Shown here: positions 1 to 64,000 of the stretch, piece after piece | Position numbering within the stretch: the first letter of the stretch is position 1 | How the letters are laid out: the number at the start of each line of letters is the position of its first letter | The notes under the pieces: model-generated | What the model saw: the letters and a program-made list of their open reading frames with translations, nothing else | Told to the model about the DNA's origin: nothing | Database searches by the model: none | Position numbers and translations under genes: made by a program | NCBI GenBank assembly: GCA_018401875.1 | Contig: JAGYJZ010000001.1 | Coordinates: 248,001 to 312,000, forward strand | DNA: 64,000 bases | Origin: Salibacteraceae bacterium | GTDB taxonomy: Bacteria; Bacteroidota; Bacteroidia; Flavobacteriales_G; Salibacteraceae | Reading direction: 5' to 3'

Positions 1-411
1 ATCATGGCGATTGCTTCAGGTATTTGCCACGGTTTGGGCTATGGAGATAATTTTCAAGCGGTGTTAATCAGCAATGCGATACAAGAAATAGAAGACTTCG
101 TTGATGCGGTTAGTCCTGTGCACAGGGATGTGAATTCATCGGCTTATTTGGGTGATTTGCTTGTAACTGCCTATTCGCAATTTAGCCGTAATCGAGCTTT
201 TGGAATGATGATCGGAAAAGGGTACAGCGTGAAGGCGGCTCAATTAGAAATGAGCATGGTGGCTGAAGGATACTACGCGGTGAAGTCAATCGTAGAGATG
301 AACAAAAAATTTGAGGTGAAGCTCCCAATTACCCATGCTGTGTACAACATTTTGTATGAAAAAATCAGCCCAGTTATCGAAATGAACTTGCTGAAGGATA
401 AACTGATTTAA
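1..411 (+). CDS. gpsA: Glycerol-3-phosphate dehydrogenase [NAD(P)+], C-terminal part
   Basis: This is the 3' end of a gene that begins before the window; the frame is open at base 1, so the Met at base 4 is probably internal. GpsA reduces dihydroxyacetone phosphate to sn-glycerol 3-phosphate for phospholipid synthesis in the cytosol. About 136 C-terminal residues are visible. They carry the helical substrate-binding domain signature of the family: LGYGDNFQAVLISNAIQEIE, then DLLVTAYSQFSRNRAFG and a GKGYSVKAAQLEMSMVAEGY segment, all typical of bacterial GpsA. It ends tail to tail with the kinase gene on the other strand, overlapping it by 4 bases. Nothing can be said of the Rossmann domain, which lies outside the window. 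Confidence 0.9.
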   Translation: MMAIASGICHGLGYGDNFQAVLISNAIQEIEDFVDAVSPVHRDVNSSAYLGDLLVTAYSQFSRNRAFGMMIGKGYSVKAAQLEMSMVAEGYYAVKSIVEMNKKFEVKLPITHAVYNILYEKISPVIEMNLLKDKLI

Positions 412-1313
412 ACTTCAATTGCAGGAATAAAGATTTTAAAGGTTGTTCCCTCTCCTTCTTTCGAAGTCAGGTCAATTTCGCCTTTCAAGTTTTTCACCGA
501 TTCTTTCAAAATATAAAGACCAAGTCCGGAGCCGGGAATGGAGCTTGTGCCTCGAAAGAAAATATCCCAAATCTGGTTTTGGTATTCCTCTTTGATTCCA
601 ATTCCATTGTCTTCGATCACCAATTGAACTCCGTTGGTCAGCCATTCAGCCCTCACCGCGATGAAGCTGTTTTTCTTCTTCGTGTCCGCATATTTTATAG
701 CATTCGAGAGAAGGTTATTGATGATGATTTTGATGCGGAGTTTATCCGATTGAATGCAGGCTTTCTCTTCCACTTCAATGAAATAGTTGATTTTATTGTA
801 GTTGGCCATATACACCAAATCGGCCAGGCAATTATCGACTATTTTTCTGAGGCAAACGTCTTCGCGCTGCACTGCCATTCTCTTGTTCCGCGAGTAATCA
901 ATAACATCTCTGATGTATAAATCGAGGCGGTCGAGCGCTTCGCGTTGCATGGCTAAAATGTCGTCTAATTCTTCACGATCATCCGTTTCTTCAGCAAGCG
1001 AGTTGAGTCCGAGCACTGAGGCAATTGGCGCGCGTAAATCGTGCGAGATACTATACACAAAGCGATCCAACTCCTTGTTTAATTGATTCAATTCTTCATT
1101 GCGGTCTTCCAGCCTGAATTGGGCTCGCTTGATGTCATTAATGTCAAACGAATAGCCTATGAGGAATTTCTTGGGCTGGCGCTCATAGGTTAATGCAATG
1201 GGCACGAGGTTGCGAATGTGGTAGGTATCACGCCCGTCCTTTGTCTTCATGCGTTCTTCCCATCGCACGGTTAAGTCGCCCTTCATCGCTTTGGCCACAT
1301 TTTGATCCCTCAC
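408..1313 (-). CDS. Histidine kinase, C-terminal half (PAS remnant, HisKA, HATPase); probably frameshift-separated from its N-terminal half
   Basis: 301 residues from a GTG start. Residues 1-70 look like the second half of a PAS domain, followed by a short coiled linker. The H-box RFVYSISHDLRAP lies near residues 85-97, the N-box IIINNLLSNAIKYA near 200, then DNGIGI (G1) and GSGLGLYILKES (G2). This is therefore a full dimerisation/phosphoacceptor and ATPase core that autophosphorylates on the H-box His. It has no signal or membrane segment of its own. Its GTG start overlaps the stop of the upstream gene in a GTGA arrangement. Reading upstream in this frame gives about ten more plausible PAS residues before a stop. 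One gene broken by an indel is the simplest reading; a translationally coupled pair is the alternative. No receiver or response regulator gene is adjacent. Confidence 0.8.
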   Translation of the reverse strand: MRDQNVAKAMKGDLTVRWEERMKTKDGRDTYHIRNLVPIALTYERQPKKFLIGYSFDINDIKRAQFRLEDRNEELNQLNKELDRFVYSISHDLRAPIASVLGLNSLAEETDDREELDDILAMQREALDRLDLYIRDVIDYSRNKRMAVQREDVCLRKIVDNCLADLVYMANYNKINYFIEVEEKACIQSDKLRIKIIINNLLSNAIKYADTKKKNSFIAVRAEWLTNGVQLVIEDNGIGIKEEYQNQIWDIFFRGTSSIPGSGLGLYILKESVKNLKGEIDLTSKEGEGTTFKIFIPAIEV

Positions 1314-2860
1314 TTCGGTGAATTCGCCATCGGGCCTCTGAATTCAGAGTAAGATTGATTGGATTTACCCTTCATCCATTCTCGGAATTCATCGTCTTGA
1401 ATGGCGTTCTTACTAATGTAGTGGTAATTCAAATTTTCGTCAATAAGTATGGCCTCAACAGGAATATTATCCAGGATATTCTGATAAAACTGACGGGTTG
1501 AAATGAGCTCTAATTCTTGGTTTTTGAGTTCGGTTCTGTCTTGAACTGTGCCGTACCAATGCACATATTCGCCATTTTTTTCTAATCCGCAGATGTAATA
1601 CAAATACTTTTTTGCGCCACTCGGCACGCAATACCATGAGCCGAATTCGAACGAATCGTTCATCTGCGAGGCACGCATAATTCCCTGTTCTATTTTCTCT
1701 AGATCAATGTCCTGAAGACCATCGATCCAAACCGAAAAAGAATCTTGATAATCCATGGCAAGAAATCCGTGAATGTGCGCGCACTCAGCCGACCATTCCA
1801 CCCTTACCTCTTGAGGGTAAATACGCCAATTAACGAGTTTAGCCAGTTGCTGCGCATTTCGCAACTGTTGTTCACTTTCTTGAAGTTGCTCGTTTTGCTC
1901 TTGTTGCAGGGTTATATCGGTGATGGTGCCTACAATATAATCGTTGTTCTCTTCGCGAATCAATGTGCAACTCAATCTACCCCAAAAATTTGTTCCATCT
2001 ATTCTCCTATAATTCATCAACACGTTACTCACTTTACCTTGACGCGATATCCTCGCTAATAATGAATCCCGCTCGACCTTTGAGTTGTAAAGATTTACGG
2101 GGTGCGTGGCCATCATACGCTGCTTTGTTTCGTAGCCAAAAATTCGAGCAAAGGCCTCATTTACATATACAAATCCGTGTTCGACAGACGATTTAAATAT
2201 CGCCTCTTCCATGTTGTCGCTAATTGTTTGCAAAATGCTGGCGTCTTGAGCTGACACCTTCAACGTTTCTTGGGTTCGAGCGTTGGTTTTGGCCGCACTT
2301 TGGTATAACACGGCACCCATCATAATGCATAAACCGCTTGAAAGACTGAAGGCTGCAACACGCAAATTTCGCACCTCATCTAAGGTTAATTCAGTGAACC
2401 GCAGGTCAAATAGAAATAAAAACAAGGTTCCTAAAAGGGTGATGAGCATAAATGCCGCTAAGGTTCTAACATTATATGCGGTGCGGCTTTTAAACAAAAA
2501 AACGAAGGCTAAAAAGCACACCAAGGCGATGTATTGAAAGTTGACCTCTAATCCAAAGTAGGCCGAAAGTGCCAGGATCAAGATGGCTGGATCGACAATA
2601 AAAATCGTTCGTGCAGTGCGGTATAGCTTTATCGAGTTTAGGTAAACGACCAACAACGCAGCGCACAAATGGATGCACATTACGCTGAAAAGAAATATCC
2701 AATGCGCAGGCATGAAGTATGCCACAAGCAATCCGGCAACCCAAACCATTGCAGCGCCTTGCACCTTGATGGAATTGATGACCCGCACCTCATCCCTTAA
2801 GCCAATAGGCGTGTCGGAAAAAATTCCTTTTGAAATTATTCTATGAAATATGCTTATCAC
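1310..2860 (-). CDS. Membrane PAS sensor protein, N-terminal half of a probable split histidine kinase
   Basis: 516 residues. About five or six hydrophobic segments lie in residues 30-190, forming a membrane sensor region. A coiled linker follows, then PAS domains at about 210-320, 330-445 and the start of another at about 460. The protein stops in the middle of that last PAS domain, and the missing half is encoded at the start of the downstream gene (408-1313) in another frame. It has no HisKA or ATPase domain, so alone it could sense but not signal. Its start overlaps the uvrC stop by 4 bases (ATGA), which suggests co-transcription with uvrC. The ligand is unknown: the PAS domains show no residues I could tie to heme or flavin. 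Confidence 0.75.
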   Translation of the reverse strand: MISIFHRIISKGIFSDTPIGLRDEVRVINSIKVQGAAMVWVAGLLVAYFMPAHWIFLFSVMCIHLCAALLVVYLNSIKLYRTARTIFIVDPAILILALSAYFGLEVNFQYIALVCFLAFVFLFKSRTAYNVRTLAAFMLITLLGTLFLFLFDLRFTELTLDEVRNLRVAAFSLSSGLCIMMGAVLYQSAAKTNARTQETLKVSAQDASILQTISDNMEEAIFKSSVEHGFVYVNEAFARIFGYETKQRMMATHPVNLYNSKVERDSLLARISRQGKVSNVLMNYRRIDGTNFWGRLSCTLIREENNDYIVGTITDITLQQEQNEQLQESEQQLRNAQQLAKLVNWRIYPQEVRVEWSAECAHIHGFLAMDYQDSFSVWIDGLQDIDLEKIEQGIMRASQMNDSFEFGSWYCVPSGAKKYLYYICGLEKNGEYVHWYGTVQDRTELKNQELELISTRQFYQNILDNIPVEAILIDENLNYHYISKNAIQDDEFREWMKGKSNQSYSEFRGPMANSPK

Positions 2861-4668
2861 TTTTCGGTGGCGAAATATACAACTATAGCCTTCGCTTGCG
2901 ACTTAGATACAACAGCAGAAAGTTGATCTTCAGTCAACTCTTTAATACGCTCAATACTGTAAAACGACTTGAGTAATTCTTTGGCCGATTTTTCTCCGAT
3001 ACCGTCAATGTCAAGCAATTCACTTTTAAATGCATTCTTACTCCGTTTCGCGCGGTGGTGTGTGATTCCAAAACGGTGCGCCTCGTTGCGCAAACGCTGA
3101 ATCAGCTTCAGTGATTCTGAACGCTTATCGATGTAGATCGGAATAGAATCGTCAGGAAAGAATATCTCTTCCAGCCTTTTCGCTATGCCCACAATGGTGA
3201 TTCGGCCGCGTAAATCGAGCTTCTCAAGGCTTTTAAGTGCTGAACTTAGCTGGCCTTTTCCTCCGTCAATAATGATCAATTGAGGCAACGACATGTTTTC
3301 GTCTAACATGCGCTTATACCTGCGGTAAACCACTTCTTCCATCGAAGCGAAGTCATCAGGCCCTTCTACCGTTTTGATGTTAAAATGCCGATAATCCTGT
3401 TTGCTTGGCTTGGCATTTTTAAAAACTACGCATGCTGCAACAGGAAAAGAACCTTGGAAATTGGAATTGTCGAAACACTCGATGTGGTGCGGCAATTCTT
3501 TCATGCGTAAATCATCGCGCAAGGTCTGAAGCACACGATTTGCATGACGATTGGGGTCTACTTTTTCTTGCGCACGGTGTCGGTCGAGGACAAAAAACTT
3601 GAGGTTGCGAATAGAGAAATCAACCAAAGATTTTTTATCGCCCCGCTGCGGATGATGAAAAGTAACCCCTTCCCATTCGGCATCTAAGCTATGACTGGTC
3701 AACACTTCTTTGGCGCTGCTTTGAAAAAGCGCCCGCATTTCAGCAATGGTTGAAAGCAAGATATCTGTTTCTTCTTCTTCGAGTTTCTTTTTAAATTCAA
3801 CCGAATGCGATTGAATGATTGCCCCGTTCACCACGCGCATAAAGTTGACGTAGGTAAACACATCATCCGATGTCACCGAAGCAACATCTACGTCACGAAT
3901 ACTTGGATTTACCACCACCGATTTGCTTTGATAATCTTGCAGCACATCGATGTTGCTTTTGAAACGTGCTGCCGATTCAAAATCCAAGACCTGAGCAGCG
4001 TCTTGCATTTGCGCTTTGTATTCTTTGATTACATCATCCACGTCACCTTTGATCAGCTTTCTGATTTGATCGATGGACTTGCTATACGATTCTTCACTCT
4101 GCTTGTTTTCGCACGCACCGAGGCAATTCCCTAAATGATACTCGAGGCACACTTTAAACTTTCCTTTATCGATATTCTCTCTCGATAATTGAAAGCTGCA
4201 CGTGCGCACTTTATGCAGCGTTGTAGCCAATCCAATTACAGCCTTCATTCGTTTCACAGAGGCATACGGACCGTAGTATTCAGAGCCATCCCTCACCACA
4301 TTTCTCGTTGGAAAAACCCTCGGAAACCGCTCATTCTTAATGCAAATCCACGGATATGTCTTGTCATCGCGCAGTTGGATGTTATACTTCGGCTGATGCT
4401 CCTTAATCATAGAGTTTTCGAGCAGCAATGCTTCAAACTCGTTGGCTACGATGATGTGGTTGAGCGATTCAATCTTCTTCACCAAGAGCCTTGTTTTTCC
4501 GCTTTCATACTTGTCGCGGTTGAAATAAGAGGAAACACGCTTGCGCAAATCTTTAGCCTTTCCGACATAGATTATGGATCCTGACTTATCCTTAAATTGA
4601 TACACGCCCGGCTTGTGCGGCAAATTGGCCACTTGCTCTTTCAGTTCAGGGTGCAGATCGTCCATCAT
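2857..4668 (-). CDS. uvrC: Excinuclease ABC subunit C
   Basis: 603 residues, the usual length for UvrC, which makes both incisions flanking a lesion in nucleotide excision repair together with UvrAB. The N-terminal GIY-YIG nuclease domain is clear (KPGVYQFKDKSGSIIYVGKA, residues about 19-38). A UVR-like motif lies near residue 210-240. The C-terminal endonuclease domain begins around HIECFDNSNFQG, and a helix-hairpin-helix pair (DIDGIGEKSAKELLKSF) sits near the end. A shorter Met one residue in is possible. It is transcribed away from the CarH-like regulator, and an inverted repeat shared with the light-response operon lies 36-66 bases upstream of its start. Light or UV co-regulation with the photolyase is therefore possible, but that is inference. 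Confidence 0.97.
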   Translation of the reverse strand: MMDDLHPELKEQVANLPHKPGVYQFKDKSGSIIYVGKAKDLRKRVSSYFNRDKYESGKTRLLVKKIESLNHIIVANEFEALLLENSMIKEHQPKYNIQLRDDKTYPWICIKNERFPRVFPTRNVVRDGSEYYGPYASVKRMKAVIGLATTLHKVRTCSFQLSRENIDKGKFKVCLEYHLGNCLGACENKQSEESYSKSIDQIRKLIKGDVDDVIKEYKAQMQDAAQVLDFESAARFKSNIDVLQDYQSKSVVVNPSIRDVDVASVTSDDVFTYVNFMRVVNGAIIQSHSVEFKKKLEEEETDILLSTIAEMRALFQSSAKEVLTSHSLDAEWEGVTFHHPQRGDKKSLVDFSIRNLKFFVLDRHRAQEKVDPNRHANRVLQTLRDDLRMKELPHHIECFDNSNFQGSFPVAACVVFKNAKPSKQDYRHFNIKTVEGPDDFASMEEVVYRRYKRMLDENMSLPQLIIIDGGKGQLSSALKSLEKLDLRGRITIVGIAKRLEEIFFPDDSIPIYIDKRSESLKLIQRLRNEAHRFGITHHRAKRSKNAFKSELLDIDGIGEKSAKELLKSFYSIERIKELTEDQLSAVVSKSQAKAIVVYFATEK

Positions 4669-4703
4669 TCTTTACACAATTATGTTTTAAAGCGAAACCT
4701 CTC

Positions 4704-4734
4704 TGTTTAAGATTGACGCATTATTTTTTAAACA
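4704..4734. promoter_or_regulatory. Inverted repeat TGTTTAA-N17-TTAAACA, candidate CarH-like operator
   Basis: TGTTTAA at 4704-4710 faces TTAAACA at 4728-4734, in the region between divergent uvrC and the CarH-like gene. The same arms with 16 bases between them recur ahead of the ECF sigma/carotenoid operon at 5784-5813. Recurrence at both ends of the same regulator gene suggests a binding site for that regulator. AT-rich sequence makes chance similarity possible. Confidence 0.45.
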
Positions 4735-4815
4735 AGATGAAAAAAATTTAATTTCGCATGTGATTGCAAACTTATCGAACACTTTACCACACCTACTGTT
4801 AACAGCACCATAATT

Positions 4816-5700
4816 ATGGGAGCATATTCAATAAAAGATCTAGAGCAGCTGTCGGGCATCAAAGCCCACACCATTCGAATATGGGAGCAACGGTACAATA
4901 TTATCGAGCCAAAGCGCACTTCTACCAATATTCGATATTACGATGACGACCAACTGAAATACCTATTGAATGTTGCGTTACTCTCACGGCATGGTTTAAA
5001 AATTTCATTCATCTCGAAAATGGATGATGGTATTTTTCAAAAGGAAGTAGAAAAGCTCTACGAACAAACTTTGCTGCGCGATCCAGACGTGATCTTAGAC
5101 CTTGATGCCAACGACCTTATGGTATCGATGATCGACATGAACGCTGAAAAGTTTCATCGTATCTATGAAAACTCAGTGCGCAACAATGGCTTCGAAAAAA
5201 CCATCACCGATCTCATTTACCCATTTCTCGAAAAGGTCGGAATACTCTGGTCTCTCGATCAAATCAACCCCGCGCATGAGCACTTCATTAGCTGCTTGAT
5301 CCGTCAAAAGATCATCGCGGGCATCGACCACCTTCCAAATCCTCTAGACGGTAAGAAGTTTATTCTTTTCTTGCCCGAAGGCGAGTTTCACGAAATTGGC
5401 TTACTGATGGCCAACTACTTGCTCAAGAAAAAAGGCTGCGTGGTTTATTACATGGGGCAAAATCTACCCGATCGTGATGTGGAACGATGCATCGAGACCG
5501 TGAAGCCCGATAGCGTTCTCACCTTTTTTGTTGACCCAGTAGTAGTTAGTAACGCTGCACATTCGATTAAAAAGTTTCAATCGTATGACGCAAACGTGAA
5601 AATTCTAGTGGCCGTGCGAAAAACGCCCGAAATTGAAGCCATTAACTCAGATAATGTGCACTTTTTGCACGGCATGAAAGACCTCGACAACTACGTTTAG
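4816..5700 (+). CDS. carH: CarH/LitR-like MerR-family regulator with B12-binding photosensor domain
   Basis: 294 residues. The N-terminal MerR winged helix is residues 1-70 (YSIKDLEQLSGIKAHTIRIW...RTSTNIRYYDDD). A helical cap domain follows and then a Rossmann-type cobalamin domain. The light-sensing CarH signature W-x9-E-H is intact: W145 and E155-H156. The lower-ligand motif is E190-F-H192-E-I-G195. In known CarH/LitR proteins, adenosylcobalamin drives tetramer formation and repression of carotenoid genes in the dark, and light releases the DNA. The residue after W145 is Ser, where Thermus CarH has the His that becomes the upper ligand after light (recalled, not aligned). The gene sits directly upstream of a sigma/carotenoid/photolyase operon, which fits that role. 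No B12 synthesis genes are in the window. Confidence 0.88.
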   Translation: MGAYSIKDLEQLSGIKAHTIRIWEQRYNIIEPKRTSTNIRYYDDDQLKYLLNVALLSRHGLKISFISKMDDGIFQKEVEKLYEQTLLRDPDVILDLDANDLMVSMIDMNAEKFHRIYENSVRNNGFEKTITDLIYPFLEKVGILWSLDQINPAHEHFISCLIRQKIIAGIDHLPNPLDGKKFILFLPEGEFHEIGLLMANYLLKKKGCVVYYMGQNLPDRDVERCIETVKPDSVLTFFVDPVVVSNAAHSIKKFQSYDANVKILVAVRKTPEIEAINSDNVHFLHGMKDLDNYV

Positions 5701-5783
5701 CCACCTTTTTCTCAAATTCTATTAATTTAACATTAGCTTGAAACATAGACAGTGACTGGCTTTGAGCGGCTTCGATAAAAAAA

Positions 5784-5813
5784 TGTTTAACTTTATTGAA
5801 AAAAGATTAAACA
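5784..5813. promoter_or_regulatory. Inverted repeat TGTTTAA-N16-TTAAACA upstream of the light-response operon
   Basis: TGTTTAA 5784-5790 and TTAAACA 5807-5813 repeat the arms seen at 4704-4734 with almost the same spacing. They lie just upstream of the predicted promoter. A further TTAAACA occurs at 5871-5877, next to the sigma factor start. Together these look like an array of half-sites for one dimeric or tetrameric regulator. Confidence 0.5.
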
Positions 5814-5818
5814 GTTGC

Positions 5819-5849
5819 TTGCAAGGTTTGATGTACCGACTTATATTTG
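5819..5849 (+). promoter_or_regulatory. Bacteroidota-type promoter of the sigma/carotenoid/photolyase operon
   Basis: TTG at 5819-5821, 20 bases, then TATATTTG at 5842-5849. This fits the TTG-N19/20-TAnnTTTG consensus of the primary sigma factor in Bacteroidota. Transcription would start near 5855, about 25 bases before the sigma factor ATG at 5880. The downstream element is overlapped by the palindrome at 5847-5864. Confidence 0.6.
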
Positions 5850-5864
5850 TTGAACGTTTAACAA
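5847..5864. promoter_or_regulatory. 18-bp near-perfect palindrome over the promoter, candidate operator
   Basis: TTGTTGAACGTTTAACAA is palindromic except for one base pair. It overlaps the last three bases of the -7 element and the expected transcription start. A protein bound here would block initiation, as expected for a dark-state CarH repressor. Its half-site GTTTAAC resembles the arms of the other inverted repeats. Confidence 0.5.
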
Positions 5865-5879
5865 ATAACATTAAACAAA

Positions 5880-6389
5880 ATGTCAACAATAGAATTCAAT
5901 CAGCAAATCCTTTCTTTTAGAAAGCCCCTTGAGTTTTTTGCCTACAGCCTCACTCACGATAGAGATGACGCGCAAGACCTGGTTCAAGATACTTACATGA
6001 AAGCTGTTGCCTACAAAGACAAATTTAGGGACGCCACGAACCTGAAAGCCTGGTTATACACGATTATGAAGAACACCTTTATAAACAACTACAGGCGTCA
6101 GGTAAAATCGAAGACGATCATCGATCAGTCGGAGGATTTATACTATCTGTCTAATGCACCTGATTCTCGCGATAAAAATCCGTCTAGCATTTACAATTAT
6201 TCTGAAATTAGACGATCAGTAAACGACCTTCAAGATGAATATAGAATTCCATTTAAAATGCATAATGAAGGCTACAAATACAAAGAAATTGCTGACTATT
6301 TGAATCTGCCCATTGGAACGGTAAAAAGTCGCATCTTTCTTGCAAGAAAAAAGCTCATGGACGTATTGAGCGACTACAACCCTAATTAA
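5880..6389 (+). CDS. ECF-family RNA polymerase sigma factor of the light-response operon
   Basis: 169 residues. Region 2 is at about residues 15-80 (RDDAQDLVQDTYMKA, then FRDATNLKAWLYTIMKNTFINNYRR) and region 4 at about 115-165 (YKEIADYLNLPIGTVKSRIFLARKKL). No anti-sigma gene lies next to it. Its activity is therefore probably set by transcription under the CarH-like repressor, as with LitR-LitS in actinobacteria. It is the first gene of the operon and ends 9 bases before crtI. It may direct further light-induced promoters elsewhere in the genome. Bacteroidota ECF factors of this kind in carotenoid clusters are commonly annotated only as 'sigma-70 family'. Confidence 0.9.
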   Translation: MSTIEFNQQILSFRKPLEFFAYSLTHDRDDAQDLVQDTYMKAVAYKDKFRDATNLKAWLYTIMKNTFINNYRRQVKSKTIIDQSEDLYYLSNAPDSRDKNPSSIYNYSEIRRSVNDLQDEYRIPFKMHNEGYKYKEIADYLNLPIGTVKSRIFLARKKLMDVLSDYNPN

Positions 6390-6398
6390 ATCATTTTT

Positions 6399-7871
6399 TT
6401 GAAACCATCTGCCACTATAATCGGATCGGGATTTGCCTCTTTATCCGCTGCCACATCACTCGCTGACAAAGGTTTTGACGTTACAGTAATCGAAAAAAAC
6501 AGCAGTGCTGGAGGACGAGCACGAAAATTTGACCACGAGGGCTTCATGTTTGACATGGGCCCAAGTTGGTATTGGATGCCCGATGTGTTCGAGAACTACT
6601 TTGCCCGCTTTGGTAAGAAACCATCTGATTACTACACCTTAAAACGTTTGGATCCATCGTACAGGGTGTTTTTCGATGATGAACACATCGATATGCCAGC
6701 TTCTTTTCAAGGACTGATCGACTTATTTGAACAACGAGAGTCTGGTGCGGGCGAGAACTTAAAGAAGTTTTTAGACGATGCATCCATCAAATACGATGCA
6801 GGTATCAACGATTTGGTCAACAAACCCAGCCTTTCGATATTCGAATTTGCTACTTGGAAAGTAATCAAAGGCTTGTTTCAGTTGGATCTTTTTTCAAATT
6901 TCCATGGCTTTGCTCGGAAGTACTTTAAAGATCCAAAACTTTTAAGTATCATAGAGTTTCCTGTATTATTTTTAGGGGCGATGCCAAAAGAAACACCAGC
7001 CCTCTATAGCCTCATGAATTATGCTGACCTTAAACTCGGAACGTGGTACCCGATGGGTGGAATGCACAAGATCATTGAAGGCATGGTGAAGCTTGCCGAA
7101 GAAAAAGGTGTAAAGTTTAAGTATGATGAAGCCGCTGAAAAAATCAGCTCCAACGGAAAACTCACTGTAAAAACCAGCAAAGGTGAATACACTCCCGACT
7201 ACGTCATCGGAGGTGCAGACTACGCCCACATCGAACAGCAATTGCTCGACAAAAAAGATCGTCAGTACTCTACTGAATATTGGGAAAAGCGCGTAATGGC
7301 GCCATCGTGCCTCATCTACTACGTTGGTGTAAACAGAAAAATTCCGAACCTTTTGCACCATAATTTATTCTTTGACACGGATTTTGATGCACACGCAACG
7401 GAAATCTACAAAACCAAAAAATGGCCAAAAAACCCCTTGTTTTACGTATGTGCACCCTCCGTGACAGATGATTCTGTGGCGCCAGAAAACTGCGAAAACC
7501 TGTTTTTCTTGGTTCCAATAGCCACAGGCATTGATGGCGATAACGAAGTGTTGAGAGAAAAATACTTTCAGATTGTTTTGACGCGACTGAAGGAAAAAAC
7601 GGGGGTTGATATCCGTGAAAACATAACATACAACCGCAGTTACTCTGTTTCGGACTTTGTTTCAGACTACAACGCATTCAAAGGCAATGCCTACGGATTG
7701 GCAAACACCTTGATGCAAACCGCGTTTTTAAAACCGAGAATTAAGCATAATAAAATTAAGAACCTTTACTACACAGGACAACTTACATCACCCGGTCCTG
7801 GAGTTCCGCCCTCATTGATCAGCGGTCAAGTAGTGGCCGATTATATTTTGACCAAACACAACCTCAACTGA
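6399..7871 (+). CDS. crtI: Phytoene desaturase
   Basis: 490 residues, normal for CrtI. It uses FAD to desaturate phytoene to lycopene (or neurosporene) at the membrane. The dinucleotide-binding fold opens the protein (IIGSGFASLSAATSLADKG, residues about 7-25, then EKNSSAGGRA). The C-terminal carotenoid oxidoreductase signature is seen near residue 455-480 (YYTGQLTSPGPGVPPSLISG). The start is TTG at 6399; no better ATG exists and the flavin-binding motif must be kept. It ends one base before crtB. No lycopene cyclase or hydroxylase gene is present in this window, so the final carotenoid cannot be named. Confidence 0.95.
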   Translation: MKPSATIIGSGFASLSAATSLADKGFDVTVIEKNSSAGGRARKFDHEGFMFDMGPSWYWMPDVFENYFARFGKKPSDYYTLKRLDPSYRVFFDDEHIDMPASFQGLIDLFEQRESGAGENLKKFLDDASIKYDAGINDLVNKPSLSIFEFATWKVIKGLFQLDLFSNFHGFARKYFKDPKLLSIIEFPVLFLGAMPKETPALYSLMNYADLKLGTWYPMGGMHKIIEGMVKLAEEKGVKFKYDEAAEKISSNGKLTVKTSKGEYTPDYVIGGADYAHIEQQLLDKKDRQYSTEYWEKRVMAPSCLIYYVGVNRKIPNLLHHNLFFDTDFDAHATEIYKTKKWPKNPLFYVCAPSVTDDSVAPENCENLFFLVPIATGIDGDNEVLREKYFQIVLTRLKEKTGVDIRENITYNRSYSVSDFVSDYNAFKGNAYGLANTLMQTAFLKPRIKHNKIKNLYYTGQLTSPGPGVPPSLISGQVVADYILTKHNLN

Positions 7872-7872
7872 T

Positions 7873-8709
7873 ATGAAAGAGTTATTCGATAAAGTTAGTT
7901 TAGATGCAAGTCGCATTACAACGCGCTCTTACAGCACTTCGTTTTCTTTGGGAACGCGATTTCTCGGACCTTCAGTGCGAGATGCCATTTATTCCATTTA
8001 TGGTTTTGTGCGTTTTGCAGACGAAATCGTGGATACTTTTCACGACTACGACAAAGCATATCTGCTCAATAAATTTAAGGCAGATACGTATGAGGCAATC
8101 GACATGGGCATTTCGCTCAATCCGATTTTAAACAGCTTTCAAAAAGCGGTCAGAGACTTTGGCATTGACCGAGAATTGATCGACACCTTCCTTGAAAGCA
8201 TGGAAATGGACCTAAATAAAACAGCCTATTCGCGTCAAGGGTATGAGAAATATATCCTAGGCAGTGCTGAAGTAGTAGGCTTGATGTGCCTCAAAGTGTT
8301 CGTTTATGGCGATCAAGAAAAATACAAAGAACTTCAGTTTTCAGCCATGAGGCTTGGAGCAGCATTTCAGAAAATCAACTTTCTGCGCGATCTCAAAGCC
8401 GACTTTCAAGAGATGGGAAGAACCTATTTTCCTGGTGTTGACCTCGAAAATTTCAATTCCGAAGAGAAAAAACGTATCGAGCAGGAAATTGAGCTCGACT
8501 TTCAGGAAGGTTACAAAGGCATATTGCAACTGCCTCGATCATCACGCTTTGGTGTTTACTTGGCTTACATTTATTTCTATCAACTCTTTAACAAGATTCA
8601 GCGCACAGACGCGAAGGAAATTCTTAAGTCCCGCATTCGAATTCCGAATCAAAAGAAGTACGCCATTTTCGTTGAAAGCTATGTAAAACACAGCCTCAAT
8701 CTGCTTTGA
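7873..8709 (+). CDS. crtB: Phytoene synthase
   Basis: 278 residues. CrtB condenses two geranylgeranyl diphosphates to phytoene, the first committed carotenoid step. Both Asp-rich substrate/Mg motifs are visible: GFVRFADEIVDTF at about residues 48-60 and KINFLRDLKADFQEMGRTYF at about 174-193. Squalene/phytoene synthase fold throughout. The gene ends at 8709 in a TGATG overlap with the next start, so the two are translationally coupled. It provides the substrate for the upstream crtI product. Confidence 0.95.
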   Translation: MKELFDKVSLDASRITTRSYSTSFSLGTRFLGPSVRDAIYSIYGFVRFADEIVDTFHDYDKAYLLNKFKADTYEAIDMGISLNPILNSFQKAVRDFGIDRELIDTFLESMEMDLNKTAYSRQGYEKYILGSAEVVGLMCLKVFVYGDQEKYKELQFSAMRLGAAFQKINFLRDLKADFQEMGRTYFPGVDLENFNSEEKKRIEQEIELDFQEGYKGILQLPRSSRFGVYLAYIYFYQLFNKIQRTDAKEILKSRIRIPNQKKYAIFVESYVKHSLNLL

Positions 8710-9209
8710 TGAAATTGATCATAACCATATTGTTTGTCCTTTCATCGCTTGTGTCATGGAGTCACTATCCTGAAATCGTGAAGGTGAGAAGCGGATTTAT
8801 TGAAGCGGTGCAACACAAAGAATGGAGAGAAACGTACATGTTTATGCTCGAAGACCTAAACCATTCAGGAAATGCGCACAGCCAAGCATATTTAGGTGCT
8901 GCCAAAACCTTGGTGGCCGAAACTGAAATGCTGCCTTGGACTAAGTATTCGTATTTCAAAGATGGCACACGCTTGCTCGAAGAGGCCATTGCGGCAGTTC
9001 CAAAAAACGCAGAGTTCAGATACTTGCGGTTTATAATTCAATTAAACGCACCGTCTTTTTTAGAATACAATGCCGACTTGAAGTCCGATCTATCGATAAT
9101 TCAGCTGGCGATCAAAAATTCGAAACAGCAGGAAGTTTGGATGAGTTACTTCAGCAAATTTGAACTTGAGCACAAAGAAAAAATTAATTCTGCCATCCAA
9201 ACATCATAG
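8709..9209 (+). CDS. Small secreted helical protein of unknown function in the carotenoid operon
   Basis: I chose the ATG at 8709, in a TGATG overlap with crtB, over a TTG one codon earlier. It gives 166 residues. Residues 1-19 are a signal peptide (MKLIITILFVLSSLVSWS). The rest is a helical domain that resembles one or two TPR-like repeats (NAHSQAYLGAAKTLVAETEM). No catalytic motif is evident. Similar small exported proteins sit between crtB and later carotenoid genes in other Bacteroidota (recalled), so a role linked to carotenoid handling in the envelope is possible but unproven. It ends 4 bases before the idi start. Confidence 0.7.
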   Translation: MKLIITILFVLSSLVSWSHYPEIVKVRSGFIEAVQHKEWRETYMFMLEDLNHSGNAHSQAYLGAAKTLVAETEMLPWTKYSYFKDGTRLLEEAIAAVPKNAEFRYLRFIIQLNAPSFLEYNADLKSDLSIIQLAIKNSKQQEVWMSYFSKFELEHKEKINSAIQTS

Positions 9210-9213
9210 TGAT

Positions 9214-9741
9214 ATGCCGTTAGAAGAAGTAATACTCGTGAACACGAAGGATGAAGAAGTTGGGACAATGGAAAAAATGTTGGCCCATGAAAAAGCGCTA
9301 CTGCATAGGGCATTTTCGGTATTCATCTTCAACCACAAAGGTGAAATGTTAATCCATCAGAGGGCTGAAGACAAATACCACTCAGGTGGACTTTGGACCA
9401 ACGCGTGTTGCAGCCATCCGAGAAAAGGTGAAACCACTGAAGAAGCGACACACAGACGATTGATGGAAGAAATGGGGTTTGACTGTCCTGTATCTGAGCG
9501 TTTTTCATTTATCTACAAAGCCGAACTTGACCACGGATTGACAGAATACGAATACGACCACGTTTTTTTTGGGTCGTTTGATGGGAAACCACGCATCAAT
9601 CCTGACGAAGTAAGCGACTGGAAATATATTTCGATCGCCACTTTGACTGAATCTATGAAACAACATCCCGAGCATTATACCGAATGGTTTAAAATAGCAA
9701 TGGAGAAAATGAACGCGAATAACATCGCACTGAAGCTATAA
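9214..9741 (+). CDS. idi: Isopentenyl-diphosphate delta-isomerase, type 1
   Basis: 175 residues from the ATG at 9214; an upstream in-frame TTG inside the preceding gene would add a poor extension. Idi interconverts IPP and DMAPP and so feeds prenyl diphosphate synthesis for carotenoids. The Nudix fold is clear. The catalytic Cys motif is TNACCSHP at about residues 62-69, and the Nudix helix reads GETTEEATHRRLMEEMG. The second catalytic site is ELDHGLTEYEYDHVFFG near residue 105-121. The gene lies between the small secreted protein and the PTPS gene, all on one strand with tiny gaps. Putting idi in the light-induced operon would raise precursor flux together with crtIB. Confidence 0.95.
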   Translation: MPLEEVILVNTKDEEVGTMEKMLAHEKALLHRAFSVFIFNHKGEMLIHQRAEDKYHSGGLWTNACCSHPRKGETTEEATHRRLMEEMGFDCPVSERFSFIYKAELDHGLTEYEYDHVFFGSFDGKPRINPDEVSDWKYISIATLTESMKQHPEHYTEWFKIAMEKMNANNIALKL

Positions 9742-9744
9742 ATT

Positions 9745-10155
9745 TTGAAAATAAAAGTGAGTAGAAAAGGGCACTTCAATGCTGCCCACAGGCTGAATAA
9801 CCCGGATTGGAGCGAGGAAAAAAACATTGAAATCTTTGGGAAATGCAACAATCCAAACTATCACGGTCACAACTACGATGTAATCGTGCATGTGTCAGGC
9901 GAAGTTGACCCCGAAACTGGGTATGTCATCGACATGAAGGTGCTGAAAGAAATAATGAATGAAGAGGTGCTCGATCGCTACGACCATCGAAACCTCAACC
10001 TCGATATTGAAGAATTTAAAACACTTAACCCTACCGCTGAAAATATCGTTGGGGTGATTTGGAACAGAATAAAAGAACGACTAGACAACCACCTAGAATT
10101 AACCGTAACACTTTACGAAACCGAAAGAAATTATGTTGAATACAGTGGTAAATAA
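9745..10155 (+). CDS. 6-pyruvoyl-tetrahydropterin synthase, BH4 type
   Basis: 136 residues from TTG at 9745. The T-fold enzyme converts dihydroneopterin triphosphate to 6-pyruvoyl-tetrahydropterin. The zinc ligands are in FNAAHRL (near residue 11-17) and NYHGHNY (near 38-44). The catalytic Cys lies in GKCNNPNYHGHNY, the pattern of eukaryotic-type PTPS rather than of queuosine QueD. Later YDHRNLN and TAENI segments complete the active site. It overlaps folE, whose product makes its substrate, by 23 bases. No queC/queE neighbours are present, which also argues against a queuosine role. The pterin product is unknown; BH4 or a photolyase antenna pterin are the two obvious ideas. Confidence 0.88.
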   Translation: MKIKVSRKGHFNAAHRLNNPDWSEEKNIEIFGKCNNPNYHGHNYDVIVHVSGEVDPETGYVIDMKVLKEIMNEEVLDRYDHRNLNLDIEEFKTLNPTAENIVGVIWNRIKERLDNHLELTVTLYETERNYVEYSGK

Positions 10156-10813
10156 ACAAGCCCTAGAAACCTTAGACTACGAGCACCATTGGAACGGTTT
10201 ATCTACTCCAATGAAGAAAGATGCACACACCATTTCAAGCCAAGAAAAGGTAGAGAAAATCAAGGTTCACTTTAAAGAAATTATGGAAACGCTAGGAATG
10301 GATTTGAACGATGAAAGTCTTCAAGACACTCCGAACAGAGTTGCCAAGATGTTTGTAAACGAAGTGTTCAAAGGACTCAATCCTGAAAACAAGCCCGAGA
10401 TTAAACTCTTCACCAATAAATACAAGTACAAAGAAATGTTGGTTGAGCGCGACATCACCGTTTATTCGTATTGCGAGCACCACTTTGTGCCGATTATTGG
10501 CAAGGCGCATGTGTCATATATCAGCAATGGAAACGTGATTGGATTGAGTAAAATCAATCGCTTGGTTGAATACTACGCCAAACGACCTCAAGTGCAAGAG
10601 CGACTCAACGAGCAAATCGCCAAGGCGCTCAAGGAAGTGCTGAAAACAGAAGACGTGGCTGTGGTGATCGATGCCGAACACCTGTGCGTGAAATCGCGCG
10701 GAATTCAAGACACTGCCAGCAGCACCGTTACTGCCAGCTATCACGGCAAATTCAAAGAGATGGAAACCAGAAAAGAGTTTCTGACCTACTTGAACCTCAA
10801 AAGCCAAGGTTAA
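10133..10813 (+). CDS. folE: GTP cyclohydrolase I
   Basis: 226 residues. FolE opens the GTP ring to give 7,8-dihydroneopterin triphosphate, the entry to folate and pterin synthesis. The zinc-site motifs are YSYCEHHFVPIIGKAHVSYI (residues about 111-130) and AEHLCVKSRGIQD (about 180-192), with the conserved KINRLVEYYAKRPQVQERL helix between. The start lies inside the PTPS gene. The last base of its stop is the first base of the following SDR start (TAATG), so translation is probably coupled. Its place next to PTPS and an SDR points to a dedicated pterin branch rather than only housekeeping folate. A second housekeeping folE may exist elsewhere; that cannot be seen here. Confidence 0.95.
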   Translation: MLNTVVNKQALETLDYEHHWNGLSTPMKKDAHTISSQEKVEKIKVHFKEIMETLGMDLNDESLQDTPNRVAKMFVNEVFKGLNPENKPEIKLFTNKYKYKEMLVERDITVYSYCEHHFVPIIGKAHVSYISNGNVIGLSKINRLVEYYAKRPQVQERLNEQIAKALKEVLKTEDVAVVIDAEHLCVKSRGIQDTASSTVTASYHGKFKEMETRKEFLTYLNLKSQG

Positions 10814-11496
10814 TGAAATACTTGATCGTTGGAGGCAGCAAAGGCATCGGAAAAGCGTGCACCGAGCTCTTATTGGAACAAGGCAATGAAGTGATCGTTG
10901 CGGCAAGAACAAACGATGAAATTAGCCACCTTCCTGTTGAGTTTGTGGAAGTAGACGTTCTGGGAGATGTAAGCACACTGGAAGATTTTGACGACCTCAA
11001 CGGTTTGATCTACTGCCCCGGAAGCATCAACCTCCGTCCGTTCAACCGCTTCAGTGAAGACGAATTCAAAGCTGATTTCGAGTTGAATGTTATGGGCGCG
11101 ATTAAATGCATACAAACGTGTTTACCTGCGCTCAAAAAAGGGAATGGGTCTGTTGTTCTTTTCAGCACGGTAGCCGTTCAACAAGGCATGGCTTTTCATG
11201 CTTCAGTGGCGGCTTCAAAAGGCGCGATTGAAGGACTTACACGATCGTTGGCTTCAGAGTTTGCACCTCACGTTCGCGTAAATGCCATCGCACCAAGCCT
11301 CACCGACACTCCGCTCGCTGAAGCACTGCTATCCAATGACAAAAAGCGCGAGGCGAGCGAAGAGCGTCACCCGCTGAAGCGCGTTGGGAAGGCGCAGGAC
11401 ATTGCGTCAATGGCGGTGCATTTGGTTTCAGAAAACGGCAGTTGGATTACGGGTCAAGTGATCGGTGTTGACGGTGGAATGAGTAGAGTGCGTTAA
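10813..11496 (+). CDS. SDR-family protein, possible sepiapterin-reductase-like role, catalytic Tyr replaced
   Basis: 227 residues from the ATG at 10813 in a TAATG overlap with folE. The Rossmann nucleotide motif is VGGSKGIGKA (residues 6-15). The expected catalytic Ser is S118 (FSTVA) and Lys is K136 (VAASKGA), but the position four before that Lys, normally Tyr, is Val132. The usual SDR acid-base residue is therefore missing. The C-terminal end VDGGMSRVR is typical of classical SDRs. With folE and PTPS upstream, a reduction of 6-pyruvoyl-tetrahydropterin would complete a BH4-like route, but the missing Tyr makes either unusual chemistry or a non-catalytic role possible. It overlaps the next gene by one base. 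Confidence 0.8.
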   Translation: MKYLIVGGSKGIGKACTELLLEQGNEVIVAARTNDEISHLPVEFVEVDVLGDVSTLEDFDDLNGLIYCPGSINLRPFNRFSEDEFKADFELNVMGAIKCIQTCLPALKKGNGSVVLFSTVAVQQGMAFHASVAASKGAIEGLTRSLASEFAPHVRVNAIAPSLTDTPLAEALLSNDKKREASEERHPLKRVGKAQDIASMAVHLVSENGSWITGQVIGVDGGMSRVR

Positions 11497-12107
11497 TGAT
11501 GGCTGTTTATTCAGAAATCGATTGGGCAGACCGCTCAGACCGCTATTGGTCTAATTTTTTTAACACGCTCAGTGGCGTGCGATCCTCAGTACTAATCGCA
11601 ACGAGCAATGAAAATGGCATGCACAACGTGGCCATCTTCAATTCGTTGGTGCACTTGGGTGCAAATCCGCCACTGCTCGGGTTTATTTTGCGGCCAACCA
11701 CCGTGCCACGAGGCACGTATGAAAACATTTTAGCTACAAAACAATACACGCTCAATCACATTTCAGAGGCGATGATGGATGCAGCGCACCAAACTTCTGC
11801 CAAGTATGATAAAGGTGTGAGCGAATTTGAAGCAACAGGATTAACGCCTGAGTTGATGGATGACCACATTGCCCCCTTCGTAAAAGAAAGTCCGATCAAA
11901 ATGCTGATGCATTTTCGAGAAGAACACCTGATTATGAACGGCACAAGGCTCATTGTAGGCAGCGTTGAAAAAGTAGTTGTGAACGAATCCATTATCGAAG
12001 AAGACGGCTCCATTAAAGTGGCTGAAGAAAATCTCATTGCGATCAGTGGCCTTTATCATTATCACAACGTATCATTCCTGAAGAAAAAACCGTTTGCACG
12101 TCCATGA
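11496..12107 (+). CDS. Flavin reductase-like FMN-binding protein
   Basis: 203 residues. The fold is the split-barrel flavin reductase-like domain: SSVLIATSNENGMHNVAIFN near residues 31-50, then LLGFILRPTTVPRGTYENIL. Such proteins bind FMN and reduce flavins or act on small substrates. The start ATG at 11496 uses the last base of the SDR stop; a second ATG follows at once. Its 3' end overlaps the photolyase start (ATGA). In this setting it may supply reduced flavin for the photolyase or act in pterin reduction; the sequence alone does not decide. No partner monooxygenase gene is nearby. Confidence 0.8.
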   Translation: MMAVYSEIDWADRSDRYWSNFFNTLSGVRSSVLIATSNENGMHNVAIFNSLVHLGANPPLLGFILRPTTVPRGTYENILATKQYTLNHISEAMMDAAHQTSAKYDKGVSEFEATGLTPELMDDHIAPFVKESPIKMLMHFREEHLIMNGTRLIVGSVEKVVVNESIIEEDGSIKVAEENLIAISGLYHYHNVSFLKKKPFARP

Positions 12108-13411
12108 ACGATTTGACCCTTTTTTGGTTCAGGCGCGACCTTCGCCTTGAAGACAATGCCGGCCTGTATCACGCATTGAAAGAAGGCCAAAATGTGCAGC
12201 CCATCTTCATTTTTGACAGAAACATTCTCGATGACCTCGAAGAGAAAGACGACCGCAGAGTTAGCTTTATCTACGCTCAAATCAAACGACTAAAGAAGGA
12301 ATTGCAATCCAAAGGTTCAGACTTGTGGGTGTTTTATGGAACTCCGAAGGATGTGTTTCAGTTGCTCCTCGATGAGCACACCATCAATGGTCTATTCGCC
12401 AACAAAGATTACGAACCGTATGCGCTAAAGCGAGATAAAGATGTCTATAACTTGTTTGAAAAGCAAAACTTGACTTTCCGCGCATTCAAAGACCACGTGA
12501 TTTTCGAAAAAAGTGAGGTGGTGAAAGACGATGGGAAACCCTACACCGTTTTTACACCCTATTCAAAAAAATGGAAGGCCAAACTCAACGACACATACAC
12601 CAGAGAATATCCTGCCGAAGACTATATTGATTGTTTGCATCGGACAGCATCAAAACCAATGCCCACGCTCGAATCGATGGGATTCGTTAAACACACCCAC
12701 GACTGGAACGATAACAGTATCGACCAATCCGTCATCGACCACTACCACGAAACGCGCGATATACCTTCGCTAAAAGGAACATCCCGATTGAGCGTGCATC
12801 TGCGATTTGGCACCGTTAGCATCCGTCATCTTGCGCAAACAGGATTGAAGCACAACGAAAAATGGCTGAACGAGCTGATATGGCGCGATTTCTACCAAGC
12901 CATTCTATGGCATTTTCCACATGTGGTAAAGGGTGGTTTCAAGCCCGAGTATGATCGCATTCCTTGGATCAATGATGAAAGCCAATTCAAGGCGTGGTGT
13001 CAAGGAAAAACAGGCTACCCCATCGTAGATGCAGGAATGCGCGAGCTGAACCAAACGGGCTTTATGCACAACCGTGTGCGCATGATCGTCTCGAGTTTTC
13101 TAATTAAACATTTGCTCATTGACTGGCGCTGGGGTGAAGCATACTTTGCTCAAAAGTTGATCGATTTTGAATTGGCATCTAACAACGGTGGATGGCAATG
13201 GGCAGCAAGCTCTGGTGTAGACGCAGCGCCTTACTTCAGAATTTTCAACCCCTATTTACAAACCGAGCGTTTCGACCCAGAGTTGAAATACATCCGCAAA
13301 TGGGTGCCTGATTTGGATTCTTCCTTATATCCAAAACCCATCGTTGAGCATAAGATGGCCCGCGAACGAGCCATAAGGACTTATAAAGAAACGCTTCAAA
13401 AAACAGTGTAA
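12104..13411 (+). CDS. phr: Deoxyribodipyrimidine photolyase (class I CPD type)
   Basis: 435 residues. The N-terminal antenna-binding domain begins with LTLFWFRRDLRLEDNAGLYH. The C-terminal FAD domain shows LNELIWRDFYQAILWHFP (about residues 250-267), GYPIVDAGMRELNQTGFMHN (about 305-324), IDWRWGEAYFAQKL and FELASNNGGWQWAASSGVDA. These include the Trp-rich electron-transfer region and the lesion-binding loop. The enzyme splits cyclobutane pyrimidine dimers with blue light. It closes the operon, so carotenoid shielding and photorepair would be induced together. Its antenna may be a pterin made by the upstream genes (inference). DASH and (6-4) subfamilies are less likely given length and motifs. 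Confidence 0.93.
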   Translation: MNDLTLFWFRRDLRLEDNAGLYHALKEGQNVQPIFIFDRNILDDLEEKDDRRVSFIYAQIKRLKKELQSKGSDLWVFYGTPKDVFQLLLDEHTINGLFANKDYEPYALKRDKDVYNLFEKQNLTFRAFKDHVIFEKSEVVKDDGKPYTVFTPYSKKWKAKLNDTYTREYPAEDYIDCLHRTASKPMPTLESMGFVKHTHDWNDNSIDQSVIDHYHETRDIPSLKGTSRLSVHLRFGTVSIRHLAQTGLKHNEKWLNELIWRDFYQAILWHFPHVVKGGFKPEYDRIPWINDESQFKAWCQGKTGYPIVDAGMRELNQTGFMHNRVRMIVSSFLIKHLLIDWRWGEAYFAQKLIDFELASNNGGWQWAASSGVDAAPYFRIFNPYLQTERFDPELKYIRKWVPDLDSSLYPKPIVEHKMARERAIRTYKETLQKTV

Positions 13412-13414
13412 AAA

Positions 13415-13439
13415 AAGCCCTCCGAAAACCGGAAGGCTT
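13415..13439 (-). terminator. Hairpin between convergent phr and paaB
   Basis: AAGCC-C-TCCG (13415-13424) pairs with CGGA-A-GGCTT (13430-13439). The run of A before it on the plus strand is a T tract on the minus strand, so it is a standard intrinsic terminator for paaAB. It probably also slows plus-strand readthrough from phr. Confidence 0.8.
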
Positions 13440-13456
13440 CAAAGAATTCTTGATCG

Positions 13457-13491
13457 CTGACAGCAGAAAACTAGCAACTGACAGCTATAAA
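13457..13491 (+). repeat. Degenerate run of five CTGANNN-type heptamers
   Basis: CTGACAG, CAGAAAA, CTAGCAA, CTGACAG, CTATAAA follow each other without gaps, directly after paaB's 3' end. The register matches the heptamer family that is pure at 21369-21522. The copy is degraded, as expected of an old insertion. Confidence 0.5.
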
Positions 13492-13492
13492 A

Positions 13493-13783
13493 TCACATAT
13501 GCTTCACCTCGTCAGGTAAATCATAAAAAGTAGGGTGACGATAAATCTTATCATTTGCAGGCTCAAAAAGAGCGTCTTTGTCACTTGGGTCTGATGCTGT
13601 GATATGAATTGACTCTACAACCCACAAGCTTACACCTTCATTTCTTCTGGTGTAAACGTCACGTGCCATTTCCAACGCCATTTCAGCATCGGCTGCGTGT
13701 AAACTTCCCGCATGGCGGTGACTTAACCCGGCTTTACTTCTTATGAAAACCTCCCAAAGAGGCCAATTTTTCTTGTTAGACAT
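13493..13783 (-). CDS. paaB: Phenylacetyl-CoA epoxidase subunit PaaB
   Basis: 96 residues from the ATG at 13783; the open frame extends upstream into paaA but has no support there. PaaB is a small structural subunit of the ring 1,2-phenylacetyl-CoA epoxidase complex. The family signature WPLWEVFIRSKAGLSHRHAG is at residues 7-26, followed by ADAEMALEMARDVYTRRNEG and the C-terminal KIYRHPTFYDLP. It lies 19 bases after paaA on the same strand. The rest of the complex, PaaC (second ferritin-like subunit), PaaD and the PaaE reductase, is not next to it: the adjoining genes are phr on one side and a gene-free stretch on the other. Confidence 0.93.
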   Translation of the reverse strand: MSNKKNWPLWEVFIRSKAGLSHRHAGSLHAADAEMALEMARDVYTRRNEGVSLWVVESIHITASDPSDKDALFEPANDKIYRHPTFYDLPDEVKHM

Positions 13784-13802
13784 AGTGATGGTCTTTTCGT
13801 GG

Positions 13803-14753
13803 TTAGGACGCTTTCGTGGCTTCTCTTCTTTTTTGTTTCTTTTCAGCATAGGCCATGGCTGCTTCGCGCACCCATTCGCCTCTTTCATAGGCTTCTCTTC
13901 TGGCTCTGATCCGCTGACGGTTGCATTTTCCGTTGCCCTTCACCACATTCCAAAACTCATCCCAATCCAATTGGCTCATTTCGTAATGGCCTGTTTCTTC
14001 GTTGAATTTCAAATTCGGATCTGGCACTTCACAGCCCAACAATTCGCATTGAGGCACGGTCATGTCTAAAAAGCGTTGACGCAATTCATCGTTCGAAAAA
14101 CGCTTGATCTTCCAATTCATGCTTTGCTCAGAATGCGATGATTCTGTATCGTGAGGACCAAACATCATCAATGCTGGAAACCACCAGCGGTTGATGGCAT
14201 CTTGAGCCATACGCTTTTGTTCTGGCGTGCCATTGGCCATGGCCAGCATGATCGAATAACCTTGTCGTTGGTGGAAACTTTCTTCTTTGCATACACGAAT
14301 CATTGCGCGGCTGTAAGGCCCGTAAGAACAGCGGCAAAGCGGTACTTGATTCATTATAGCCGCCCCGTCTACCAACCAGCCAATGGCGCCTATATCGGCC
14401 CACGTCAATGTTGGGTAATTGAAGATGGACGAATACTTCGCCTTTCCTGAGTGCAAATCTTCGATGGTGTCGTCTCGTTCAACGCCCAACGTTTCTGCCG
14501 CAGAATAGAGGTATAAGCCATGGCCTGCCTCATCTTGAACTTTAGCCAACAACGCCACTTTGCGTTTTAAACTTGGTGCGCGCGTAATCCAATTTGCTTC
14601 TGGCAACATTCCCACAATCTCGCTGTGCGCGTGTTGCGAAATCTGACGAATGAGCGTTTTGCGGTATGCATCTGGCATCCAGTCTTTAGGCTCAATCTTT
14701 ATTTCCTGGTCGACCTTTTCTTGGAAGATCTTTTCTAAGTCTTTTTCAGCCAT
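13803..14753 (-). CDS. paaA: Phenylacetyl-CoA epoxidase catalytic subunit PaaA
   Basis: 316 residues, full length for PaaA, the diiron subunit that epoxidises phenylacetyl-CoA. The two iron-binding helices are seen in [20 protein letters not shown] (residues about 70-89) and [20 protein letters not shown] (about 155-174). [20 protein letters not shown] and the C-terminal [20 protein letters not shown] segments are typical. It is the first gene of a two-gene unit with paaB. The region upstream (14754 onward) holds no gene for about 1 kb, so the promoter should lie there; I did not find a convincing one. Confidence 0.96.
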
Positions 14754-15437
14754 AATCTTCGAGTTCTATGCGAATATAAATATGAAGGTTGGTTTGGTGG
14801 CTTATTGAACCTAAGTTCTGTATGAAAACAGATGAAAATCATATTTTGTTTATTGAATTTATGGACTACTGACCCTCTTGGTTATTGAGAGGAAAAGAGG
14901 TGAGAGGTGCAAGGAGCGAGGAACAAGGTTCTCTGAGGAATGAAGAAAAGTATCCTTCGGCCGCTAAAGGCTTGCCGCAGGCAATGCGAGAAGAATGACA
15001 AGGATGCAAATTGTAGGTTCATGATTGTTCCCACCAAGAATCCATCCTCTCTATTTGACTGTCCGCGCTCTCACACTCAAACTGTTTTCGTAGGCTTCTT
15101 GCCAATTCCTCTTACCCCAAAGCCTCACCGCTATTGCTGTGAAGTCTTCACCCAAGATTCAGCATTGCGGTTTACTCCAAGTGATAGACTATGAGCATCT
15201 CACACACTGGCTACGAAGTAGGAAAGGCCTTGAATTCGAGAGGTTTAGTACTCTTTTTCAGAAAGGTCATACTGAGGGCGACCGCAGGGAGCGTCTCGAA
15301 GTGGACCTTGCTGAAAATAGTAGTATCGATACGGTTTAACTGTAAAAGATCAATAAAGAGGCAATTCTCCTTCATTTCTTTTGTGCCCAAAAGAAAGAAG
15401 CAAAGATTTACTAGGTTTTGAGGTTAATGGTTCTTTC

Positions 15438-15455
15438 GTCCGCCTGCTGGCGGAC
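15438..15455. repeat. Perfect 7-bp stem hairpin
   Basis: GTCCGCC (15438-15444), loop TGCT, GGCGGAC (15449-15455). There is no T tract, so it is not an ordinary terminator. It may be a dispersed palindromic repeat. Confidence 0.5.
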
Positions 15456-15506
15456 TCAGTTCGTGGTTGAGTGCTGAAGGAGATTTATAATTGGGAATAC
15501 TATAAG

Positions 15507-15534
15507 CTTTCAGCTGTCAGATATCAGTTGTCAG
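15507..15534 (-). repeat. Run of four NNNTCAG heptamers (CTGANNN family, minus orientation)
   Basis: CTTTCAG, CTGTCAG, ATATCAG, TTGTCAG in perfect register. The ATATCAG unit is identical to one in the run beside the four-helix-bundle gene at 20954-20988. No gene of that family is nearby, so this is a solo copy. Confidence 0.65.
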
Positions 15535-15644
15535 CCAACCATACACCAACTTAACCATGAACCAAGAACAAACCAACCCCAAACTTTAAGCTGTCTCTTC
15601 TAGTTATTCTGAAGAACGAAGAAAAGTAGCAAGTGGTATACTGA

Positions 15645-15709
15645 ATCGCGACGTTGTAGCGCACTTGGTGTCCGCTAAACGCGAACCCCAATCACGCACA
15701 CGTCATCGA
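15645..15709 (-). pseudogene. Duplicated 3' end of a SpoIIE-type phosphatase gene (remnant)
   Basis: This 65-base segment matches 15759-15823 with one mismatch. On the minus strand it encodes DDVCVIGVRV and a stop, the same C-terminus as the intact phosphatase gene, plus 30 bases of shared downstream sequence. The sequence before it differs (it would read GGI rather than EQL), so it is likely the end of a second, lost paralogue rather than a simple slippage copy. Confidence 0.7.
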
Positions 15710-15758
15710 TCCCGCCAAGGGGAAAGAAATGAATTGTTCGTTAGAAATTGAAAGCTGG

Positions 15759-15823
15759 ATCGTGACGTTGTAGCGCACTTGGTGTCCGCTAAACGCGAAC
15801 CCCAATCACGCACACGTCATCGA
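15759..15823 (-). repeat. Second copy of the 65-bp direct repeat, spanning the 3' end of the intact phosphatase gene
   Basis: It lies 114 bases from the copy at 15645-15709. Bases 15789-15823 are coding and 15759-15788 are downstream. The single difference is C/T near the outer end. Confidence 0.85.
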
Positions 15824-17876
15824 GTTGCTCCATTTCACCTCTCCAGGCTTTGAACTCTTGAGTGAGCGTAGCTTTCTGATTTTCCATTGCTTGTTGGGCT
15901 ATTTCAGAAAGTCTTTTTTTGAAATTAGCACTCTTGTATTTTTTACCATTATCTCCACCAAACTGGTCTGAAAATCCATCCGAGAACAGATACAACGTGT
16001 CTCCTTTATTGAGACTGATATTATGTGTTGCAAATGGAGCAGGTGTGAGGTGTTTGCCTATGGGTTGTTTGTCGGCTTTGTACTCTTCGATTTCAGTAGA
16101 GCCGTTTCTTATAATCCACAGCGGATTATAGGCCCCAGCCCATTGCAGTTGATTGGTAGTGGTGTTTAACGCACACAATGATATGTCTATTCCGTCTTTT
16201 ACGTCTTCCTCTGATTTGGCAAATTCTTCTATTACCAATTCGCGGCATTTATCTAAGATTTTCCCAGGATCAGTTAAACCGTATTCCCTTACACTTCGAT
16301 TTAAAGCATTGGAACACACTACGCTCACCATCGCACCTGGTACTCCATGTCCAGTGCAATCGGCAGCGGCAAAATAGACTACATCACCAACAGCCTCGAA
16401 CCAATAGAAATCACCAGCAACGATGTCTTTCGGGAGGTAAAGCACAAATGAATTTGGAAGTTCGTGTTGGATGACTTGATCAGATGGTAAAATAGCTTGC
16501 TGAATCCGCTTTGCGTAAGTGATGGAGTCGATAATTTCTTTGTTTTTAACCGCCAATTCTTCGCTTTTTTCTTCTATTTCAGCGGTGCGCTCTTGCACTT
16601 GTTGTTCGAGCAGCGCGTTCTGCTCTCGTGTTAGTGCATTCAGTTTTTCGAGGTTTTCAAAAGCCTCTTTTTGAGCCTGCTCCTTTTCTCGTTGAATGTA
16701 TCTGTAGCGGCCAACCATGGCCAGCGATAAAAAGGTCACCTCGGCTGCTGAGCCTAACTTGATAGCGTTTTGACTAAGGAAATCACTGTACAGTAAATTA
16801 AAATTGGTGAGAATAAATACGATACCACCAATGAGTACGGAAATGAATCCCAGGGCGAAGAACACGTTGACATTCTTGTTGACTTTTTGATTCCAGCCGA
16901 TTCCGAGCAATATTAACAAGAGAGAAATCAACGACATACCATTAATAATCGGAAATGTAAGTTCGTAAGCGATGCCCGAGCTTAAGCTGGTTATGATGCA
17001 AACAAATACCACAGCGAGTAACGATCTGTAGGTGATTCTATACCATTTTGGCATTTGGCTTATGCGCAGAAACTCTGCAGCATACAGCATGATGGTGAAT
17101 ACCGACCCCGCAGAAAAAAACAGAATTGAATGGTTTGCAATCCAGGGATTTTCTGGCCATAGGTACTCAAATGCCAATCCATCGAGCGAAGCTTGCATGA
17201 AGAACAAGAAAACGACATAGCCAACGTAGTAGGTATATATCCGCTGTTTCACCACAAAAGCAAAGAAGAGGAACAGCTCGACCACAAAAATTAGAAGTCC
17301 GTAATACAACCCAAGGGTGAGGTTTTCGCGCTGCACAAAGCCATTGAAATTTTGCTGATCCCATAATTTGATGGGTAGACTTATTACCTCACCATCGCTG
17401 CGCAATTGGATGAGTAAATCCAAGGTGTCGTTAGGTGCTAATTTAATTGGAAAAACGAATTTTCGATACACCACAGGTCGGTCAGCAAAGGGAAGTTCAT
17501 CACCGGCTTTGAAAAGCAATTGTGCTTTTTCGTTTCGTTCGCGGTACAGATTGATGACATTGGTGAGCGGCCGTGCTACTTCGAGGTAAAAATCTGATTC
17601 TGAATTTTTTGCGTTAGTTAACCTTAGTCGCACCCAATAGGTAGAAGTGGTAAAATTTAGATTTGGTATCGGCTCATCGATGGTTTGAAACGCGTCATCA
17701 TACCTTCCGCTGGCTATTTCTTCAACGGTCCAATTGTGGTTTGGGTCTTCAGCAAGATATGCCGATGTGGCAAGATGCGTATACCGAGGACCATGACTGT
17801 AAGCGCTGCTTGTAGCGAATGTGCTTACAATGCTGAGGAAGACGAAGCGGTTGAATATCGATTTACGTTGCTGCAT
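15789..17876 (-). CDS. 7TM-DISM membrane sensor with SpoIIE/PP2C-type phosphatase domain
   Basis: 695 residues from the ATG at 17876, which starts a signal peptide (MQQRKSIFNRFVFLSIVSTF); a longer open frame upstream adds 40 unlikely residues. An extracellular 7TMR-DISM-type beta domain covers residues about 30-170 and seven membrane helices about 180-400. A coiled coil (EEKSEELAVKNKEIIDS) follows. The C-terminal Ser phosphatase domain has DIVAGDFYW, AAADCTGHGVPGAM and, at the end, LDDVCVIGV, the metal-binding Asp motifs. Such proteins usually dephosphorylate an anti-sigma antagonist; no such gene is beside it. The last 35 coding bases are part of a 65-bp repeat whose second copy lies 114 bases downstream. 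Confidence 0.88.
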   Translation of the reverse strand: MQQRKSIFNRFVFLSIVSTFATSSAYSHGPRYTHLATSAYLAEDPNHNWTVEEIASGRYDDAFQTIDEPIPNLNFTTSTYWVRLRLTNAKNSESDFYLEVARPLTNVINLYRERNEKAQLLFKAGDELPFADRPVVYRKFVFPIKLAPNDTLDLLIQLRSDGEVISLPIKLWDQQNFNGFVQRENLTLGLYYGLLIFVVELFLFFAFVVKQRIYTYYVGYVVFLFFMQASLDGLAFEYLWPENPWIANHSILFFSAGSVFTIMLYAAEFLRISQMPKWYRITYRSLLAVVFVCIITSLSSGIAYELTFPIINGMSLISLLLILLGIGWNQKVNKNVNVFFALGFISVLIGGIVFILTNFNLLYSDFLSQNAIKLGSAAEVTFLSLAMVGRYRYIQREKEQAQKEAFENLEKLNALTREQNALLEQQVQERTAEIEEKSEELAVKNKEIIDSITYAKRIQQAILPSDQVIQHELPNSFVLYLPKDIVAGDFYWFEAVGDVVYFAAADCTGHGVPGAMVSVVCSNALNRSVREYGLTDPGKILDKCRELVIEEFAKSEEDVKDGIDISLCALNTTTNQLQWAGAYNPLWIIRNGSTEIEEYKADKQPIGKHLTPAPFATHNISLNKGDTLYLFSDGFSDQFGGDNGKKYKSANFKKRLSEIAQQAMENQKATLTQEFKAWRGEMEQLDDVCVIGVRV

Positions 17877-18042
17877 TGAGGGCTCTAAAATACGGCTCGA
17901 GTTTCGCAAAGTTGCATGATTCGGTAGATTAACAAAACAAATCATGCATTGTTGCTTGAGGCATTTGGCGAGAAGAGAAGGTTCGAGGTATTTCAAATGC
18001 CGTTTTCAGCTTAAGACGAACAGCTCGATGCTTGAGTATTTA

Positions 18043-19347
18043 TCACTCTTCTTCTTGCCAGTGCAAAAACCATTTTTCTCCTGCAAAAACCAATATTACT
18101 CCAATGGCCGATACAATCACTACCAGCAAGTCGGAGTTGGCCTTGATCCATAAAAAAGCAGTAATTACAATTAGGTCGAGTAACAATGCAGCGATCAAGA
18201 TTACTCCATTTGCGTTTACTTCTTTGCGTAAGTGCTTAAATACGCCCCAATGAACAATCATGTCCATCACCAAGTAAAAAATGGCGCCAATAGAAGCAAT
18301 GCGCGATAAGTCAAAGAAAATGGTCAAAAGAATGGCGATGACCACAATGTAGATCAACATGTGTTTTTGAATGCTGCCCGACATTCCTAAATGGCTGTGC
18401 GGGATAAGTTTCATGTCTGTGAGCATGGCAGTCATTCTGGAAACGGCAAAAATACTGGCAATAACACCTGAAATGGTTGCTACGATAGCTATTCCTACGG
18501 TGAAGTATAAACCGTAATTGCCAAAAACGGGTTTGGCGGCTTCTGCCAATGAGTAATCCTTTGCGCTTACAATTTCTGGGATGGATAAACTTGCATTTAC
18601 AGCTAGGGCAACCAAGAAATAGACAACCGTGCAAATCAGCAAGGAAATGATGATGGAGCGTCCAACATTCTTGTGCGGATTGGTGATTTCACCTCCGCTG
18701 TTGGTGATGGTTGTGAAGCCTTTGTAAGCCAATATTGATAGCGCCAAAGCTCCGATATAACTGGCGGCTGAATAATTACCAGCTTCAGCAGTTGCAGCCG
18801 GAATAAGATCGCTAAGTGCAAACTCAGCTGCCCAAAGTGCGCCAGCGGCAAACACCACAATGCCTACGATTTTGACAATCGCCATGAATTGAGATGTTTT
18901 TCCGATAACCTTGTTTCCCGATACATTTACGATGTACGCAAGTATCAATAGTGCAACGCCCAAAGCTGGAACCCATATCGAATTTTTCTCGATGTCAAAC
19001 AGCTGTAGGGTGTACGACCCGAAGGTTCGCGCCACCAGACTTTCATTTATTACCATTGAAAGTGCCATCAATACCGAGGCGGCAGCTGTTAAGGTTGATT
19101 TTCCGTAAGCTTTCATCAAAATCATAGCGATGCCTCCAGCAGAAGGATAGGCATTGGATACTTTGATGTAAGAATATGCGCTGAAACCAGAAATAATCGC
19201 TCCAACAATGAAGATGTAAGGAAACCATGTGCCAGATAATTCAGCTACTTGGCCCAGTAGAGCAAATATTCCCGCACCGATCATTACGCCAGTACCCAAT
19301 GCTACGGCTCCTTTAAGCGTTAAACTGTCTTTCTTATAGTCTCCCAT
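18043..19347 (-). CDS. APC-family amino acid permease
   Basis: 434 residues with about 12 hydrophobic segments and no soluble extension. The first helix has the APC signature GTGVMIGAGIFALLGQV (residues about 18-34), the broken helix 1 that lines the substrate site. SYIKVSNAYPSAGGIAMILM and the helix 6-8 region ALSILAYKGFTTITNSGGEI are also typical of cationic or general amino acid transporters. Substrate is unknown. The gene stands alone, with 382 bases of repeat-bearing sequence upstream and the 7TM phosphatase downstream on the same strand. Confidence 0.88.
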   Translation of the reverse strand: MGDYKKDSLTLKGAVALGTGVMIGAGIFALLGQVAELSGTWFPYIFIVGAIISGFSAYSYIKVSNAYPSAGGIAMILMKAYGKSTLTAAASVLMALSMVINESLVARTFGSYTLQLFDIEKNSIWVPALGVALLILAYIVNVSGNKVIGKTSQFMAIVKIVGIVVFAAGALWAAEFALSDLIPAATAEAGNYSAASYIGALALSILAYKGFTTITNSGGEITNPHKNVGRSIIISLLICTVVYFLVALAVNASLSIPEIVSAKDYSLAEAAKPVFGNYGLYFTVGIAIVATISGVIASIFAVSRMTAMLTDMKLIPHSHLGMSGSIQKHMLIYIVVIAILLTIFFDLSRIASIGAIFYLVMDMIVHWGVFKHLRKEVNANGVILIAALLLDLIVITAFLWIKANSDLLVVIVSAIGVILVFAGEKWFLHWQEEE

Positions 19348-19409
19348 TTTGATTGTCTTGTTGGTGGTTTTTAAATATAGGGTTTAATAAGGACTGTGAA
19401 GAGTTGAGG

Positions 19410-19541
19410 CCACCTACGCTGAAGCTTCGGTGTCTGAAAAGTGAAGAGATAAAGAGTTGAATAGTTGAAGAGATAGGACCACCTACGCTAATCACATGCG
19501 CCAAGGCTCCAGTGATCGAAGAGCTTCGGTGTCTGAAAAGT
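19410..19541. repeat. Two-part direct repeat in the permease-dinB gap
   Basis: CCACCTACGCT occurs at 19410-19420 and 19479-19489. The 20-base AGCTTCGGTGTCTGAAAAGT occurs at 19423-19442 and 19522-19541. The two modules keep their order but differ in spacing, as if one copy gained about 30 bases. The remainder of the 19348-19729 gap shows no gene. Confidence 0.75.
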
Positions 19542-19679
19542 TGAGGGGTGTTTGGTGTTTCACTGTCACGTAACGTTTGCTCTTAATTATGCACAGTTGG
19601 CTATGGGATATTCGCCATTGCCCAACCTCGTTTCGCGTCTTTTCTTGTTGATAAAAATAATAGCATTAAATCCTTTCCG

Positions 19680-19731
19680 ATGACTAAATACTAAATATTT
19701 TAGCAATCGTTAATAATTGGTTTTTAGTCAT
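19680..19731. promoter_or_regulatory. Inverted repeat ATGACTAAA/TTTAGTCAT around the dinB start, candidate damage-response operator
   Basis: ATGACTAAA at 19680-19688 and TTTAGTCAT at 19723-19731 are perfect inverse complements; the right arm overlaps the dinB ATG. Between them lies CTAAA-TAT-TTTAG (19691-19703). A repressor bound here would cover the translation start. No LexA-like gene is in the window. Confidence 0.4.
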
Positions 19732-20953
19732 GGATAATAAACGGTCAAAGCAAATTCTACACCTCGATCTCGACTCATTTTTTGTGTCGGTAGAGCGGCT
19801 GCTCGACAGTCAACTCAACAATAGGCCAGTGTTGATTGGCGGAACTACCGACCGTGGCGTGGTGGCTGCGTGCAGTTATGAAGCGCGTGCTTTTGGTATT
19901 CATTCGGCCATGCCCATGCGCATGGCGCGAGAGCTTTGCCCTGAGGCTATTGTGATAAAGGGCAACAGTGGCACTTATTCTAAGTACAGCGACATGGTTA
20001 CTGAAATCATGCAAGAGTCGTTGCCCGTACTTGAAAAAACATCGGTAGATGAGTTTTATGCCGACCTCACCGGCATGGATCGTTTCTTTGGCTGCAATAA
20101 AATGGCCAGCGAACTGCGTCAGCGCATTATCAAAGAAACAGGCTTACCCAATTCGTTTGGCTTATCGATCAACAAAACAGTTTCTAAAGTGGCTACAGGC
20201 GAGGCAAAGCCCAATAATCAGTTGGAGGTTCTTCGCGGACAAGAGAAGCATTTTTTAGCACCGCTTTCGGTGAGGAAAATACCGATGGTGGGCGAGAAGA
20301 CCTACCAAACGTTGCGCAATTTGGGGATTCAGCGCATTAAAACCATCCAAGAAATGCCGCAGGACATGATGCAGCAAGTGTTGGGGCAAAATGGCGATGC
20401 GATTTGGAAAAAGGCCAATGGCATCGACAATAGCCTTGTTATTCCTTACAATGAACGCAAGAGCATCAGCACCGAACGCACCTTTGATCGCGACACAACA
20501 GACGTGGTGAAGCTGAAAGGAATTATGCTTGCTATGGCTGAAAACTTGGCTTTTCAGTTGCGCAGAGGCAAGAAACTCACAGGCTGTGTAACGGTAAAAG
20601 TGCGCTATTCTGACTTTCAAACCCAAACCCTGCAAGCCCGCATTCCATACACCTCGGCCGATCATATTTTGATTGAAAAGGTGATGGAGCTTTTCGCACG
20701 GGCTTACAATCGCAGGTTGTTGGTACGCTTGATAGGCGTGCGATTCAGCCACCTGGTGGGTGGTGGTTATCAAATCAACTTGTTTGAAGACAGTGAAGAA
20801 TACATCAACTTGTATCAAGCCATGGATAAAATCCGTGAGCGCTTTGGCGATCGCGCTGTGATGCGTGCCTCAGGACTCGGTGCACGCACCATCAGCCGCA
20901 GCAATCCTTTCAATGGAAAAGCTCCGATGTTGTTGGCGAATAGGAGGAGTTAG
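19730..20953 (+). CDS. dinB: Y-family DNA polymerase IV
   Basis: 407 residues. The palm motif ILHLDLDSFFVSVERLLD (residues about 9-26) carries the first catalytic acids and the second site is TSVDEFYADLTGMD (about 105-118). YEARAFGIHSAMPMRMAREL is the fingers segment, SKVATGEAKPNNQLEVL the thumb approach, and a little-finger domain occupies the C-terminal third. The enzyme performs error-prone bypass of damaged bases. Its stop at 20953 is immediately followed by the heptamer repeats of an inserted element, beyond which lies dnaE2 on the same strand. dinB-dnaE2 pairs act as damage-induced mutagenesis cassettes in many bacteria, so the two were probably once adjacent. Confidence 0.93.
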   Translation: MDNKRSKQILHLDLDSFFVSVERLLDSQLNNRPVLIGGTTDRGVVAACSYEARAFGIHSAMPMRMARELCPEAIVIKGNSGTYSKYSDMVTEIMQESLPVLEKTSVDEFYADLTGMDRFFGCNKMASELRQRIIKETGLPNSFGLSINKTVSKVATGEAKPNNQLEVLRGQEKHFLAPLSVRKIPMVGEKTYQTLRNLGIQRIKTIQEMPQDMMQQVLGQNGDAIWKKANGIDNSLVIPYNERKSISTERTFDRDTTDVVKLKGIMLAMAENLAFQLRRGKKLTGCVTVKVRYSDFQTQTLQARIPYTSADHILIEKVMELFARAYNRRLLVRLIGVRFSHLVGGGYQINLFEDSEEYINLYQAMDKIRERFGDRAVMRASGLGARTISRSNPFNGKAPMLLANRRS

Positions 20954-20988
20954 ATGTCAGATATCAGTTTTCAGCCTTCAGTTATCAG
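20954..20988 (-). repeat. Five NNNTCAG heptamers at the left edge of the four-helix-bundle element
   Basis: ATGTCAG, ATATCAG, TTTTCAG, CCTTCAG, TTATCAG in perfect register, starting at the base after the dinB stop. The first three are the exact inverse complement, in order, of CTGAAAA-CTGATAT-CTGACAT at 21390-21410 and 21446-21466. That is a 21-base perfect inverted repeat around the gene at 21024-21386. Confidence 0.85.
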
Positions 20989-21023
20989 GTTTTAGAAGGT
21001 AGGTTTAATAGGTTAAAAAAGTA

Positions 21024-21386
21024 ATGATGAAGAATTTTAAGCAATTGAAAATTTGGCAAACAGGCAAGGAAATAGCTCTAGCTACTTATAGATTGTCGCA
21101 AACATTAGATAGAAGTGAATCTTTCACTTTTAGTTCTCAAATTACGAGAGCAGCTCTATCCATTCCATCAAACATTGCAGAGGGAAGTAGTAGGAAAAGT
21201 AAAAAGGATTATGCTCGATTTATTGAAATAGCGCTAGGATCTTCTTTTGAGCTTGAGACGCAGTTGGAAATTATCAGTGAGTTAGAGATTGTTTCGAAAT
21301 CAGAAGTAGACCAACTTATTGAACTAATCAATGAAGAGCAACGCATGCTCTATGGCTTCCTTAAAGTCCTGAAAACTGAAAACTGA
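21024..21386 (+). CDS. Four-helix-bundle protein (23S rRNA intervening-sequence protein/Avd-like family)
   Basis: 120 residues. The family signature is present: KQLKIWQTGKEIALATYRLS, FTFSSQITRAALSIPSNIAEGSSR, then FIEIALGSSFELETQLEIIS. Known relatives are proteins from intervening sequences in 23S rRNA genes, and Avd of diversity-generating retroelements, a helper that binds RNA and reverse transcriptase. No reverse transcriptase or variable repeat is seen here. The gene is bracketed by CTGANNN heptamers in opposite orientation, and its last 18 coding bases already belong to the right-hand heptamer array. The whole 20954-21522 unit sits precisely between dinB and dnaE2. It therefore looks like a small mobile or passenger element; what moves it is unknown. 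Confidence 0.85.
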   Translation: MMKNFKQLKIWQTGKEIALATYRLSQTLDRSESFTFSSQITRAALSIPSNIAEGSSRKSKKDYARFIEIALGSSFELETQLEIISELEIVSKSEVDQLIELINEEQRMLYGFLKVLKTEN

Positions 21387-21522
21387 CATCTGAAAACTGA
21401 TATCTGACATCTGAAAACTGACATCTGACATCTGAAAACTGACATCTGAAAACTGATATCTGACATCTGAAAACTGACATCTGACATCTGACATCTGAAA
21501 ACTGACATCTGAAAGCTGATAC
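21369..21522 (+). repeat. Array of 22 CTGANNN heptamers, right edge of the element
   Basis: Twenty-two 7-base units follow without gaps. The variable triplet is AAA (9 units), CAT (9), TAT (2), with AAG and TAC in the last two. The first two and part of the third unit are coding for the end of the four-helix-bundle protein. The array ends one base before the dnaE2 TTG start and puts TGA in each frame every three units. Internal order shows a repeated 8-unit (56-base) block, so it grew by slippage or unequal exchange. Confidence 0.95.
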
Positions 21523-21523
21523 C

Positions 21524-24500
21524 TTGCTCCTAAACACCCACACATATTACTCCTTTAAGTTCGGTACGTGGAAGCCGGAAAACCTCATCAAGCAAGTGAT
21601 TGATTGGGGTTACGAATCGCTATGCGTTACCGACATCAACAACACCTCGGCTTGCTTAGACAGCATGCGGCTGGGGCAGAAGCACGGACTAAAAGTGATT
21701 CCCGGTGTCGACTTTAGAAATGGAGTGCAGCAGCAGTTTGTGGCTATAGCCCAAAACAACCGTGGCTTTGAAAATATCAATCGCTTTTTGACGAAGCATT
21801 TACACAGCAAAGAACCCATTCCGGATATAGCGCCCGAAATGGAAGATGTGATCGTGATTTATCCTTTTGGTAGAGCACTTCCTCCCAACTCGCTCCTCGC
21901 AACTCGTTCGTTAATTGGTATTCAGCCTCATGAGCTTTCACGCCTGCGGTTTTCGCCATTGCGGCATGAGATTGATCGCTTGGTGATGTTGCCAACGGTG
22001 TCGTTTCAAACCAAAAAGGACTTTAATGCACATCGCTTATTGCGCGCCATTGATGCGAATTTACTGCTCAGTAAACTTCCAAAATCAGAAGAAGGCGATC
22101 CACGTCATGTACTCGTATCGAAAGCCGATTTAATCCATCAATACCAAGAATTTCCGCAGATTGTAAGCAATACCCAAGCGCTAGTAGAGCAATGCGAAGT
22201 TTCGTTTCAGTTTGGTGATGGCATTCCCCCGAAAAATAAGTCGACATACACGGGAAGTAGAGAAGGTGATTTTGAACGCATTCAGCACTTGTGTGAGGAG
22301 GGTTTGTCATACCGTTACCCGGAGATTAACGACAACATCACTTCGCGCATTGAGAAAGAATTAGAGATCATCCGCGATAAAGATTTTATGTCGTATTTCT
22401 TGATCAATCACGACATTGTTTCTTACGCACGAAGTAAAGGATACTTCTATGTGGGGCGCGGAAGTGGCGCGAATAGTATTATTGCTTACTTGCTGAGAAT
22501 CACTGATGTTGATCCAATCGACTTAGATTTATACTTTGAGCGATTCATTAACCTCTATCGAAGGAATCCACCGGACTTTGACATTGATTTTTCGTGGACT
22601 GACCGAGACGATATTACCCGCTATATTTTCGAGCGATTCCCGAATTCGGCTTTGCTGGCAACCTACAGTACATTTCAATACCGTGCGGTAGTGCGCGAAC
22701 TTGGAAAAGTGTTTGGACTGCCTAAGCACGAAATCGATAAGTTGTCGAAAGGCGATTTCAATATGAATCGACTGGATAAACTTTCGCAGTTGGTGTTGAA
22801 ATACGGCTCTTTGATTCAGGACTTTCCCAGTCATTTAAGCATCCACGCGGGTGGTATTTTGATTTCTGAAAAGCCGATTGAGCATTATACCGCCACATTT
22901 ATGCCGCCTAAAGGTTATCCTACAACACAGTTTGACATGGTCGTTGCTGAAGATGTTGGGCTTTACAAGTTTGATATTTTAAGTCAACGCGGCTTGGGTA
23001 AGATTAAAGATGCTGTCGTGAATGTGAATCGAAACAACCCTGAGAATACAATTGATATCCACGATTTAGCACGATTCAAACAGGATGAAGCGGTGAAGGA
23101 AATGCTGCGAAACGGCAAGGCCATCGGTTGCTTTTATGTGGAATCGCCCGCCATGCGTATGTTGCTTTCAAAGCTGCGTGTTGATGATTATTTGGGTCTT
23201 GTAGCTGCGAGCTCAATCATCAGGCCTGGCGTGGCAAAGTCAGGAATGATGCGCGAATACATCAAGCGCTTTCGCGACCCTGAGGAACGTAAAAAAGCAC
23301 ATCCCATCATGTTGGATATTATGCCCGACACGTTCGGTGTGATGGTGTATCAAGAAGATGTGATCAAGGTGGCGCACTATTTTGCTGGACTTACGCTGGG
23401 CGAAGCTGACGTGTTGCGCAGAGGCATGAGTGGGAAATATCGTTCGCGCGAAGAATTTGAACACGCCAAAGAAGCCTTTTTTCGAAAAGCATTAGCCAAA
23501 GGCCATCCTCCAATTATGGTGGAAGAGGTGTGGCGTCAAACGGAAAGTTTTGCCGGCTACGCCTTCGCTAAAGGGCATTCAGCATCGTATGCGGTAGAAA
23601 GTTACCAAAGTTTGTTTTTGAAGGCGCATTACCCTTTAGAATACATGGTGGCAACGCTCAATAATTCAGGTGGTTTTTATCGTCCTGAGTTTTATGTGCA
23701 CGAAGCTCGTATGCACGGAGCTGATATTCAGGCGCCTTGCGTTAATCGCAGCGAGGCGGGGGCGGTGGTTAGCGGCAAAACAATCTACCTCGGATTGTCA
23801 AGCGTAAAGGAATTGGAAACGAAAACTATAACGTGGATTTACGAGGCGAGGCAGGAGCGAGGCAGTTTCGAGTCGTTGGTCGATTTTACTGAGCGCGTTC
23901 CATTAGGCATCGAGCAATTGACCATCTTGGTAAAAGCGGGTGCGTTCCGATTTACAGGTAAAAGCAAGAAGGAGTTAACGTGGGAAGCACACCTCACACT
24001 GGGCAAAGTCAAAAAACGCAGTGTCGCACCAAAGTTGTTTTCAGAAAAATCAAAACCCTTTGAATTTCCAGCGTTTTACACTGCTCCGCTCGAAGAGGCA
24101 TACGATCAAATTGAGCTGTTTGGCTATCCTCTCTGCGATCCGTTTTTACTATTGAAGCGATCTCCTAAGGGTGGGGTGTTGGCCGCTGATTTGTTTGAAT
24201 TTGTAACCCAAACCGTGGTGGCGTATGGTTATTTGGTGACGGTGAAAGATTCAAAAACAGCCGATGGGAAGCGCATGCAGTTCGGAACGTTCTTAGACCG
24301 CAAAGGCTTCTTCTTAGATACAGTGCATTTTCCGCCCGTTGCGGCAAAGTATCCGTTTCGTGGGCGTGGTGTGTACCGCATCATTGGCAAGGTGATGGAA
24401 GAATTCGGTTTTTATTCCATCGAAGTGGGGGAGTGCTACAAAGAAGATATTATTGAAGATCCGCGCTACAGCGAAGAAAAGAACATCAAAAAGCCCGAGC

Positions 24501-24610
24501 GAAAAAACTACCGAGAAGACCTAAATGCTGAGGTTTCAACAACCAACGTCAACAAGAATGCACGGTATTTTGAGAAGAATAAACCCAAGGTTCGCAAGGA
24601 AAATACTTAA
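21524..24610 (+). CDS. dnaE2: Error-prone DNA polymerase III alpha subunit
   Basis: 1028 residues. The start is the TTG at 21524; the nearest in-frame stop upstream is inside the heptamer array, leaving no ATG. The N-terminal PHP domain begins at once (NTHTYYSFKFGTWKPENLIK). The C-family polymerase core has YFYVGRGSGANSIIAYLLRI and the catalytic PPDFDIDFSW near residues 348-357. FAGYAFAKGHSASYAVESYQ is the fingers segment and an OB domain lies at the C-terminus. The length and close dinB linkage suit the error-prone second DnaE (ImuC/DnaE2 type). Its original 5' leader may have been displaced by the inserted array, which could change expression. Confidence 0.92.
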   Translation: MLLNTHTYYSFKFGTWKPENLIKQVIDWGYESLCVTDINNTSACLDSMRLGQKHGLKVIPGVDFRNGVQQQFVAIAQNNRGFENINRFLTKHLHSKEPIPDIAPEMEDVIVIYPFGRALPPNSLLATRSLIGIQPHELSRLRFSPLRHEIDRLVMLPTVSFQTKKDFNAHRLLRAIDANLLLSKLPKSEEGDPRHVLVSKADLIHQYQEFPQIVSNTQALVEQCEVSFQFGDGIPPKNKSTYTGSREGDFERIQHLCEEGLSYRYPEINDNITSRIEKELEIIRDKDFMSYFLINHDIVSYARSKGYFYVGRGSGANSIIAYLLRITDVDPIDLDLYFERFINLYRRNPPDFDIDFSWTDRDDITRYIFERFPNSALLATYSTFQYRAVVRELGKVFGLPKHEIDKLSKGDFNMNRLDKLSQLVLKYGSLIQDFPSHLSIHAGGILISEKPIEHYTATFMPPKGYPTTQFDMVVAEDVGLYKFDILSQRGLGKIKDAVVNVNRNNPENTIDIHDLARFKQDEAVKEMLRNGKAIGCFYVESPAMRMLLSKLRVDDYLGLVAASSIIRPGVAKSGMMREYIKRFRDPEERKKAHPIMLDIMPDTFGVMVYQEDVIKVAHYFAGLTLGEADVLRRGMSGKYRSREEFEHAKEAFFRKALAKGHPPIMVEEVWRQTESFAGYAFAKGHSASYAVESYQSLFLKAHYPLEYMVATLNNSGGFYRPEFYVHEARMHGADIQAPCVNRSEAGAVVSGKTIYLGLSSVKELETKTITWIYEARQERGSFESLVDFTERVPLGIEQLTILVKAGAFRFTGKSKKELTWEAHLTLGKVKKRSVAPKLFSEKSKPFEFPAFYTAPLEEAYDQIELFGYPLCDPFLLLKRSPKGGVLAADLFEFVTQTVVAYGYLVTVKDSKTADGKRMQFGTFLDRKGFFLDTVHFPPVAAKYPFRGRGVYRIIGKVMEEFGFYSIEVGECYKEDIIEDPRYSEEKNIKKPERKNYREDLNAEVSTTNVNKNARYFEKNKPKVRKENT

Positions 24611-24644
24611 ATATTATATTTACGATTCATAAATATAAATTGCA

Positions 24645-24890
24645 ATGAGTACCTTCACATCTACACTTCCAGATCATTTGCTTGAGAAGTTGGCCCAAAA
24701 GGCGAAAGAGCTTAAGCTTCCTAAGAATAAGCTGATTGAGCGAGCATTAGAGATCTATTTAGATCAACTGAACAAAGCCGAATACATCAAATCCTTCAAA
24801 GAAGCAGCCCAAGATGAAGACATCATGATGATTGCCGAAGAAGGCATGGTAGATTATTTCACGCAAATCAGCGAAAATGAGGCAAGGTGA
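24645..24890 (+). CDS. Ribbon-helix-helix antitoxin
   Basis: 81 residues. The N-terminal FTSTLPDHLLEKLAQKAKEL...KNKLIERALEIYLDQL is a ribbon-helix-helix DNA-binding domain; the acidic C-terminal tail (AAQDEDIMMIAEEGMVDYF) would wrap the toxin. It overlaps the downstream MazF-like gene by 14 bases, the usual arrangement for translationally coupled antitoxin and toxin. It should repress its own promoter. It lies 34 bases after dnaE2 and may be transcribed with it in part. Confidence 0.85.
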   Translation: MSTFTSTLPDHLLEKLAQKAKELKLPKNKLIERALEIYLDQLNKAEYIKSFKEAAQDEDIMMIAEEGMVDYFTQISENEAR

Positions 24891-25209
24891 AATTTGGAAT
24901 GTGAATTTTAATCCCGTCAAAGGCAGTGAGCAAGCTGGATTTAGACCTGTATTAATCATAAGCGGTAATATGATGAACACATACCTCAAGGTAATCATCG
25001 TATGCCCTTTAACCACTAAAGTGCGCCCATTTAAAGGCAATTTGGTTCTAGACCCAACTTCGAAAAATGGCTTGAAAGAACAGTCAGAAGTATTGATTTT
25101 TCATATGAGATCCATATCAAAAGAGCGTTTTGTAGAGCGGTTAGGTAAGATCGATACGAATGAAGTAGAGACGGTGAAAGGTGGAATAGAAGATATTCTG
25201 CGTTACTAA
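24877..25209 (+). CDS. MazF/PemK-family toxin, probable mRNA endoribonuclease
   Basis: 110 residues. MRQGEIWNVNFNPVKGSEQA and FRPVLIIS are the MazF/PemK beta-barrel signature; the Arg and the later Thr/Ser in CPLTTKVRPFKGN sit where catalytic residues are found. MazF enzymes cut mRNA at short motifs when freed from antitoxin. Full length for the family, no damage seen. Together with the preceding RHH gene it makes a complete type II pair. The cut site cannot be predicted from the sequence. Confidence 0.9.
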   Translation: MRQGEIWNVNFNPVKGSEQAGFRPVLIISGNMMNTYLKVIIVCPLTTKVRPFKGNLVLDPTSKNGLKEQSEVLIFHMRSISKERFVERLGKIDTNEVETVKGGIEDILRY

Positions 25210-25215
25210 GTCAAG

Positions 25216-25677
25216 CTAGTCTAGCTTCACTTTAAACACCCAAAACTTCTGACCAAGGAAGTTGAGTGATGCACTTACTCCAGTTGCGAAAATAAAAGCA
25301 ATTAAATATTTATAATTCAGAGGCTTGAGTAAATCAACTTCGTGTAGTAAGTCAAGCATTTTTGAATTTGAAATTACGTTGATAAACAACGATGTGGTGT
25401 AAAGAATGGTGAAGTTTAATACACGTTTTTTTGACCTTGATTTAGCCTTCCAGGTCCAGAGTTTATTCAAGGTGTAGGTCACGCTCATTCCGCATAAAAA
25501 CGAAATGGCTTTTGCAACATCTTCCAATCCAAAACCGAGTGGCCAGTTTTCAGGTAGGATGTTTAGCAAGATGTAATAACACGATAAATCGACTAATACA
25601 GCTAACATTCCAATCAACGTAAATTTGATCAGTTGCTTTTTGAGAGGAGAAATATGTTTTAGTCGTGGATGAGTCAA
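25216..25677 (-). CDS. GtrA-family membrane protein
   Basis: 153 residues with four hydrophobic segments. LIKFTLIGMLAVLVDLSCYY near residues 16-35 and SYTLNKLWTWK-type residues (VTYTLNKLWTWKAK, about 65-78) are the GtrA signature. GtrA proteins are small membrane proteins of polysaccharide assembly, often linked to lipid-carried sugar flipping. No glycosyltransferase gene is nearby, so the sugar is unknown. It converges with the toxin gene at its 3' end, with 6 bases between them. Confidence 0.85.
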   Translation of the reverse strand: MTHPRLKHISPLKKQLIKFTLIGMLAVLVDLSCYYILLNILPENWPLGFGLEDVAKAISFLCGMSVTYTLNKLWTWKAKSRSKKRVLNFTILYTTSLFINVISNSKMLDLLHEVDLLKPLNYKYLIAFIFATGVSASLNFLGQKFWVFKVKLD

Positions 25678-25818
25678 TGCTCAGATTTGAAAATTTTGAG
25701 CCGCGAATTTAACAGCTAATCGCAACCTTTACGTTTCATCTTTCACAAAACAAAGCTCATTTCTATTTCTGGCAGATGAATTCTATAAGATCTTGCCGTT
25801 TATCAGTCGTGTGAAGTT

Positions 25819-26301
25819 TCAATACTTGATCCCAAGTCGAGTGTATACAAAGTCCATTAGCCAAGCAGGACCGACTAAAAGAAATTGGAGATCCTTAAAA
25901 AAGGAAGGTTTCTTACCCTCGATTTTATGTCCGATGAATTGTCCGATCCAGGCTAAAATAAAAAGCACTAATGAAACCGCCCAAAGCGGTGTGTCTGCAT
26001 AGTTTTTTATGAACACATTCAACCAAACAACTGCCATTGAAAAGCCCAACATGCCGACAAACAGTGGCCGCGAGATGTTGAAGTAAAATATGCAGGTCAG
26101 AAGTATGGCAATCGTTCCATAATTGGCGAAATCTTGAAATTGCCGGGGGAAAAGGGATGCAACGGGTTCACTTGGTATTGAAACCAATAGTCCAGCAATG
26201 CTGAAAAATATGGTCGGAACGCAAATCCAGTGGATCAACTTGTTTGTGCGGTTTTGATGGCTAACTCCATACTCATCAAACCATTGCTGTGCGGTTTTCA
26301 T
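25819..26301 (-). CDS. DUF962/Mpo1-like membrane protein
   Basis: 160 residues with four hydrophobic segments. WFDEYGVSHQNRTNKLIHWI and the C-terminal WIGQFIGHKIEGKKPSFFKD pattern, with conserved His residues, match DUF962. The yeast member Mpo1 is an iron-dependent 2-hydroxy fatty acid dioxygenase, so a lipid oxidation role is possible. It begins 22 bases after the DUF2063 gene on the same strand and may be the last gene of the bufferin-type operon, though it is not a usual member. The His residues could bind iron. Confidence 0.8.
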   Translation of the reverse strand: MKTAQQWFDEYGVSHQNRTNKLIHWICVPTIFFSIAGLLVSIPSEPVASLFPRQFQDFANYGTIAILLTCIFYFNISRPLFVGMLGFSMAVVWLNVFIKNYADTPLWAVSLVLFILAWIGQFIGHKIEGKKPSFFKDLQFLLVGPAWLMDFVYTRLGIKY

Positions 26302-26323
26302 TCACTAAATGTAGCAAATTCAC

Positions 26324-27070
26324 TTAGAGAATCATTCCATCAGTTTTGAGCTTGTTGAAAAACGGCTCAACGTTTTGTTTCAAGGTGTCTTGGTCGCTGA
26401 CTCCAAATTCTTTGGTGATCACCGGTGTTAATTCATCCAAAGAAACCTGATCGCTTTTCATCACAGCAAGCAGCCAAGCAAAAAATGGCGACAGGTGGAT
26501 GAACTTTACTTTAAACGTATCGGGTTGCCTGAAGATCAAGCAGAAATAAGTGCCTTTATCACTTATTGATATAAACCGTGCATTTTTTTGGTGCAGCGGA
26601 TAGGAGAGAGAAAGAATTTCCGACTCTTGATTCAATACCCAATGGCTGTTCCAAAATGAAGTCGTTTTGATTTCTGGTCGTGTCCTATCAGGCATCATGT
26701 AATACTCTACTTCCTTCCATTCAAATTGCAGTATTTCAAGGAGATGTGGATATTTATTTGCGAGTGACGGCTGATTATTCTTGGTGTATTCAATCAGCTC
26801 AAATGGCATACGCCACACTTGTGGGTCTTGGCACGGGTGGTGTTCAAAAAACTCTTGCATCAATACACTCCATTCTTTTTGTGTCAAAAGATTAACGGTA
26901 AGCGGATAGGTGCTCGATAAGGCTTCTCTAATCACGCCAAACACTAACCTTCTGTAGTTGTGCAACCTGCCATCGGTAACACCACTTAGCGTTGGCTCAA
27001 CACCGTCACGGCAATATTTCGCCAGTAATTGCTGCTGTTCTATGGTTTCAGTGCGCATTGATCGACTCAT
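26324..27070 (-). CDS. DUF2063 partner protein of the MNIO enzyme (HvfC/BufC-like)
   Basis: 248 residues. The N-terminal half is a DUF2063 domain (YCRDGVEPTLSGVTDGRLHN, then NYRRLVFGVIREALSSTYPL, residues about 19-60); the C-terminal half is a beta-rich domain seen in HvfC-type proteins. In characterised systems this partner binds the precursor leader and helps the MNIO enzyme modify the peptide. Its 5' end overlaps the MNIO gene by 23 bases, so the two are surely co-expressed. The old description 'putative DNA-binding' for DUF2063 is not supported here. Confidence 0.85.
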   Translation of the reverse strand: MSRSMRTETIEQQQLLAKYCRDGVEPTLSGVTDGRLHNYRRLVFGVIREALSSTYPLTVNLLTQKEWSVLMQEFFEHHPCQDPQVWRMPFELIEYTKNNQPSLANKYPHLLEILQFEWKEVEYYMMPDRTRPEIKTTSFWNSHWVLNQESEILSLSYPLHQKNARFISISDKGTYFCLIFRQPDTFKVKFIHLSPFFAWLLAVMKSDQVSLDELTPVITKEFGVSDQDTLKQNVEPFFNKLKTDGMIL

Positions 27071-27887
27071 TGCTCCATTGTTTTTGACATATTACATCCA
27101 ATTGATTCATTTCAGCTGCAAGTTCAGCCATTTCTGGAATGTTGAAATCGCGCTCAAGCAAAACAGGAACAGGTTTGTCTAGTTTAGAAAGTGCAAATTC
27201 AAACAGATCATACACAGGGTCAATGATCGGCTGTCCGTGTGTATCGATGATGAGATCGTCACTCACTTTTTCATGTCCAGCCATGTGGATGTATTTCACG
27301 CTTGAGAGATCGAGCTGCTCAATGAATTGCTTCGGGTCATAGTTGTGGTTGAACCCGTTGACATAAATGTTGTTGATGTCGAACAGCAACTCGCAGTCTG
27401 CTTCTTTTAGAATGGCATTAATGAACTCAACTTCTGTCATTTCTGCTGCTACAGGAGTGTAGTATGACACAATTTCGATGACCAATTTTCGGCCTAAAAA
27501 ATCTTGCACTTCTTTTATCCGCTGCGCGATGTATTTGACCGCGTCTTCCCGAAATGGTATAGGAAGCAAATCGTAGATGTGCGCATTATCGCACTTGCTG
27601 TAACTGAGGTGTTCTGAATAAACCTTGATGTCCCATTCATGCATAAATGACTTGATTTTTTTCAAAAAATTCCAATCCAACGGGTCGGGACTTCCTATGG
27701 AGAGCGATAGTCCATGCGTGTAGATCGGGTACTTGGAGGCAACCTTGGAAAATTCTTTTTTCCAGAATCCGCCTACATCAATCCAGTTCTCTGGTGCCAC
27801 TTCCACAAATGCAGGTTCGAGGATATCGCTCTCTAAAAAAGCAGATCCAAAGTCTTTACGGTATCCTATTCCTACGTGTTTCGGCAT
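27048..27887 (-). CDS. MNIO-family (DUF692) multinuclear iron oxidase for RiPP maturation
   Basis: 279 residues, TIM-barrel family. Metal-binding motifs appear in order: YTHGLSLSIGSPDPLDW (about residues 56-72), YSEHLSYS (about 92-99), LLFDINNIYVNGFNHN, IHMAGHE, DTHGQPIIDPVYDLFEFAL and LLERDFNIPE. Known MNIOs oxidise Cys residues of a precursor peptide, for instance to thiooxazole or oxazolone-thioamide groups that bind copper. The precursor gene lies directly upstream, with a strong hairpin between. The DUF2063 partner overlaps its 3' end. A role in making a metal-binding peptide is well supported by context; the exact modification is unknown. Confidence 0.92.
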   Translation of the reverse strand: MPKHVGIGYRKDFGSAFLESDILEPAFVEVAPENWIDVGGFWKKEFSKVASKYPIYTHGLSLSIGSPDPLDWNFLKKIKSFMHEWDIKVYSEHLSYSKCDNAHIYDLLPIPFREDAVKYIAQRIKEVQDFLGRKLVIEIVSYYTPVAAEMTEVEFINAILKEADCELLFDINNIYVNGFNHNYDPKQFIEQLDLSSVKYIHMAGHEKVSDDLIIDTHGQPIIDPVYDLFEFALSKLDKPVPVLLERDFNIPEMAELAAEMNQLDVICQKQWSNESINAH

Positions 27888-27890
27888 CAG

Positions 27891-27928
27891 GGTAAAATAA
27901 AGCCCAACCAGTGAAACACGGGTTGGGC
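27891..27928 (-). terminator. Intrinsic terminator/attenuator between precursor and MNIO genes
   Basis: Reading the minus strand, GCCCAACC pairs with GGTTGGGC around a loop of about 11 bases, followed by TTTATTTT. The hairpin ends only 14 bases before the MNIO ATG. Partial termination here would give much precursor and little enzyme. Confidence 0.8.
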
Positions 27929-27945
27929 GATGATGTTTTGGTTGA

Positions 27946-28362
27946 CTAGTTAGGCTTTATTGCCTTTTTGTTGTCTGACTTTGCATCAGATTTTTCCATC
28001 TTCACGTCAGCTTTGCCTTCGCCACATTTGTGATCAGCTGATTTCGACTCAGCTTTTGCTTCGCCACATTTGCCTTCACCGCATTTACCTTCTCCACATT
28101 TGTGGTCAGCAGCTTTTGATTCAGCTTTCGCCTCTGGTTTCGCGTCTGATTTTGCCTCAGCTTTAGCTTCACCACATTTCGCTTCTGGAGATTTAAACCC
28201 TGTGTTTGAAGCATCCAATAAATCAGCTCTTAGTTCTGAGCCTGACCCGAGGTCGTTGAAGTTGAACATTTCATTTGCAGTTGCAGTTGTACTTCCCATT
28301 AGAGCTCCAGCCATGATGGTTCCGGTGATTAAAGCACCTAGTCCTTTGTTTGTGTTTTTCAT
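27946..28362 (-). CDS. Bufferin/HvfA-like Cys-rich RiPP precursor
   Basis: 138 residues. Residues 1-29 are a signal peptide (GALITGTIMAGALMGSTTAT, cleavage near TANE). The mature part is rich in Lys, Glu, Ala and Asp and has five Cys, each in a KCGE context: EAKCGEAKAE, then HKCGEGKCGEGKCGEAK, and HKCGEGKAD. These resemble the EGKCG core motifs that MNIO enzymes modify in HvfA and bufferins, which bind copper in the periplasm. Two near-identical 'AESK...ADHKCGEGK' segments suggest internal duplication. It lies first before its MNIO, DUF2063 and possibly DUF962 genes, after an ECF sigma/anti-sigma pair. Low-complexity composition means the sequence outside the motifs is weak evidence. Confidence 0.88.
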   Translation of the reverse strand: MKNTNKGLGALITGTIMAGALMGSTTATANEMFNFNDLGSGSELRADLLDASNTGFKSPEAKCGEAKAEAKSDAKPEAKAESKAADHKCGEGKCGEGKCGEAKAESKSADHKCGEGKADVKMEKSDAKSDNKKAIKPN

Positions 28363-28390
28363 ACTATTTTGGTTTTAATTGTTGACGATT

Positions 28391-28621
28391 TCATTTGAAT
28401 TCTTTCATTTTCATTTCAATATGTGCTTTTTCTTCATCTGAAAATGATTCTGAAATGTGTAGGGTTGAGGATACACGTGCGATCCAAGCGCTTTGACGGT
28501 CGAAAATGCGACAATACTTGCACATCAGATGGTGAAAAGATAGCATAATTCGCTCTCTCAGCGAAATTTTTTTCTGCTCTTTTTTTAATGAAAGTCGCGT
28601 TGACTCTTTACAATTTATCAT
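28391..28621 (-). CDS. Small zinc-finger anti-sigma-like protein
   Basis: 76 residues from the ATG at 28621, which overlaps the sigma factor stop (ATGA); an upstream TTG would add nine residues. MINC at the start and HHLMCKYC near residues 30-37 form the Cys, His-x3-Cys-x2-Cys set of ZAS-type anti-sigma factors. It has no clear membrane helix, so it would be a soluble sensor that releases the sigma factor on metal or thiol stress. Coupled expression with the ECF gene and place just before the Cys-rich precursor gene support this. Confidence 0.8.
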   Translation of the reverse strand: MINCKESTRLSLKKEQKKISLRERIMLSFHHLMCKYCRIFDRQSAWIARVSSTLHISESFSDEEKAHIEMKMKEFK

Positions 28622-29172
28622 TTCGTAAACCAATTTTTTTCGATGCAATTGCGCAGTTGCAGTTTAGCTCGATGGATCAAAACCCAGTAGTTTGAAGATG
28701 TAATTCCTAGTTCCTTACAAATGGTTTCTGTCTCTTCGCCATCGATATATTTCATGCTGAATACTTGCGCTTGAAGCACTTTCAGTCCAGACTTACATTG
28801 AAGGAAAACGTGCATGAACTCTTTGTTTTGGACGATGCTGTCAGTGGACCACTCTTGGGGCAATCGGCTATCCATCCAATGGCCATTATCATCAAAAGTG
28901 TCATCGTCATCGTCAGGTGCAAGATCAGACTCGAGTACCTCTTTTCGTTTTTTGTAATAATCCAATATCCTGCTCCGCAAAATAAGGTAGAGCCAATTTT
29001 TCTCGGAAATTTCACCTCTAAAACTATCCTTCGACCTGAGGGCAGTGAAGAATGTATCCTGCACCAAGTCTTTCGCAGCATCTCTTTCAGGAACTCGAAC
29101 TACAGCATAACTCAGCAGTTGATCGGCATATAAGCCAATCCAATTTTCGGGTGTAAGTGTATGTTTTGTCAT
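28618..29172 (-). CDS. ECF-family RNA polymerase sigma factor of the bufferin-type operon
   Basis: 184 residues. Region 2 reads RDAAKDLVQDTFFTALRSKD and FRGEISEKNWLYLILRSRIL (residues about 29-72). Region 4 is degenerate but present (YIDGEETETICKELGITSSN, about 140-159). The insert between them is acidic (DDDDDTFDDNG). The gene is followed by a coupled zinc-finger anti-sigma gene and the Cys-rich precursor. ECF/anti-sigma control of bufferin-like operons is known in proteobacteria. It is divergent from a TonB receptor operon across 134 bases, so both may answer to one signal. Confidence 0.9.
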   Translation of the reverse strand: MTKHTLTPENWIGLYADQLLSYAVVRVPERDAAKDLVQDTFFTALRSKDSFRGEISEKNWLYLILRSRILDYYKKRKEVLESDLAPDDDDDTFDDNGHWMDSRLPQEWSTDSIVQNKEFMHVFLQCKSGLKVLQAQVFSMKYIDGEETETICKELGITSSNYWVLIHRAKLQLRNCIEKNWFTK

Positions 29173-29271
29173 TTTAGAGCACCAAAGAAATGAATTGGCA
29201 TTGAATCAACGAAAAATCCTGATGAAATCAATCATGGTGAAGTGATTGGAATGTTAAAATGTTCTTCCGAG

Positions 29272-29302
29272 TTGAATGATTGAAATTTAATCACTACATT
29301 TG
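29272..29302 (+). promoter_or_regulatory. Bacteroidota-type promoter of the TonB receptor operon
   Basis: TTG at 29272-29274, 20 bases, TACATTTG at 29295-29302: a full TTG-N20-TAnnTTTG match. Transcription should start near 29309, after the first base of the GTG at 29307, which argues for the downstream ATG at 29337 as the start of the first gene. Confidence 0.65.
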
Positions 29303-29306
29303 AAGC

Positions 29307-29612
29307 GTGTTTAAACAAGTGATAAATATCTTTTTGATGGCGTTGATTCTTTTCATCAACGTGCCCAGCGAGCTTTACCACTCTTGTGAAAACGATTTCG
29401 AAACACACCATAGCGATGCCATTTCTTTCGAACATGCTGAGGAAGAATGCTTGATATGTGAGTTTACTTTCTCTGCTTTTCAGCCTGAAATTGATCAGGT
29501 GTTTGTCCGATCAGTTTTCGCCTTTGCTGAATATCAAAGCCAAGGTTCCGCGTTCTACTGCGCGGATGTGCTTCCTTATTGTGAAGGTAGAGCGCCCCCA
29601 GTTTTAGCTTAG
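29307..29612 (+). CDS. Small exported protein with His/Cys motifs, first gene of the TonB operon
   Basis: 101 residues from GTG at 29307, or 91 from the ATG at 29337 (MALILFINVPSELYHSC), which fits the promoter better. An N-terminal hydrophobic stretch is followed by ELYHSCENDFETHHSDAISF and EECLICEFTFSAFQP, that is, paired His and a CxxC. Small proteins with this pattern precede TonB receptor genes in other Bacteroidota (recalled). A metal-binding or metal-delivery role is a fair guess; no enzyme motif is seen. It lies 36 bases before the receptor gene. Confidence 0.7.
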   Translation: MFKQVINIFLMALILFINVPSELYHSCENDFETHHSDAISFEHAEEECLICEFTFSAFQPEIDQVFVRSVFAFAEYQSQGSAFYCADVLPYCEGRAPPVLA

Positions 29613-29648
29613 TCCTGCTCTCGGATAAACGCTAAAACACACTTTTCA

Positions 29649-31943
29649 ATGAAATTATTTTTATTGCTATTGCTGCTTGCAATAGCACCCGAACTTCTAG
29701 CTCAAGAAAGCTGCGCGTTCGTTTTGACCGGACAGGTCATAGACGAGCACGATGACGGAGTTTTGGCATATTCTGAGTTAAAAATCATCCATACTTCCAA
29801 TGGCGTTGTGGCTGACAAGAACGGAAAATTCAAGTTCGATAATCTTTGCAGGGGCAGCCTCACATTGATCATATCGCATATTGGTTGCGCACCAGATACC
29901 GTCAAATTGACTGTAAAGTCTGATACCAATGTGATATTTTACCTCGAACATCACGCTGAGTTACTGAAAACTTTAGATGTTGAAGCCAAAAGGCCGCATA
30001 AGGATATTGCTTCTAGGGATGAATTGACAGCACGCGACCTTGCACAAAATGCTGGTGATGGCTTGGCGGGTTTATTAGACGATATGCAAGGCATGCAAAC
30101 CTTGAATACAGGAGGGAATATTTCGAAGCCCATGATTCATGGAATGCACAGCAATCGCTTGGTCATCATGAGCGATAACACCAAATTACAGGGACAGCAA
30201 TGGGGCAGCGAACACGCACCTGAAGTGGATCCATTTTCGGTAGAGCGTATTGAAGTAGTGCACGGTGCGAGCAGTTTGAGGTACGGCACAGAAGCTATGG
30301 CTGGTGCTATCAAAGCACATTCGGCCGACATTTCAAAGGAAAGAAAACTAAAAGGAGCCGTTCAATCTGGAATTTCGACTAACGGACAGCGTGGTGCTCT
30401 ATCGGCCAGAATAAATGGCGCTTTTTTCAAACGTCTCCCCTTATTTTTTAGCCTTCAAGGCTCGGCAATTAATGCGGGTGATTTAAAAGCTCCAAATTAT
30501 TACCTACTCAATACCGGTCAACGCGAAGTAAACGGAAGTGGAAGACTGCTCTGGAAGGGCAAGAACTATGGCGTGGATGTTCAATATAAATTACTCACAA
30601 GTCAACTCGGAATCTTGTCATATGCACACGTGGGAAACCTCACCGACTTAGAGCAGATCATCGAACGGGGTCAGCCCTTGAGTCCATCCACAGCCTTTAA
30701 TCGCTCAATTAGCAGCCCTCGGCAGTTCATTCAACACGAGCTTTCTTCAGCTAAACTGTATTGGAAACCCAGTCTCAGAAACGAATGGCGGTTGAATGTC
30801 TCACGGCAATTCAACCTCAGACAGGAATTTGATCAAAGTATCTTTAGCGATGCTGATGTTGCTGATCTACAATATGAAATCACAACCTATCAGATGGATC
30901 TTCTCTTTGAAGAGCGGGTCAGTAGCAACTATAAATACGAAGTAGGTATTGCTGCTGAAACCCAAGCCAACACCTATACTGGCCGGTTTTTTATTCCCAA
31001 TTTCAGAAATTATACGGCCGGTTTATTCAGCATCCATCACTTGAATGTGGGCGCATGGGAAGTGGAGGCTGGGGTGCGTTATGATTACAGGTGGCAACAA
31101 GCCTTTATGTATCAACAAAACGAGTTGTATTCTCCAATAAGATCATTTAGCGGTTTCTCTTGGAATGCAGGTGTTTCGCATGACTGGAAAAGATGGAAAG
31201 CTATGTTCAATGTAGGGCGTGCGTGGCGGCCGCCTGCCATCAACGAACTGTATAGCGGTGGTTTGCATCACGGAGTAGCCGCTGTAGAATTTGGTGATGA
31301 ATCGCTGCGCGAAGAACGCATGACTTCTGCAACCTTAGCTATTGCAGCCGAATCTTTCTCGATAGCAGGAATACCACTAGAGTTTAACGCGAGCACCTAC
31401 GTTTATTGGATTGAAAATTTCATCTATTTGATGCCTGTTTTACCTCCCACTTTGACCATTCGCGGGGCATTTCCCACGTTCAATTATGCATCAACAAATG
31501 CCCTTTTTAGAGGTGTTGACGCGCGCCTAAAATTGATGCCCGCAAAAAAGGTGGATCTCACATTTGGTGCTGAGCTTGTGAGGGCAGATGATGTTGAGTT
31601 GGATCAACCGTTGATTTTTATTCCTCCTGATCGCTTCGATATTGAAGTTGACTATATTTTTTGGCAGAGAGAAACGACTCATAAAGTTGGGCTATCTGCG
31701 GCATATACCTCTCGCCAAAACAGGGTTCCAGTAAATTCTGATTACGCGCTACCACCGGACGCTTTCGGGTTGTTGGGTGCTCAGATTCAAGGTGAGATGC
31801 ACATTTTTAATACTAAACCTCTTTATTCTTTCAGAATTGAAAACGCGCTCAATTCGAGCTATCGATCTTACCTTAATCGCTTGCGCTATTACGCTGCCGA
31901 ACAGGGTAGAAACTTCATTTTAACACTAAAAATTCCTTTTTAA
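29649..31943 (+). CDS. TonB-dependent outer membrane receptor, probable metal or metallophore uptake
   Basis: 764 residues. Signal peptide 1-18, then a carboxypeptidase-regulatory-like beta domain (CAFVLTGQVIDEHDDGVLAY, about residues 22-105). The plug domain has SKPMIHGMHSNRLVIMSDNT and DPFSVERIEVVHGASSLRYG, and a beta barrel ends in the aromatic C-terminus (NFILTLKIPF). The substrate is not given by the sequence. Neighbours are a small HC-rich protein, a lipoprotein of a periplasmic-binding-like fold and a His-rich lipoprotein; across the divergent promoter lies a Cys-rich RiPP cluster. Together these favour zinc or copper. SusD-like partner genes are absent, so a polysaccharide role is unlikely. 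Confidence 0.88.
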   Translation: MKLFLLLLLLAIAPELLAQESCAFVLTGQVIDEHDDGVLAYSELKIIHTSNGVVADKNGKFKFDNLCRGSLTLIISHIGCAPDTVKLTVKSDTNVIFYLEHHAELLKTLDVEAKRPHKDIASRDELTARDLAQNAGDGLAGLLDDMQGMQTLNTGGNISKPMIHGMHSNRLVIMSDNTKLQGQQWGSEHAPEVDPFSVERIEVVHGASSLRYGTEAMAGAIKAHSADISKERKLKGAVQSGISTNGQRGALSARINGAFFKRLPLFFSLQGSAINAGDLKAPNYYLLNTGQREVNGSGRLLWKGKNYGVDVQYKLLTSQLGILSYAHVGNLTDLEQIIERGQPLSPSTAFNRSISSPRQFIQHELSSAKLYWKPSLRNEWRLNVSRQFNLRQEFDQSIFSDADVADLQYEITTYQMDLLFEERVSSNYKYEVGIAAETQANTYTGRFFIPNFRNYTAGLFSIHHLNVGAWEVEAGVRYDYRWQQAFMYQQNELYSPIRSFSGFSWNAGVSHDWKRWKAMFNVGRAWRPPAINELYSGGLHHGVAAVEFGDESLREERMTSATLAIAAESFSIAGIPLEFNASTYVYWIENFIYLMPVLPPTLTIRGAFPTFNYASTNALFRGVDARLKLMPAKKVDLTFGAELVRADDVELDQPLIFIPPDRFDIEVDYIFWQRETTHKVGLSAAYTSRQNRVPVNSDYALPPDAFGLLGAQIQGEMHIFNTKPLYSFRIENALNSSYRSYLNRLRYYAAEQGRNFILTLKIPF

Positions 31944-31959
31944 CTTTAATTGATATACA

Positions 31960-32526
31960 ATGAACAAACACAAATTCAAAAGTGCAGCATTTCTCGCTGC
32001 AATGTTAGTATTGGCTTCCTGCAAGAAGGACGGTGATCAGCCAAACATTCCTCAACCGGTAATCAACGAACCGGAAAGTATTACATCCGTTGAGTTGCAT
32101 TTTACATCACTCGATGGTGCTTCCAGTTTTCGCGTTGAGTGGGATGATCCCGATGGAGTGGGCGGTAACGATCCGTTAATTGATTCCATCGCACTCGACA
32201 GCGGCAAAACCTACAATGTTGAACTTTCTTTTTTCGACCGTTCGGGCGCAACTGAGCTCGACCTCACTTCTGAAATTTTAGAGGAAGGAAACGAACACAT
32301 CGTATGTTTCTCACTCAATTCACCCTTGTCAAGTTCTATTGCCATAGCTTCGACCGATTCTGACGGAAGTTATCCGATCGGATTAACATCGCAATGGGTG
32401 ATTTCAGAACCAAATTCAGGTACTTTAACGCTAATTCTTAAGCACCAACCTGATGGAATAAAAGATGGAACATGCACACCGGGCGATACCGATGTAGAAG
32501 TTGTATTTCCAATTAGCATTCAATAA
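31960..32526 (+). CDS. Lipoprotein of the TonB operon (periplasmic-binding-like fold)
   Basis: 188 residues. Lipobox LASC at residues 18-21, then a soluble domain with the EWDDPDGVGGNDPLIDSI pattern near 58-75 and EILEEGNEHIVCFSL near 108-122. Proteins of this pattern are annotated as 'type 1 periplasmic binding fold' in Bacteroidota and follow TonB receptors (recalled). It begins 17 bases after the receptor gene. It probably sits on the outer membrane and works with the receptor. It should not be taken as a proven binding protein. Confidence 0.75.
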   Translation: MNKHKFKSAAFLAAMLVLASCKKDGDQPNIPQPVINEPESITSVELHFTSLDGASSFRVEWDDPDGVGGNDPLIDSIALDSGKTYNVELSFFDRSGATELDLTSEILEEGNEHIVCFSLNSPLSSSIAIASTDSDGSYPIGLTSQWVISEPNSGTLTLILKHQPDGIKDGTCTPGDTDVEVVFPISIQ

Positions 32527-32544
32527 CTCAAAATAAATTTAACG

Positions 32545-33021
32545 ATGAAAAAGCTCATTTTAGCTGTGGGAGTAATTGCATTGCTCTCATCATGCAACAA
32601 AACCAGATTAAACTCAAATCGCTTTAGTGGCGAAGTTTGGAAAATTACAAGTATCACAATTGACGGTGTAGCTGAAGAAGAATCCCATCTTCCGGTGCTT
32701 GAGTTTGAAGATTGCGATAACTACGAAGAGGTGTGCATGGGCCATTGGATTATTGAAAATGAGGATGCGCATTTCGCATGGCAGTTTAGCGATAATGGCG
32801 AAACGTTAACGATCTCAAACCAGTCAGAATCTGACCACAGTCATGAGCATGACGACCATGGCGATGATCACGACCATGTTGATCCGATTGAGCAGTGTCA
32901 AGATCTCAGTGGAAGCTATACAGTTGAAGTCTCTAAAAGAATGCGCATGGAGATCAATTCAACTGAAAGCATTGGTTATTCTGGGGTTGAGGTTAAGATC
33001 GCGATTGAGCGCATAGATTAA
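32545..33021 (+). CDS. His-rich lipoprotein, probable metal binder
   Basis: 158 residues. Lipobox LSSC near residues 14-17. A lipocalin-like beta region follows (FSGEVWKITSITIDG), with Cys pairs (FEDCDNYEEVCMG). The striking part is a His/Asp loop near residues 93-115 containing HSHEHDDHGDDHDH, able to hold zinc, copper or nickel. It is the last gene of the TonB operon, followed by a strong terminator. The His loop is the best direct sign that this operon handles a transition metal. Confidence 0.82.
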   Translation: MKKLILAVGVIALLSSCNKTRLNSNRFSGEVWKITSITIDGVAEEESHLPVLEFEDCDNYEEVCMGHWIIENEDAHFAWQFSDNGETLTISNQSESDHSHEHDDHGDDHDHVDPIEQCQDLSGSYTVEVSKRMRMEINSTESIGYSGVEVKIAIERID

Positions 33022-33033
33022 TTTATGGAAAAT

Positions 33034-33062
33034 AAAAAAGGCGAGAGAAATCTCGCCTTTTT
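33034..33062. terminator. Bidirectional terminator between the His-rich lipoprotein and a Spy-like gene
   Basis: AAAAGGCGAGA, loop GAAA, TCTCGCCTTTT: 11-bp stem with A and T tracts on both sides. It serves the convergent genes ending at 33021 and 33079. Confidence 0.9.
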
Positions 33063-33078
33063 ATCAATCTTGAAATGT

Positions 33079-33459
33079 TTAGTGTGCAGCTGGTGCAGGT
33101 GACGGCTGCTGGCGGTTCGTTGCTCGCTTTTGCCGTTCTTCTTGTCTCAATTCCTGCATCTTAGCTTTTTGTTCTTGGGTTAACACCGCTTGAATTTTTT
33201 GGCGTTCTTCAGCTTTTCCCGCCTTTATATTTTCTCGTTCTTCTGGTGTAAGTCTTGCTCTTTCTTCTGAAGTGTATTCTGTTTTGTACTCCGATCTAAT
33301 CGCTCTGATCTGTTTCATTTGATCCTCTGAAAGGTTTAGCTCGGCCTTGTAGGCTTCCACTTTTTCCGCTTGAATCATTTTTGTCTTCATTGGTTTCTGA
33401 GCGATGGAAACACTTCCGATTACTAGGATAAACAATCCGCTGGCTAGATACTTTTTCAT
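33079..33459 (-). CDS. Small periplasmic Spy/LTxxQ-like protein
   Basis: 126 residues. Signal peptide 1-20 (ending VSIAQ). The rest is highly charged and helical, with LNLSEDQMKQIRAIRSEYKT and VLTQEQKAKMQELRQEERQK, two LTxxQ-like motifs as in Spy/CpxP periplasmic chaperones. It may bind unfolded or metal-stressed proteins. It faces the metal operon at its 3' end but is transcribed alone. The C-terminal Gln/Pro/Ala tail has no known role. Confidence 0.75.
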   Translation of the reverse strand: MKKYLASGLFILVIGSVSIAQKPMKTKMIQAEKVEAYKAELNLSEDQMKQIRAIRSEYKTEYTSEERARLTPEERENIKAGKAEERQKIQAVLTQEQKAKMQELRQEERQKRATNRQQPSPAPAAH

Positions 33460-33512
33460 TTTGCTTCGTTTTAGAGATTTACAAAACTAAACCAAATAGC
33501 GAGCCAAAGAAA

Positions 33513-34226
33513 TTAAAGGTGAAGATAAAAAGGTGAAAAGAGTTTGATCACATCTTCAGTGTAGTCATGGCCTTCTTTGTAAATCGTTATTTCAGAGTAT
33601 TTTATGTTTTGTATTGGTGGTTTTGATAGAACAACGATGAATCGATTGAAGGTTTTATGATGTCTTGGTCGTATGAGCAGTTGTCGTTCTACATGCCACG
33701 AATGACGCAGTGATTCAGCGATAAGTTCATTGTACCGATCAAAAGGAAGAATCAACGCTAGCTTTCCGCTGTCTGATGCTAGTCTCCATGAAAGGGTTAG
33801 AAGGTCAGGTAAATCCAATTCACCTTCGTGTCGTGCATTTTTCTTGCGCTCAGACAAGTTTTTAGTTGAGCCAACAAAATAGGGCGGATTGCTCACGATC
33901 AGGTCGAATTTACGCTTGGTTTCACCTGCATATAAGGCCAAGCTTTTATGATGAGCCGTGAGCCTTTTAGCCCAGGGCGATGCTTCAAAGTTTTCTTTGG
34001 CTTGCCGGCTGCTAACCATGTCTATGTCTATGGCGTCAATTGTGGCCACACTTTTTTGAGCGAGCATGAGTGCTATTACTCCACTGCCTGTGCCAATATC
34101 TAAGATGCGTTCGGCATGTGCTGCATCGATCCACGAGCCTAAAAGACATGCATCGGTGCCCACTTTGAAGGCAGCATTTTGTTGGTTTACCTTAAACTGT
34201 TTGAATTCAAACCACGTATTCGACAT
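33513..34226 (-). CDS. trmN: tRNA1(Val) (adenine-N6)-methyltransferase, TrmN6-like
   Basis: 237 residues. The protein starts with the FKQFKVNQQNAAFKVGTDAC pattern of the family. The SAM-binding motif is ILDIGTGSGVIALMLAQKS near residues 40-58, and the methyltransferase catalytic NPPY occurs in DLIVSNPPYFVG near 107-118. E. coli TrmN6 (YfiC) methylates A37 of tRNA1(Val). The start lies right beside the stop of punA upstream, so the two are in one transcript. It could act on a different substrate, but the NPPYF motif fits N6-adenine transfer. Confidence 0.88.
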   Translation of the reverse strand: MSNTWFEFKQFKVNQQNAAFKVGTDACLLGSWIDAAHAERILDIGTGSGVIALMLAQKSVATIDAIDIDMVSSRQAKENFEASPWAKRLTAHHKSLALYAGETKRKFDLIVSNPPYFVGSTKNLSERKKNARHEGELDLPDLLTLSWRLASDSGKLALILPFDRYNELIAESLRHSWHVERQLLIRPRHHKTFNRFIVVLSKPPIQNIKYSEITIYKEGHDYTEDVIKLFSPFYLHL

Positions 34227-35045
34227 TTACAGTGTACGAATTACTTCTGGGAACAGCGCAATGAGCTTCTCTTCAGCTTTTCCTGCAATCGCAAGTATCT
34301 CTGAAATATTTATAGGGTGTAAGTCATCGGGGTCGCATTCATCCGTTAATACGATCACTGCCGCACATTGCATACCGCTGTGTTTTGCAACGATCACTTC
34401 AGGAACGGTGCTCATTCCAACGGCATCAGCCCCGATCTTGCGAAGAAACTTATACTCAGCCGGAGACTCAAGCATCGGGCCGGGCACCGAAACATACACG
34501 CCTTGCTTGAGGCTAATGTTCAATGAATCAGCAGTTTCTTTAATCAAGTGTTGAAGGTTTTTTGCGTATGCCTCACTCATATCAGGAAATCGAACACCGA
34601 GTCGTTCGTCATTGGCGCCAATAAGCGGATTGTCGGGTAAAAGATTGATCTGATCTGTAATCATCATCAGGTCACCTTTTTTAAAATTGAGGTTCATGGC
34701 ACCGGCAGCTCCAGAAAGTAATAGGGTAGATGCGCCTAAGAATTTCATTACCCTGATCGGAAAGGTGATCGCCTGCATATCGTATCCTTCGTAAAAATGC
34801 AATCGGCCTTGCATGGCCAGCACGTTCTTTCCGCCTAACCTCCCGAAAATCAATTTTCCTTGGTGCGACTCTACCGTGGATGCCGAGAAATGAGGTATTT
34901 CCTGATAGTCAATGATGACTGGATTTTCGATCGACTCAACGAGCTTCCCCAACCCTGAACCTAAAACGAGGCCAACATCCACATTCCGAATTCCGCGCGA
35001 TTCAAGAAAAGTTTTCGACTCTTGAATTTTGTCAAATAAGTTCAT
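34227..35045 (-). CDS. punA: Purine nucleoside phosphorylase (trimeric type)
   Basis: 272 residues. It cleaves inosine and guanosine with phosphate. Phosphate-site motif GLVLGSGLGKLVESI (residues about 25-39), HFSASTVESHQGKLIFGRLG, LLLSGAAGAMN, and the purine-site MSTVPEVIVAKHSGMQCAAV near 215-234. VSVPGPMLESPAEYK matches PNP class 2/low-molecular-mass enzymes. It is followed without a gap by the TrmN6-like gene and preceded by an SDR gene at 8 bases. Confidence 0.93.
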   Translation of the reverse strand: MNLFDKIQESKTFLESRGIRNVDVGLVLGSGLGKLVESIENPVIIDYQEIPHFSASTVESHQGKLIFGRLGGKNVLAMQGRLHFYEGYDMQAITFPIRVMKFLGASTLLLSGAAGAMNLNFKKGDLMMITDQINLLPDNPLIGANDERLGVRFPDMSEAYAKNLQHLIKETADSLNISLKQGVYVSVPGPMLESPAEYKFLRKIGADAVGMSTVPEVIVAKHSGMQCAAVIVLTDECDPDDLHPINISEILAIAGKAEEKLIALFPEVIRTL

Positions 35046-35052
35046 GGCTATA

Positions 35053-35814
35053 TCAATTCTGACGGTTGATGTAAAAACTGTTTGCTTGCGCCATGCTCGT
35101 CAGCACGAGGTCGTTGATGCAGACATTGGGCGCAAGTGTAGTCACGTAGTACACTTGCTCTGCCACATCGCGTGCGGTCATGGGATCATATCCATTATAA
35201 GCCGTTTTGGCTTTTGCAGTATCGCCATGAAATCGCACGATACTAAATTCTGTTTCCGCAGCACCCGGAGCAATTTGTGTCACTTTTATTCCTGTTCCCA
35301 GAAGGTCGATCCGCATTCCTTTTGTGATGGCGTCAACGGCATGTTTTGAGGCACAATATACGTTGCCATGTTCGTATACTTCTTTTCCAGCGGTAGATCC
35401 AATATTTATGATGTGGCCCTTTTTTCGATCAACCATCAGCGGAATGATAGCCTTTGACACATAGAGTAATCCTTTTACATTGGTGTCGATCATTTTATCC
35501 CAATCGCTGATATCTCCATCTTGAATGTGGTTTAAGCCACTTGCTAATCCGGCATTGTTCACCAAAACATCAATATTCTTCCATTCTTCAGGCATGCTCT
35601 CAAAGTGGTCTTGCACGTCTGCTGCGATTCTCACGTCAAATGAAAGTGGTAAAACACGAATCCCATACTCTGCCTCTAATGCTTGCTTGAGGTTGGTAAG
35701 GCGATCAGTTCTTCTTCCTGTAATGATTAGATTGAAGTTGTTTTTCGCGAAAATTTTGGCGATGGCTTCACCAAATCCAGCTGTTGCTCCAGTAATTAAT
35801 GCAATTTTATTCAT
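35053..35814 (-). CDS. Classical SDR oxidoreductase, YdfG-like
   Basis: 253 residues. Cofactor motif ITGATAGFGEAIAKIFAKNN (residues about 7-26), NNAG in VLVNNAGLASG (about 85-95), catalytic Ser in NIGSTAGKEVYEHGNVYCAS and the intact Tyr-x3-Lys, YCASK, near 150-154. The closest well-known relative is YdfG, an NADP-dependent 3-hydroxy acid (serine/allothreonine) dehydrogenase. Unlike the SDR at 10813-11496, every catalytic residue is present. It stands upstream of punA on the same strand; the link in function is not clear. Confidence 0.85.
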   Translation of the reverse strand: MNKIALITGATAGFGEAIAKIFAKNNFNLIITGRRTDRLTNLKQALEAEYGIRVLPLSFDVRIAADVQDHFESMPEEWKNIDVLVNNAGLASGLNHIQDGDISDWDKMIDTNVKGLLYVSKAIIPLMVDRKKGHIINIGSTAGKEVYEHGNVYCASKHAVDAITKGMRIDLLGTGIKVTQIAPGAAETEFSIVRFHGDTAKAKTAYNGYDPMTARDVAEQVYYVTTLAPNVCINDLVLTSMAQANSFYINRQN

Positions 35815-35879
35815 GCCTCAAAACTAGCATATGAGGGGCTGAAATCGGTGAAGAAGAGTGCGTAAAAAAAGGGTGCTGG

Positions 35880-36830
35880 TTATAGTCCGCCCACCAATCG
35901 TTTGATAATAACAGAAATAGGCTCAACCGCTTTTATACTCTCAATACTCGGCCCGGCCACCCACACCGTTTTGTAGGTCGCTTTGTTTGCTGCGTTTGAA
36001 ATTTTGTTTAATCCACGCACCGCAATGAGCATCTTGATGTATTTCTTGAGCCATTTGTTGCGGTGCATGAGTTTTTCTAGAAACCCAGCTTCCGTGCCGA
36101 TGCTTTGCACATAAGGTGTGTTGATAACGGTGAGCGCGCTGCCCGACATCTTTGTGGTGCGCACGATGTCTTTTTCACCGTACTGCACCAACGCATTTTT
36201 ATAGTCGTCAGAAACGCCTGCTTCTTCGCTGGCAATGAATATTGTGCCCACAGAAACGGCACTTGCACCCAAATCCAACATCCGTTTAATGTCATCGCTA
36301 TTGCTCACACCGCCAGCTGAAATGATTGGAATGCTCAATTCCTTCTTGAGCATTGGTATTAGCTCTTCGGGTGGAATATTTCCTGCGTGTCCGCCTGCCA
36401 CCGAATTCACAGCTATAACAGCGTCTGCACCGAGTTCTTCAACTTTTTTCGCGTATTTCAAGTCGGTGACGTCACAAAAAACTTTGATGCCATGTGGCTT
36501 GCATTTATCGATGCATTCTTTCGGATTACCCAACGAGGTGATGATGTAATCGACCTTCTTTTCAACGCACGTTTCAAGCTGACTTCTATACTTGACGTTT
36601 GATTTATTGACGATGAGGTTTACTCCGAAAGCTTTGTTGGTATGGGCACGCAGTTCATCAATTGCCGTGCGAAGTTCTTTGTCGGTTCGGTAGTTTAATG
36701 CTGGAAAACACCCCGATATTCCATTGTCTGCAGCTCCTTTCATCATTGCCACATTGGACACCAAAAACATTGGCGCCATGATGACAGGATATTCCGAATC
36801 GAAAAGAGATGTGTGTACTTGAGTTGCCAT
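35880..36830 (-). CDS. Nitronate monooxygenase-family FMN enzyme
   Basis: 316 residues, TIM barrel of the NPD/nitronate monooxygenase family. YPVIMAPMFLVSNVAMMKGA near residues 14-33 and the FMN phosphate-binding AVNSVAGGHAGNIPPEELIP and SAGGVSNSDDIKRMLDLGAS (about 170-200) are clear. It would oxidise nitronates to carbonyls and nitrite using FMN, or act as a related enoyl reductase. It lies 68 bases downstream of the three-gene symporter operon and might be its last gene. Specific substrate not predictable. Confidence 0.87.
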   Translation of the reverse strand: MATQVHTSLFDSEYPVIMAPMFLVSNVAMMKGAADNGISGCFPALNYRTDKELRTAIDELRAHTNKAFGVNLIVNKSNVKYRSQLETCVEKKVDYIITSLGNPKECIDKCKPHGIKVFCDVTDLKYAKKVEELGADAVIAVNSVAGGHAGNIPPEELIPMLKKELSIPIISAGGVSNSDDIKRMLDLGASAVSVGTIFIASEEAGVSDDYKNALVQYGEKDIVRTTKMSGSALTVINTPYVQSIGTEAGFLEKLMHRNKWLKKYIKMLIAVRGLNKISNAANKATYKTVWVAGPSIESIKAVEPISVIIKRLVGGL

Positions 36831-36898
36831 TTGTTAAAGGTACATCAGCAAGGTGATTGGTTGCCGGCACAACCAACGAAAATCAAAGAAAATTCTAT

Positions 36899-37309
36899 TT
36901 AGCGTCTAAAACCCATAAGCATTACTGCGCATCCGCTCGCCCCCGCGATTGGATCAAGCTCTGTTTCGATAATCACATCCAGTGTTGACTCGATTTGAAA
37001 ATCCCAATGTGGTGCATTCTGGTAGACATCATTCTTGAAAATCAAGTTTCTATCCGCGTCAAAAACCCTGAATTGAAGGTTGCCGTCTTGCGTTCCGCTG
37101 CAGCCGGCTAATCGGTAGGTAGTTCCACCGTAAAGGGTAGCATTAAACTCAGCCACTTGATTGGTCAAAAGAAGGGCGCGATAGTGCTGACCATCGGAAA
37201 GGTACTCGGCAGAAATATGGTTTTGGCAAACGTCAGCCGTAATTTCACATTGGGCATTAGCGCCAAATGACGCCAAGGAAAGAAAACAAATCAGGATCAA
37301 ATTTCTCAT
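36899..37309 (-). CDS. Small secreted protein, third gene of the symporter operon
   Basis: 136 residues. Signal peptide 1-19 (LILICFLSLASFGANAQC). The mature domain is beta-rich and has four or five Cys (CEITADVCQNH, LAGCSG, ASGCAVM), suggesting disulfides. The start overlaps the stop of the lipoprotein gene by 4 bases (ATGA). No family recognised. Its partner genes are a lipoprotein and an SSS symporter, so a role at the cell surface is likely. Confidence 0.7.
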   Translation of the reverse strand: MRNLILICFLSLASFGANAQCEITADVCQNHISAEYLSDGQHYRALLLTNQVAEFNATLYGGTTYRLAGCSGTQDGNLQFRVFDADRNLIFKNDVYQNAPHWDFQIESTLDVIIETELDPIAGASGCAVMLMGFRR

Positions 37310-38190
37310 GAGGCTGAAGTTGTGATTATGTTACTGCGTAGAACAGATATTTTATTTGAAATTTCTTCCATTAAGGCATCATCCAATTCAACAGAACTTT
37401 TGCTTTTAACGATAGTAAGTTTTTGGTCGGCCTTCGTTTCAGGTTCAAAATACGAGTAGGTCGTCTTCACTTTTGCGAAGGATGTTTTTAGGTCATTCAA
37501 TGACGCGAGAATATCGTCAAAACGGCCGTCAGTGTTTTGCTGAGTCACAAGGCCAATCAAATTTTCGAGTGTATTTTTTTGTTCTCCTACGCGTGCCCTT
37601 AGTTTGCCATTGTCGAGACTTTTGCTCAATTCAGACACAAAGTATAACGACTCAACCCAACCACCGTAAAGAATCATCGCACTGAGGTCTTCGCTTTCAT
37701 TTTCTTTCAAATACTCATCGCTTAAGCGGTTCAATTCAGATACAAAAATCAAAAGCGAATCTTTGTTCTCCATGTTTCCTTCAAAACGTTTGATCAATCC
37801 TTTGTACAAGGCAGGAGAAATTCCAAGTTCAGTTCCCAACTTCTTTGTAGTTGCGAGCAGCGTAAATGCTTTCTGAGATTGATTGTAGATCAGGCAGTAA
37901 CCCAAATCAGCTCCGTAAACACCCAAATTCATGGCTTGCTTTTCTTTTACTGAGTATTGCCCAGCATCAACAGTTGGGTTGAGCAGAGACTCCGTAAAGT
38001 CACCTCCAACCTCTTCAATCAACATTGCAGTTTCGAGTGGGGAAGGAAGGTTGAATAACTTGTCACCAACCTTCAGAACAGACGAACCTGAACTATCATT
38101 GCTGGCGTTTGGGTCTTCTCCACCGCATGATGAAAGCGATATAACCGATAGAAAGGCAACCGCGAAGAGAAAAGATAAAGATGATTTCAT
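37306..38190 (-). CDS. Lipoprotein of unknown function, second gene of the symporter operon
   Basis: 294 residues. Lipobox LSSCGG at residues 19-24, followed by a Ser/Asp-rich linker and a mostly helical domain (VGDKLFNLPSPLETAMLIEE, YLKENESEDLSAMILYGGWV). It overlaps the SSS symporter stop by 4 bases and the next gene by 4 bases, so all three are coupled. I do not recognise the family. A similar helical lipoprotein is a recurrent Bacteroidota type of unknown role. Confidence 0.72.
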   Translation of the reverse strand: MKSSLSFLFAVAFLSVISLSSCGGEDPNASNDSSGSSVLKVGDKLFNLPSPLETAMLIEEVGGDFTESLLNPTVDAGQYSVKEKQAMNLGVYGADLGYCLIYNQSQKAFTLLATTKKLGTELGISPALYKGLIKRFEGNMENKDSLLIFVSELNRLSDEYLKENESEDLSAMILYGGWVESLYFVSELSKSLDNGKLRARVGEQKNTLENLIGLVTQQNTDGRFDDILASLNDLKTSFAKVKTTYSYFEPETKADQKLTIVKSKSSVELDDALMEEISNKISVLRSNIITTSAS

Positions 38191-40160
38191 TTAGATTCTG
38201 AATTGCGCTCGAAGATATTGGTTTTTTTGAGAAATATCTTCAAACCGAAAACGGATATAATTGACAATGAAACGTAGATCACTGCATTTAGGAATTCCAT
38301 CAAAATTAAACTTCCAATCGCAAATAAAAACGAAATAATAAAAACGATCATTGATACTGAATTACCAGCCAACCATTTTAGTTGTTTGTTTCGTTCGCTA
38401 ATGCCTTGAATATAAGAAGGCCAAACACCCATTGGTTGCACGCGAGCATCGAATGATTCGATGTGCTTTTGAGTCGGTTTTGGAGTGAGAAAGGTTACTG
38501 TAATCCACACAATACTTGTAAATCCAACAGTGAAATAATACGGTCCGTATTCATCCATAAATGTTTGCCCCAGTTTTTCATTCAAATAAAACTGACAAAA
38601 AGAATAAGCAAGCAGAGGAGCCAGCGTGGCAGCAATTTCGCTCCAGGCATTTACGCGCCACCAATACCAACGTAAAATAAGTACCAATCCTAATCCTGCG
38701 CCACATTGTAAAATGAATTCCCAAACCCCACTTATGCTCGTCACAAAAGGTGTGACTGCGGCACCGAGCAACATAATTGCCACCGAAGCAATGCGGCTGT
38801 ATTTGACCAATGCTGACTGAGAAGAATCTTGTTTTATGGGTAAAATCAAATCGTTGACCACGTAGCTCGCACCCCAATTCACCTGTGTTGAAATGGTGCT
38901 CAAATAGGCTGCAATGAACGCCACCAGAAGCAATCCAACCAATCCTGCTGGCAAAAACTGACGCATTGCAAATACAAATCCCAGTCGTGGCTCGAAATGG
39001 TATTTTACTTGGCGCTCAAATTCTGTGTTTCTCAGCGAGGGAAATAAGCTCAGAAACTCTTCAGGTGTTTTCGCCCCAACGGTCGTTATCGACAAGTTTT
39101 CGCTTTCTGGATGGAACTCTAATACTTCATGGCCCTCAGAAAAATAGTTAATGTTGTCTACCAATTTCTGATCTGTGGGCGTATACAGAACCACGGCACA
39201 AAGGCCAACGATGATCCATGGCCAAGGGCGAATGCAATAGTGTCCGACTTGAAATAATAATGTCGCCCAGATGGCGTCTTTTTCTGTTTTCGTGCTCATC
39301 ATACGCTGTGCGATGTATCCGCCACCTCCTGGCTCGGCTCCTGGATACCAACTTGCCCACCACTGAATGGCGATGAATGAAAAGAATGCGCCCAGTGTAA
39401 GTCCAAAACCATGCAGCGATGAAGTGGTCGATGACTCCGAAGAATCAGATGAGATTCTCGGTACAAAATCTAAACTTGAGGCTGGTAACTTTGCTTTGAG
39501 CGCGTCTATCCCTCCCACTTGTTCGCTATTTACCACCAAAATCGCAAGGACGATACATCCAATCATGGCAATGGTAAATTGAATCGTGTCTGTAATGGCC
39601 ACACCTTTTAATCCTGACAAAGCGGAATAAGAGACTGCTAAAACCATCAAACCAAGCGTCACCAAATAGGCGGTGTCTCGCGCAACATCGAAGAAAACCT
39701 CGATCAATGACATCATCGCCAAGTTGACCCAAGCGATAATAATAGCATTGATAAACAAGCCGAGATAGGCTGATTTAAAAAGTCGTAGATAAAAGGCGGG
39801 CTTTCCCTCATACCGCAGTTGAATAAATTCGAGCTCCGTCAAAATATTCGACCTGCGCCAAAGCATTGCGAAGAAGAATGTAGTTAAAGCACCACCGAAA
39901 ATAAACGACCACCACAGCCAGTTCTTGGAAATTCCTCCGGTAGAAACCAATTCAGAAACAGCCAACGGTGTGTCAGCAGCAAATGTGGTGGCAACCATCG
40001 AAAGACCAGCGATGTACCACGGTAAGTTTCGTCCACCCAAGAAAAAATCGCCAATGCTTTTACCCGCGTTCTTTCGGTAATGCAATCCGATGCCCAGCGA
40101 AAGCAGCAGAAAAACAATGATGATGGACCAGTCGAGCAGTGTTAGCATAATCGTTGACAC
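38187..40160 (-). CDS. Sodium:solute symporter (SSS family)
   Basis: 657 residues with about 13-15 hydrophobic segments. The N-terminus IIIVFLLLSLGIGLHYRKNA and SIGDFFLGGRNLPWYIAGLS (residues about 34-53) are typical of SSS transporters, with the LSMVATTFAADTP sodium-site helix after it. A large loop at about 330-385 (KLVDNINYFSEGHEVLEFHP) is external or cytosolic. It imports a small solute with sodium; sugar, amino acid and carboxylate transporters all occur in this family. It is the first gene of a coupled unit with a lipoprotein and a secreted protein, an arrangement that suggests surface accessory proteins for the transport. Confidence 0.87.
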   Translation of the reverse strand: MSTIMLTLLDWSIIIVFLLLSLGIGLHYRKNAGKSIGDFFLGGRNLPWYIAGLSMVATTFAADTPLAVSELVSTGGISKNWLWWSFIFGGALTTFFFAMLWRRSNILTELEFIQLRYEGKPAFYLRLFKSAYLGLFINAIIIAWVNLAMMSLIEVFFDVARDTAYLVTLGLMVLAVSYSALSGLKGVAITDTIQFTIAMIGCIVLAILVVNSEQVGGIDALKAKLPASSLDFVPRISSDSSESSTTSSLHGFGLTLGAFFSFIAIQWWASWYPGAEPGGGGYIAQRMMSTKTEKDAIWATLLFQVGHYCIRPWPWIIVGLCAVVLYTPTDQKLVDNINYFSEGHEVLEFHPESENLSITTVGAKTPEEFLSLFPSLRNTEFERQVKYHFEPRLGFVFAMRQFLPAGLVGLLLVAFIAAYLSTISTQVNWGASYVVNDLILPIKQDSSQSALVKYSRIASVAIMLLGAAVTPFVTSISGVWEFILQCGAGLGLVLILRWYWWRVNAWSEIAATLAPLLAYSFCQFYLNEKLGQTFMDEYGPYYFTVGFTSIVWITVTFLTPKPTQKHIESFDARVQPMGVWPSYIQGISERNKQLKWLAGNSVSMIVFIISFLFAIGSLILMEFLNAVIYVSLSIISVFGLKIFLKKTNIFERNSESK

Positions 40161-40252
40161 AATAGTATGACTGTGGTCAAAGGAAACGATGCCTGCGTTG
40201 GGTTAGTTTTTAACACTTCACGCATGGCGCGCCTGATGCTTTTACATTCGCA

Positions 40253-42697
40253 ATGTTGACAAAGCCGTATTACATACAAGCCATTTTACCGCTCGCGCTG
40301 CGTGGAACCTTTACTTATCGCGTTCCCGAGCATTTGATACCCGAACTTGAAATTGGAAAAAGGGTAGTGGTTCCATTTGGAAAGCGCAGGTATTACGCTG
40401 CTTTGATCTACAGAATGAATGTGCAACTGCCACAAGGAACAAAACCCAAAGACCTGTCATATATAATGGATGATGTGCCTGTTGTAACCGATCAGCAGCT
40501 CAATTTTTGGGAATGGATTGCTCATTATTATATGTCAGGATTGGGGTCAGTAATGAATACTGCCTTGCCTAATGCCATGAAGCTGAATTCGCAAACTTCG
40601 GTTTCATTAAACCCTGAGTTCGAAGAATTTTTAGAATTTTCTGATGATGAACGAATGATTGTCGCTCAACTTTCAACCAACGAAAGCATGACGGTGGATC
40701 AACTGGAACAATTGCTTCCGAAAAAAGCCACACAAAGAGCAGTGAGTTCACTGATGAAGCAAGGTGTTATTGTGATTTCAGAGGAAATGAAGCCACAGGC
40801 CAAACCTCAAATGGTTGAGCATATTTCTTTTACCGAAGCGTTTTCTCGCGACAAAGCAATTTCAGAGCTTCTCGACAGCCTTTCAAATGCACCCAAACAG
40901 TTTGAAATTGTGATGCGCTTTCTGGAAATGAAAGGCGAATCATTTTCAGTGATCAAACAAAATTTGTTGCAACGTGCCCAAGCATCTCCCGCTTCGTTGA
41001 AATCGCTCATTGATCGCGGAGTATTTGAAATACAGGAAGTGCTTAAGTATGGACTAGACGTTTCAGAAGGAGCTGAATTTGAATTAAACGAACACCAACT
41101 GCGTGCACTCGAAGAAATCAAGCATGCATTTGAAGAAAAAAACACGGTCTTACTGCAAGGTGTTACCGGATCTGGCAAAACATTGATTTACACGCAATTG
41201 ATCAAAGATGCCGTGGCTAAAGGTCAACAAGTGCTTTACCTCGTGCCTGAGATTGCCCTTACCACGCAATTGGTAGAGCGATTAAAAGTGATTATCGGTG
41301 AGGAACTTTTTGTGTACCACTCGCGCTTTTCTAACCGCGAACGACTCACCACTTGGATGAGGCTCCTCGATTCAGCAAACAATGAAATTGTAATTGGTGC
41401 GCGTTCATCACTTTTTCTACCGCTCAACAATTTGGGATTAATCGTGGTGGATGAAGAACACGAAAGTTCCTTCAAACAACACGAGTCATCGCCCCATTAC
41501 AATGCACGTGACGCAGCCATTTGGCTAGGGCACAAAACGGGGGCAAAGGTCTTGCTAGGCTCCGCAACGCCTGCCGTTGAGTCAGTTTTTAATGCCCAAA
41601 ACGGAAAATCGGCCTTGGTGAAATTGGAAAAACGCTATGCTGATATTCAGCTGCCACTCATTCATTTGGTTGACATGGCCAAAAGAAAGCGTGCCGATGT
41701 GCAAAACGCAAGTTTTTCTGGCGAACTGATCGAAGCAATCAAGGCCACGTTGGCAGTGAAACAGCAAGTGATTTTATTCCAAAACCGCAGAGGTTATGCA
41801 CCGTTTTTATTGTGTGAGGCATGCGGGTGGAGTGCCGAATGCGTGAATTGCGATGTGAATTTAACCTACCACAAGTTTTTCGAGAAGATGCTTTGCCATT
41901 ACTGTGGCTACAACATTAAAATGCCGAAACACTGTCCTAATTGTCATTCGGCTAAAATGACTGTGAAGGGTTTCGGAACAGAGAAGATCGAAGACGAGCT
42001 CGAGATTATATTTCCTAATGCGCGCATGGGGCGAATGGATTTAGATACCACGCGCAAAAAAAATGCGTTTCACAACATCATTACAGCGTTTGAAGAGGGC
42101 GCCATTGATATTTTGGTGGGAACACAAATGGTGACTAAAGGGTTGGATTTTAGTAACGTAGGTTTAGTGGGCGTGTTGAGTGCTGACAGCCTTTGGAATA
42201 GACCTGACTTCCGAGCCTTTGAGCGGGCCTATCAATTGCTAACCCAAGTTTCGGGCAGGGCAGGACGAAAAAACAACCGAGGTAAAGTGTTGATCCAAAC
42301 GTTCAGGCCCGAACATCCTGTGCTGCAAATGGTGGTGGAGAATAATTACGAGGCGATGTATCAGCATCAGCTTTCAGAACGCCAGCAATTTTCGTATCCG
42401 CCCTATGTTCGAATGATTATGTTTCAACTGGCGCATCCCGATGCCAAGTTGGTGAGGGAAGGCGCTGTTCATTTTGGTCTGCTGCTCAGGAAGTATTTTA
42501 ACAAACAAGTGCTTGGGCCCGAAGAACCTGTGATTCCGCGTGTTAGAGGTCAGTTTTTGCGGCAAGTATTTCTAAAGTTAAACGCGCATTCTTCCATTCA
42601 AGAAAGTCGAAAAACAATTTGGAGTTGCATTGACGAAATGGAAGGCCATCCTGAATTTCGAAAAATCAGACTGCGCATTGATGTAGACCCTTATTGA
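40253..42697 (+). CDS. priA: Primosomal protein N' (replication restart helicase)
   Basis: 814 residues. The N-terminal DNA-binding domain has LRGTFTYRVPEHLIPELEIG and RVVVPFGKRRYYAALIY. Walker A GVTGSGKT lies near residues 303-310 and the DEEH box near 400. The helicase contains a zinc region near 520-570 with CEACGWSAECVNCDVNLTYH, CHYCGY and CPNCHS, eight Cys in all as in PriA. GTQMVTKGLDF and QVSGRAGR are the later helicase motifs. PriA reloads the replisome at stalled forks. It is transcribed alone, divergent from the symporter operon and convergent with the RluA-type gene, which it overlaps by 7 bases. Confidence 0.96.
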   Translation: MLTKPYYIQAILPLALRGTFTYRVPEHLIPELEIGKRVVVPFGKRRYYAALIYRMNVQLPQGTKPKDLSYIMDDVPVVTDQQLNFWEWIAHYYMSGLGSVMNTALPNAMKLNSQTSVSLNPEFEEFLEFSDDERMIVAQLSTNESMTVDQLEQLLPKKATQRAVSSLMKQGVIVISEEMKPQAKPQMVEHISFTEAFSRDKAISELLDSLSNAPKQFEIVMRFLEMKGESFSVIKQNLLQRAQASPASLKSLIDRGVFEIQEVLKYGLDVSEGAEFELNEHQLRALEEIKHAFEEKNTVLLQGVTGSGKTLIYTQLIKDAVAKGQQVLYLVPEIALTTQLVERLKVIIGEELFVYHSRFSNRERLTTWMRLLDSANNEIVIGARSSLFLPLNNLGLIVVDEEHESSFKQHESSPHYNARDAAIWLGHKTGAKVLLGSATPAVESVFNAQNGKSALVKLEKRYADIQLPLIHLVDMAKRKRADVQNASFSGELIEAIKATLAVKQQVILFQNRRGYAPFLLCEACGWSAECVNCDVNLTYHKFFEKMLCHYCGYNIKMPKHCPNCHSAKMTVKGFGTEKIEDELEIIFPNARMGRMDLDTTRKKNAFHNIITAFEEGAIDILVGTQMVTKGLDFSNVGLVGVLSADSLWNRPDFRAFERAYQLLTQVSGRAGRKNNRGKVLIQTFRPEHPVLQMVVENNYEAMYQHQLSERQQFSYPPYVRMIMFQLAHPDAKLVREGAVHFGLLLRKYFNKQVLGPEEPVIPRVRGQFLRQVFLKLNAHSSIQESRKTIWSCIDEMEGHPEFRKIRLRIDVDPY

Positions 42698-43383
42698 AGC
42701 TGATTTTCAAAGAACTTCCAAAGTTTGTCGTCAGGACAAGAAGCTTTCAGGACGATCAGTTCTTTTTTCACAGGGTGTTCAAAGGTTGTGTGTCGCGAGT
42801 GCAGGCTAATGCTGGCATCGGGATTTGATCGCGAAGCACCGTATTTCAAGTCGCCTTTGATGATGCAGCCCATGTCAGCCAATTGCGCTCTAATTTGATG
42901 GTGACGACCGGTTTCTAAATTCACCTCGATCAAGTGATAACGATCGCCACTGGCGCGCAGTTTATAGTTCAGTATTGCTTCCTTGAACCCTTCAGCTTCT
43001 TTTGTTTGTACGTACGATTTGTTTTGCTTTTCATTTTTCCGCATCCAGCCAACCAGTCTTCCTTCAGGGTTTTGGGGTGCGTTTTCTACGATCGCCCAAT
43101 ACGTTTTTTGAATGGCCTTCTTTCTGAAGATTTCGCTCATTCGAGACAAAGCTTTGCTGGTTTTTGCAAAAATTACCACACCACTCACCGGTCGGTCTAA
43201 TCGGTGTGGCGCACCCAAGTAAACATCGCCTGGCTTTTGATCGCGCACTTTAATGAGTGCTTTGATGCTGTCAAGTAAAGGCGTGTCGCCTGTTTTGTCG
43301 CCTTGCACAAGCTCTCCGGCTTGCTTATTGACAACGATCAGGTGATTGTCTTCATAAATAATACGCTGCGAAAGATCGGCCAT
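42691..43383 (-). CDS. RluA-family pseudouridine synthase
   Basis: 230 residues, without an S4 domain. The catalytic motif is GAPHRLDRPVSGVVIFAKTS near residues 57-76 with the active Asp in HRLDRP. LETGRHHQIRAQLADMGCII near 155-174 is the second family motif. The enzyme would convert uridine to pseudouridine in rRNA or tRNA; lack of the S4 domain resembles RluA/TruC more than RluD. It lies 8 bases after panB on the same strand and its 3' end runs into priA's 3' end. Confidence 0.9.
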   Translation of the reverse strand: MADLSQRIIYEDNHLIVVNKQAGELVQGDKTGDTPLLDSIKALIKVRDQKPGDVYLGAPHRLDRPVSGVVIFAKTSKALSRMSEIFRKKAIQKTYWAIVENAPQNPEGRLVGWMRKNEKQNKSYVQTKEAEGFKEAILNYKLRASGDRYHLIEVNLETGRHHQIRAQLADMGCIIKGDLKYGASRSNPDASISLHSRHTTFEHPVKKELIVLKASCPDDKLWKFFENQLQ

Positions 43384-43391
43384 GGCGGCTT

Positions 43392-44231
43392 TTAGTACTG
43401 CTCGTTTTGGTTGGGGAAGTCGTTGCTTTTTACGTCATATATATAGTCGCCAATTGCTTCGGTAATGGTGTCGTGTAAATTGCTGTATCGCCTCAAGAAC
43501 CGTGGCGAAAACTCTTTGTTAATCCCGAGCATGTCGTGCAAGACCAAAACTTGGCCGTCCACTTCATTTCCTGCACCTATTCCAATTACGGGAATTGAAA
43601 TCGATCGCGCCACTTCGCCTGCTAGCTTGGCTGGAATTTTTTCGAGAACGATAGCAAACACACCGGTTTCTTCTAAAATTTTAGCATCTTCAATCAGTCG
43701 GTCGCGCTCTTCCTCTTCCTTTGCTCGCACGGCATACGATCCAAATTTGTAAATCGATTGAGGAGTTAATCCGAGGTGACCCATCACGGGAATTCCAGCC
43801 GTCAAAATGCGGTCGATCGATTCTTTCACTTCACGACCGCCTTCCAATTTTACAGAATGGGCTCCAGATTCTTTCATTATTCTGATCGAAGAGGTAAGGG
43901 CTTCTTTTGAATTTCCTTGGTAGCTTCCGAACGGCAAGTCCACTACTACCAATGCGCGCTGCGTTGAGCGAATCACGGATGATGCGTGGTAGATCATTTG
44001 ATCCAAGGTGATAGGCAGCGTTGTTTCGTGTCCGCCCATGACATTTGAAGCCGAATCTCCAACCAAAATCACATCTATACCAGCGTGATCAACTATGCGA
44101 CCAAGGCTGAAGTCATACGCAGTGAGCATGGTGATTTTTTCTCCATTTTGCTTCATCTGCTGCAAAACACTCGTAGTTATTTTTTTGACATTATTGCCTA
44201 CAGGCGATAAATTGTCGTCTATCTTTCTCAT
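43392..44231 (-). CDS. panB: 3-methyl-2-oxobutanoate hydroxymethyltransferase
   Basis: 279 residues. PanB adds a hydroxymethyl group from methylene-THF to 2-oxoisovalerate, the first step to pantothenate. [20 protein letters not shown] (residues about 33-52), [24 protein letters not shown] and the catalytic-site [11 protein letters not shown] are all there, as is [20 protein letters not shown]. The decameric TIM-barrel enzyme has full length, with a roughly 15-residue N-terminal extension. It is the first gene before the RluA-type gene. The tetrahydrofolate it needs depends on FolE activity, but there is no other sign of a link to the folE here. Confidence 0.95.
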
Positions 44232-44338
44232 GTTGGTTACCGTTAAGAGTCAATTTATGACCGAAAATATATTTAGGGTGTCGGAAGTTGAATAGGAATG
44301 TATTTTTGACCTTTCAAACACAAACGTAAAAGAAATTT

Positions 44339-45559
44339 ATGTCTAAGCTTCGCTCTATCTCTTTTCTATTCCTTGCACTTTCAATGATTACCATCGTTGG
44401 GTGTGAAACCGAAATCGACATAATTGCTCCTCAAAAAGACGTAACCGTGATTTATGGATTGTTGGAAGAGAATAAATCGAGGCATTATATCCGCATCAAC
44501 AAGGCATTCATTGGAGAAGAATCGGCAAGTGTGTTGGCAAAAACTCAAGGAGTGAACGAATATTCGGACGATGAGTTACAAGCAGTAGTCTTTGAAATTT
44601 CGAAAAAAGAGCCAAACGAAGACGAAGATACAATTAATCGATACCCACTCACTTCAACGTATATTACTTCGAAAAGCGATGGGCTGTTTTTTAACGACAG
44701 CAATAAGGTGTACTATTTCGATGCGGTCTTGAAAATTTCAAACGGCAACAACACCTTCGTCTATCGTATTGAGTGCACGATAAATGTAGAAGGTGAGGAA
44801 ACTAAAGTGGTAACAGCAGAAAGCGGGGTGATTGGCGGAGGAGATGTTCCATTGACTTTAGTAAAACCGCGATTAGCCAACTCCACAACAGAAGATCGCT
44901 CTGAAATAGACTTTGTTGGAAACGGAGACTATAGAAATTCATTGGATGTGACATGGATGAGGCCTGCAGGAGGTGTTAGCTTCACGAGTTTCTACCGATT
45001 CTACTTCACTGAAGTTGACATTGTAACCAATGAGCGTTCAAGAGATAGTTTGCTTTTTGCGATTGGCACTAAGCGCGTAACTACTCAAGAATCGACCAAT
45101 AGCGGTGAGGTTAATTTCACCATGAATCCCGAGGAATTCTACATAAGAATGAAAACCCAGTTTGAAGATTATAATTTTGACAACCCAACATTCAATCGCT
45201 TTGCAAGCGATACAATAGAGTTCTTTTTAGAAGTAGCAGACAATACATTAGCCACCTACATTGAAGTCAATCAACCTTCCACAGCAATCGCTCAAGAGCG
45301 CCCGGAATACACGAACGTAGAAAATGGAATAGGAGTTTTCGCCAGTCGATACTTAGCTTCGACTAGAAAAAAAGTGGGGCTCGATAAAGTCAACTCAGGT
45401 CGGGTTTTCAACTCTTCTACCCTCGAAGAACTCCTTTATTCTAATCAAGTTACTGGTGTTAATTCTGAAACTGGCCAGGAGCTGAGCCACGCGACTTCAA
45501 AAAAAGGGTTTCGTGTAGAAGGCGGGCGTTGCAATGACGTTACTCAAATCTGCAGATAG
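44339..45559 (+). CDS. DUF4249-like surface lipoprotein
   Basis: 406 residues. Lipobox VGC at residues 20-22 (SMITIVGCETEIDII). The region KDVTVIYGLLEENKSRHYIR, with a series of beta strands, and a late Cys pair (GGRCNDVTQICR at the C-terminus) resemble DUF4249 proteins of Bacteroidota, which often go with TonB receptors. No receptor is adjacent here; dnaK follows. Role unknown. A GTGACA-rich palindromic region begins 1 base after its stop and could form a hairpin terminator. Confidence 0.68.
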   Translation: MSKLRSISFLFLALSMITIVGCETEIDIIAPQKDVTVIYGLLEENKSRHYIRINKAFIGEESASVLAKTQGVNEYSDDELQAVVFEISKKEPNEDEDTINRYPLTSTYITSKSDGLFFNDSNKVYYFDAVLKISNGNNTFVYRIECTINVEGEETKVVTAESGVIGGGDVPLTLVKPRLANSTTEDRSEIDFVGNGDYRNSLDVTWMRPAGGVSFTSFYRFYFTEVDIVTNERSRDSLLFAIGTKRVTTQESTNSGEVNFTMNPEEFYIRMKTQFEDYNFDNPTFNRFASDTIEFFLEVADNTLATYIEVNQPSTAIAQERPEYTNVENGIGVFASRYLASTRKKVGLDKVNSGRVFNSSTLEELLYSNQVTGVNSETGQELSHATSKKGFRVEGGRCNDVTQICR

Positions 45560-45625
45560 GTGACATGATGTCACGCTTTGTGACACCTATATTTTCCTGA
45601 CATTCCTGAATATCTGACATTCCTG
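45558..45625. promoter_or_regulatory. TGACA-rich palindromes and direct repeats upstream of dnaK
   Basis: GTGACAT-G-ATGTCAC (45560-45574) is a perfect palindrome. GTGACACC follows at 45580, and CTGACATTCCTG occurs twice (45597-45608, 45614-45625), 17 bases apart. TGACA or its complement appears five times in about 60 bases. It could be a heat-shock operator; the AGGTG...CACCT part could also be the terminator of the upstream gene. No CIRCE element was seen. Confidence 0.45.
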
Positions 45626-45705
45626 CATTTTTTTATTGCGCTAATGCGGTGGCATAGGCTTTGACTTAAGCAAGAAAAAATAGAATAATCGAAAATCAAA
45701 ATAGG

Positions 45706-47607
45706 ATGGGAAAGATCATAGGAATCGATTTGGGAACAACAAACAGCTGCGTTGCAGTGATGGAAGGTAATGAGCCTGTTGTTATTCCAAATAGTGAAGG
45801 AAAAAGAACTACACCTTCTGTGATTGGATTCACAGAGGGAGGAGAAAGAAAAGTAGGTGACCCTGCAAAACGTCAGGCGATCACCAATCCAACGAAAACG
45901 ATCTACAGTATAAAGCGATTCATGGGCGTGAGCTACGATGAAGCAAAAGGCGAAGGAAGTCGTGTGCCGTATGAATTAGTGAAAGGCGACAACAACACTC
46001 CACGCGTTAAAATTGACGACAGATTGTACACTCCGCAAGAAATCTCAGCCATGGTGCTTCAAAAAATGAAGAAGACGGCCGAAGATTACTTAGGACAAGA
46101 AGTGACAGAAGCTGTGATTACAGTTCCGGCATATTTTAATGATTCTCAACGCCAAGCAACCAAAGAAGCAGGTGAAATTGCTGGTTTGACAGTGCGCAGA
46201 ATAATCAACGAACCAACGGCAGCTGCCTTGGCTTACGGTCTTGACAAGAAAGGGCGCGACATGAAAGTAGTAGTCTTTGACTGCGGTGGGGGAACGCATG
46301 ACGTTTCGATCCTCGAGTTGGGCGATGGCGTGTTTGAAGTGAAATCAACAGATGGCGACACGCACCTCGGTGGTGATGACTTTGACCAAGCCATTATCGA
46401 CTGGTTGGTGCAAGAGTTTAAAAATGATGAAGGAGCTGACTTGAGCAAAGACCCAATGGCGCTTCAGCGTTTGAAAGACGCAGCAGAGAAAGCGAAAATT
46501 GAGTTGTCAAGTACCACAGCATCAGAAATCAATTTGCCATACATCATGCCTGTTGACGGAGTGCCAAAACACTTGGTGAGATCACTTTCGAGATCAAAGT
46601 TTGAGCAATTGACTGACACTCTTGTGCAACGTACGATTGAGCCTTGTAAGAGCGCTTTGAAACAAAGCGGATTCTCTACAAGCGAAATTGATGAGGTGAT
46701 TTTGGTTGGAGGTTCTACCAGAATTCCAGCGGTGCAAGAAGCAGTGAAAAAATTCTTTGGCAAGGAGCCGAGCAAAGGCGTTAATCCTGACGAAGTAGTA
46801 GCTGTTGGAGCAGCTATACAAGGTGGTGTGTTGAGCGGAGACGTGAAAGATGTATTGCTCCTTGACGTGACGCCACTTTCATTGGGAATTGAAACAATGG
46901 GCGGTGTGTCAACTAAATTGATCGAATCAAACACAACCATTCCAACCAAAAAGTCAGAGACGTTCTCCACAGCGAGTGATAATCAGCCATCGGTTGAGAT
47001 TCATGTGCTGCAAGGCGAGCGCCCAATGGCAAAAGATAACAGAACAATAGGTCGCTTTCATTTAGATGGTATTCCACCATCGCCAAGAGGAGTTCCTCAG
47101 ATTGAAGTAACATTCGACATCGATGCCAATGGTATCTTAAATGTATCAGCAAAAGATAAAGCCACTGGCAAAGAGCAAAGCATCCGCATCGAAGCATCTT
47201 CAGGCTTAAGCCAGGAAGAAATCGATAAGATGAAGCGCGAAGCTGAAGCCAATGCCGACTCAGATAAAAAGGCGAAAGAAACGATTGACAAGCTCAATGC
47301 AGCGGATAATATGATCTTCCAAACCGAAAAGCAGATCAAGGAGTTTGGAGATAAATTACCTGCCGATAAAAAAGGCCCAATCGAAGAAGCACTCGCTGAG
47401 TTGAAAAAGGCACACGAGGCAAAAGACATCGATGCCATTGATGCTTCAATGGAAAAGCTGAATACAGTTTTTCAAGCCGCTTCTCAAGAAATGTACGCTG
47501 CACAAGGTGCACAGGCTGAAGGCGCTGCCGGAGCCGAGCAAGCATCAGAAGGCGGTGATGAAGAAGTTACCGATGTTGACTTCGAAGAAGTGAAAGACGA
47601 AAAGTAA
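45706..47607 (+). CDS. dnaK: Chaperone DnaK (Hsp70)
   Basis: 633 residues. ATPase domain opens with [60 protein letters not shown] (one residue unusual: CGGGT rather than LGGGT) and [16 protein letters not shown] follow. The substrate-binding domain begins after [15 protein letters not shown] at about residue 390, and the C-terminus ends [15 protein letters not shown], the EEVD-like tail of bacterial DnaK. grpE and dnaJ are not adjacent. A terminator at 47649-47687 ends the transcript. Confidence 0.98.
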
Positions 47608-47648
47608 GATAGGTAGTAGGGTAGGTTAGTGCGCTCAACGCGCGCTGT

Positions 47649-47687
47649 AAGAAGAGGGTCGAGCAATCGGTCCTCTTCTTTTTTTTT
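47649..47687 (+). terminator. Intrinsic terminator of dnaK
   Basis: AAGAAGAGG (47649-47657) pairs with CCTCTTCTT (47672-47680), followed by seven more T. Loop of 14 bases. Confidence 0.85.
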
Positions 47688-47748
47688 ACCACACCAAATC
47701 AAACAGCTAAGTTCGCTGTTACAAGTAGCAAAGATTTCTACTTACACC

Positions 47749-49989
47749 ATGAGCAAAGCACTTGCGAAATTCATCGTTTTCCTTGTTATCACGTTCACAG
47801 CGATTGCAGGTTATCAAATTACCACGCTGCAGTTCGACTACGAATTCGAGCATTTTTTTCCTTCTGAAGACACTTCCCTCGATTTTTACCTCGATTACAA
47901 TGAAAAGTTTGCAACCGATGTCGACTTTGTTTTGCTTGCGCTAAAGAATGACGAGGGAATCTTCGAGAAAGATTTTCTACTCAAGGCCAAAGCACTGCGC
48001 GAGGAACTGCAAACCGTAGATGAGGTCAAGCGAATCTTGTCGCCATTTGACGCGAAAGACTATGCGCTCGGGCCGTTTGGACCCATTGCCATTCCATTTC
48101 TGCACCCCGATGATGAATCGCGTTACGCAGCAGATAGCACGAGGATTTACAGATTTCAGAAGGAAGTAGGCAGCGTGTTTTCTGAAGACGCCAAGAGTAT
48201 TTCTATGCTCATCGAGATTGAACCGAATTTATCGAAGGTTGAAACCGATACGGTGTATTTTAAGCTGAAGGATGTGCTCGATAAATACGAGTTCGATCAA
48301 ATGCATACGGCAGGAAAAGTAATCGGACAAGCCTATTACATCGATCAAATTAAGTACGAGTTTACCCTGTTTTTTATCCTTGCCGTTGTGCTTGTAATCA
48401 TTATTCTCGCCTTGGTTTATCGGTCACTTTGGGGGGTGGTGGTTCCACTTTTAATCGTAGTGCTGTCGGTGATTTGGTCTTTAGGACTGATGGGATTGAT
48501 CGGTAAACCGATCGACATTATGACGGCACTGTTGCCATTGATTCTTTTTGTGGTCGGAATCAGTGATGTAATTCACCTCTTGAGTAGGTATTTCGAAGAG
48601 ATCAGAAATGGACTTTCGAAGGAAGCCGCAATTAAAATTTCGTACAAACAAGTTGGAATGGCCACATTCCTGACATCACTTACTACTGCGCTGGGATTTT
48701 TGACTTTACTCACAAGTGGAATTAAGCCGGTTCGTGAACTTGGGATTTATGCTGCCATTGGCGTGTTTATCGCTTTCATTTTGGCATTTAGTTTATTGCC
48801 TGCTATTTTAACACTGAATCCAGTACCGAAACTGGCCTACAAAGAGCCGTCAAGTCTGTTTTGGAATAAATTGGTGAGGAAAATATTCTTCTTTTCGATG
48901 AAGAATCAAGTGAGCATTCTTGTGGTTTCGCTCTTGGTGATTATCGCATCTGCCATTAGTATTTCTACCATTAAAGTAGACAACTACCTTTTAGAAGATG
49001 TGGGTGAAGACGATCCGATGCGCACGAGCTTCATGTATTTTGAAGAGAATTTCGCTGGAGCCAGGCCGTTTGAGCTGTATGTTTCAGTGAAGGATTCAAA
49101 CCAAAGCATGCTCGACAGAGAAGTGGTGGATGACCTATTGCGGATTGATGCTTATTTGAAGAATGAGTATGGCGTGGGATTTTTACTTTCCCCACTCAAT
49201 ATTTTGCGCACTGCAAACCAGGCCATATCAGGGGGGCACGATACGGCATACCTTGTTCCAACAAGCGATGAACGCTACAACACGGTGATGCGGCTCGTAT
49301 CGAAAATTCAGAAGCGACCTGAGTTCAACGCACTGCTTGCCAATGAAATGCGCGAGGGCCGCTTCTCAGGAAAAATGCGCGATTTGGGCGGGTTGAAAAC
49401 CAAGCAGATGAACGAAGATTTACTGGCTCATTTTGACCAATACCCACTGCAAACCGTTGACATTCGACTCACAGGAATGGCCTTATTAATTGATAAAAAC
49501 AATGAAACCCTTTCAGTGAATATGATGAGCGGACTCATTTTTGCTCTGCTTGTAGTAGCCATTGTGATGGGCATTTTATTCAAATCATTCAAAATGGCTT
49601 TAATAACGCTAGTTCCTAATGTTTTGCCTTTGATGGTGATCGGTGGGTTTATGGGTTTGACGGGCATCGACCTGAAGGTTTCTACATCCATCATTTTTGG
49701 TATTGCATTCGGTATTGCGGTCGATGATTCGATTCATTATTTGAGCAAGTTTAAACTTGAATTAAACAAAGGCAGGTCAATGATTTGGGCGTTGAGACGC
49801 ACATCCATCTCCACGGGCAAGGCCATTTTATTGACGAGTTTAATCCTGTGTTCGGGCTTTTTAACCCTTTCGAGTTCCAGTTTTACGAGCACGCATTATG
49901 TTGGTTTACTGATCAGTATTACACTGGCAGTGGCAGTGCTTGCTGATTTAATTTTACTTCCTGTGCTGTTGCGCAGGATGATGAAATAA
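47749..49989 (+). CDS. RND/MMPL-superfamily exporter
   Basis: 746 residues from the ATG at 47749 (MSKALAKFIVFLVITFTAIA); the open frame extends upstream across the dnaK terminator, which rules out the earlier start. Two repeats of one plus five membrane helices with two periplasmic loops, as in the 'predicted exporters of the RND superfamily'. The first helix bundle has IMTALLPLILFVVGISDVIH and the second FGIAFGIAVDDSIHYLSKFK, the conserved Asp-containing helices for proton coupling. Relatives export lipids or hopanoids. No membrane-fusion partner or OMP gene is nearby. Confidence 0.87.
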   Translation: MSKALAKFIVFLVITFTAIAGYQITTLQFDYEFEHFFPSEDTSLDFYLDYNEKFATDVDFVLLALKNDEGIFEKDFLLKAKALREELQTVDEVKRILSPFDAKDYALGPFGPIAIPFLHPDDESRYAADSTRIYRFQKEVGSVFSEDAKSISMLIEIEPNLSKVETDTVYFKLKDVLDKYEFDQMHTAGKVIGQAYYIDQIKYEFTLFFILAVVLVIIILALVYRSLWGVVVPLLIVVLSVIWSLGLMGLIGKPIDIMTALLPLILFVVGISDVIHLLSRYFEEIRNGLSKEAAIKISYKQVGMATFLTSLTTALGFLTLLTSGIKPVRELGIYAAIGVFIAFILAFSLLPAILTLNPVPKLAYKEPSSLFWNKLVRKIFFFSMKNQVSILVVSLLVIIASAISISTIKVDNYLLEDVGEDDPMRTSFMYFEENFAGARPFELYVSVKDSNQSMLDREVVDDLLRIDAYLKNEYGVGFLLSPLNILRTANQAISGGHDTAYLVPTSDERYNTVMRLVSKIQKRPEFNALLANEMREGRFSGKMRDLGGLKTKQMNEDLLAHFDQYPLQTVDIRLTGMALLIDKNNETLSVNMMSGLIFALLVVAIVMGILFKSFKMALITLVPNVLPLMVIGGFMGLTGIDLKVSTSIIFGIAFGIAVDDSIHYLSKFKLELNKGRSMIWALRRTSISTGKAILLTSLILCSGFLTLSSSSFTSTHYVGLLISITLAVAVLADLILLPVLLRRMMK

Positions 49990-50089
49990 AACTTTTAAGA
50001 AAACACTGTTAATTTTTAGCGCATTTAAATCATTGCGCACTACAGTTAGTTTTTTATGTTGGACGAAATCTAATCAAAAAACTCTAAGT

Positions 50090-50545
50090 ATGAAAAAATC
50101 GCTATTGCTATTTGCTGCCGTTGGTGCGTTGTTTATTACAAGCTGCACTACCACCAACAAGTCTATGAGAGAACCAATGACCAGAATTGAGTTGGAGCGC
50201 TCAGACTTTGACCTCACCCAACAAGTTTCCGCTACCGCAACCTCTACACGTATTGTAGGTATCGATTTTTCTCGATTGTTTAAAGCAGAAACGGGGTCAG
50301 TTGACAAGGATCAATTATCTTTTAACTTCAGCTATGGAAGCAGTTTCAGCATTCCAGTGATTGGTGCATACATCCAAGATTTCACAGCGAACTACGCCTT
50401 GTATAATTTGATGGAAAATAACCAAGGTTATGATGTGGTTTTCTATCCTCAATACACCACGAAAGTTGAACGCCCAATCGGTTTAGGAATCTACACCATT
50501 ACTACAGTTGAAGTAACGGCAAGGCTGGGTAAGTTTAAGAACTAA
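50090..50545 (+). CDS. Small lipoprotein of unknown function
   Basis: 151 residues from the ATG at 50090 (MKKSLLLFAAVGALFITSC); an upstream in-frame ATG lacks sense. Lipobox ITSC. The mature part RIELERSDFDLTQQVSATAT and RPIGLGIYTITTVEVTARLG resembles a common Bacteroidota lipoprotein family of unknown role. It is transcribed alone, with its own terminator at 50564-50589. Confidence 0.75.
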   Translation: MKKSLLLFAAVGALFITSCTTTNKSMREPMTRIELERSDFDLTQQVSATATSTRIVGIDFSRLFKAETGSVDKDQLSFNFSYGSSFSIPVIGAYIQDFTANYALYNLMENNQGYDVVFYPQYTTKVERPIGLGIYTITTVEVTARLGKFKN

Positions 50546-50563
50546 TTGCAGTTTGAAATAATT

Positions 50564-50589
50564 AAAGGGCTCTTCGGAGTCTTTTTTTT
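50564..50589 (+). terminator. Intrinsic terminator of the small lipoprotein gene
   Basis: AAAGGGCTC, loop TTCG, GAGTCTTT with a T run. The UUCG tetraloop and T tract make it convincing despite two G-T pairs. Confidence 0.75.
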
Positions 50590-50668
50590 GATTCTTTGAG
50601 AACTATTTTAAAATTCATTTCCAAATAACATGAATAACGCTATGTTTGCGTATATTAAATTTAATACC

Positions 50669-51070
50669 ATGAAAAAACTATTCTTATTCTAACTTCTTAC
50701 TGGTTTCGCTGCAAGTGCAACGTTTGCTGGAAACTACAAATTAAATGATGATGCTGTTGAAAAGGCGTTTGCGTCTTCTGAAGACATCACATTTTCAGCT
50801 GAAGCCTCTCCGTTTGTTGCTTCAATGCTGAATGACGATGAGCCAACAAAAACTGGCTACCTGGTTCGGGCATTTTTCTGGCCCGGTTTTATCGGACTTC
50901 ACAGAAGCTACATGGGAACAGGTGGTGAGACAATGTGGTACAAGTACCTTTGTATTCCAATTTATGGTAACATCGTTGGATGCGTTGACTTCTGGGGAGT
51001 AGTGTTCAAAGGAGACGAGCAATTTGCGAAGTACAAAGACAATCCAAAATTCAGAGTTTGGGGTAACTAA
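50669..51070 (+). pseudogene. TM2-like small membrane protein gene with an early stop codon in the signal peptide
   Basis: ATG at 50669 gives MKKLFLF and then TAA at 50690-50692; the frame continues without break as LLTGFAASATFAGNYKLNDD... to 51070. Ignoring the stop, this is a 133-residue protein with signal peptide, then RAFFWPGFIGLHRSYMGTGG, a TM2-like membrane hairpin. The minus-strand gene at 55155-55598 has the same opening (AGNYHLNE versus AGNYKLND), so they are paralogues. One TTA- or TCA-to-TAA change would explain it. A shorter internal start at 50825 would lose the signal peptide. Either a recent pseudogene or a sequence error. Confidence 0.75.
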
Positions 51071-51097
51071 TCTCAGAAATCTTAGAAAATTAAGAAA

Positions 51098-51127
51098 GAC
51101 TCAGTCCTACCGACTGGGTCTTTTTTT
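51098..51127. terminator. Terminator between the TM2-like pseudogene and the TPR gene
   Basis: GACTCAGTC (51098-51106) pairs with GACTGGGTC (51112-51120), followed by T7. It serves the plus-strand gene and, weakly, the convergent gene ending at 51126. Confidence 0.8.
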
Positions 51128-52001
51128 ATTCCAAATTATGGGTTATAAGTTCTTTCAATGAATCGTTGTAGGCGCGCTTCGTCTTGTAGTTTTTCTTGTT
51201 TGCAAGAAACTCTGAGCGGTTTTGGCCCGCGATGTAGAAGCGCTGAAACACACCATAACCAAGTATAATGCCCGTAACATAGTATTTCGCTACAAGCACT
51301 CCATACGCTGCAATGCCAATCCCAGAGAGCACCATCGTTGCAGTGAATGCGGCATCGAACAAGTAACCTGAATACAATTGCCCGCTGCCCGGTAACACTT
51401 GAGCCCAAATTTGCGCCTTGGCTGGATCCCGAAACTTGGGATGGTTCTTATCTTTATACGCTTCTGTGATCATTTGATGGTACGCCTTGAAGCTTGCACT
51501 ATCATTCGCATTGTAATAGGCATTCCAATTGTTCAGTTGCGCTTCTGCTTCACTCCAACTGCGCGTTTCGTTCAAGGCCAGTGCATACAAGAATTTTGAA
51601 TTGACAGAAAGCGCCATCGGCAAAAACTGCTCGATCATTTGCAACTGCGATTTACTTTCTTCGAAGTTTTGATTGAGATAGGAGTAGAGCGCTGCCTTAT
51701 AGCGTGCCTGGTATTGCAGCGAGTCGGTGAGACTGTAATAGTTGAGCCTCGCTAAGTTCTTTTCGCTTTGGTCTACCTTGCCCAATTCAACCAAGCAATC
51801 GGCCTTGTTGATCAATGCGATGGTGCGTAACGCGTTGTTGGTCGCTGAATAAGCCGCAAACTCATAAGCAATCACTGCATCTTCTAATAATCCTATCGAC
51901 CGCAAACTATCGGCTTTCGATAGTTCTGGGGAAGTATTAGTAGAATGCCCTGCGAACGGGACTATGCATATCAAACTCAATATTGTGATCCATTTCATCA
52001 T
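51126..52001 (-). CDS. Secreted TPR-like protein with C-terminal membrane segments
   Basis: 291 residues from the ATG at 52001 (MMKWITILSLICIVPFAGHS), preferred over one nine residues earlier. Signal peptide, then TPR-like helices (residues about 25-190) and a C-terminal domain with AQVLPGSGQLYSGYLFDAAF and two hydrophobic helices, as in DUF5683-type proteins. It overlaps the upstream gene by 65 bases. That neighbour has the same two-part plan (see IPGAGKFYAGYRGVPFGAMY), so they are distant tandem paralogues. Confidence 0.72.
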   Translation of the reverse strand: MMKWITILSLICIVPFAGHSTNTSPELSKADSLRSIGLLEDAVIAYEFAAYSATNNALRTIALINKADCLVELGKVDQSEKNLARLNYYSLTDSLQYQARYKAALYSYLNQNFEESKSQLQMIEQFLPMALSVNSKFLYALALNETRSWSEAEAQLNNWNAYYNANDSASFKAYHQMITEAYKDKNHPKFRDPAKAQIWAQVLPGSGQLYSGYLFDAAFTATMVLSGIGIAAYGVLVAKYYVTGIILGYGVFQRFYIAGQNRSEFLANKKNYKTKRAYNDSLKELITHNLE

Positions 52002-52908
52002 AGAATTCTCTTTCTTTAGCGTAAACACTTAACACACTGCCCCAAATATTACCCACATAAAACACTCCAAACAAAGCACCAAGTGCAATGAATTGTGCGC
52101 TTGCCACACCGGCTAAAATCAAACTTTCTGCGGCAATTGCTCCCAATGGAATAGTCATGTACATCGCTCCAAATGGCACACCTCTGTAGCCTGCATAGAA
52201 CTTTCCTGCTCCAGGAATGATGGCTGAAAGTAGTCCAGCAATCCACGGTGACTTTCGCTTGTAAGTCCTCATCAGTTCAGCATAATCCTTCATACCTGCC
52301 ATTTCAGTTTGGGTGATGAACGACTGAACATTCACGAGGTGAGCGAGACTGTCGAATGCCACATAATCGCGTTCAAGTAAGGCTAAGCCTTGAAGTTGAA
52401 GCAGTTTTAAATTTTGAAGTTGATCGTCTGAGGATACATCAATTTGATTGAGTATGTGCTTTGCACGGGTCAAGCTGTCGAATTGCACAAAGCATATAGC
52501 ATTGTAGAAGGCAGAAGCGTGCATGACATCCGAAGATGAATCGATGCGGGAGAAGTTTTCTATAGCACCATCGAAATCTTGGTTGAAGTATTTTATCCAA
52601 CCGATGTAGTAGGTTACGCTGTCTCTGAGGTTGGTGTGCTTGACCGTATCACTGCGCATGTCTTTTAAAACATGCAATGCGTCATCATAAAGCTCAGACG
52701 AAATCAAATACAAGACGAACTTGAACTGTTCGCGTTGCAGCGCAGTTTTACTCGGTTTTATTGGGGCTTCGTGCACGAGGCTGTCTATTGCTGCGCTATC
52801 GGCAAATACTGAATCTTCAGCCATACGAGCATCTTGTGCATAAACGCTATTGCAGATAAACACCACCATACAAAAGAAAAGAAATTGCAAAAATCGTTTT
52901 AACGTCAT
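51937..52908 (-). CDS. Secreted TPR-like protein, upstream paralogue
   Basis: 323 residues. Signal peptide ending VYAQ near residue 25, TPR-like region about 55-210 (SSELYDDALHVLKDMRSDTV), then the conserved LLSAIIPGAGKFYAGYRGVP hairpin and two membrane helices. It starts 3 bases after the YidD-like gene stop. The series LolA-like, YidD-like, TPR, TPR on one strand is a four-gene envelope unit. The function is not known. Confidence 0.72.
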   Translation of the reverse strand: MTLKRFLQFLFFCMVVFICNSVYAQDARMAEDSVFADSAAIDSLVHEAPIKPSKTALQREQFKFVLYLISSELYDDALHVLKDMRSDTVKHTNLRDSVTYYIGWIKYFNQDFDGAIENFSRIDSSSDVMHASAFYNAICFVQFDSLTRAKHILNQIDVSSDDQLQNLKLLQLQGLALLERDYVAFDSLAHLVNVQSFITQTEMAGMKDYAELMRTYKRKSPWIAGLLSAIIPGAGKFYAGYRGVPFGAMYMTIPLGAIAAESLILAGVASAQFIALGALFGVFYVGNIWGSVLSVYAKEREFYDEMDHNIEFDMHSPVRRAFY

Positions 52909-52911
52909 CGA

Positions 52912-53385
52912 TCAATGATGGTGATGGTGCTTGTGGGTGCGGTATTTGCTCGGATTATCAATGATTTGTCCCGTGCGCGGATTAATTTGACTCGGTAAAA
53001 TGTCGATCACCGTAAACTGCGTGCATCGCGTTAAGCGGTCTGCCGTAAGTGGAATGCCTTTTACTATACCAAATTCTTCGATGCTTGCCTTGCTAAAGGC
53101 CGAACAGCTGATTTCGTATGGGCACCTCGATTGCAACTGAGGTGAAATCACTTTCTGATAGAAGAACAACGAACCGCTAAATATCAACGAAACAGGATTG
53201 TAGCGTGTAATCGCATTGTTGCCAATCTTCATAAACTGTGGTTTGCGCGGATCAAAGCTGTGGTCAACCATGTTTACATCGTTGATCAGTTCTACATCAC
53301 GCTGAGCCATTTGGCTGTGCGCAGAATATCCGATTACGCTCAAAAACAGAAAGGAAAAAAGAAATCGAGGGCTGAAAATCATCAT
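52912..53385 (-). CDS. Secreted YidD-like protein with a natural His-rich C-terminus
   Basis: 157 residues. A signal peptide (residues 1-24, ending SAHSQ) precedes a YidD domain at about 65-130: FYQKVISPQLQSRCPYEISC, then SAFSKASIEEFGIVKGIPLT and RLTRCT. Ordinary YidD is a 70-90 residue cytosolic/membrane factor that helps YidC insert proteins. Here the domain is exported and longer, and the C-terminus is HKHHHHH. It starts at the base after the LolA-like gene's stop. The combination suggests an envelope-side role different from YidD itself. Confidence 0.78.
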   Translation of the reverse strand: MMIFSPRFLFSFLFLSVIGYSAHSQMAQRDVELINDVNMVDHSFDPRKPQFMKIGNNAITRYNPVSLIFSGSLFFYQKVISPQLQSRCPYEISCSAFSKASIEEFGIVKGIPLTADRLTRCTQFTVIDILPSQINPRTGQIIDNPSKYRTHKHHHHH

Positions 53386-54150
53386 TTATTTCTGAAAAGT
53401 CGATTCACCGGTTGATTGCACAATAATCTCAGCATTCTTTGGAATCTCGAAGTTCAACCAATGTTCAGATACATCACCGTTCATCTTGAGGTTAGAATAT
53501 GTTTTGCGCGTAATGCTTGAGTCGCCTTCGGCCATGTAACTAATCTCTGTGATGGTAAATGGCATTTTGGTATAAAGCACATCTTGGTAATTGGTGTAAT
53601 AGGTTTTCTGAATGGCTTCTCCGTTAACAGTATAAAAACCCATATAAATGGGAAGGTAGTTTTCAAATGCAATTTCCACTTTTTGAGATAATACTTGCTT
53701 GTTATCAGGCGCCAGCCATTCATTGATCATGATGCCATCTTCAAAGCGCGTACTCACCATTTTGAAGCCTAAGTCGCGCAACCCTAAATCGTTGGTTTGT
53801 CCATTTAAAAATTGGTATATAAAGCTTTTTCGACTGCTTAAGTCTTCGCCTTCAAGCAAAACCACCTTGTTTTCTTCGATGTCGTAGCTTTTGTATTCGC
53901 CCAGCGCGTTGGTAAATACCACTTGCTCGATAGGCGAGTGCATTTTAGTGACCAATGCATTGCCTTGCACACGATAGTAGAGTGTGCCAGTACCTGTCAC
54001 TGATTTTCCTTGATAAAGTGTTCGGGCTGTTAAGTCTAAACTCAAGAGTTCAATGCCTGCTTTCGGTATAAATGAACTTGAAAGTAGAAGTACAGAAACA
54101 ACCAACACTTTGCTGAATGTCATTTTCATTAGTTTCGCCATCGTTTTCAC
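53386..54150 (-). CDS. LolA-like outer-membrane lipoprotein carrier
   Basis: 254 residues. Signal peptide in residues 1-32 (KVLVVSVLLLSSSFIPKA), then a beta-rich domain of the LolA/LolB-like fold (LTARTLYQGKSVTGTGTLYY, FIYQFLNGQTNDLGLRDLGF, EIAFENYLPIYMGFYTVNGE). Family assignment is by overall pattern, not by a catalytic site. First gene of the envelope unit with the YidD-like gene and two TPR genes. It may carry lipid or lipoprotein in the periplasm. Confidence 0.62.
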   Translation of the reverse strand: MKTMAKLMKMTFSKVLVVSVLLLSSSFIPKAGIELLSLDLTARTLYQGKSVTGTGTLYYRVQGNALVTKMHSPIEQVVFTNALGEYKSYDIEENKVVLLEGEDLSSRKSFIYQFLNGQTNDLGLRDLGFKMVSTRFEDGIMINEWLAPDNKQVLSQKVEIAFENYLPIYMGFYTVNGEAIQKTYYTNYQDVLYTKMPFTITEISYMAEGDSSITRKTYSNLKMNGDVSEHWLNFEIPKNAEIIVQSTGESTFQK

Positions 54151-54201
54151 GCCTCAAAACTACCATAAAATTGAGGTAAAAAATGACGATTTCAAATTCC
54201 T

Positions 54202-55122
54202 ATGCTTCTAATAAATTATACGTTGAGAATCACCATCATCTTGATTGTTGCATTTTCCGTTTTTTCCACGCGCTGTGTGGCTCAGGAAGATTTGAAATCC
54301 AAAGTGGGTAAGGTGTTTGAGTTGATTTACGACTACAAACTCATCTCAGCCGATTCCAGCATTTCGATGTACGAAAAACAGCATCCTGACCATCCCGTAT
54401 GGCCTCTATTGCGTGCCAATGTGGCGTGGTGGCAAATCCTTTCAGGTCGTTTAGATGATCAACAGCTCAATAAGAAGTTCCTCAGCCAATTAAACGCATC
54501 AAAAGCCAGGGCAAAATCCTTTGATGGCAGCGATGATGAAGCGGCTTTCTCATTGATTATCGTCAATGCTTTTCGCACTCGCTTCGATTTATTGCACAAC
54601 AATTACCTCACCGCAGCGGGATATTTGAATGCCTGCATTGACGACATTTCTGATTCATTTGGGAGAGAACCTGAATACGAACCCTATTATTTGACTTCGG
54701 GCTTGTATTATTATTTCATGCAAGAAGCACACGATGATTATCCGTTGATGCGCCCTTATTTGTTCTTCTTCCCAAATGGCGATCGCGAAAAGGGACTTGC
54801 CTATTTATCTCGCTGCGCGAAGAGCAGCGATATTTTTTTGAGGGAAGAAGCTACCTATTTTTTAATGCGTATTGCCTTGGACTTAGAAAAGCAGCCTGAG
54901 CAGGCTTTGGTTCATTTGAATAAGTTACTGAAGCGCTACCCTGATAATGTGATTTTTAGATTGTTTGAAGTGGATATCTACAAGCAATTGGGGCAAACAG
55001 AAAAAGGCTTGGATGCTGAATTGCTTTACCGCACTGCAGTGAATCGAAATGAAGAGTTGAGTTTAGAACAAAAGACCTACTTCAAAGAGTTGCTGAACAA
55101 GCAAAAAAAAGCCCCCAAGTGA
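54202..55122 (+). CDS. Secreted TPR-repeat protein
   Basis: 306 residues. Signal peptide 1-27 (ending CVAQE). The rest is helical TPR-like repeats (YDYKLISADSSISMYEKQHP near 42-61; LNKLLKRYPDNVIFRLFEVD near 240-259). No catalytic motif. Divergent from the LolA-like gene over 51 bases, so the two share a promoter region. The terminator at 55108-55134 overlaps its last codons. Confidence 0.72.
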   Translation: MLLINYTLRITIILIVAFSVFSTRCVAQEDLKSKVGKVFELIYDYKLISADSSISMYEKQHPDHPVWPLLRANVAWWQILSGRLDDQQLNKKFLSQLNASKARAKSFDGSDDEAAFSLIIVNAFRTRFDLLHNNYLTAAGYLNACIDDISDSFGREPEYEPYYLTSGLYYYFMQEAHDDYPLMRPYLFFFPNGDREKGLAYLSRCAKSSDIFLREEATYFLMRIALDLEKQPEQALVHLNKLLKRYPDNVIFRLFEVDIYKQLGQTEKGLDAELLYRTAVNRNEELSLEQKTYFKELLNKQKKAPK

Positions 55123-55134
55123 GTTGGAGGCTTT
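55108..55134 (+). terminator. Terminator overlapping the end of the TPR gene
   Basis: AAAGCC-CCCAA (55108-55118) pairs with TTGG-A-GGCTTT (55124-55134) around five bases. It lies between convergent genes and is probably active both ways. Confidence 0.75.
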
Positions 55135-55154
55135 CAAATTTATTTGAAGAACCA

Positions 55155-55598
55155 TTAATTAGTCCACATTAAAAACTTTGTGTTGTCAATGTACTGAGTT
55201 CCTCCTTGGTCCATGATTAGAAAAATGCCATCAACAATAGGAAGTAGACCACATCCTCCGAGCGTAACGCAATAAAGAGCTACAACTTTTATTTCTTTTC
55301 CACCACAGCCTAGAACGAGACGGTGAATAGGAATTAAAATTCCTACACCAAGAAACAATTCAGCAAAAGCAACAATAGCAGCTAGGGTATGCTTGTCCAT
55401 TCCACCATCAGCACTAAGCATCATACTGGCTTCTGCGGGAGACGTGTTAAAAAATGCAGAAACGAATTTATCATTACTCACATCAACGCTTTCGTTAAAC
55501 GCAGCCTCGAGTTTTGATTCGTTTAAATGGTAATTGCCTGCAAATGAGGATGCAGTAATCGACAATGAAAGCAAGGCAAGGATAAAAATTGACTTCAT
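55155..55598 (-). CDS. TM2-like small membrane protein, intact paralogue
   Basis: 147 residues from the ATG at 55598 (MKSIFILALLSLSITASSFA); an in-frame ATG 12 codons upstream adds nothing sensible. Signal peptide, AGNYHLNESKLEAAFNE, then two or three hydrophobic segments with LGVGILIPIHRLVLGCGGKE and LPIVDGIFLIMDQGGTQYID, the pattern of Bacteroidota TM2-domain proteins. It shares its opening with the broken gene at 50669-51070. Function unknown. Confidence 0.78.
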   Translation of the reverse strand: MKSIFILALLSLSITASSFAGNYHLNESKLEAAFNESVDVSNDKFVSAFFNTSPAEASMMLSADGGMDKHTLAAIVAFAELFLGVGILIPIHRLVLGCGGKEIKVVALYCVTLGGCGLLPIVDGIFLIMDQGGTQYIDNTKFLMWTN

Positions 55599-55662
55599 TT
55601 TTGGGTTAGTTTTAATTTGGTACAAATAAATCACTTTAATTTGAAATCAGAACATTTTATTT

Positions 55663-56334
55663 ATGAGAAAGTCTTGGTGGATGATAGTGAGTGCACTTAT
55701 TGTGTTGAGTGCGTGCAGTTCAAACAATGATGTGGTAAACAACGGACTTTTGCAAAAAAGAAAGCACCGCGATGGCTTTCATTTCAATGGCATCGGAAAA
55801 TCAAAATCCATTGAGTCTGCCGCTATGCATCGCAAAGCAGAGCGCAATCGTGCAGAGGAAGCGGTGGTGAATATTGAACCGACAGAAGGTTCCAAAGAAG
55901 CCCAGCAAGAGACTCAGTGCTATGAATCTCAGCTCGAGCGCGAACCAATGGTTCAAAACAGGAACACTCACAAGGCCGCACGCTTTTTAAATAACACCGC
56001 AGAAAAGGTTTGGAATGAGCCCAAGACTGAGAAGAAAATTGAAAGAACTAAAGCGACAAATGACGATTCCGACCCTTACAGAACGGCTGCCATTTTAAGC
56101 GTGGTGTTTGCTGGCATCTCTCTTATAATTATCACGGTGCCCATCGTGAATGTCGTATTCAGTGTGCTGGCAATAGTGTTCGGCAGGAAAGCCCGTTTAA
56201 GCGATAACAGCGATAATCAAACCTTAGCTAAGATTGCCATGATTATAGGGTTGATCACTGGCATTTTGGGATTAATTTATACCCTTTTATTCGCAGCATA
56301 TATCGTTTTTTTCATTTTGCTCCTTGGGCTTTAG
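55663..56334 (+). CDS. Lipoprotein with C-terminal membrane hairpin (DUF4190-like)
   Basis: 223 residues. Lipobox LSACSS near residues 15-20, a basic low-complexity middle (KRKHRDGFHFNGIGKSKS), then two long hydrophobic segments near 145-175 and 190-220 (FAGISLIIITVPIVNVVFSV; IAMIIGLITGILGLIYTLLF) as in DUF4190. A lipid anchor plus inner-membrane helices is odd and points to an inner-membrane protein. Function unknown. Confidence 0.7.
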   Translation: MRKSWWMIVSALIVLSACSSNNDVVNNGLLQKRKHRDGFHFNGIGKSKSIESAAMHRKAERNRAEEAVVNIEPTEGSKEAQQETQCYESQLEREPMVQNRNTHKAARFLNNTAEKVWNEPKTEKKIERTKATNDDSDPYRTAAILSVVFAGISLIIITVPIVNVVFSVLAIVFGRKARLSDNSDNQTLAKIAMIIGLITGILGLIYTLLFAAYIVFFILLLGL

Positions 56335-56411
56335 TGAATAGGGTTTCAGATAAAGCCATCCGATGCCTGTTGAATTGCGAACAGCTTAATTATGAATCAC
56401 CAATCCATCAC

Positions 56412-56822
56412 TTAAGGTTTCTTAGAAACTTTGATTTTGACGCTGTATTTGTCCTCTTTGCCATAGTCAGTGCTGTTTTTGAAAGAAACTTCCATTAATT
56501 CAACTTCATACTGATCAACGATTGCGGTTTGATTGAATGGAGCACCTTCGTTTAGCTGAGTTCCAAGGCCTAGTTCGATGGTTTGATTGTCATCAACTGT
56601 CAGCTCAACAAGCGCCCTTCCTGCCCAAATACAATTGGTGCCCTCAGGGCAGCGCGACTCTTCGATCAACGCGGTGAATTTGAATATTGGTTTGTCGCCA
56701 TCATTCAGTTTGGCGGTCTTTCCAAATGGAATCGCCTCCGTTTCGTTCAGCTCGAATGTTTGATCTGCTTTCGAGCAGCTCAAAAAAAGAAGAATGGCAA
56801 GTGAAAAGCCTAGAAGTTTCAT
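56412..56822 (-). CDS. Small lipoprotein with Cys pair
   Basis: 136 residues from the ATG at 56822 (MKLLGFSLAILLFLSCSKAD); the upstream extension is not protein-like. Lipobox FLSC. A SRCPEGTNCIWAGRALVELT segment, with two Cys, is a recurrent motif in small Bacteroidota lipoproteins. No enzymatic features. Single gene. Confidence 0.75.
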   Translation of the reverse strand: MKLLGFSLAILLFLSCSKADQTFELNETEAIPFGKTAKLNDGDKPIFKFTALIEESRCPEGTNCIWAGRALVELTVDDNQTIELGLGTQLNEGAPFNQTAIVDQYEVELMEVSFKNSTDYGKEDKYSVKIKVSKKP

Positions 56823-56971
56823 GATGTTTTTCGTTTTGTTCTCGCTGCAAAATAGTCGATTCACATGGATTGAGGCAACGCATGCTGGCACAATGAATCA
56901 GTAAGTCATATACTATTCTTACTTTTCTCTCGTCTTAAATTATGCTCCACCTTCAACCTTACAAAAGCGCT

Positions 56972-58219
56972 ATGAAATCGAGAATCATACTTATGGCTGT
57001 TTGCTTCGCATTCATGTCTTGCACGAAGCAAACACAGATTATACAAGAAACTATTTCGTGCTATACTGACTACGATTCCATCTCTATCGAACTCGTGAAT
57101 GAAGAGAGTGGTGAAGTCACTTTATTGGAGCCAAACAGCAGCAATACGGTAGATTTTGGTGAATTAAAAAATGGAAGTTACCTGTTGAATAGTAAGGCTT
57201 ATTCGATACAGTCAGTCTTGCCAACGCTCGAGCTTACCCGCTTCTTCACTATTCCGATGAGCACAAATACCAGGTTATTGTCGCTTCCTGAACCGCCTGG
57301 GGTTGAAGGCATTCAATACACGGTGGAAGATAAAAAATCGTATGCGTTCATCAACTTGATCAGCAGCGAATGCATCGACATCGCTGACGGTAATATTTAC
57401 ACAAGCACCACGCTTCCCGTGCCTATCGATGAGGAACATCTTGCGCATCAAGGTAGCCTCACCAATGATTTTCAAGCCCGAGTACAATTAAACGATTCTG
57501 TGGTATATGCAGTCGTTGAAATGAGGGAAGAGCGTTCTGATCGTTCTTTTGTTGTTCGCACAGAACCCATTCGGCTCGAGCGCTTTGGCTCGAGCAATTA
57601 TCATTTGAAATTGGGAGAAATCACCGAATTTGACACGCCTGAAGGTGACGTGCGATACTTAACCTTCGATGCTGAAGAAGGCAAGTACTACATGGTCGAT
57701 CTTTATGATAATGGCAATTCAAACTATTCAGGAAGTGTTTTGGTGGTGTCGGCACTGGGTCATTTTTCGGAGGCGAGAACTGCCCCACCGAAAGGTTCCG
57801 GTAAACCACTAAAGGCGCGGAAAGATGGTGTGATTACGCTTAATGCAGCTGTTGCAATTGGAGGCGCGCGCGGCTCATACGGTGTGCGTGTGAACGAAAT
57901 TGATATGAATCAGATCTTGCCTTGGGATTCAATTTTTACGTTTGATGAAAATGCCAGCGTGAAGCTCGTGAGAAGGGTTTTGCCCGCAGGGACATATAAT
58001 CTGAAGAGTACCTTGGTGAACGAAGATTCGGGCATGAAAATATTCTACAGCTTGTTTATGCCTGACAAAAATGACGGCAGTTATATGATTGGTCCGGGTG
58101 TTACAGGCAGCAATCCGATTCAATATCAGTTTACCCTCGAACAAGATGAAGAATTACTGATGGTGTTAAATTCAGCGTATCACGGAACTTCAAACAGCAT
58201 CAAGTTCGACTTGGAATAG
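56972..58219 (+). CDS. Large lipoprotein of unknown function
   Basis: 415 residues from the ATG at 56972 (MKSRIILMAVCFAFMSC), lipobox FMSC. An earlier ATG at 56942 would delay the signal. Beta-rich throughout, with repeated short segments around residues 160-400 that resemble bacterial pre-peptidase C-like or Ig-like domains (YYMVDLYDNGNSNYSGSVLV). No enzyme motif. Single gene with no clear partners. Confidence 0.7.
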   Translation: MKSRIILMAVCFAFMSCTKQTQIIQETISCYTDYDSISIELVNEESGEVTLLEPNSSNTVDFGELKNGSYLLNSKAYSIQSVLPTLELTRFFTIPMSTNTRLLSLPEPPGVEGIQYTVEDKKSYAFINLISSECIDIADGNIYTSTTLPVPIDEEHLAHQGSLTNDFQARVQLNDSVVYAVVEMREERSDRSFVVRTEPIRLERFGSSNYHLKLGEITEFDTPEGDVRYLTFDAEEGKYYMVDLYDNGNSNYSGSVLVVSALGHFSEARTAPPKGSGKPLKARKDGVITLNAAVAIGGARGSYGVRVNEIDMNQILPWDSIFTFDENASVKLVRRVLPAGTYNLKSTLVNEDSGMKIFYSLFMPDKNDGSYMIGPGVTGSNPIQYQFTLEQDEELLMVLNSAYHGTSNSIKFDLE

Positions 58220-58249
58220 TGGGTTTGATTCTCAGGTTAGTCTATGTGG

Positions 58250-58786
58250 TTAGCGACTTAAAAGCTTATTCAGGTCTTTCATAATATGCCGCGATCGCGC
58301 TTGAATAGCGCTTGAATCATCGTGCTCTAAATCTTCTACCACCAGCAGTAATTCTTCGGCTATTTCTGGATAGTTTTTAGCAATGTTATAGGCGGTTTTC
58401 ATGGCGTGTATCCGAATGGCAACCGGATACATCTGCGATGGAATTACGCGCATTGCTCGATCAAATACTTCGCCTTCCAATTCTTCATGCACCACCAAAA
58501 ACGACCAAGCGCGCCAAATATCGCGCAGCATTCCGTGGTGCTCAATCTCCTGTGTAAATTTCCAAAACAGGCGTTGCTTTACCAATCCCAGGTGCGAATA
58601 TTCTTGCAAGTAATGGCTCAAATTCCACGTCAAGTACCATTTTACAGGCAAGGGTGTTTGATTTACAAGAGAAATGTATTCCTCAAAATCGTATCCGTGC
58701 TTGGCCATTTCCAACACCATGCGATTCACGTTGGCCTTGCTTCGGTTTTGCGCCAACGAATCGGCTATTTCCTCAGCTTTGATCAT
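58250..58786 (-). CDS. Helical HEAT-like protein of unknown function
   Basis: 178 residues, all helical, no signal peptide. Repeats such as VKWYLTWNLSHYLQEYSHLG and AIRIHAMKTAYNIAKNYPEI resemble HEAT/armadillo repeats. It starts 6 bases after the AMP nucleosidase stop and so shares its transcript. It could be an adaptor or a DNA alkylation-repair-like (AlkD-fold) protein; AlkD active-site residues were not identified. Confidence 0.68.
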   Translation of the reverse strand: MIKAEEIADSLAQNRSKANVNRMVLEMAKHGYDFEEYISLVNQTPLPVKWYLTWNLSHYLQEYSHLGLVKQRLFWKFTQEIEHHGMLRDIWRAWSFLVVHEELEGEVFDRAMRVIPSQMYPVAIRIHAMKTAYNIAKNYPEIAEELLLVVEDLEHDDSSAIQARSRHIMKDLNKLLSR

Positions 58787-58792
58787 AGGCGA

Positions 58793-59566
58793 TTACTCAA
58801 ACCTCAAATGCCTCACCGAGCGTCCTTTCTCTCTGATTTCTTTGAGCGATGCTATCCCAATACTGATGTGGTCGTCTACAAAGTCGCGGCTCACCAGTTT
58901 ATCTGAATCATCCGTTTTTACGCCCTCGGGTATCATGGGTTGATCGGTTACTAAGAGCAATGCTCCAACGGGAATATGATTGGCAAAACCCACTGAAAAC
59001 AAAGTCGCAGTCTCCATGTCGATGGCCATGGCTCTGATGTTGCGCAGGTATTCTTTAAATTTCTCATCGTATTCCCAAACCCTGCGGTTGGTCGTGAAAA
59101 CTGTTCCCGTCCAATAGTCTTTGTGGTGATCTCGGATCATGCTCGATACGGCTCGTTGCAGCGTAAACGCAGGCAATGCGGGTACCTCAGGTGGGAAGTA
59201 ATCGTTGGATGTGCCTTCGCCACGAATTCCAGCAAGCGGAAGAATAAAATCGCCCACTTGGCTCTTGGATTTTAATCCGCCACACTTTCCTAAAAACAAT
59301 ACAGCTTCAGGCTTTATGGCGCTCAATAAGTCCATAATCGTAGCCGCATTTGGGCTCCCCATTCCGAAGTTGATGATGCTCACTCCGTCTGCCGTGGCGC
59401 TCGGCATGGCTTTGTCTAATCCGTGCACTTCAGTGTTGTGAATCTTGGCGAAACGCTCCACATAATTATCAAAATTGGTGAGTAAGATATAGCGAGAAAA
59501 CGATTCAAGAGGAATGCCTGTGTATCTCGGTAACCAATTGTTTACGATGTCTTGCTTTGTCTTCAA
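58793..59566 (-). CDS. amn: AMP nucleosidase (short Bacteroidota form)
   Basis: 257 residues from TTG at 59566 (MKTKQDIVNNWLPRYTGIPL with the first residue from TTG); the frame is open 30 codons farther but without similarity. The nucleoside phosphorylase-like fold shows INFGMGSPNAATIMDLLSAI, VLFLGKCGGLKSKSQVGDFI and AMAIDMETATLFSVGFANHI (catalytic Glu in DMET). The C-terminus ends with the GRSVRHLRFE tail. It hydrolyses AMP to adenine and ribose 5-phosphate. The short form lacks the regulatory N-terminal domain of E. coli Amn. Confidence 0.92.
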   Translation of the reverse strand: MKTKQDIVNNWLPRYTGIPLESFSRYILLTNFDNYVERFAKIHNTEVHGLDKAMPSATADGVSIINFGMGSPNAATIMDLLSAIKPEAVLFLGKCGGLKSKSQVGDFILPLAGIRGEGTSNDYFPPEVPALPAFTLQRAVSSMIRDHHKDYWTGTVFTTNRRVWEYDEKFKEYLRNIRAMAIDMETATLFSVGFANHIPVGALLLVTDQPMIPEGVKTDDSDKLVSRDFVDDHISIGIASLKEIREKGRSVRHLRFE

Positions 59567-59683
59567 AATGAAATTTATTTTAGTGATTTCTTGATGAAAA
59601 CGAAGGTACACTTGATATGATGATTGGCCGCAATGGGCGCTTTTTTTTAATGCCATTCAAATGAGTTATCTATTTTCGACAGC

Positions 59684-61066
59684 ATGTTATATACCCTGCT
59701 GAAACCTTTGGTGAAATTATCCATTCAAGGATTTTTTCGCGACATCCATTTTATTGGAAAAAAGAACCTGGAAATTGACGGCACCATTCTCGTTTCTAAC
59801 CATCCCAGTGCATTGATGGACCCGATAGTCATTGCCGCTTTTTCGAAGAAGCGCTTGTCGTTTATTGCTGGAGCCGAATGGTTTGGTTCAGGCATAAAGG
59901 ATTGGATTTTTAAGAAGCAATTCAATATGATTCCCGTGCAGCGCCCATGGCTGGTGAAGAATGGAGAAAAAGTCAGCAATAAAGACATGTTTGAAGCATG
60001 CTACACCAGTTTAGAAGAAGGTAAGCGCATCATCATTTATCCCGAAGCCAGTAGTTTGACAGTGCCTTGGATTCGTGAGTTGAAGTCAGGTGCAGCGCGC
60101 ATTAAAATAGGTGCCGACAAGCACATGCAGGGCAGGGGCGTGGCCAATATTGTGCCTATTGGAATGAACTATTCCAACGCTCACCGCTTTCACAGTGATT
60201 TGCTAGTAAATGTTGGATCCCCCATAGACTTTGGCGATTTGCTCACCGATCAGAGTATCGATGACAAGGAGCGTTCAGACCGAATGACGGAAGTGATTCG
60301 TCAAGAAATGAAGGCGCGTGTGCTGCATTTTGAGCGCGAAGATGATTCTCTGGTGGTGAAAAATGTATTGAAACTACTCTCTGATATTTTGGTCAAAGAG
60401 ATTGGTGTAGATTCAAAAAACATCGAAGGTATATTCAAGGTGAAAAAAGACATTGTTTCATCGGTTGAGTACTTCAAGACGCACAATACAGAGGAAATGG
60501 ATCGTTTGGAGAAACGGCTCAACGACTACATTAGCGAGTACGAAGCAGCAGGCTTTAGGCGGTTTAATCCATTTGAGAAATCCACCTCGTTTGTGGTGCG
60601 TACATCATTACTGATCATTTTTGGGCTTCCCATTTTCTTGGTCGGTATTCTGCTGAATATTATTCCTTTCGTAATCGCCAAATGGGCATTTGTAAAGTTT
60701 CTATTGCAGAAAGTTTCAGGGGAAGCCAAACAAGGCGAAATTCACCCTGCCTTCGCTGGTTCTTTGGCGTATGCTGTTGCTTCTATCGTGTTTGTGTTGT
60801 GGTATGCGATGGTGGCCATTTTCGCAGCGAAGCTCTACTTCGCTTGGGTGGCTGTGCCCGTTGCTTTATTTGTCGGATATCAAACCGGTAGATACGCCAT
60901 TCGTTATGTGCGATTGTTCAGAAAGCTACTGAAAATAATGAAGTGGAACCGCTTGAAAAGCTCAAATCCTAACAAAGTAGAGCACTTACTTTCTGAGCGC
61001 AAAGCCATTATGGCAGGTTTGATGGAGTTGCGACAAGACTACATCAAGGTAATGGCGAAAAGCTAG
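59684..61066 (+). CDS. PlsC-like lysophospholipid acyltransferase
   Basis: 460 residues. The acyltransferase domain in residues about 15-220 has SNHPSALMDPIVIAAF (His and Asp of the catalytic motif, with five residues between), MIPVQRP and IIIYPEASSLTVPWIRELKS. The C-terminal 130 residues hold four hydrophobic segments and a basic tail. It would transfer an acyl chain to a glycerol phosphate or related lipid at the inner membrane. The extended C-terminal membrane part separates it from plain PlsC. Confidence 0.88.
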   Translation: MLYTLLKPLVKLSIQGFFRDIHFIGKKNLEIDGTILVSNHPSALMDPIVIAAFSKKRLSFIAGAEWFGSGIKDWIFKKQFNMIPVQRPWLVKNGEKVSNKDMFEACYTSLEEGKRIIIYPEASSLTVPWIRELKSGAARIKIGADKHMQGRGVANIVPIGMNYSNAHRFHSDLLVNVGSPIDFGDLLTDQSIDDKERSDRMTEVIRQEMKARVLHFEREDDSLVVKNVLKLLSDILVKEIGVDSKNIEGIFKVKKDIVSSVEYFKTHNTEEMDRLEKRLNDYISEYEAAGFRRFNPFEKSTSFVVRTSLLIIFGLPIFLVGILLNIIPFVIAKWAFVKFLLQKVSGEAKQGEIHPAFAGSLAYAVASIVFVLWYAMVAIFAAKLYFAWVAVPVALFVGYQTGRYAIRYVRLFRKLLKIMKWNRLKSSNPNKVEHLLSERKAIMAGLMELRQDYIKVMAKS

Positions 61067-61371
61067 TCGAGCTTACTCAAGTTTTTCAGCTGTAATTTGT
61101 CGATCATTTCAATGCTCACCGGATCAGAATCGGGCCCGTAGTCATTCAGCATGTATCCTTTCTTTCCATCGTTGGTTTGCACTAAGAAATAGTGCAACGT
61201 ATCTCCATCGTCTTCTGCCTCATGCGTGCTCAATACATCAAAATCAAAGGTGTCGTATTGAAGATTCTTGTCCACACAAGTAATGGTGTCGAAACTGATC
61301 TTGAATTCTGTTGCAAAACCTTTTTGATGAAAGTAGAGCAGTGCTTTTTCCAAGCTTTTGAAATTTTTCAT
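61063..61371 (-). CDS. Small cytosolic protein of unknown function
   Basis: 102 residues, no signal or membrane segment. FKSLEKALLYFHQKGFATEF and DDGDTLHYFLVQTNDGKKGY segments look like a compact alpha/beta fold seen in other Bacteroidota as 'phosphoribosylpyrophosphate synthetase' mis-annotations (recalled); no PRPP motif is present. It is convergent with the acyltransferase gene and overlaps it by 4 bases. Confidence 0.7.
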   Translation of the reverse strand: MKNFKSLEKALLYFHQKGFATEFKISFDTITCVDKNLQYDTFDFDVLSTHEAEDDGDTLHYFLVQTNDGKKGYMLNDYGPDSDPVSIEMIDKLQLKNLSKLD

Positions 61372-61431
61372 TGCTCTTAAAGGAAAATTTGATGAAATTG
61401 TTCATTGATCTAGAGGGTTAAGAGTTAGAAT

Positions 61432-61459
61432 TTTTCAGCCATCAGATATCAGAGGTTAG
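61432..61459 (-). repeat. Run of three to four NNNTCAG heptamers (solo copy)
   Basis: TTTTCAG, CCATCAG, ATATCAG, then the decayed AGGTTAG. Same register and same ATATCAG core as at 15521 and 20961. It lies in the leader of the M28 peptidase gene. Confidence 0.6.
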
Positions 61460-61552
61460 CCGAACTTGGTATAACCAAACCTTGAATATTAAACAACACA
61501 TATCAAAACAAACCCTTATTTTCAGCGGGTTAAACCTTTAAAAACCTACACT

Positions 61553-63127
61553 ATGTCAGTTTATCGCCTCGCTTTGGTCGCATTATTGACCGCCAAAATA
61601 TCTTTTCTTAGTGCTCAAATAACTCCAGAAATCACGGTTACAGATGTGATCGTTGATGGCTCTGATTATTCCATGATTGAAGTGCATTATAGTTTGTCAT
61701 CAGATGCCACAGATTCAGTTTCCATTCATGCAATGCATTCAAATGATGGTGGTTTGAGTTTTTCTCAGGTCAACAACCTTGCAGGTGATTTTGAAAAACC
61801 CGTAGCCAATGGAAACCGCGTGTTGAGTTATGAAAGTGCAAGTCCAGCAGCGGAACTTGAGGATATTCGAGTAAAGGTCGTAGCAGTTTCACGGTTTTCG
61901 CCATCGATTCACGAGATGGTTGAGCAAGTGCAGGTTTCTGAGCTTCAGGACATTATTGATGTTTTAGAAGGCGAGCGCAACTACGGTTCAAATCCGAGTA
62001 GGATGGACTCTATCAAGGATTATTTGGAGGCTGAAATGTCTACTTATCTCGATGTGAGTCGTTTGGATTTCAGTTTCGGAGCATTCAACGGACAGAATTT
62101 TGTGAGCGAGCAAAAAGGATTGGTTGATCCCTTAAATGTTGCAATCAATGGGGCGCATTTTGACGGTGTGATTGGTTCTCCTGGTGCCGATGACAATGCC
62201 AGTGGAATAGCCGGAGTGCTCGAAGCCGCTCGGATTTTATCCCAATATCAATTTGAGAATTCCATTCGATATTTATTGTTTGATTTGGAGGAATTGGGCC
62301 TGCGTGGAAGTGTAGACTATACCATCAACGATCTTTCAAATGATGAAACTATCCTCGGAGCAATTATCAATGAAATGATTGCATATTCAGACTCCTCGGT
62401 CAATTCTCAGCAATTTCCAGCAGGATTTAGTTTACTTTTTCCTGCTGCGTACAATGAAGTAGCTGCTGATAGTTTTAGGGGCAATTTCATTACGAATGTG
62501 GGCAACACAGCATCGGCCAGCCTAATGGCGAGTTATAAGAATGCAGCACTGGAATATGTTCCTACACTAAAAGTGATCGATGTGGAAGCTCCCGGAACAT
62601 CTCAGACTGTGCCTGACCTCCGCAGAAGCGATCACGCGCCTTTTTGGGACGCGGGCCACCAAGCATTGATGATTACCGATGGTGCAAATTTTCGAAATCC
62701 GAATTATCATGAAGCTTCAGACAGTTTATCAACCCTCGATCTAAATTTTATGAAAGCAGTGGTGCAAGCCAATATTGCTGCACTAGCCAGTTTGGCTATT
62801 CCGTTGAAGGCTGGCACTGACGAGAGTGCCTATACGTCAATCCTGGGTGTAGAAAACGTGAATAGCAAGGCAAATGAATGCTTTAAACTTCAGTCGGCAA
62901 ATCCGAGTAAAAGTGGATTATCGATCTATAAGATTGAGTCGTGCGAACAAATTCAATCGTTTGAAATTAAAGTATCGGATGTAACCGGCAGAACAATTCA
63001 TGAAGCGCATGTACGCAAGCGAGATGACTTTCAACTGGAAGTATCATTTGAAAATAGAGCGAGCGCCCTTTACATTATTCACGGAACTATAAACGGAACA
63101 CCGTTTTCTGAACGTGTTGTTTGGTAG
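61553..63127 (+). CDS. Secreted M28-family metallopeptidase, probable T9SS cargo
   Basis: 524 residues. Signal peptide 1-21 (ending LSAQ), an Ig-like domain at about 25-115, then the M28 catalytic domain. Zinc ligands: NGAHFDGVIGSPGADDNASG (His and Asp, about 198-217), LFDLEELGLRGS (Glu-Glu), NEM region and RRSDHAPFWDAG, NYHEASDSLSTLD with the last His. The C-terminal 80 residues form a beta domain ending FSERVVW, like the T9SS sorting domain. It would be an aminopeptidase exported to the cell surface. Confidence 0.88.
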   Translation: MSVYRLALVALLTAKISFLSAQITPEITVTDVIVDGSDYSMIEVHYSLSSDATDSVSIHAMHSNDGGLSFSQVNNLAGDFEKPVANGNRVLSYESASPAAELEDIRVKVVAVSRFSPSIHEMVEQVQVSELQDIIDVLEGERNYGSNPSRMDSIKDYLEAEMSTYLDVSRLDFSFGAFNGQNFVSEQKGLVDPLNVAINGAHFDGVIGSPGADDNASGIAGVLEAARILSQYQFENSIRYLLFDLEELGLRGSVDYTINDLSNDETILGAIINEMIAYSDSSVNSQQFPAGFSLLFPAAYNEVAADSFRGNFITNVGNTASASLMASYKNAALEYVPTLKVIDVEAPGTSQTVPDLRRSDHAPFWDAGHQALMITDGANFRNPNYHEASDSLSTLDLNFMKAVVQANIAALASLAIPLKAGTDESAYTSILGVENVNSKANECFKLQSANPSKSGLSIYKIESCEQIQSFEIKVSDVTGRTIHEAHVRKRDDFQLEVSFENRASALYIIHGTINGTPFSERVVW

Positions 63128-63182
63128 GGTTAAAAGTGAAGTGGTTAAGTGTGGATTAGGAATAAGGAACCGCGTCAGCTCA

Positions 63183-63757
63183 ATGAAAAGATTTTTATTG
63201 TTAGTCTCCGTGCATTTTTTAGTCATTCCGTTTTATGGACAGACGTAGAGGATGAGGTTAGTTCTGTGGTATCGGTAGATGACCAATTGTGTTATTGGGA
63301 GAAAATACTTTCTAGCGATCAAGCATACAGAAATGGATCGTTTAATCACTATATGACAGAGTGCATCGTTGAAGTGCAATCTGACAAGTCAAAAGTAGAT
63401 TCTATCGATTGTTTGAACATGAAAAGGGTCTTGCTCATGTTAGACAAACATGGATTTCCGAAGATCGAGGATTTCCCACCACATGTGCATAGCACTCCAT
63501 CAGTTGTTTTCATTCATCAAAAATCAGTTGAGTTAAGGGTGCATTATTTCCCAGTTTTATATAGTTTTTATAGGTCTGGAGATTGCCCATTGCATGAGAT
63601 AAACTATGTGCTAGGAAGTATCTATTTCAATAGATTTCAAGAAAGGGTTTCAATTGAAAACGATGAAGAAATGAACCATTTTATTAAGGTTCTTCAAATA
63701 GAGGAGGATAAGGTTGATTTCGACCCCAGCGCTATTTTGAATTTGTGCAATCAATAA
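63183..63757 (+). pseudogene. Secreted protein of unknown function broken by a frameshift after its signal peptide
   Basis: From ATG at 63183 the sequence reads MKRFLLLVSVHFLVIPFYGQ, a clear signal peptide, and then stops at TAG 63246-63248. From about 63243 the other frame encodes a 170-residue body (DVEDEVSSVVSVDDQLCYWE... to 63757) with no other sensible start; its own upstream frame begins with an unlikely GTG. One base inserted or lost near 63240 would join the two into one protein of about 190 residues. The body is alpha/beta and not recognised. Either a new pseudogene or a sequence error. Confidence 0.72.
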
Positions 63758-64000
63758 TTGCATTCACATACTATAGTGAAATTTCCTAACGCAGATACAT
63801 TGTCTGTTCTGGTTTCAGAATAGGATAGAGATTAGCTCTCCCGATATTTCGGGATCGCTGGACTCAGAAGGGGTTAGCTATCAACATCGAAAGCCCGAAA
63901 TCCGCTTCGCGTCTTTGGCTTTTTTATATGTCCAAACTCGCTCAAACAAGTTTGGCCCGTGGACATTCCCAATAAGTAGGTTTCAGAATAAGGTCGAGAT
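63758..64000. repeat. Right-end repeat-rich, gene-free segment
   Basis: A near-identical 22-base unit starting GGTTTCAGAATA occurs at 63811-63832 and 63979-64000, the latter cut by the window edge. Between them are CCCGA-TATT-TCGGG (63840-63853) and a hairpin CCAAACT/AGTTTGG (63932-63938, 63949-63955) inside ATGTCC...GGACAT (63928-63966). No gene is seen. Confidence 0.6.

Follow-up and report, generated by a model that had tools for sequence, protein, structure and literature searches.

Between the polymerase genes dinB and dnaE2 of a Salibacteraceae bacterium lies a small gene bracketed by heptamer repeats that face each other, which raises the question of whether gene and repeats together form a genetic element, and if so, of what kind. 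The locus was analysed within a stretch of 64,000 nucleotides of the genome (hereafter the window), in which a sequence-only reading had proposed a small mobile element with ends built from CTGANNN heptamers. On balance, we favour the reading that the unit is a member of a widespread class of about 450–600 bp, in which one IVS gene is enclosed by two long inverted arrays of element-specific units of about 7 bp, borne in a hairpin and mobile in evolution.

An IVS gene in a predicted hairpin

The locus comprises the following parts.

19730–20953, + strand: dinB, upstream host gene, Y-family polymerase (open reading frame list and profile match)
20952–21412, + strand: minimal hairpin unit of 461 nt, measured between the outermost bases of the perfect 23-bp inverted arms; the gene lies in its loop
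20957–20988, − strand: left arm, five heptamers NNNTCAG (CTGANNN on the − strand)
21024–21386, + strand: IVS-protein gene (S23p), 120 residues, PF05635/TIGR02436 four-helix bundle
21369–21519, + strand: right arm, 22 heptamers CTGANNN, inverted relative to the left arm
21524–24610, + strand: dnaE2, downstream host gene, DNA polymerase III alpha family, start codon TTG at 21524

The assignment of the enclosed gene to the IVS-protein fold family, already made in the sequence-only reading, is confirmed by matches of its product to PF05635 (E 2.4e-34; 118.2 bits against a curated cut-off of 33.8) and to TIGR02436, ‘four helix bundle protein’ (E 5.2e-34; 116.7 bits against a cut-off of 24), and among solved structures PDB entry 2gsc is the best relative at the sequence level (E 7.6e-19). 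It is the sole listed open reading frame of at least 80 residues between the arms.

The five left and 22 right heptamers were found in the numbers originally given. The pattern of three consecutive CTGA units has 26 matches in the window compared with a mean of 0.04 in shuffled sequences; this count, together with the null sets of mismatched flanks described below, rules out a chance origin of the heptamers. The inverted match reported earlier as 21 bases is indeed perfect, but extends over 23 bases, 20952–20974 being the reverse complement of 21390–21412 and also of 21446–21468. Longer, imperfect arms are 86% complementary over 44 nt and 77% over 65 nt, so that the description of the ends as inverted heptamer arrays holds. 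The unit fills the dinB–dnaE2 gap as had been claimed, with minor corrections: the inverted match starts 2 bases inside the dinB stop codon, and at the other end the last CTGA is separated from the dnaE2 start by four bases. As the 3′ end of the IVS gene lies within the right array, the last residues (LKTEN) and the stop codon of this gene are heptamer-encoded. For the RNA of positions 20945–21530, a single hairpin is predicted in which the left arm pairs with the right arm around the gene (z −2.97), and none of 100 shuffled sequences was predicted to fold as stably. No Rfam matches were found in 19500–22500.

The genome of the window (G000) contains two PF05635 genes, and a search for the CTGA unit alone returned no arrays near the second. 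Other CTGA arrays of at least four units are present at 13 places, and among the arrays of this genome seven are one identical 25-base string, with three more differing from it by one base. The 25-base array CTGACAACTGATATCTGACARCTGA, with the same unit order and no IVS gene, is found at window positions 15510–15534 and at places in contigs C1, C3, C10, C23 and C32. Two gene-less heptamer hairpins on contig C33 (locus L041, 2069–2128 and 5374–5424) each sit in frame within a coding gene, in one case mutase-like and in the other SpoIIE/PP2C-like (both named by eye), and the related window gene (15789–17996) is devoid of the insert. At C23:180782 and C3:80273, a gene order that is continuous in sister species is split over two contigs, and both contig ends are near a CTGA array, as if the arrays were break points.

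Inverted arms and their dialects

Arms were scored for IVS genes in general as the inverted-repeat match between the upstream and downstream flanks of a gene, with mismatched flank pairs as the null. The Bacteroidia set consisted of 89 of 90 loci (88 without the window locus), which represent the better-scoring part of one IVS list and not a random sample. All genome collections used contain one genome per species. With repeats ignored and the window locus left out, 60/88 genes exceeded the 95% null level and 47/88 the 99% level (61/89 and 48/89 with the window locus included), while the inverted arms of the other 28 were not significant. The set from other phyla, 39 of 40 IVS loci, was drawn from genomes chosen for holding the CTGA pattern described below; 36 of these 39 passed the 95% level and 28 the 99% level, and after removal of the eight loci that are themselves CTGA-pattern stretches the counts were 29 and 24 of 31. 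Inverted arms were detected in 0/26 other open reading frames and in 0/26 ParE toxin genes (26 of 30 loci used). The self-similarity of the flanks peaks at lags of 7, 14 and 21 in Bacteroidia and in other phyla, and among the 61 of 89 elements with an arm score of at least 24, which made up the set for periods and arm similarities, the best period of the units is 7 in 43 and 8 in 10. The arms also have a base bias, with C scarce on the left (10.9%) and G scarce on the right (10.0%). Inverted arms of ~7-bp units around IVS genes are a general rule, and what varies is the specific heptamer.

Units differ between elements, even within one genome, and include TTAGNNN, CTAGNNN, GGTTTCA and GCAGTTG. 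CTGANNN, which the sequence-only reading had taken as the hallmark, was therefore rejected as the defining signature: among the first 30 best IVS loci, the window locus alone had inward CTGA arrays on both sides, and most IVS genes examined carry other units, which the inverted-arm test brought out. CTGANNN is one dialect among several, and the dialect goes with the protein. Arm similarity climbs with protein identity, with a mean of 15.6 for the 65 pairs at 50% identity or more, compared with 10.9 for permuted arms; without pairs from within one genome or within the genus of the window, the mean is 14.7 for 51 pairs against 10.9, and 0 of 2000 permutations reached the observed similarity in either test. 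Arms of the GGTTTCA type are common to IVS genes of three families with 54–60% protein identity, and those of the GCAGTTG type to another group. In the closest within-genome pair among the genes fetched (protein 83% identical), DNA homology reaches no further than ~15 nt beyond the gene, and the arms have thus diverged. Concerted evolution of arms is not claimed; the scores were mixed, with one suggestive trio (L097, L132 and L105).

Proteins that share the CTGA dialect reach up to 79% identity across phyla, although metagenome binning errors may contribute and one member of the best-matching pair is a short contig (L204). On the tree of these proteins, phylum labels require 33 changes, fewer than in any shuffle (mean 42, minimum 37), which would indicate some phylum signal and much mixing, subject to the same possible binning errors. 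The eight CTGA-dialect genes of Bacteroidota do not cluster on the tree within that phylum (6 changes compared with 7.8 in shuffles), and repeated origin or uptake of one dialect is therefore possible.

The converse view was obtained by scanning for three TCAG heptamers, a gap of 366–396 bases and three CTGA heptamers, regardless of gene content. In the class sample, 4/295 genomes contain the pattern, with an IVS gene in the genome of the window, in G085 and in G096, and with no IVS gene at both places of G247. In a collection of 84,980 species, at least 119 stretches have the pattern, and a PF05635-like open reading frame lies between the arrays in 56 of the 119 stretches listed, across many phyla, as judged with a hidden Markov model built from the window protein and its matches among those very stretches; all ten scan frames re-checked against PF05635 itself were over the curated cut-off. 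The other 63 listed stretches, in which no IVS gene was recognised, include repeat-dense regions and other sequence. The everted pattern served as a control and was sought in 80 genomes with the inward one; it occurs at seven places in six genomes, and at none of the seven is there an IVS gene (Fisher p 0.017 against the inward pattern). Eight stretches with the pattern are in viral contigs. The window protein has no match in 50,697 phage records, and 17 plasmid records with matches, 16 of them cyanobacterial, are all below 60% identity.

These results bear on the possibility that the heptamer arrays are independent repeat tracts in which IVS genes merely land or are tolerated. Gene-less CTGA arrays are common, as the 13 other places in the genome of the window illustrate, repeats are dense in several of the pattern matches, and TAACTGA arrays occur in other bacteria (PMC4679880); however, each element has arms that are inverted and match each other, the everted arrays contain no IVS gene, other small genes lack arms and the dialect goes with the protein. 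This explanation, weakened already, is regarded as highly improbable. A gene-in-hairpin design that recurs with differing heptamers in many unrelated bacteria suggests instead a widespread, overlooked small wandering element.

Occupied and empty junctions

IVS genes are present in 48/60 genomes of relatives of the window (its own included). In Bacteroidia, the upstream neighbour of the IVS gene is on the same strand in 83/85 cases, compared with a baseline of 58/82 (p 1.7e-10), and the downstream neighbour in 75/87 (p 9e-4 against the same baseline); outside Bacteroidota the strand bias (29/37 and 30/38) is not above baseline. Values of dN/dS are 0.05–0.11 in 7/9 pairs of IVS genes, with dS above 1 in five of these seven and saturated in the other two pairs, and the substitution pattern indicates that the IVS protein is under purifying selection in the pairs compared.

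A comparison of dinB–dnaE2 junctions, in which an empty one would support an insertion, had been proposed along with the original description, and was carried out on 15 genomes with both genes on the fetched stretch, nine of them with dinB at least 83% identical. At the junction, an IVS gene is present in five of these nine closer genomes (G000, G008, G006, G009 and G015); of the remaining four, one is empty (G011, ~106 bp with no gene), G007 has other sequence and G004 and G005 have DUF559-like genes. The six more distant genomes gave no IVS match. The outcomes named beforehand as contrary to an element, i.e., the gene at this junction in all relatives with no heptamers, or heptamers with no link to the gene family, were not found. 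The junction copies of G000 and G008 are orthologous (90% identical), and the G015 copy, at 71% identity, is without clear heptamers. In G006 and G009, however, the junction proteins are only 55–59% identical to that of the window, although dinB is 96% and 89% identical, and the arms are CTAG-type, unlike the window dialect.

Two other junctions are filled in some and empty in other related species. Site A holds an IVS unit in G006 and 44–88 bp in G004, G005, G007, G010 and G012, with other inserts in G011, G003 and G002. Site B holds IVS units in G008 and G009 and 36–64 bp in G002, G003, G005, G006, G011 and G012, and in G001 and G004 it is occupied by longer heptamer-bearing stretches with no gene. 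As site B is occupied in both G008 and G009, the units at sites A and B may go back to older insertions that were lost several times, and the sequences could accommodate repeated gain and repeated loss alike. Neither a target-site duplication nor a clean ancestral junction was identified at the sites compared.

We consider in this light whether the IVS gene is not mobile at present, but is an operon passenger or regulator, its arms being an mRNA structure bound for self-control and its patchiness the result of loss and ordinary horizontal transfer of segments. Purifying selection on the protein, the sense orientation in operons, the linkage of dialect and protein and the orthologous junction copies kept in G000 and G008 all agree with such a role. 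It is nevertheless judged unlikely in view of the divergent proteins and dialects at the G006 and G009 junctions next to conserved dinB genes, the empty sites between related species and the cross-phylum matches of up to 79%, for which binning errors are possible. For the mobile element favoured here, the original proposal has gained strength as regards the element, through 56 of the 119 stretches listed and 60 of 88 IVS genes with arms; we infer the mobility of the units from comparison of sequences, and likewise the putative route of movement.

Several other inserts were encountered at these sites. In G003, site A contains a 478-nt insert (L401) with inverted GAATNNC-type heptamers, for which the genome search reported no IVS match, and which is possibly a gene-less unit or one with other cargo. 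DUF559-like genes are located at the dinB–dnaE2 junction or just before dnaE2 in three related species (L211, L214 and G003:C6:57811), and heptamers flank such a gene in the junction copy of G004 and, by eye, in that of G005. DUF559 is a weak candidate for a second cargo of the same element: inverted flanks were detected in 7/11 genes tested (those with an open frame below 250 residues and full flanks, from 37 listed matches), where their own mismatched pairs pass at 16%, and most of the flanks are of a CCCCTCT/GAGGGG type that gives no signal at lag 7. Two species of the genus, G007 and G009, contain a separate repeat family in high copy number, with members of up to ~375 bp; it is represented by L257 (1–375) of G007, which has ~40 partial matches in either genome. 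This site was left out of the site comparison, its flanks matching many repeats.

Relation to known elements and a working model

The sequence-only reading knew of no named element of this design. IVS elements in 23S rRNA, described with an S23p open reading frame in Coxiella, Leptospira and Brucella, nevertheless share the plan of a reading frame in a stem, and in Coxiella even heptamers (PMC4990558, in the portions available, also for the statements that follow). The Coxiella IVS is ~430 nt long, its complementary termini form a stem with the reading frame in the loop and in sense, and tandem heptamers GACAGAT precede the reading frame in a copy number that varies by strain. Elements of this kind are patchy, are thought to be horizontally acquired, and reside inside 23S rRNA helices, from which they are cut out by RNase III; whether they are or were mobile has been debated since the early 1990s and is described there as unanswered. 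The window unit has the same protein family and, by sequence and predicted fold, the same arrangement of an S23p reading frame in the loop of a stem of complementary termini. It differs in having heptamer arrays of an element-specific unit as both arms, and in that it lies between dinB and dnaE2 and not in helix 9, 25 or 45 of 23S rRNA; as the defining rRNA location is absent, it is not filed as a 23S rRNA IVS. The Coxiella reading frame is, moreover, argued to be probably not expressed and decaying, in contrast to the reading frames compared here, which are under purifying selection. We propose by analogy that the window unit is an intergenic relative of the 23S rRNA IVS that would work alike, with a transcript hairpin making the insertion harmless and the protein serving spread.

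Heptamer repeats of other kinds are on record. Direct repeats of TAACTGA are intergenic in Bacteroidetes, cyanobacteria and Beggiatoaceae, with indels mostly in 7-nt steps and their spread unexplained (MacGregor 2015, PMC4679880). They resemble the window arrays as intergenic heptamer arrays, but consist of one exact heptamer, mostly direct and before start codons in the organisms stressed, and the available text of that report makes no connection with IVS genes or with pairs of inverted arms; the window units are CTGANNN with mixed NNN and not exact TAACTGA arrays. In the P6b stem of the Nostoc tRNA-Leu intron, as far as the accessible description goes, degenerate heptanucleotide repeats of varying copy number pair into an RNA hairpin, as is predicted for the window unit, however, this stem is part of an intron and has no gene in its loop (PMC3488679). 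Avd of diversity-generating retroelements is described, in the accessible part of the source, as a structural relative of PF05635 that works with a reverse transcriptase (PMC10053308). The Avd model gives 23.5 bits on the window protein, far below its cut-off of 80, and no reverse transcriptase or template repeat is apparent within the window unit, unlike in these retroelements.

The unit is likewise distinct from an insertion sequence or autonomous DNA transposon, since no transposase is among the listed reading frames of at least 80 residues between its inverted repeats. MITEs and REPINs/RAYT systems are small, intergenic elements with inverted ends that are probably moved in trans. The window unit is also small and intergenic with inverted ends, but carries a conserved gene that is not a transposase, and no end sequence appears to be common to different units. 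IVS units of one genome have different arms; the gene-less CTGA arrays share their unit order. A classical DNA element of this type, with arms as terminal inverted repeats, a transposase supplied in trans and the IVS protein as accessory or cargo, would account for the inverted ends, the intergenic and the empty sites, the gene-less heptamer hairpins in the genome of the window and the gene-less heptamer stretches at site B in G001 and G004. We hold it to be decidedly unlikely, given the strong orientation bias in Bacteroidia and the lack of a transposase-sized reading frame inside the unit; furthermore, since the arms differ among elements of one genome, a single sequence-specific transposase is hard to reconcile with them.

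For the hairpin-borne element that we favour, the following mechanism is envisaged. The unit would sit in sense inside a host operon and, since it has no evident promoter of its own, would be transcribed from the upstream gene. The two arms are predicted to base-pair in the transcript as a long stem that leaves the gene in its loop. This structure would separate the element from its neighbours, probably by serving as a substrate of RNase III as in 23S rRNA IVS elements, and because of this separation the insertion would be tolerated. The IVS protein would recognise its own arms or hairpin and, jointly with a cellular enzyme acting in trans, may assist the copying of the unit to new sites. Our first guess for this enzyme is a reverse transcriptase, a natural partner of a protein that is kin to Avd.

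More tentatively, and with a little less than even confidence, we extend this to the family as a whole: PF05635 genes outside rRNA would be the core of undescribed small selfish elements in operons of many phyla, protein and matching heptamer arms would travel together as a private recognition code copied via the transcript, and rRNA IVS would be rare members that landed in 23S genes. In the open-licence PubMed Central literature, as far as its text was accessible, no link was found between PF05635 genes outside rRNA and paired heptamer arms; a 23S rRNA IVP is named in a legend of CRISPR-linked proteins in the available part of one paper (PMC10910872). The rule that an IVS protein goes with an element-specific heptamer hairpin gives a testable role to a common, conserved family with no known function, and connects intergenic heptamer repeats with rRNA IVS elements, while the dialects offer natural differences in specificity among pairs of protein and arms.
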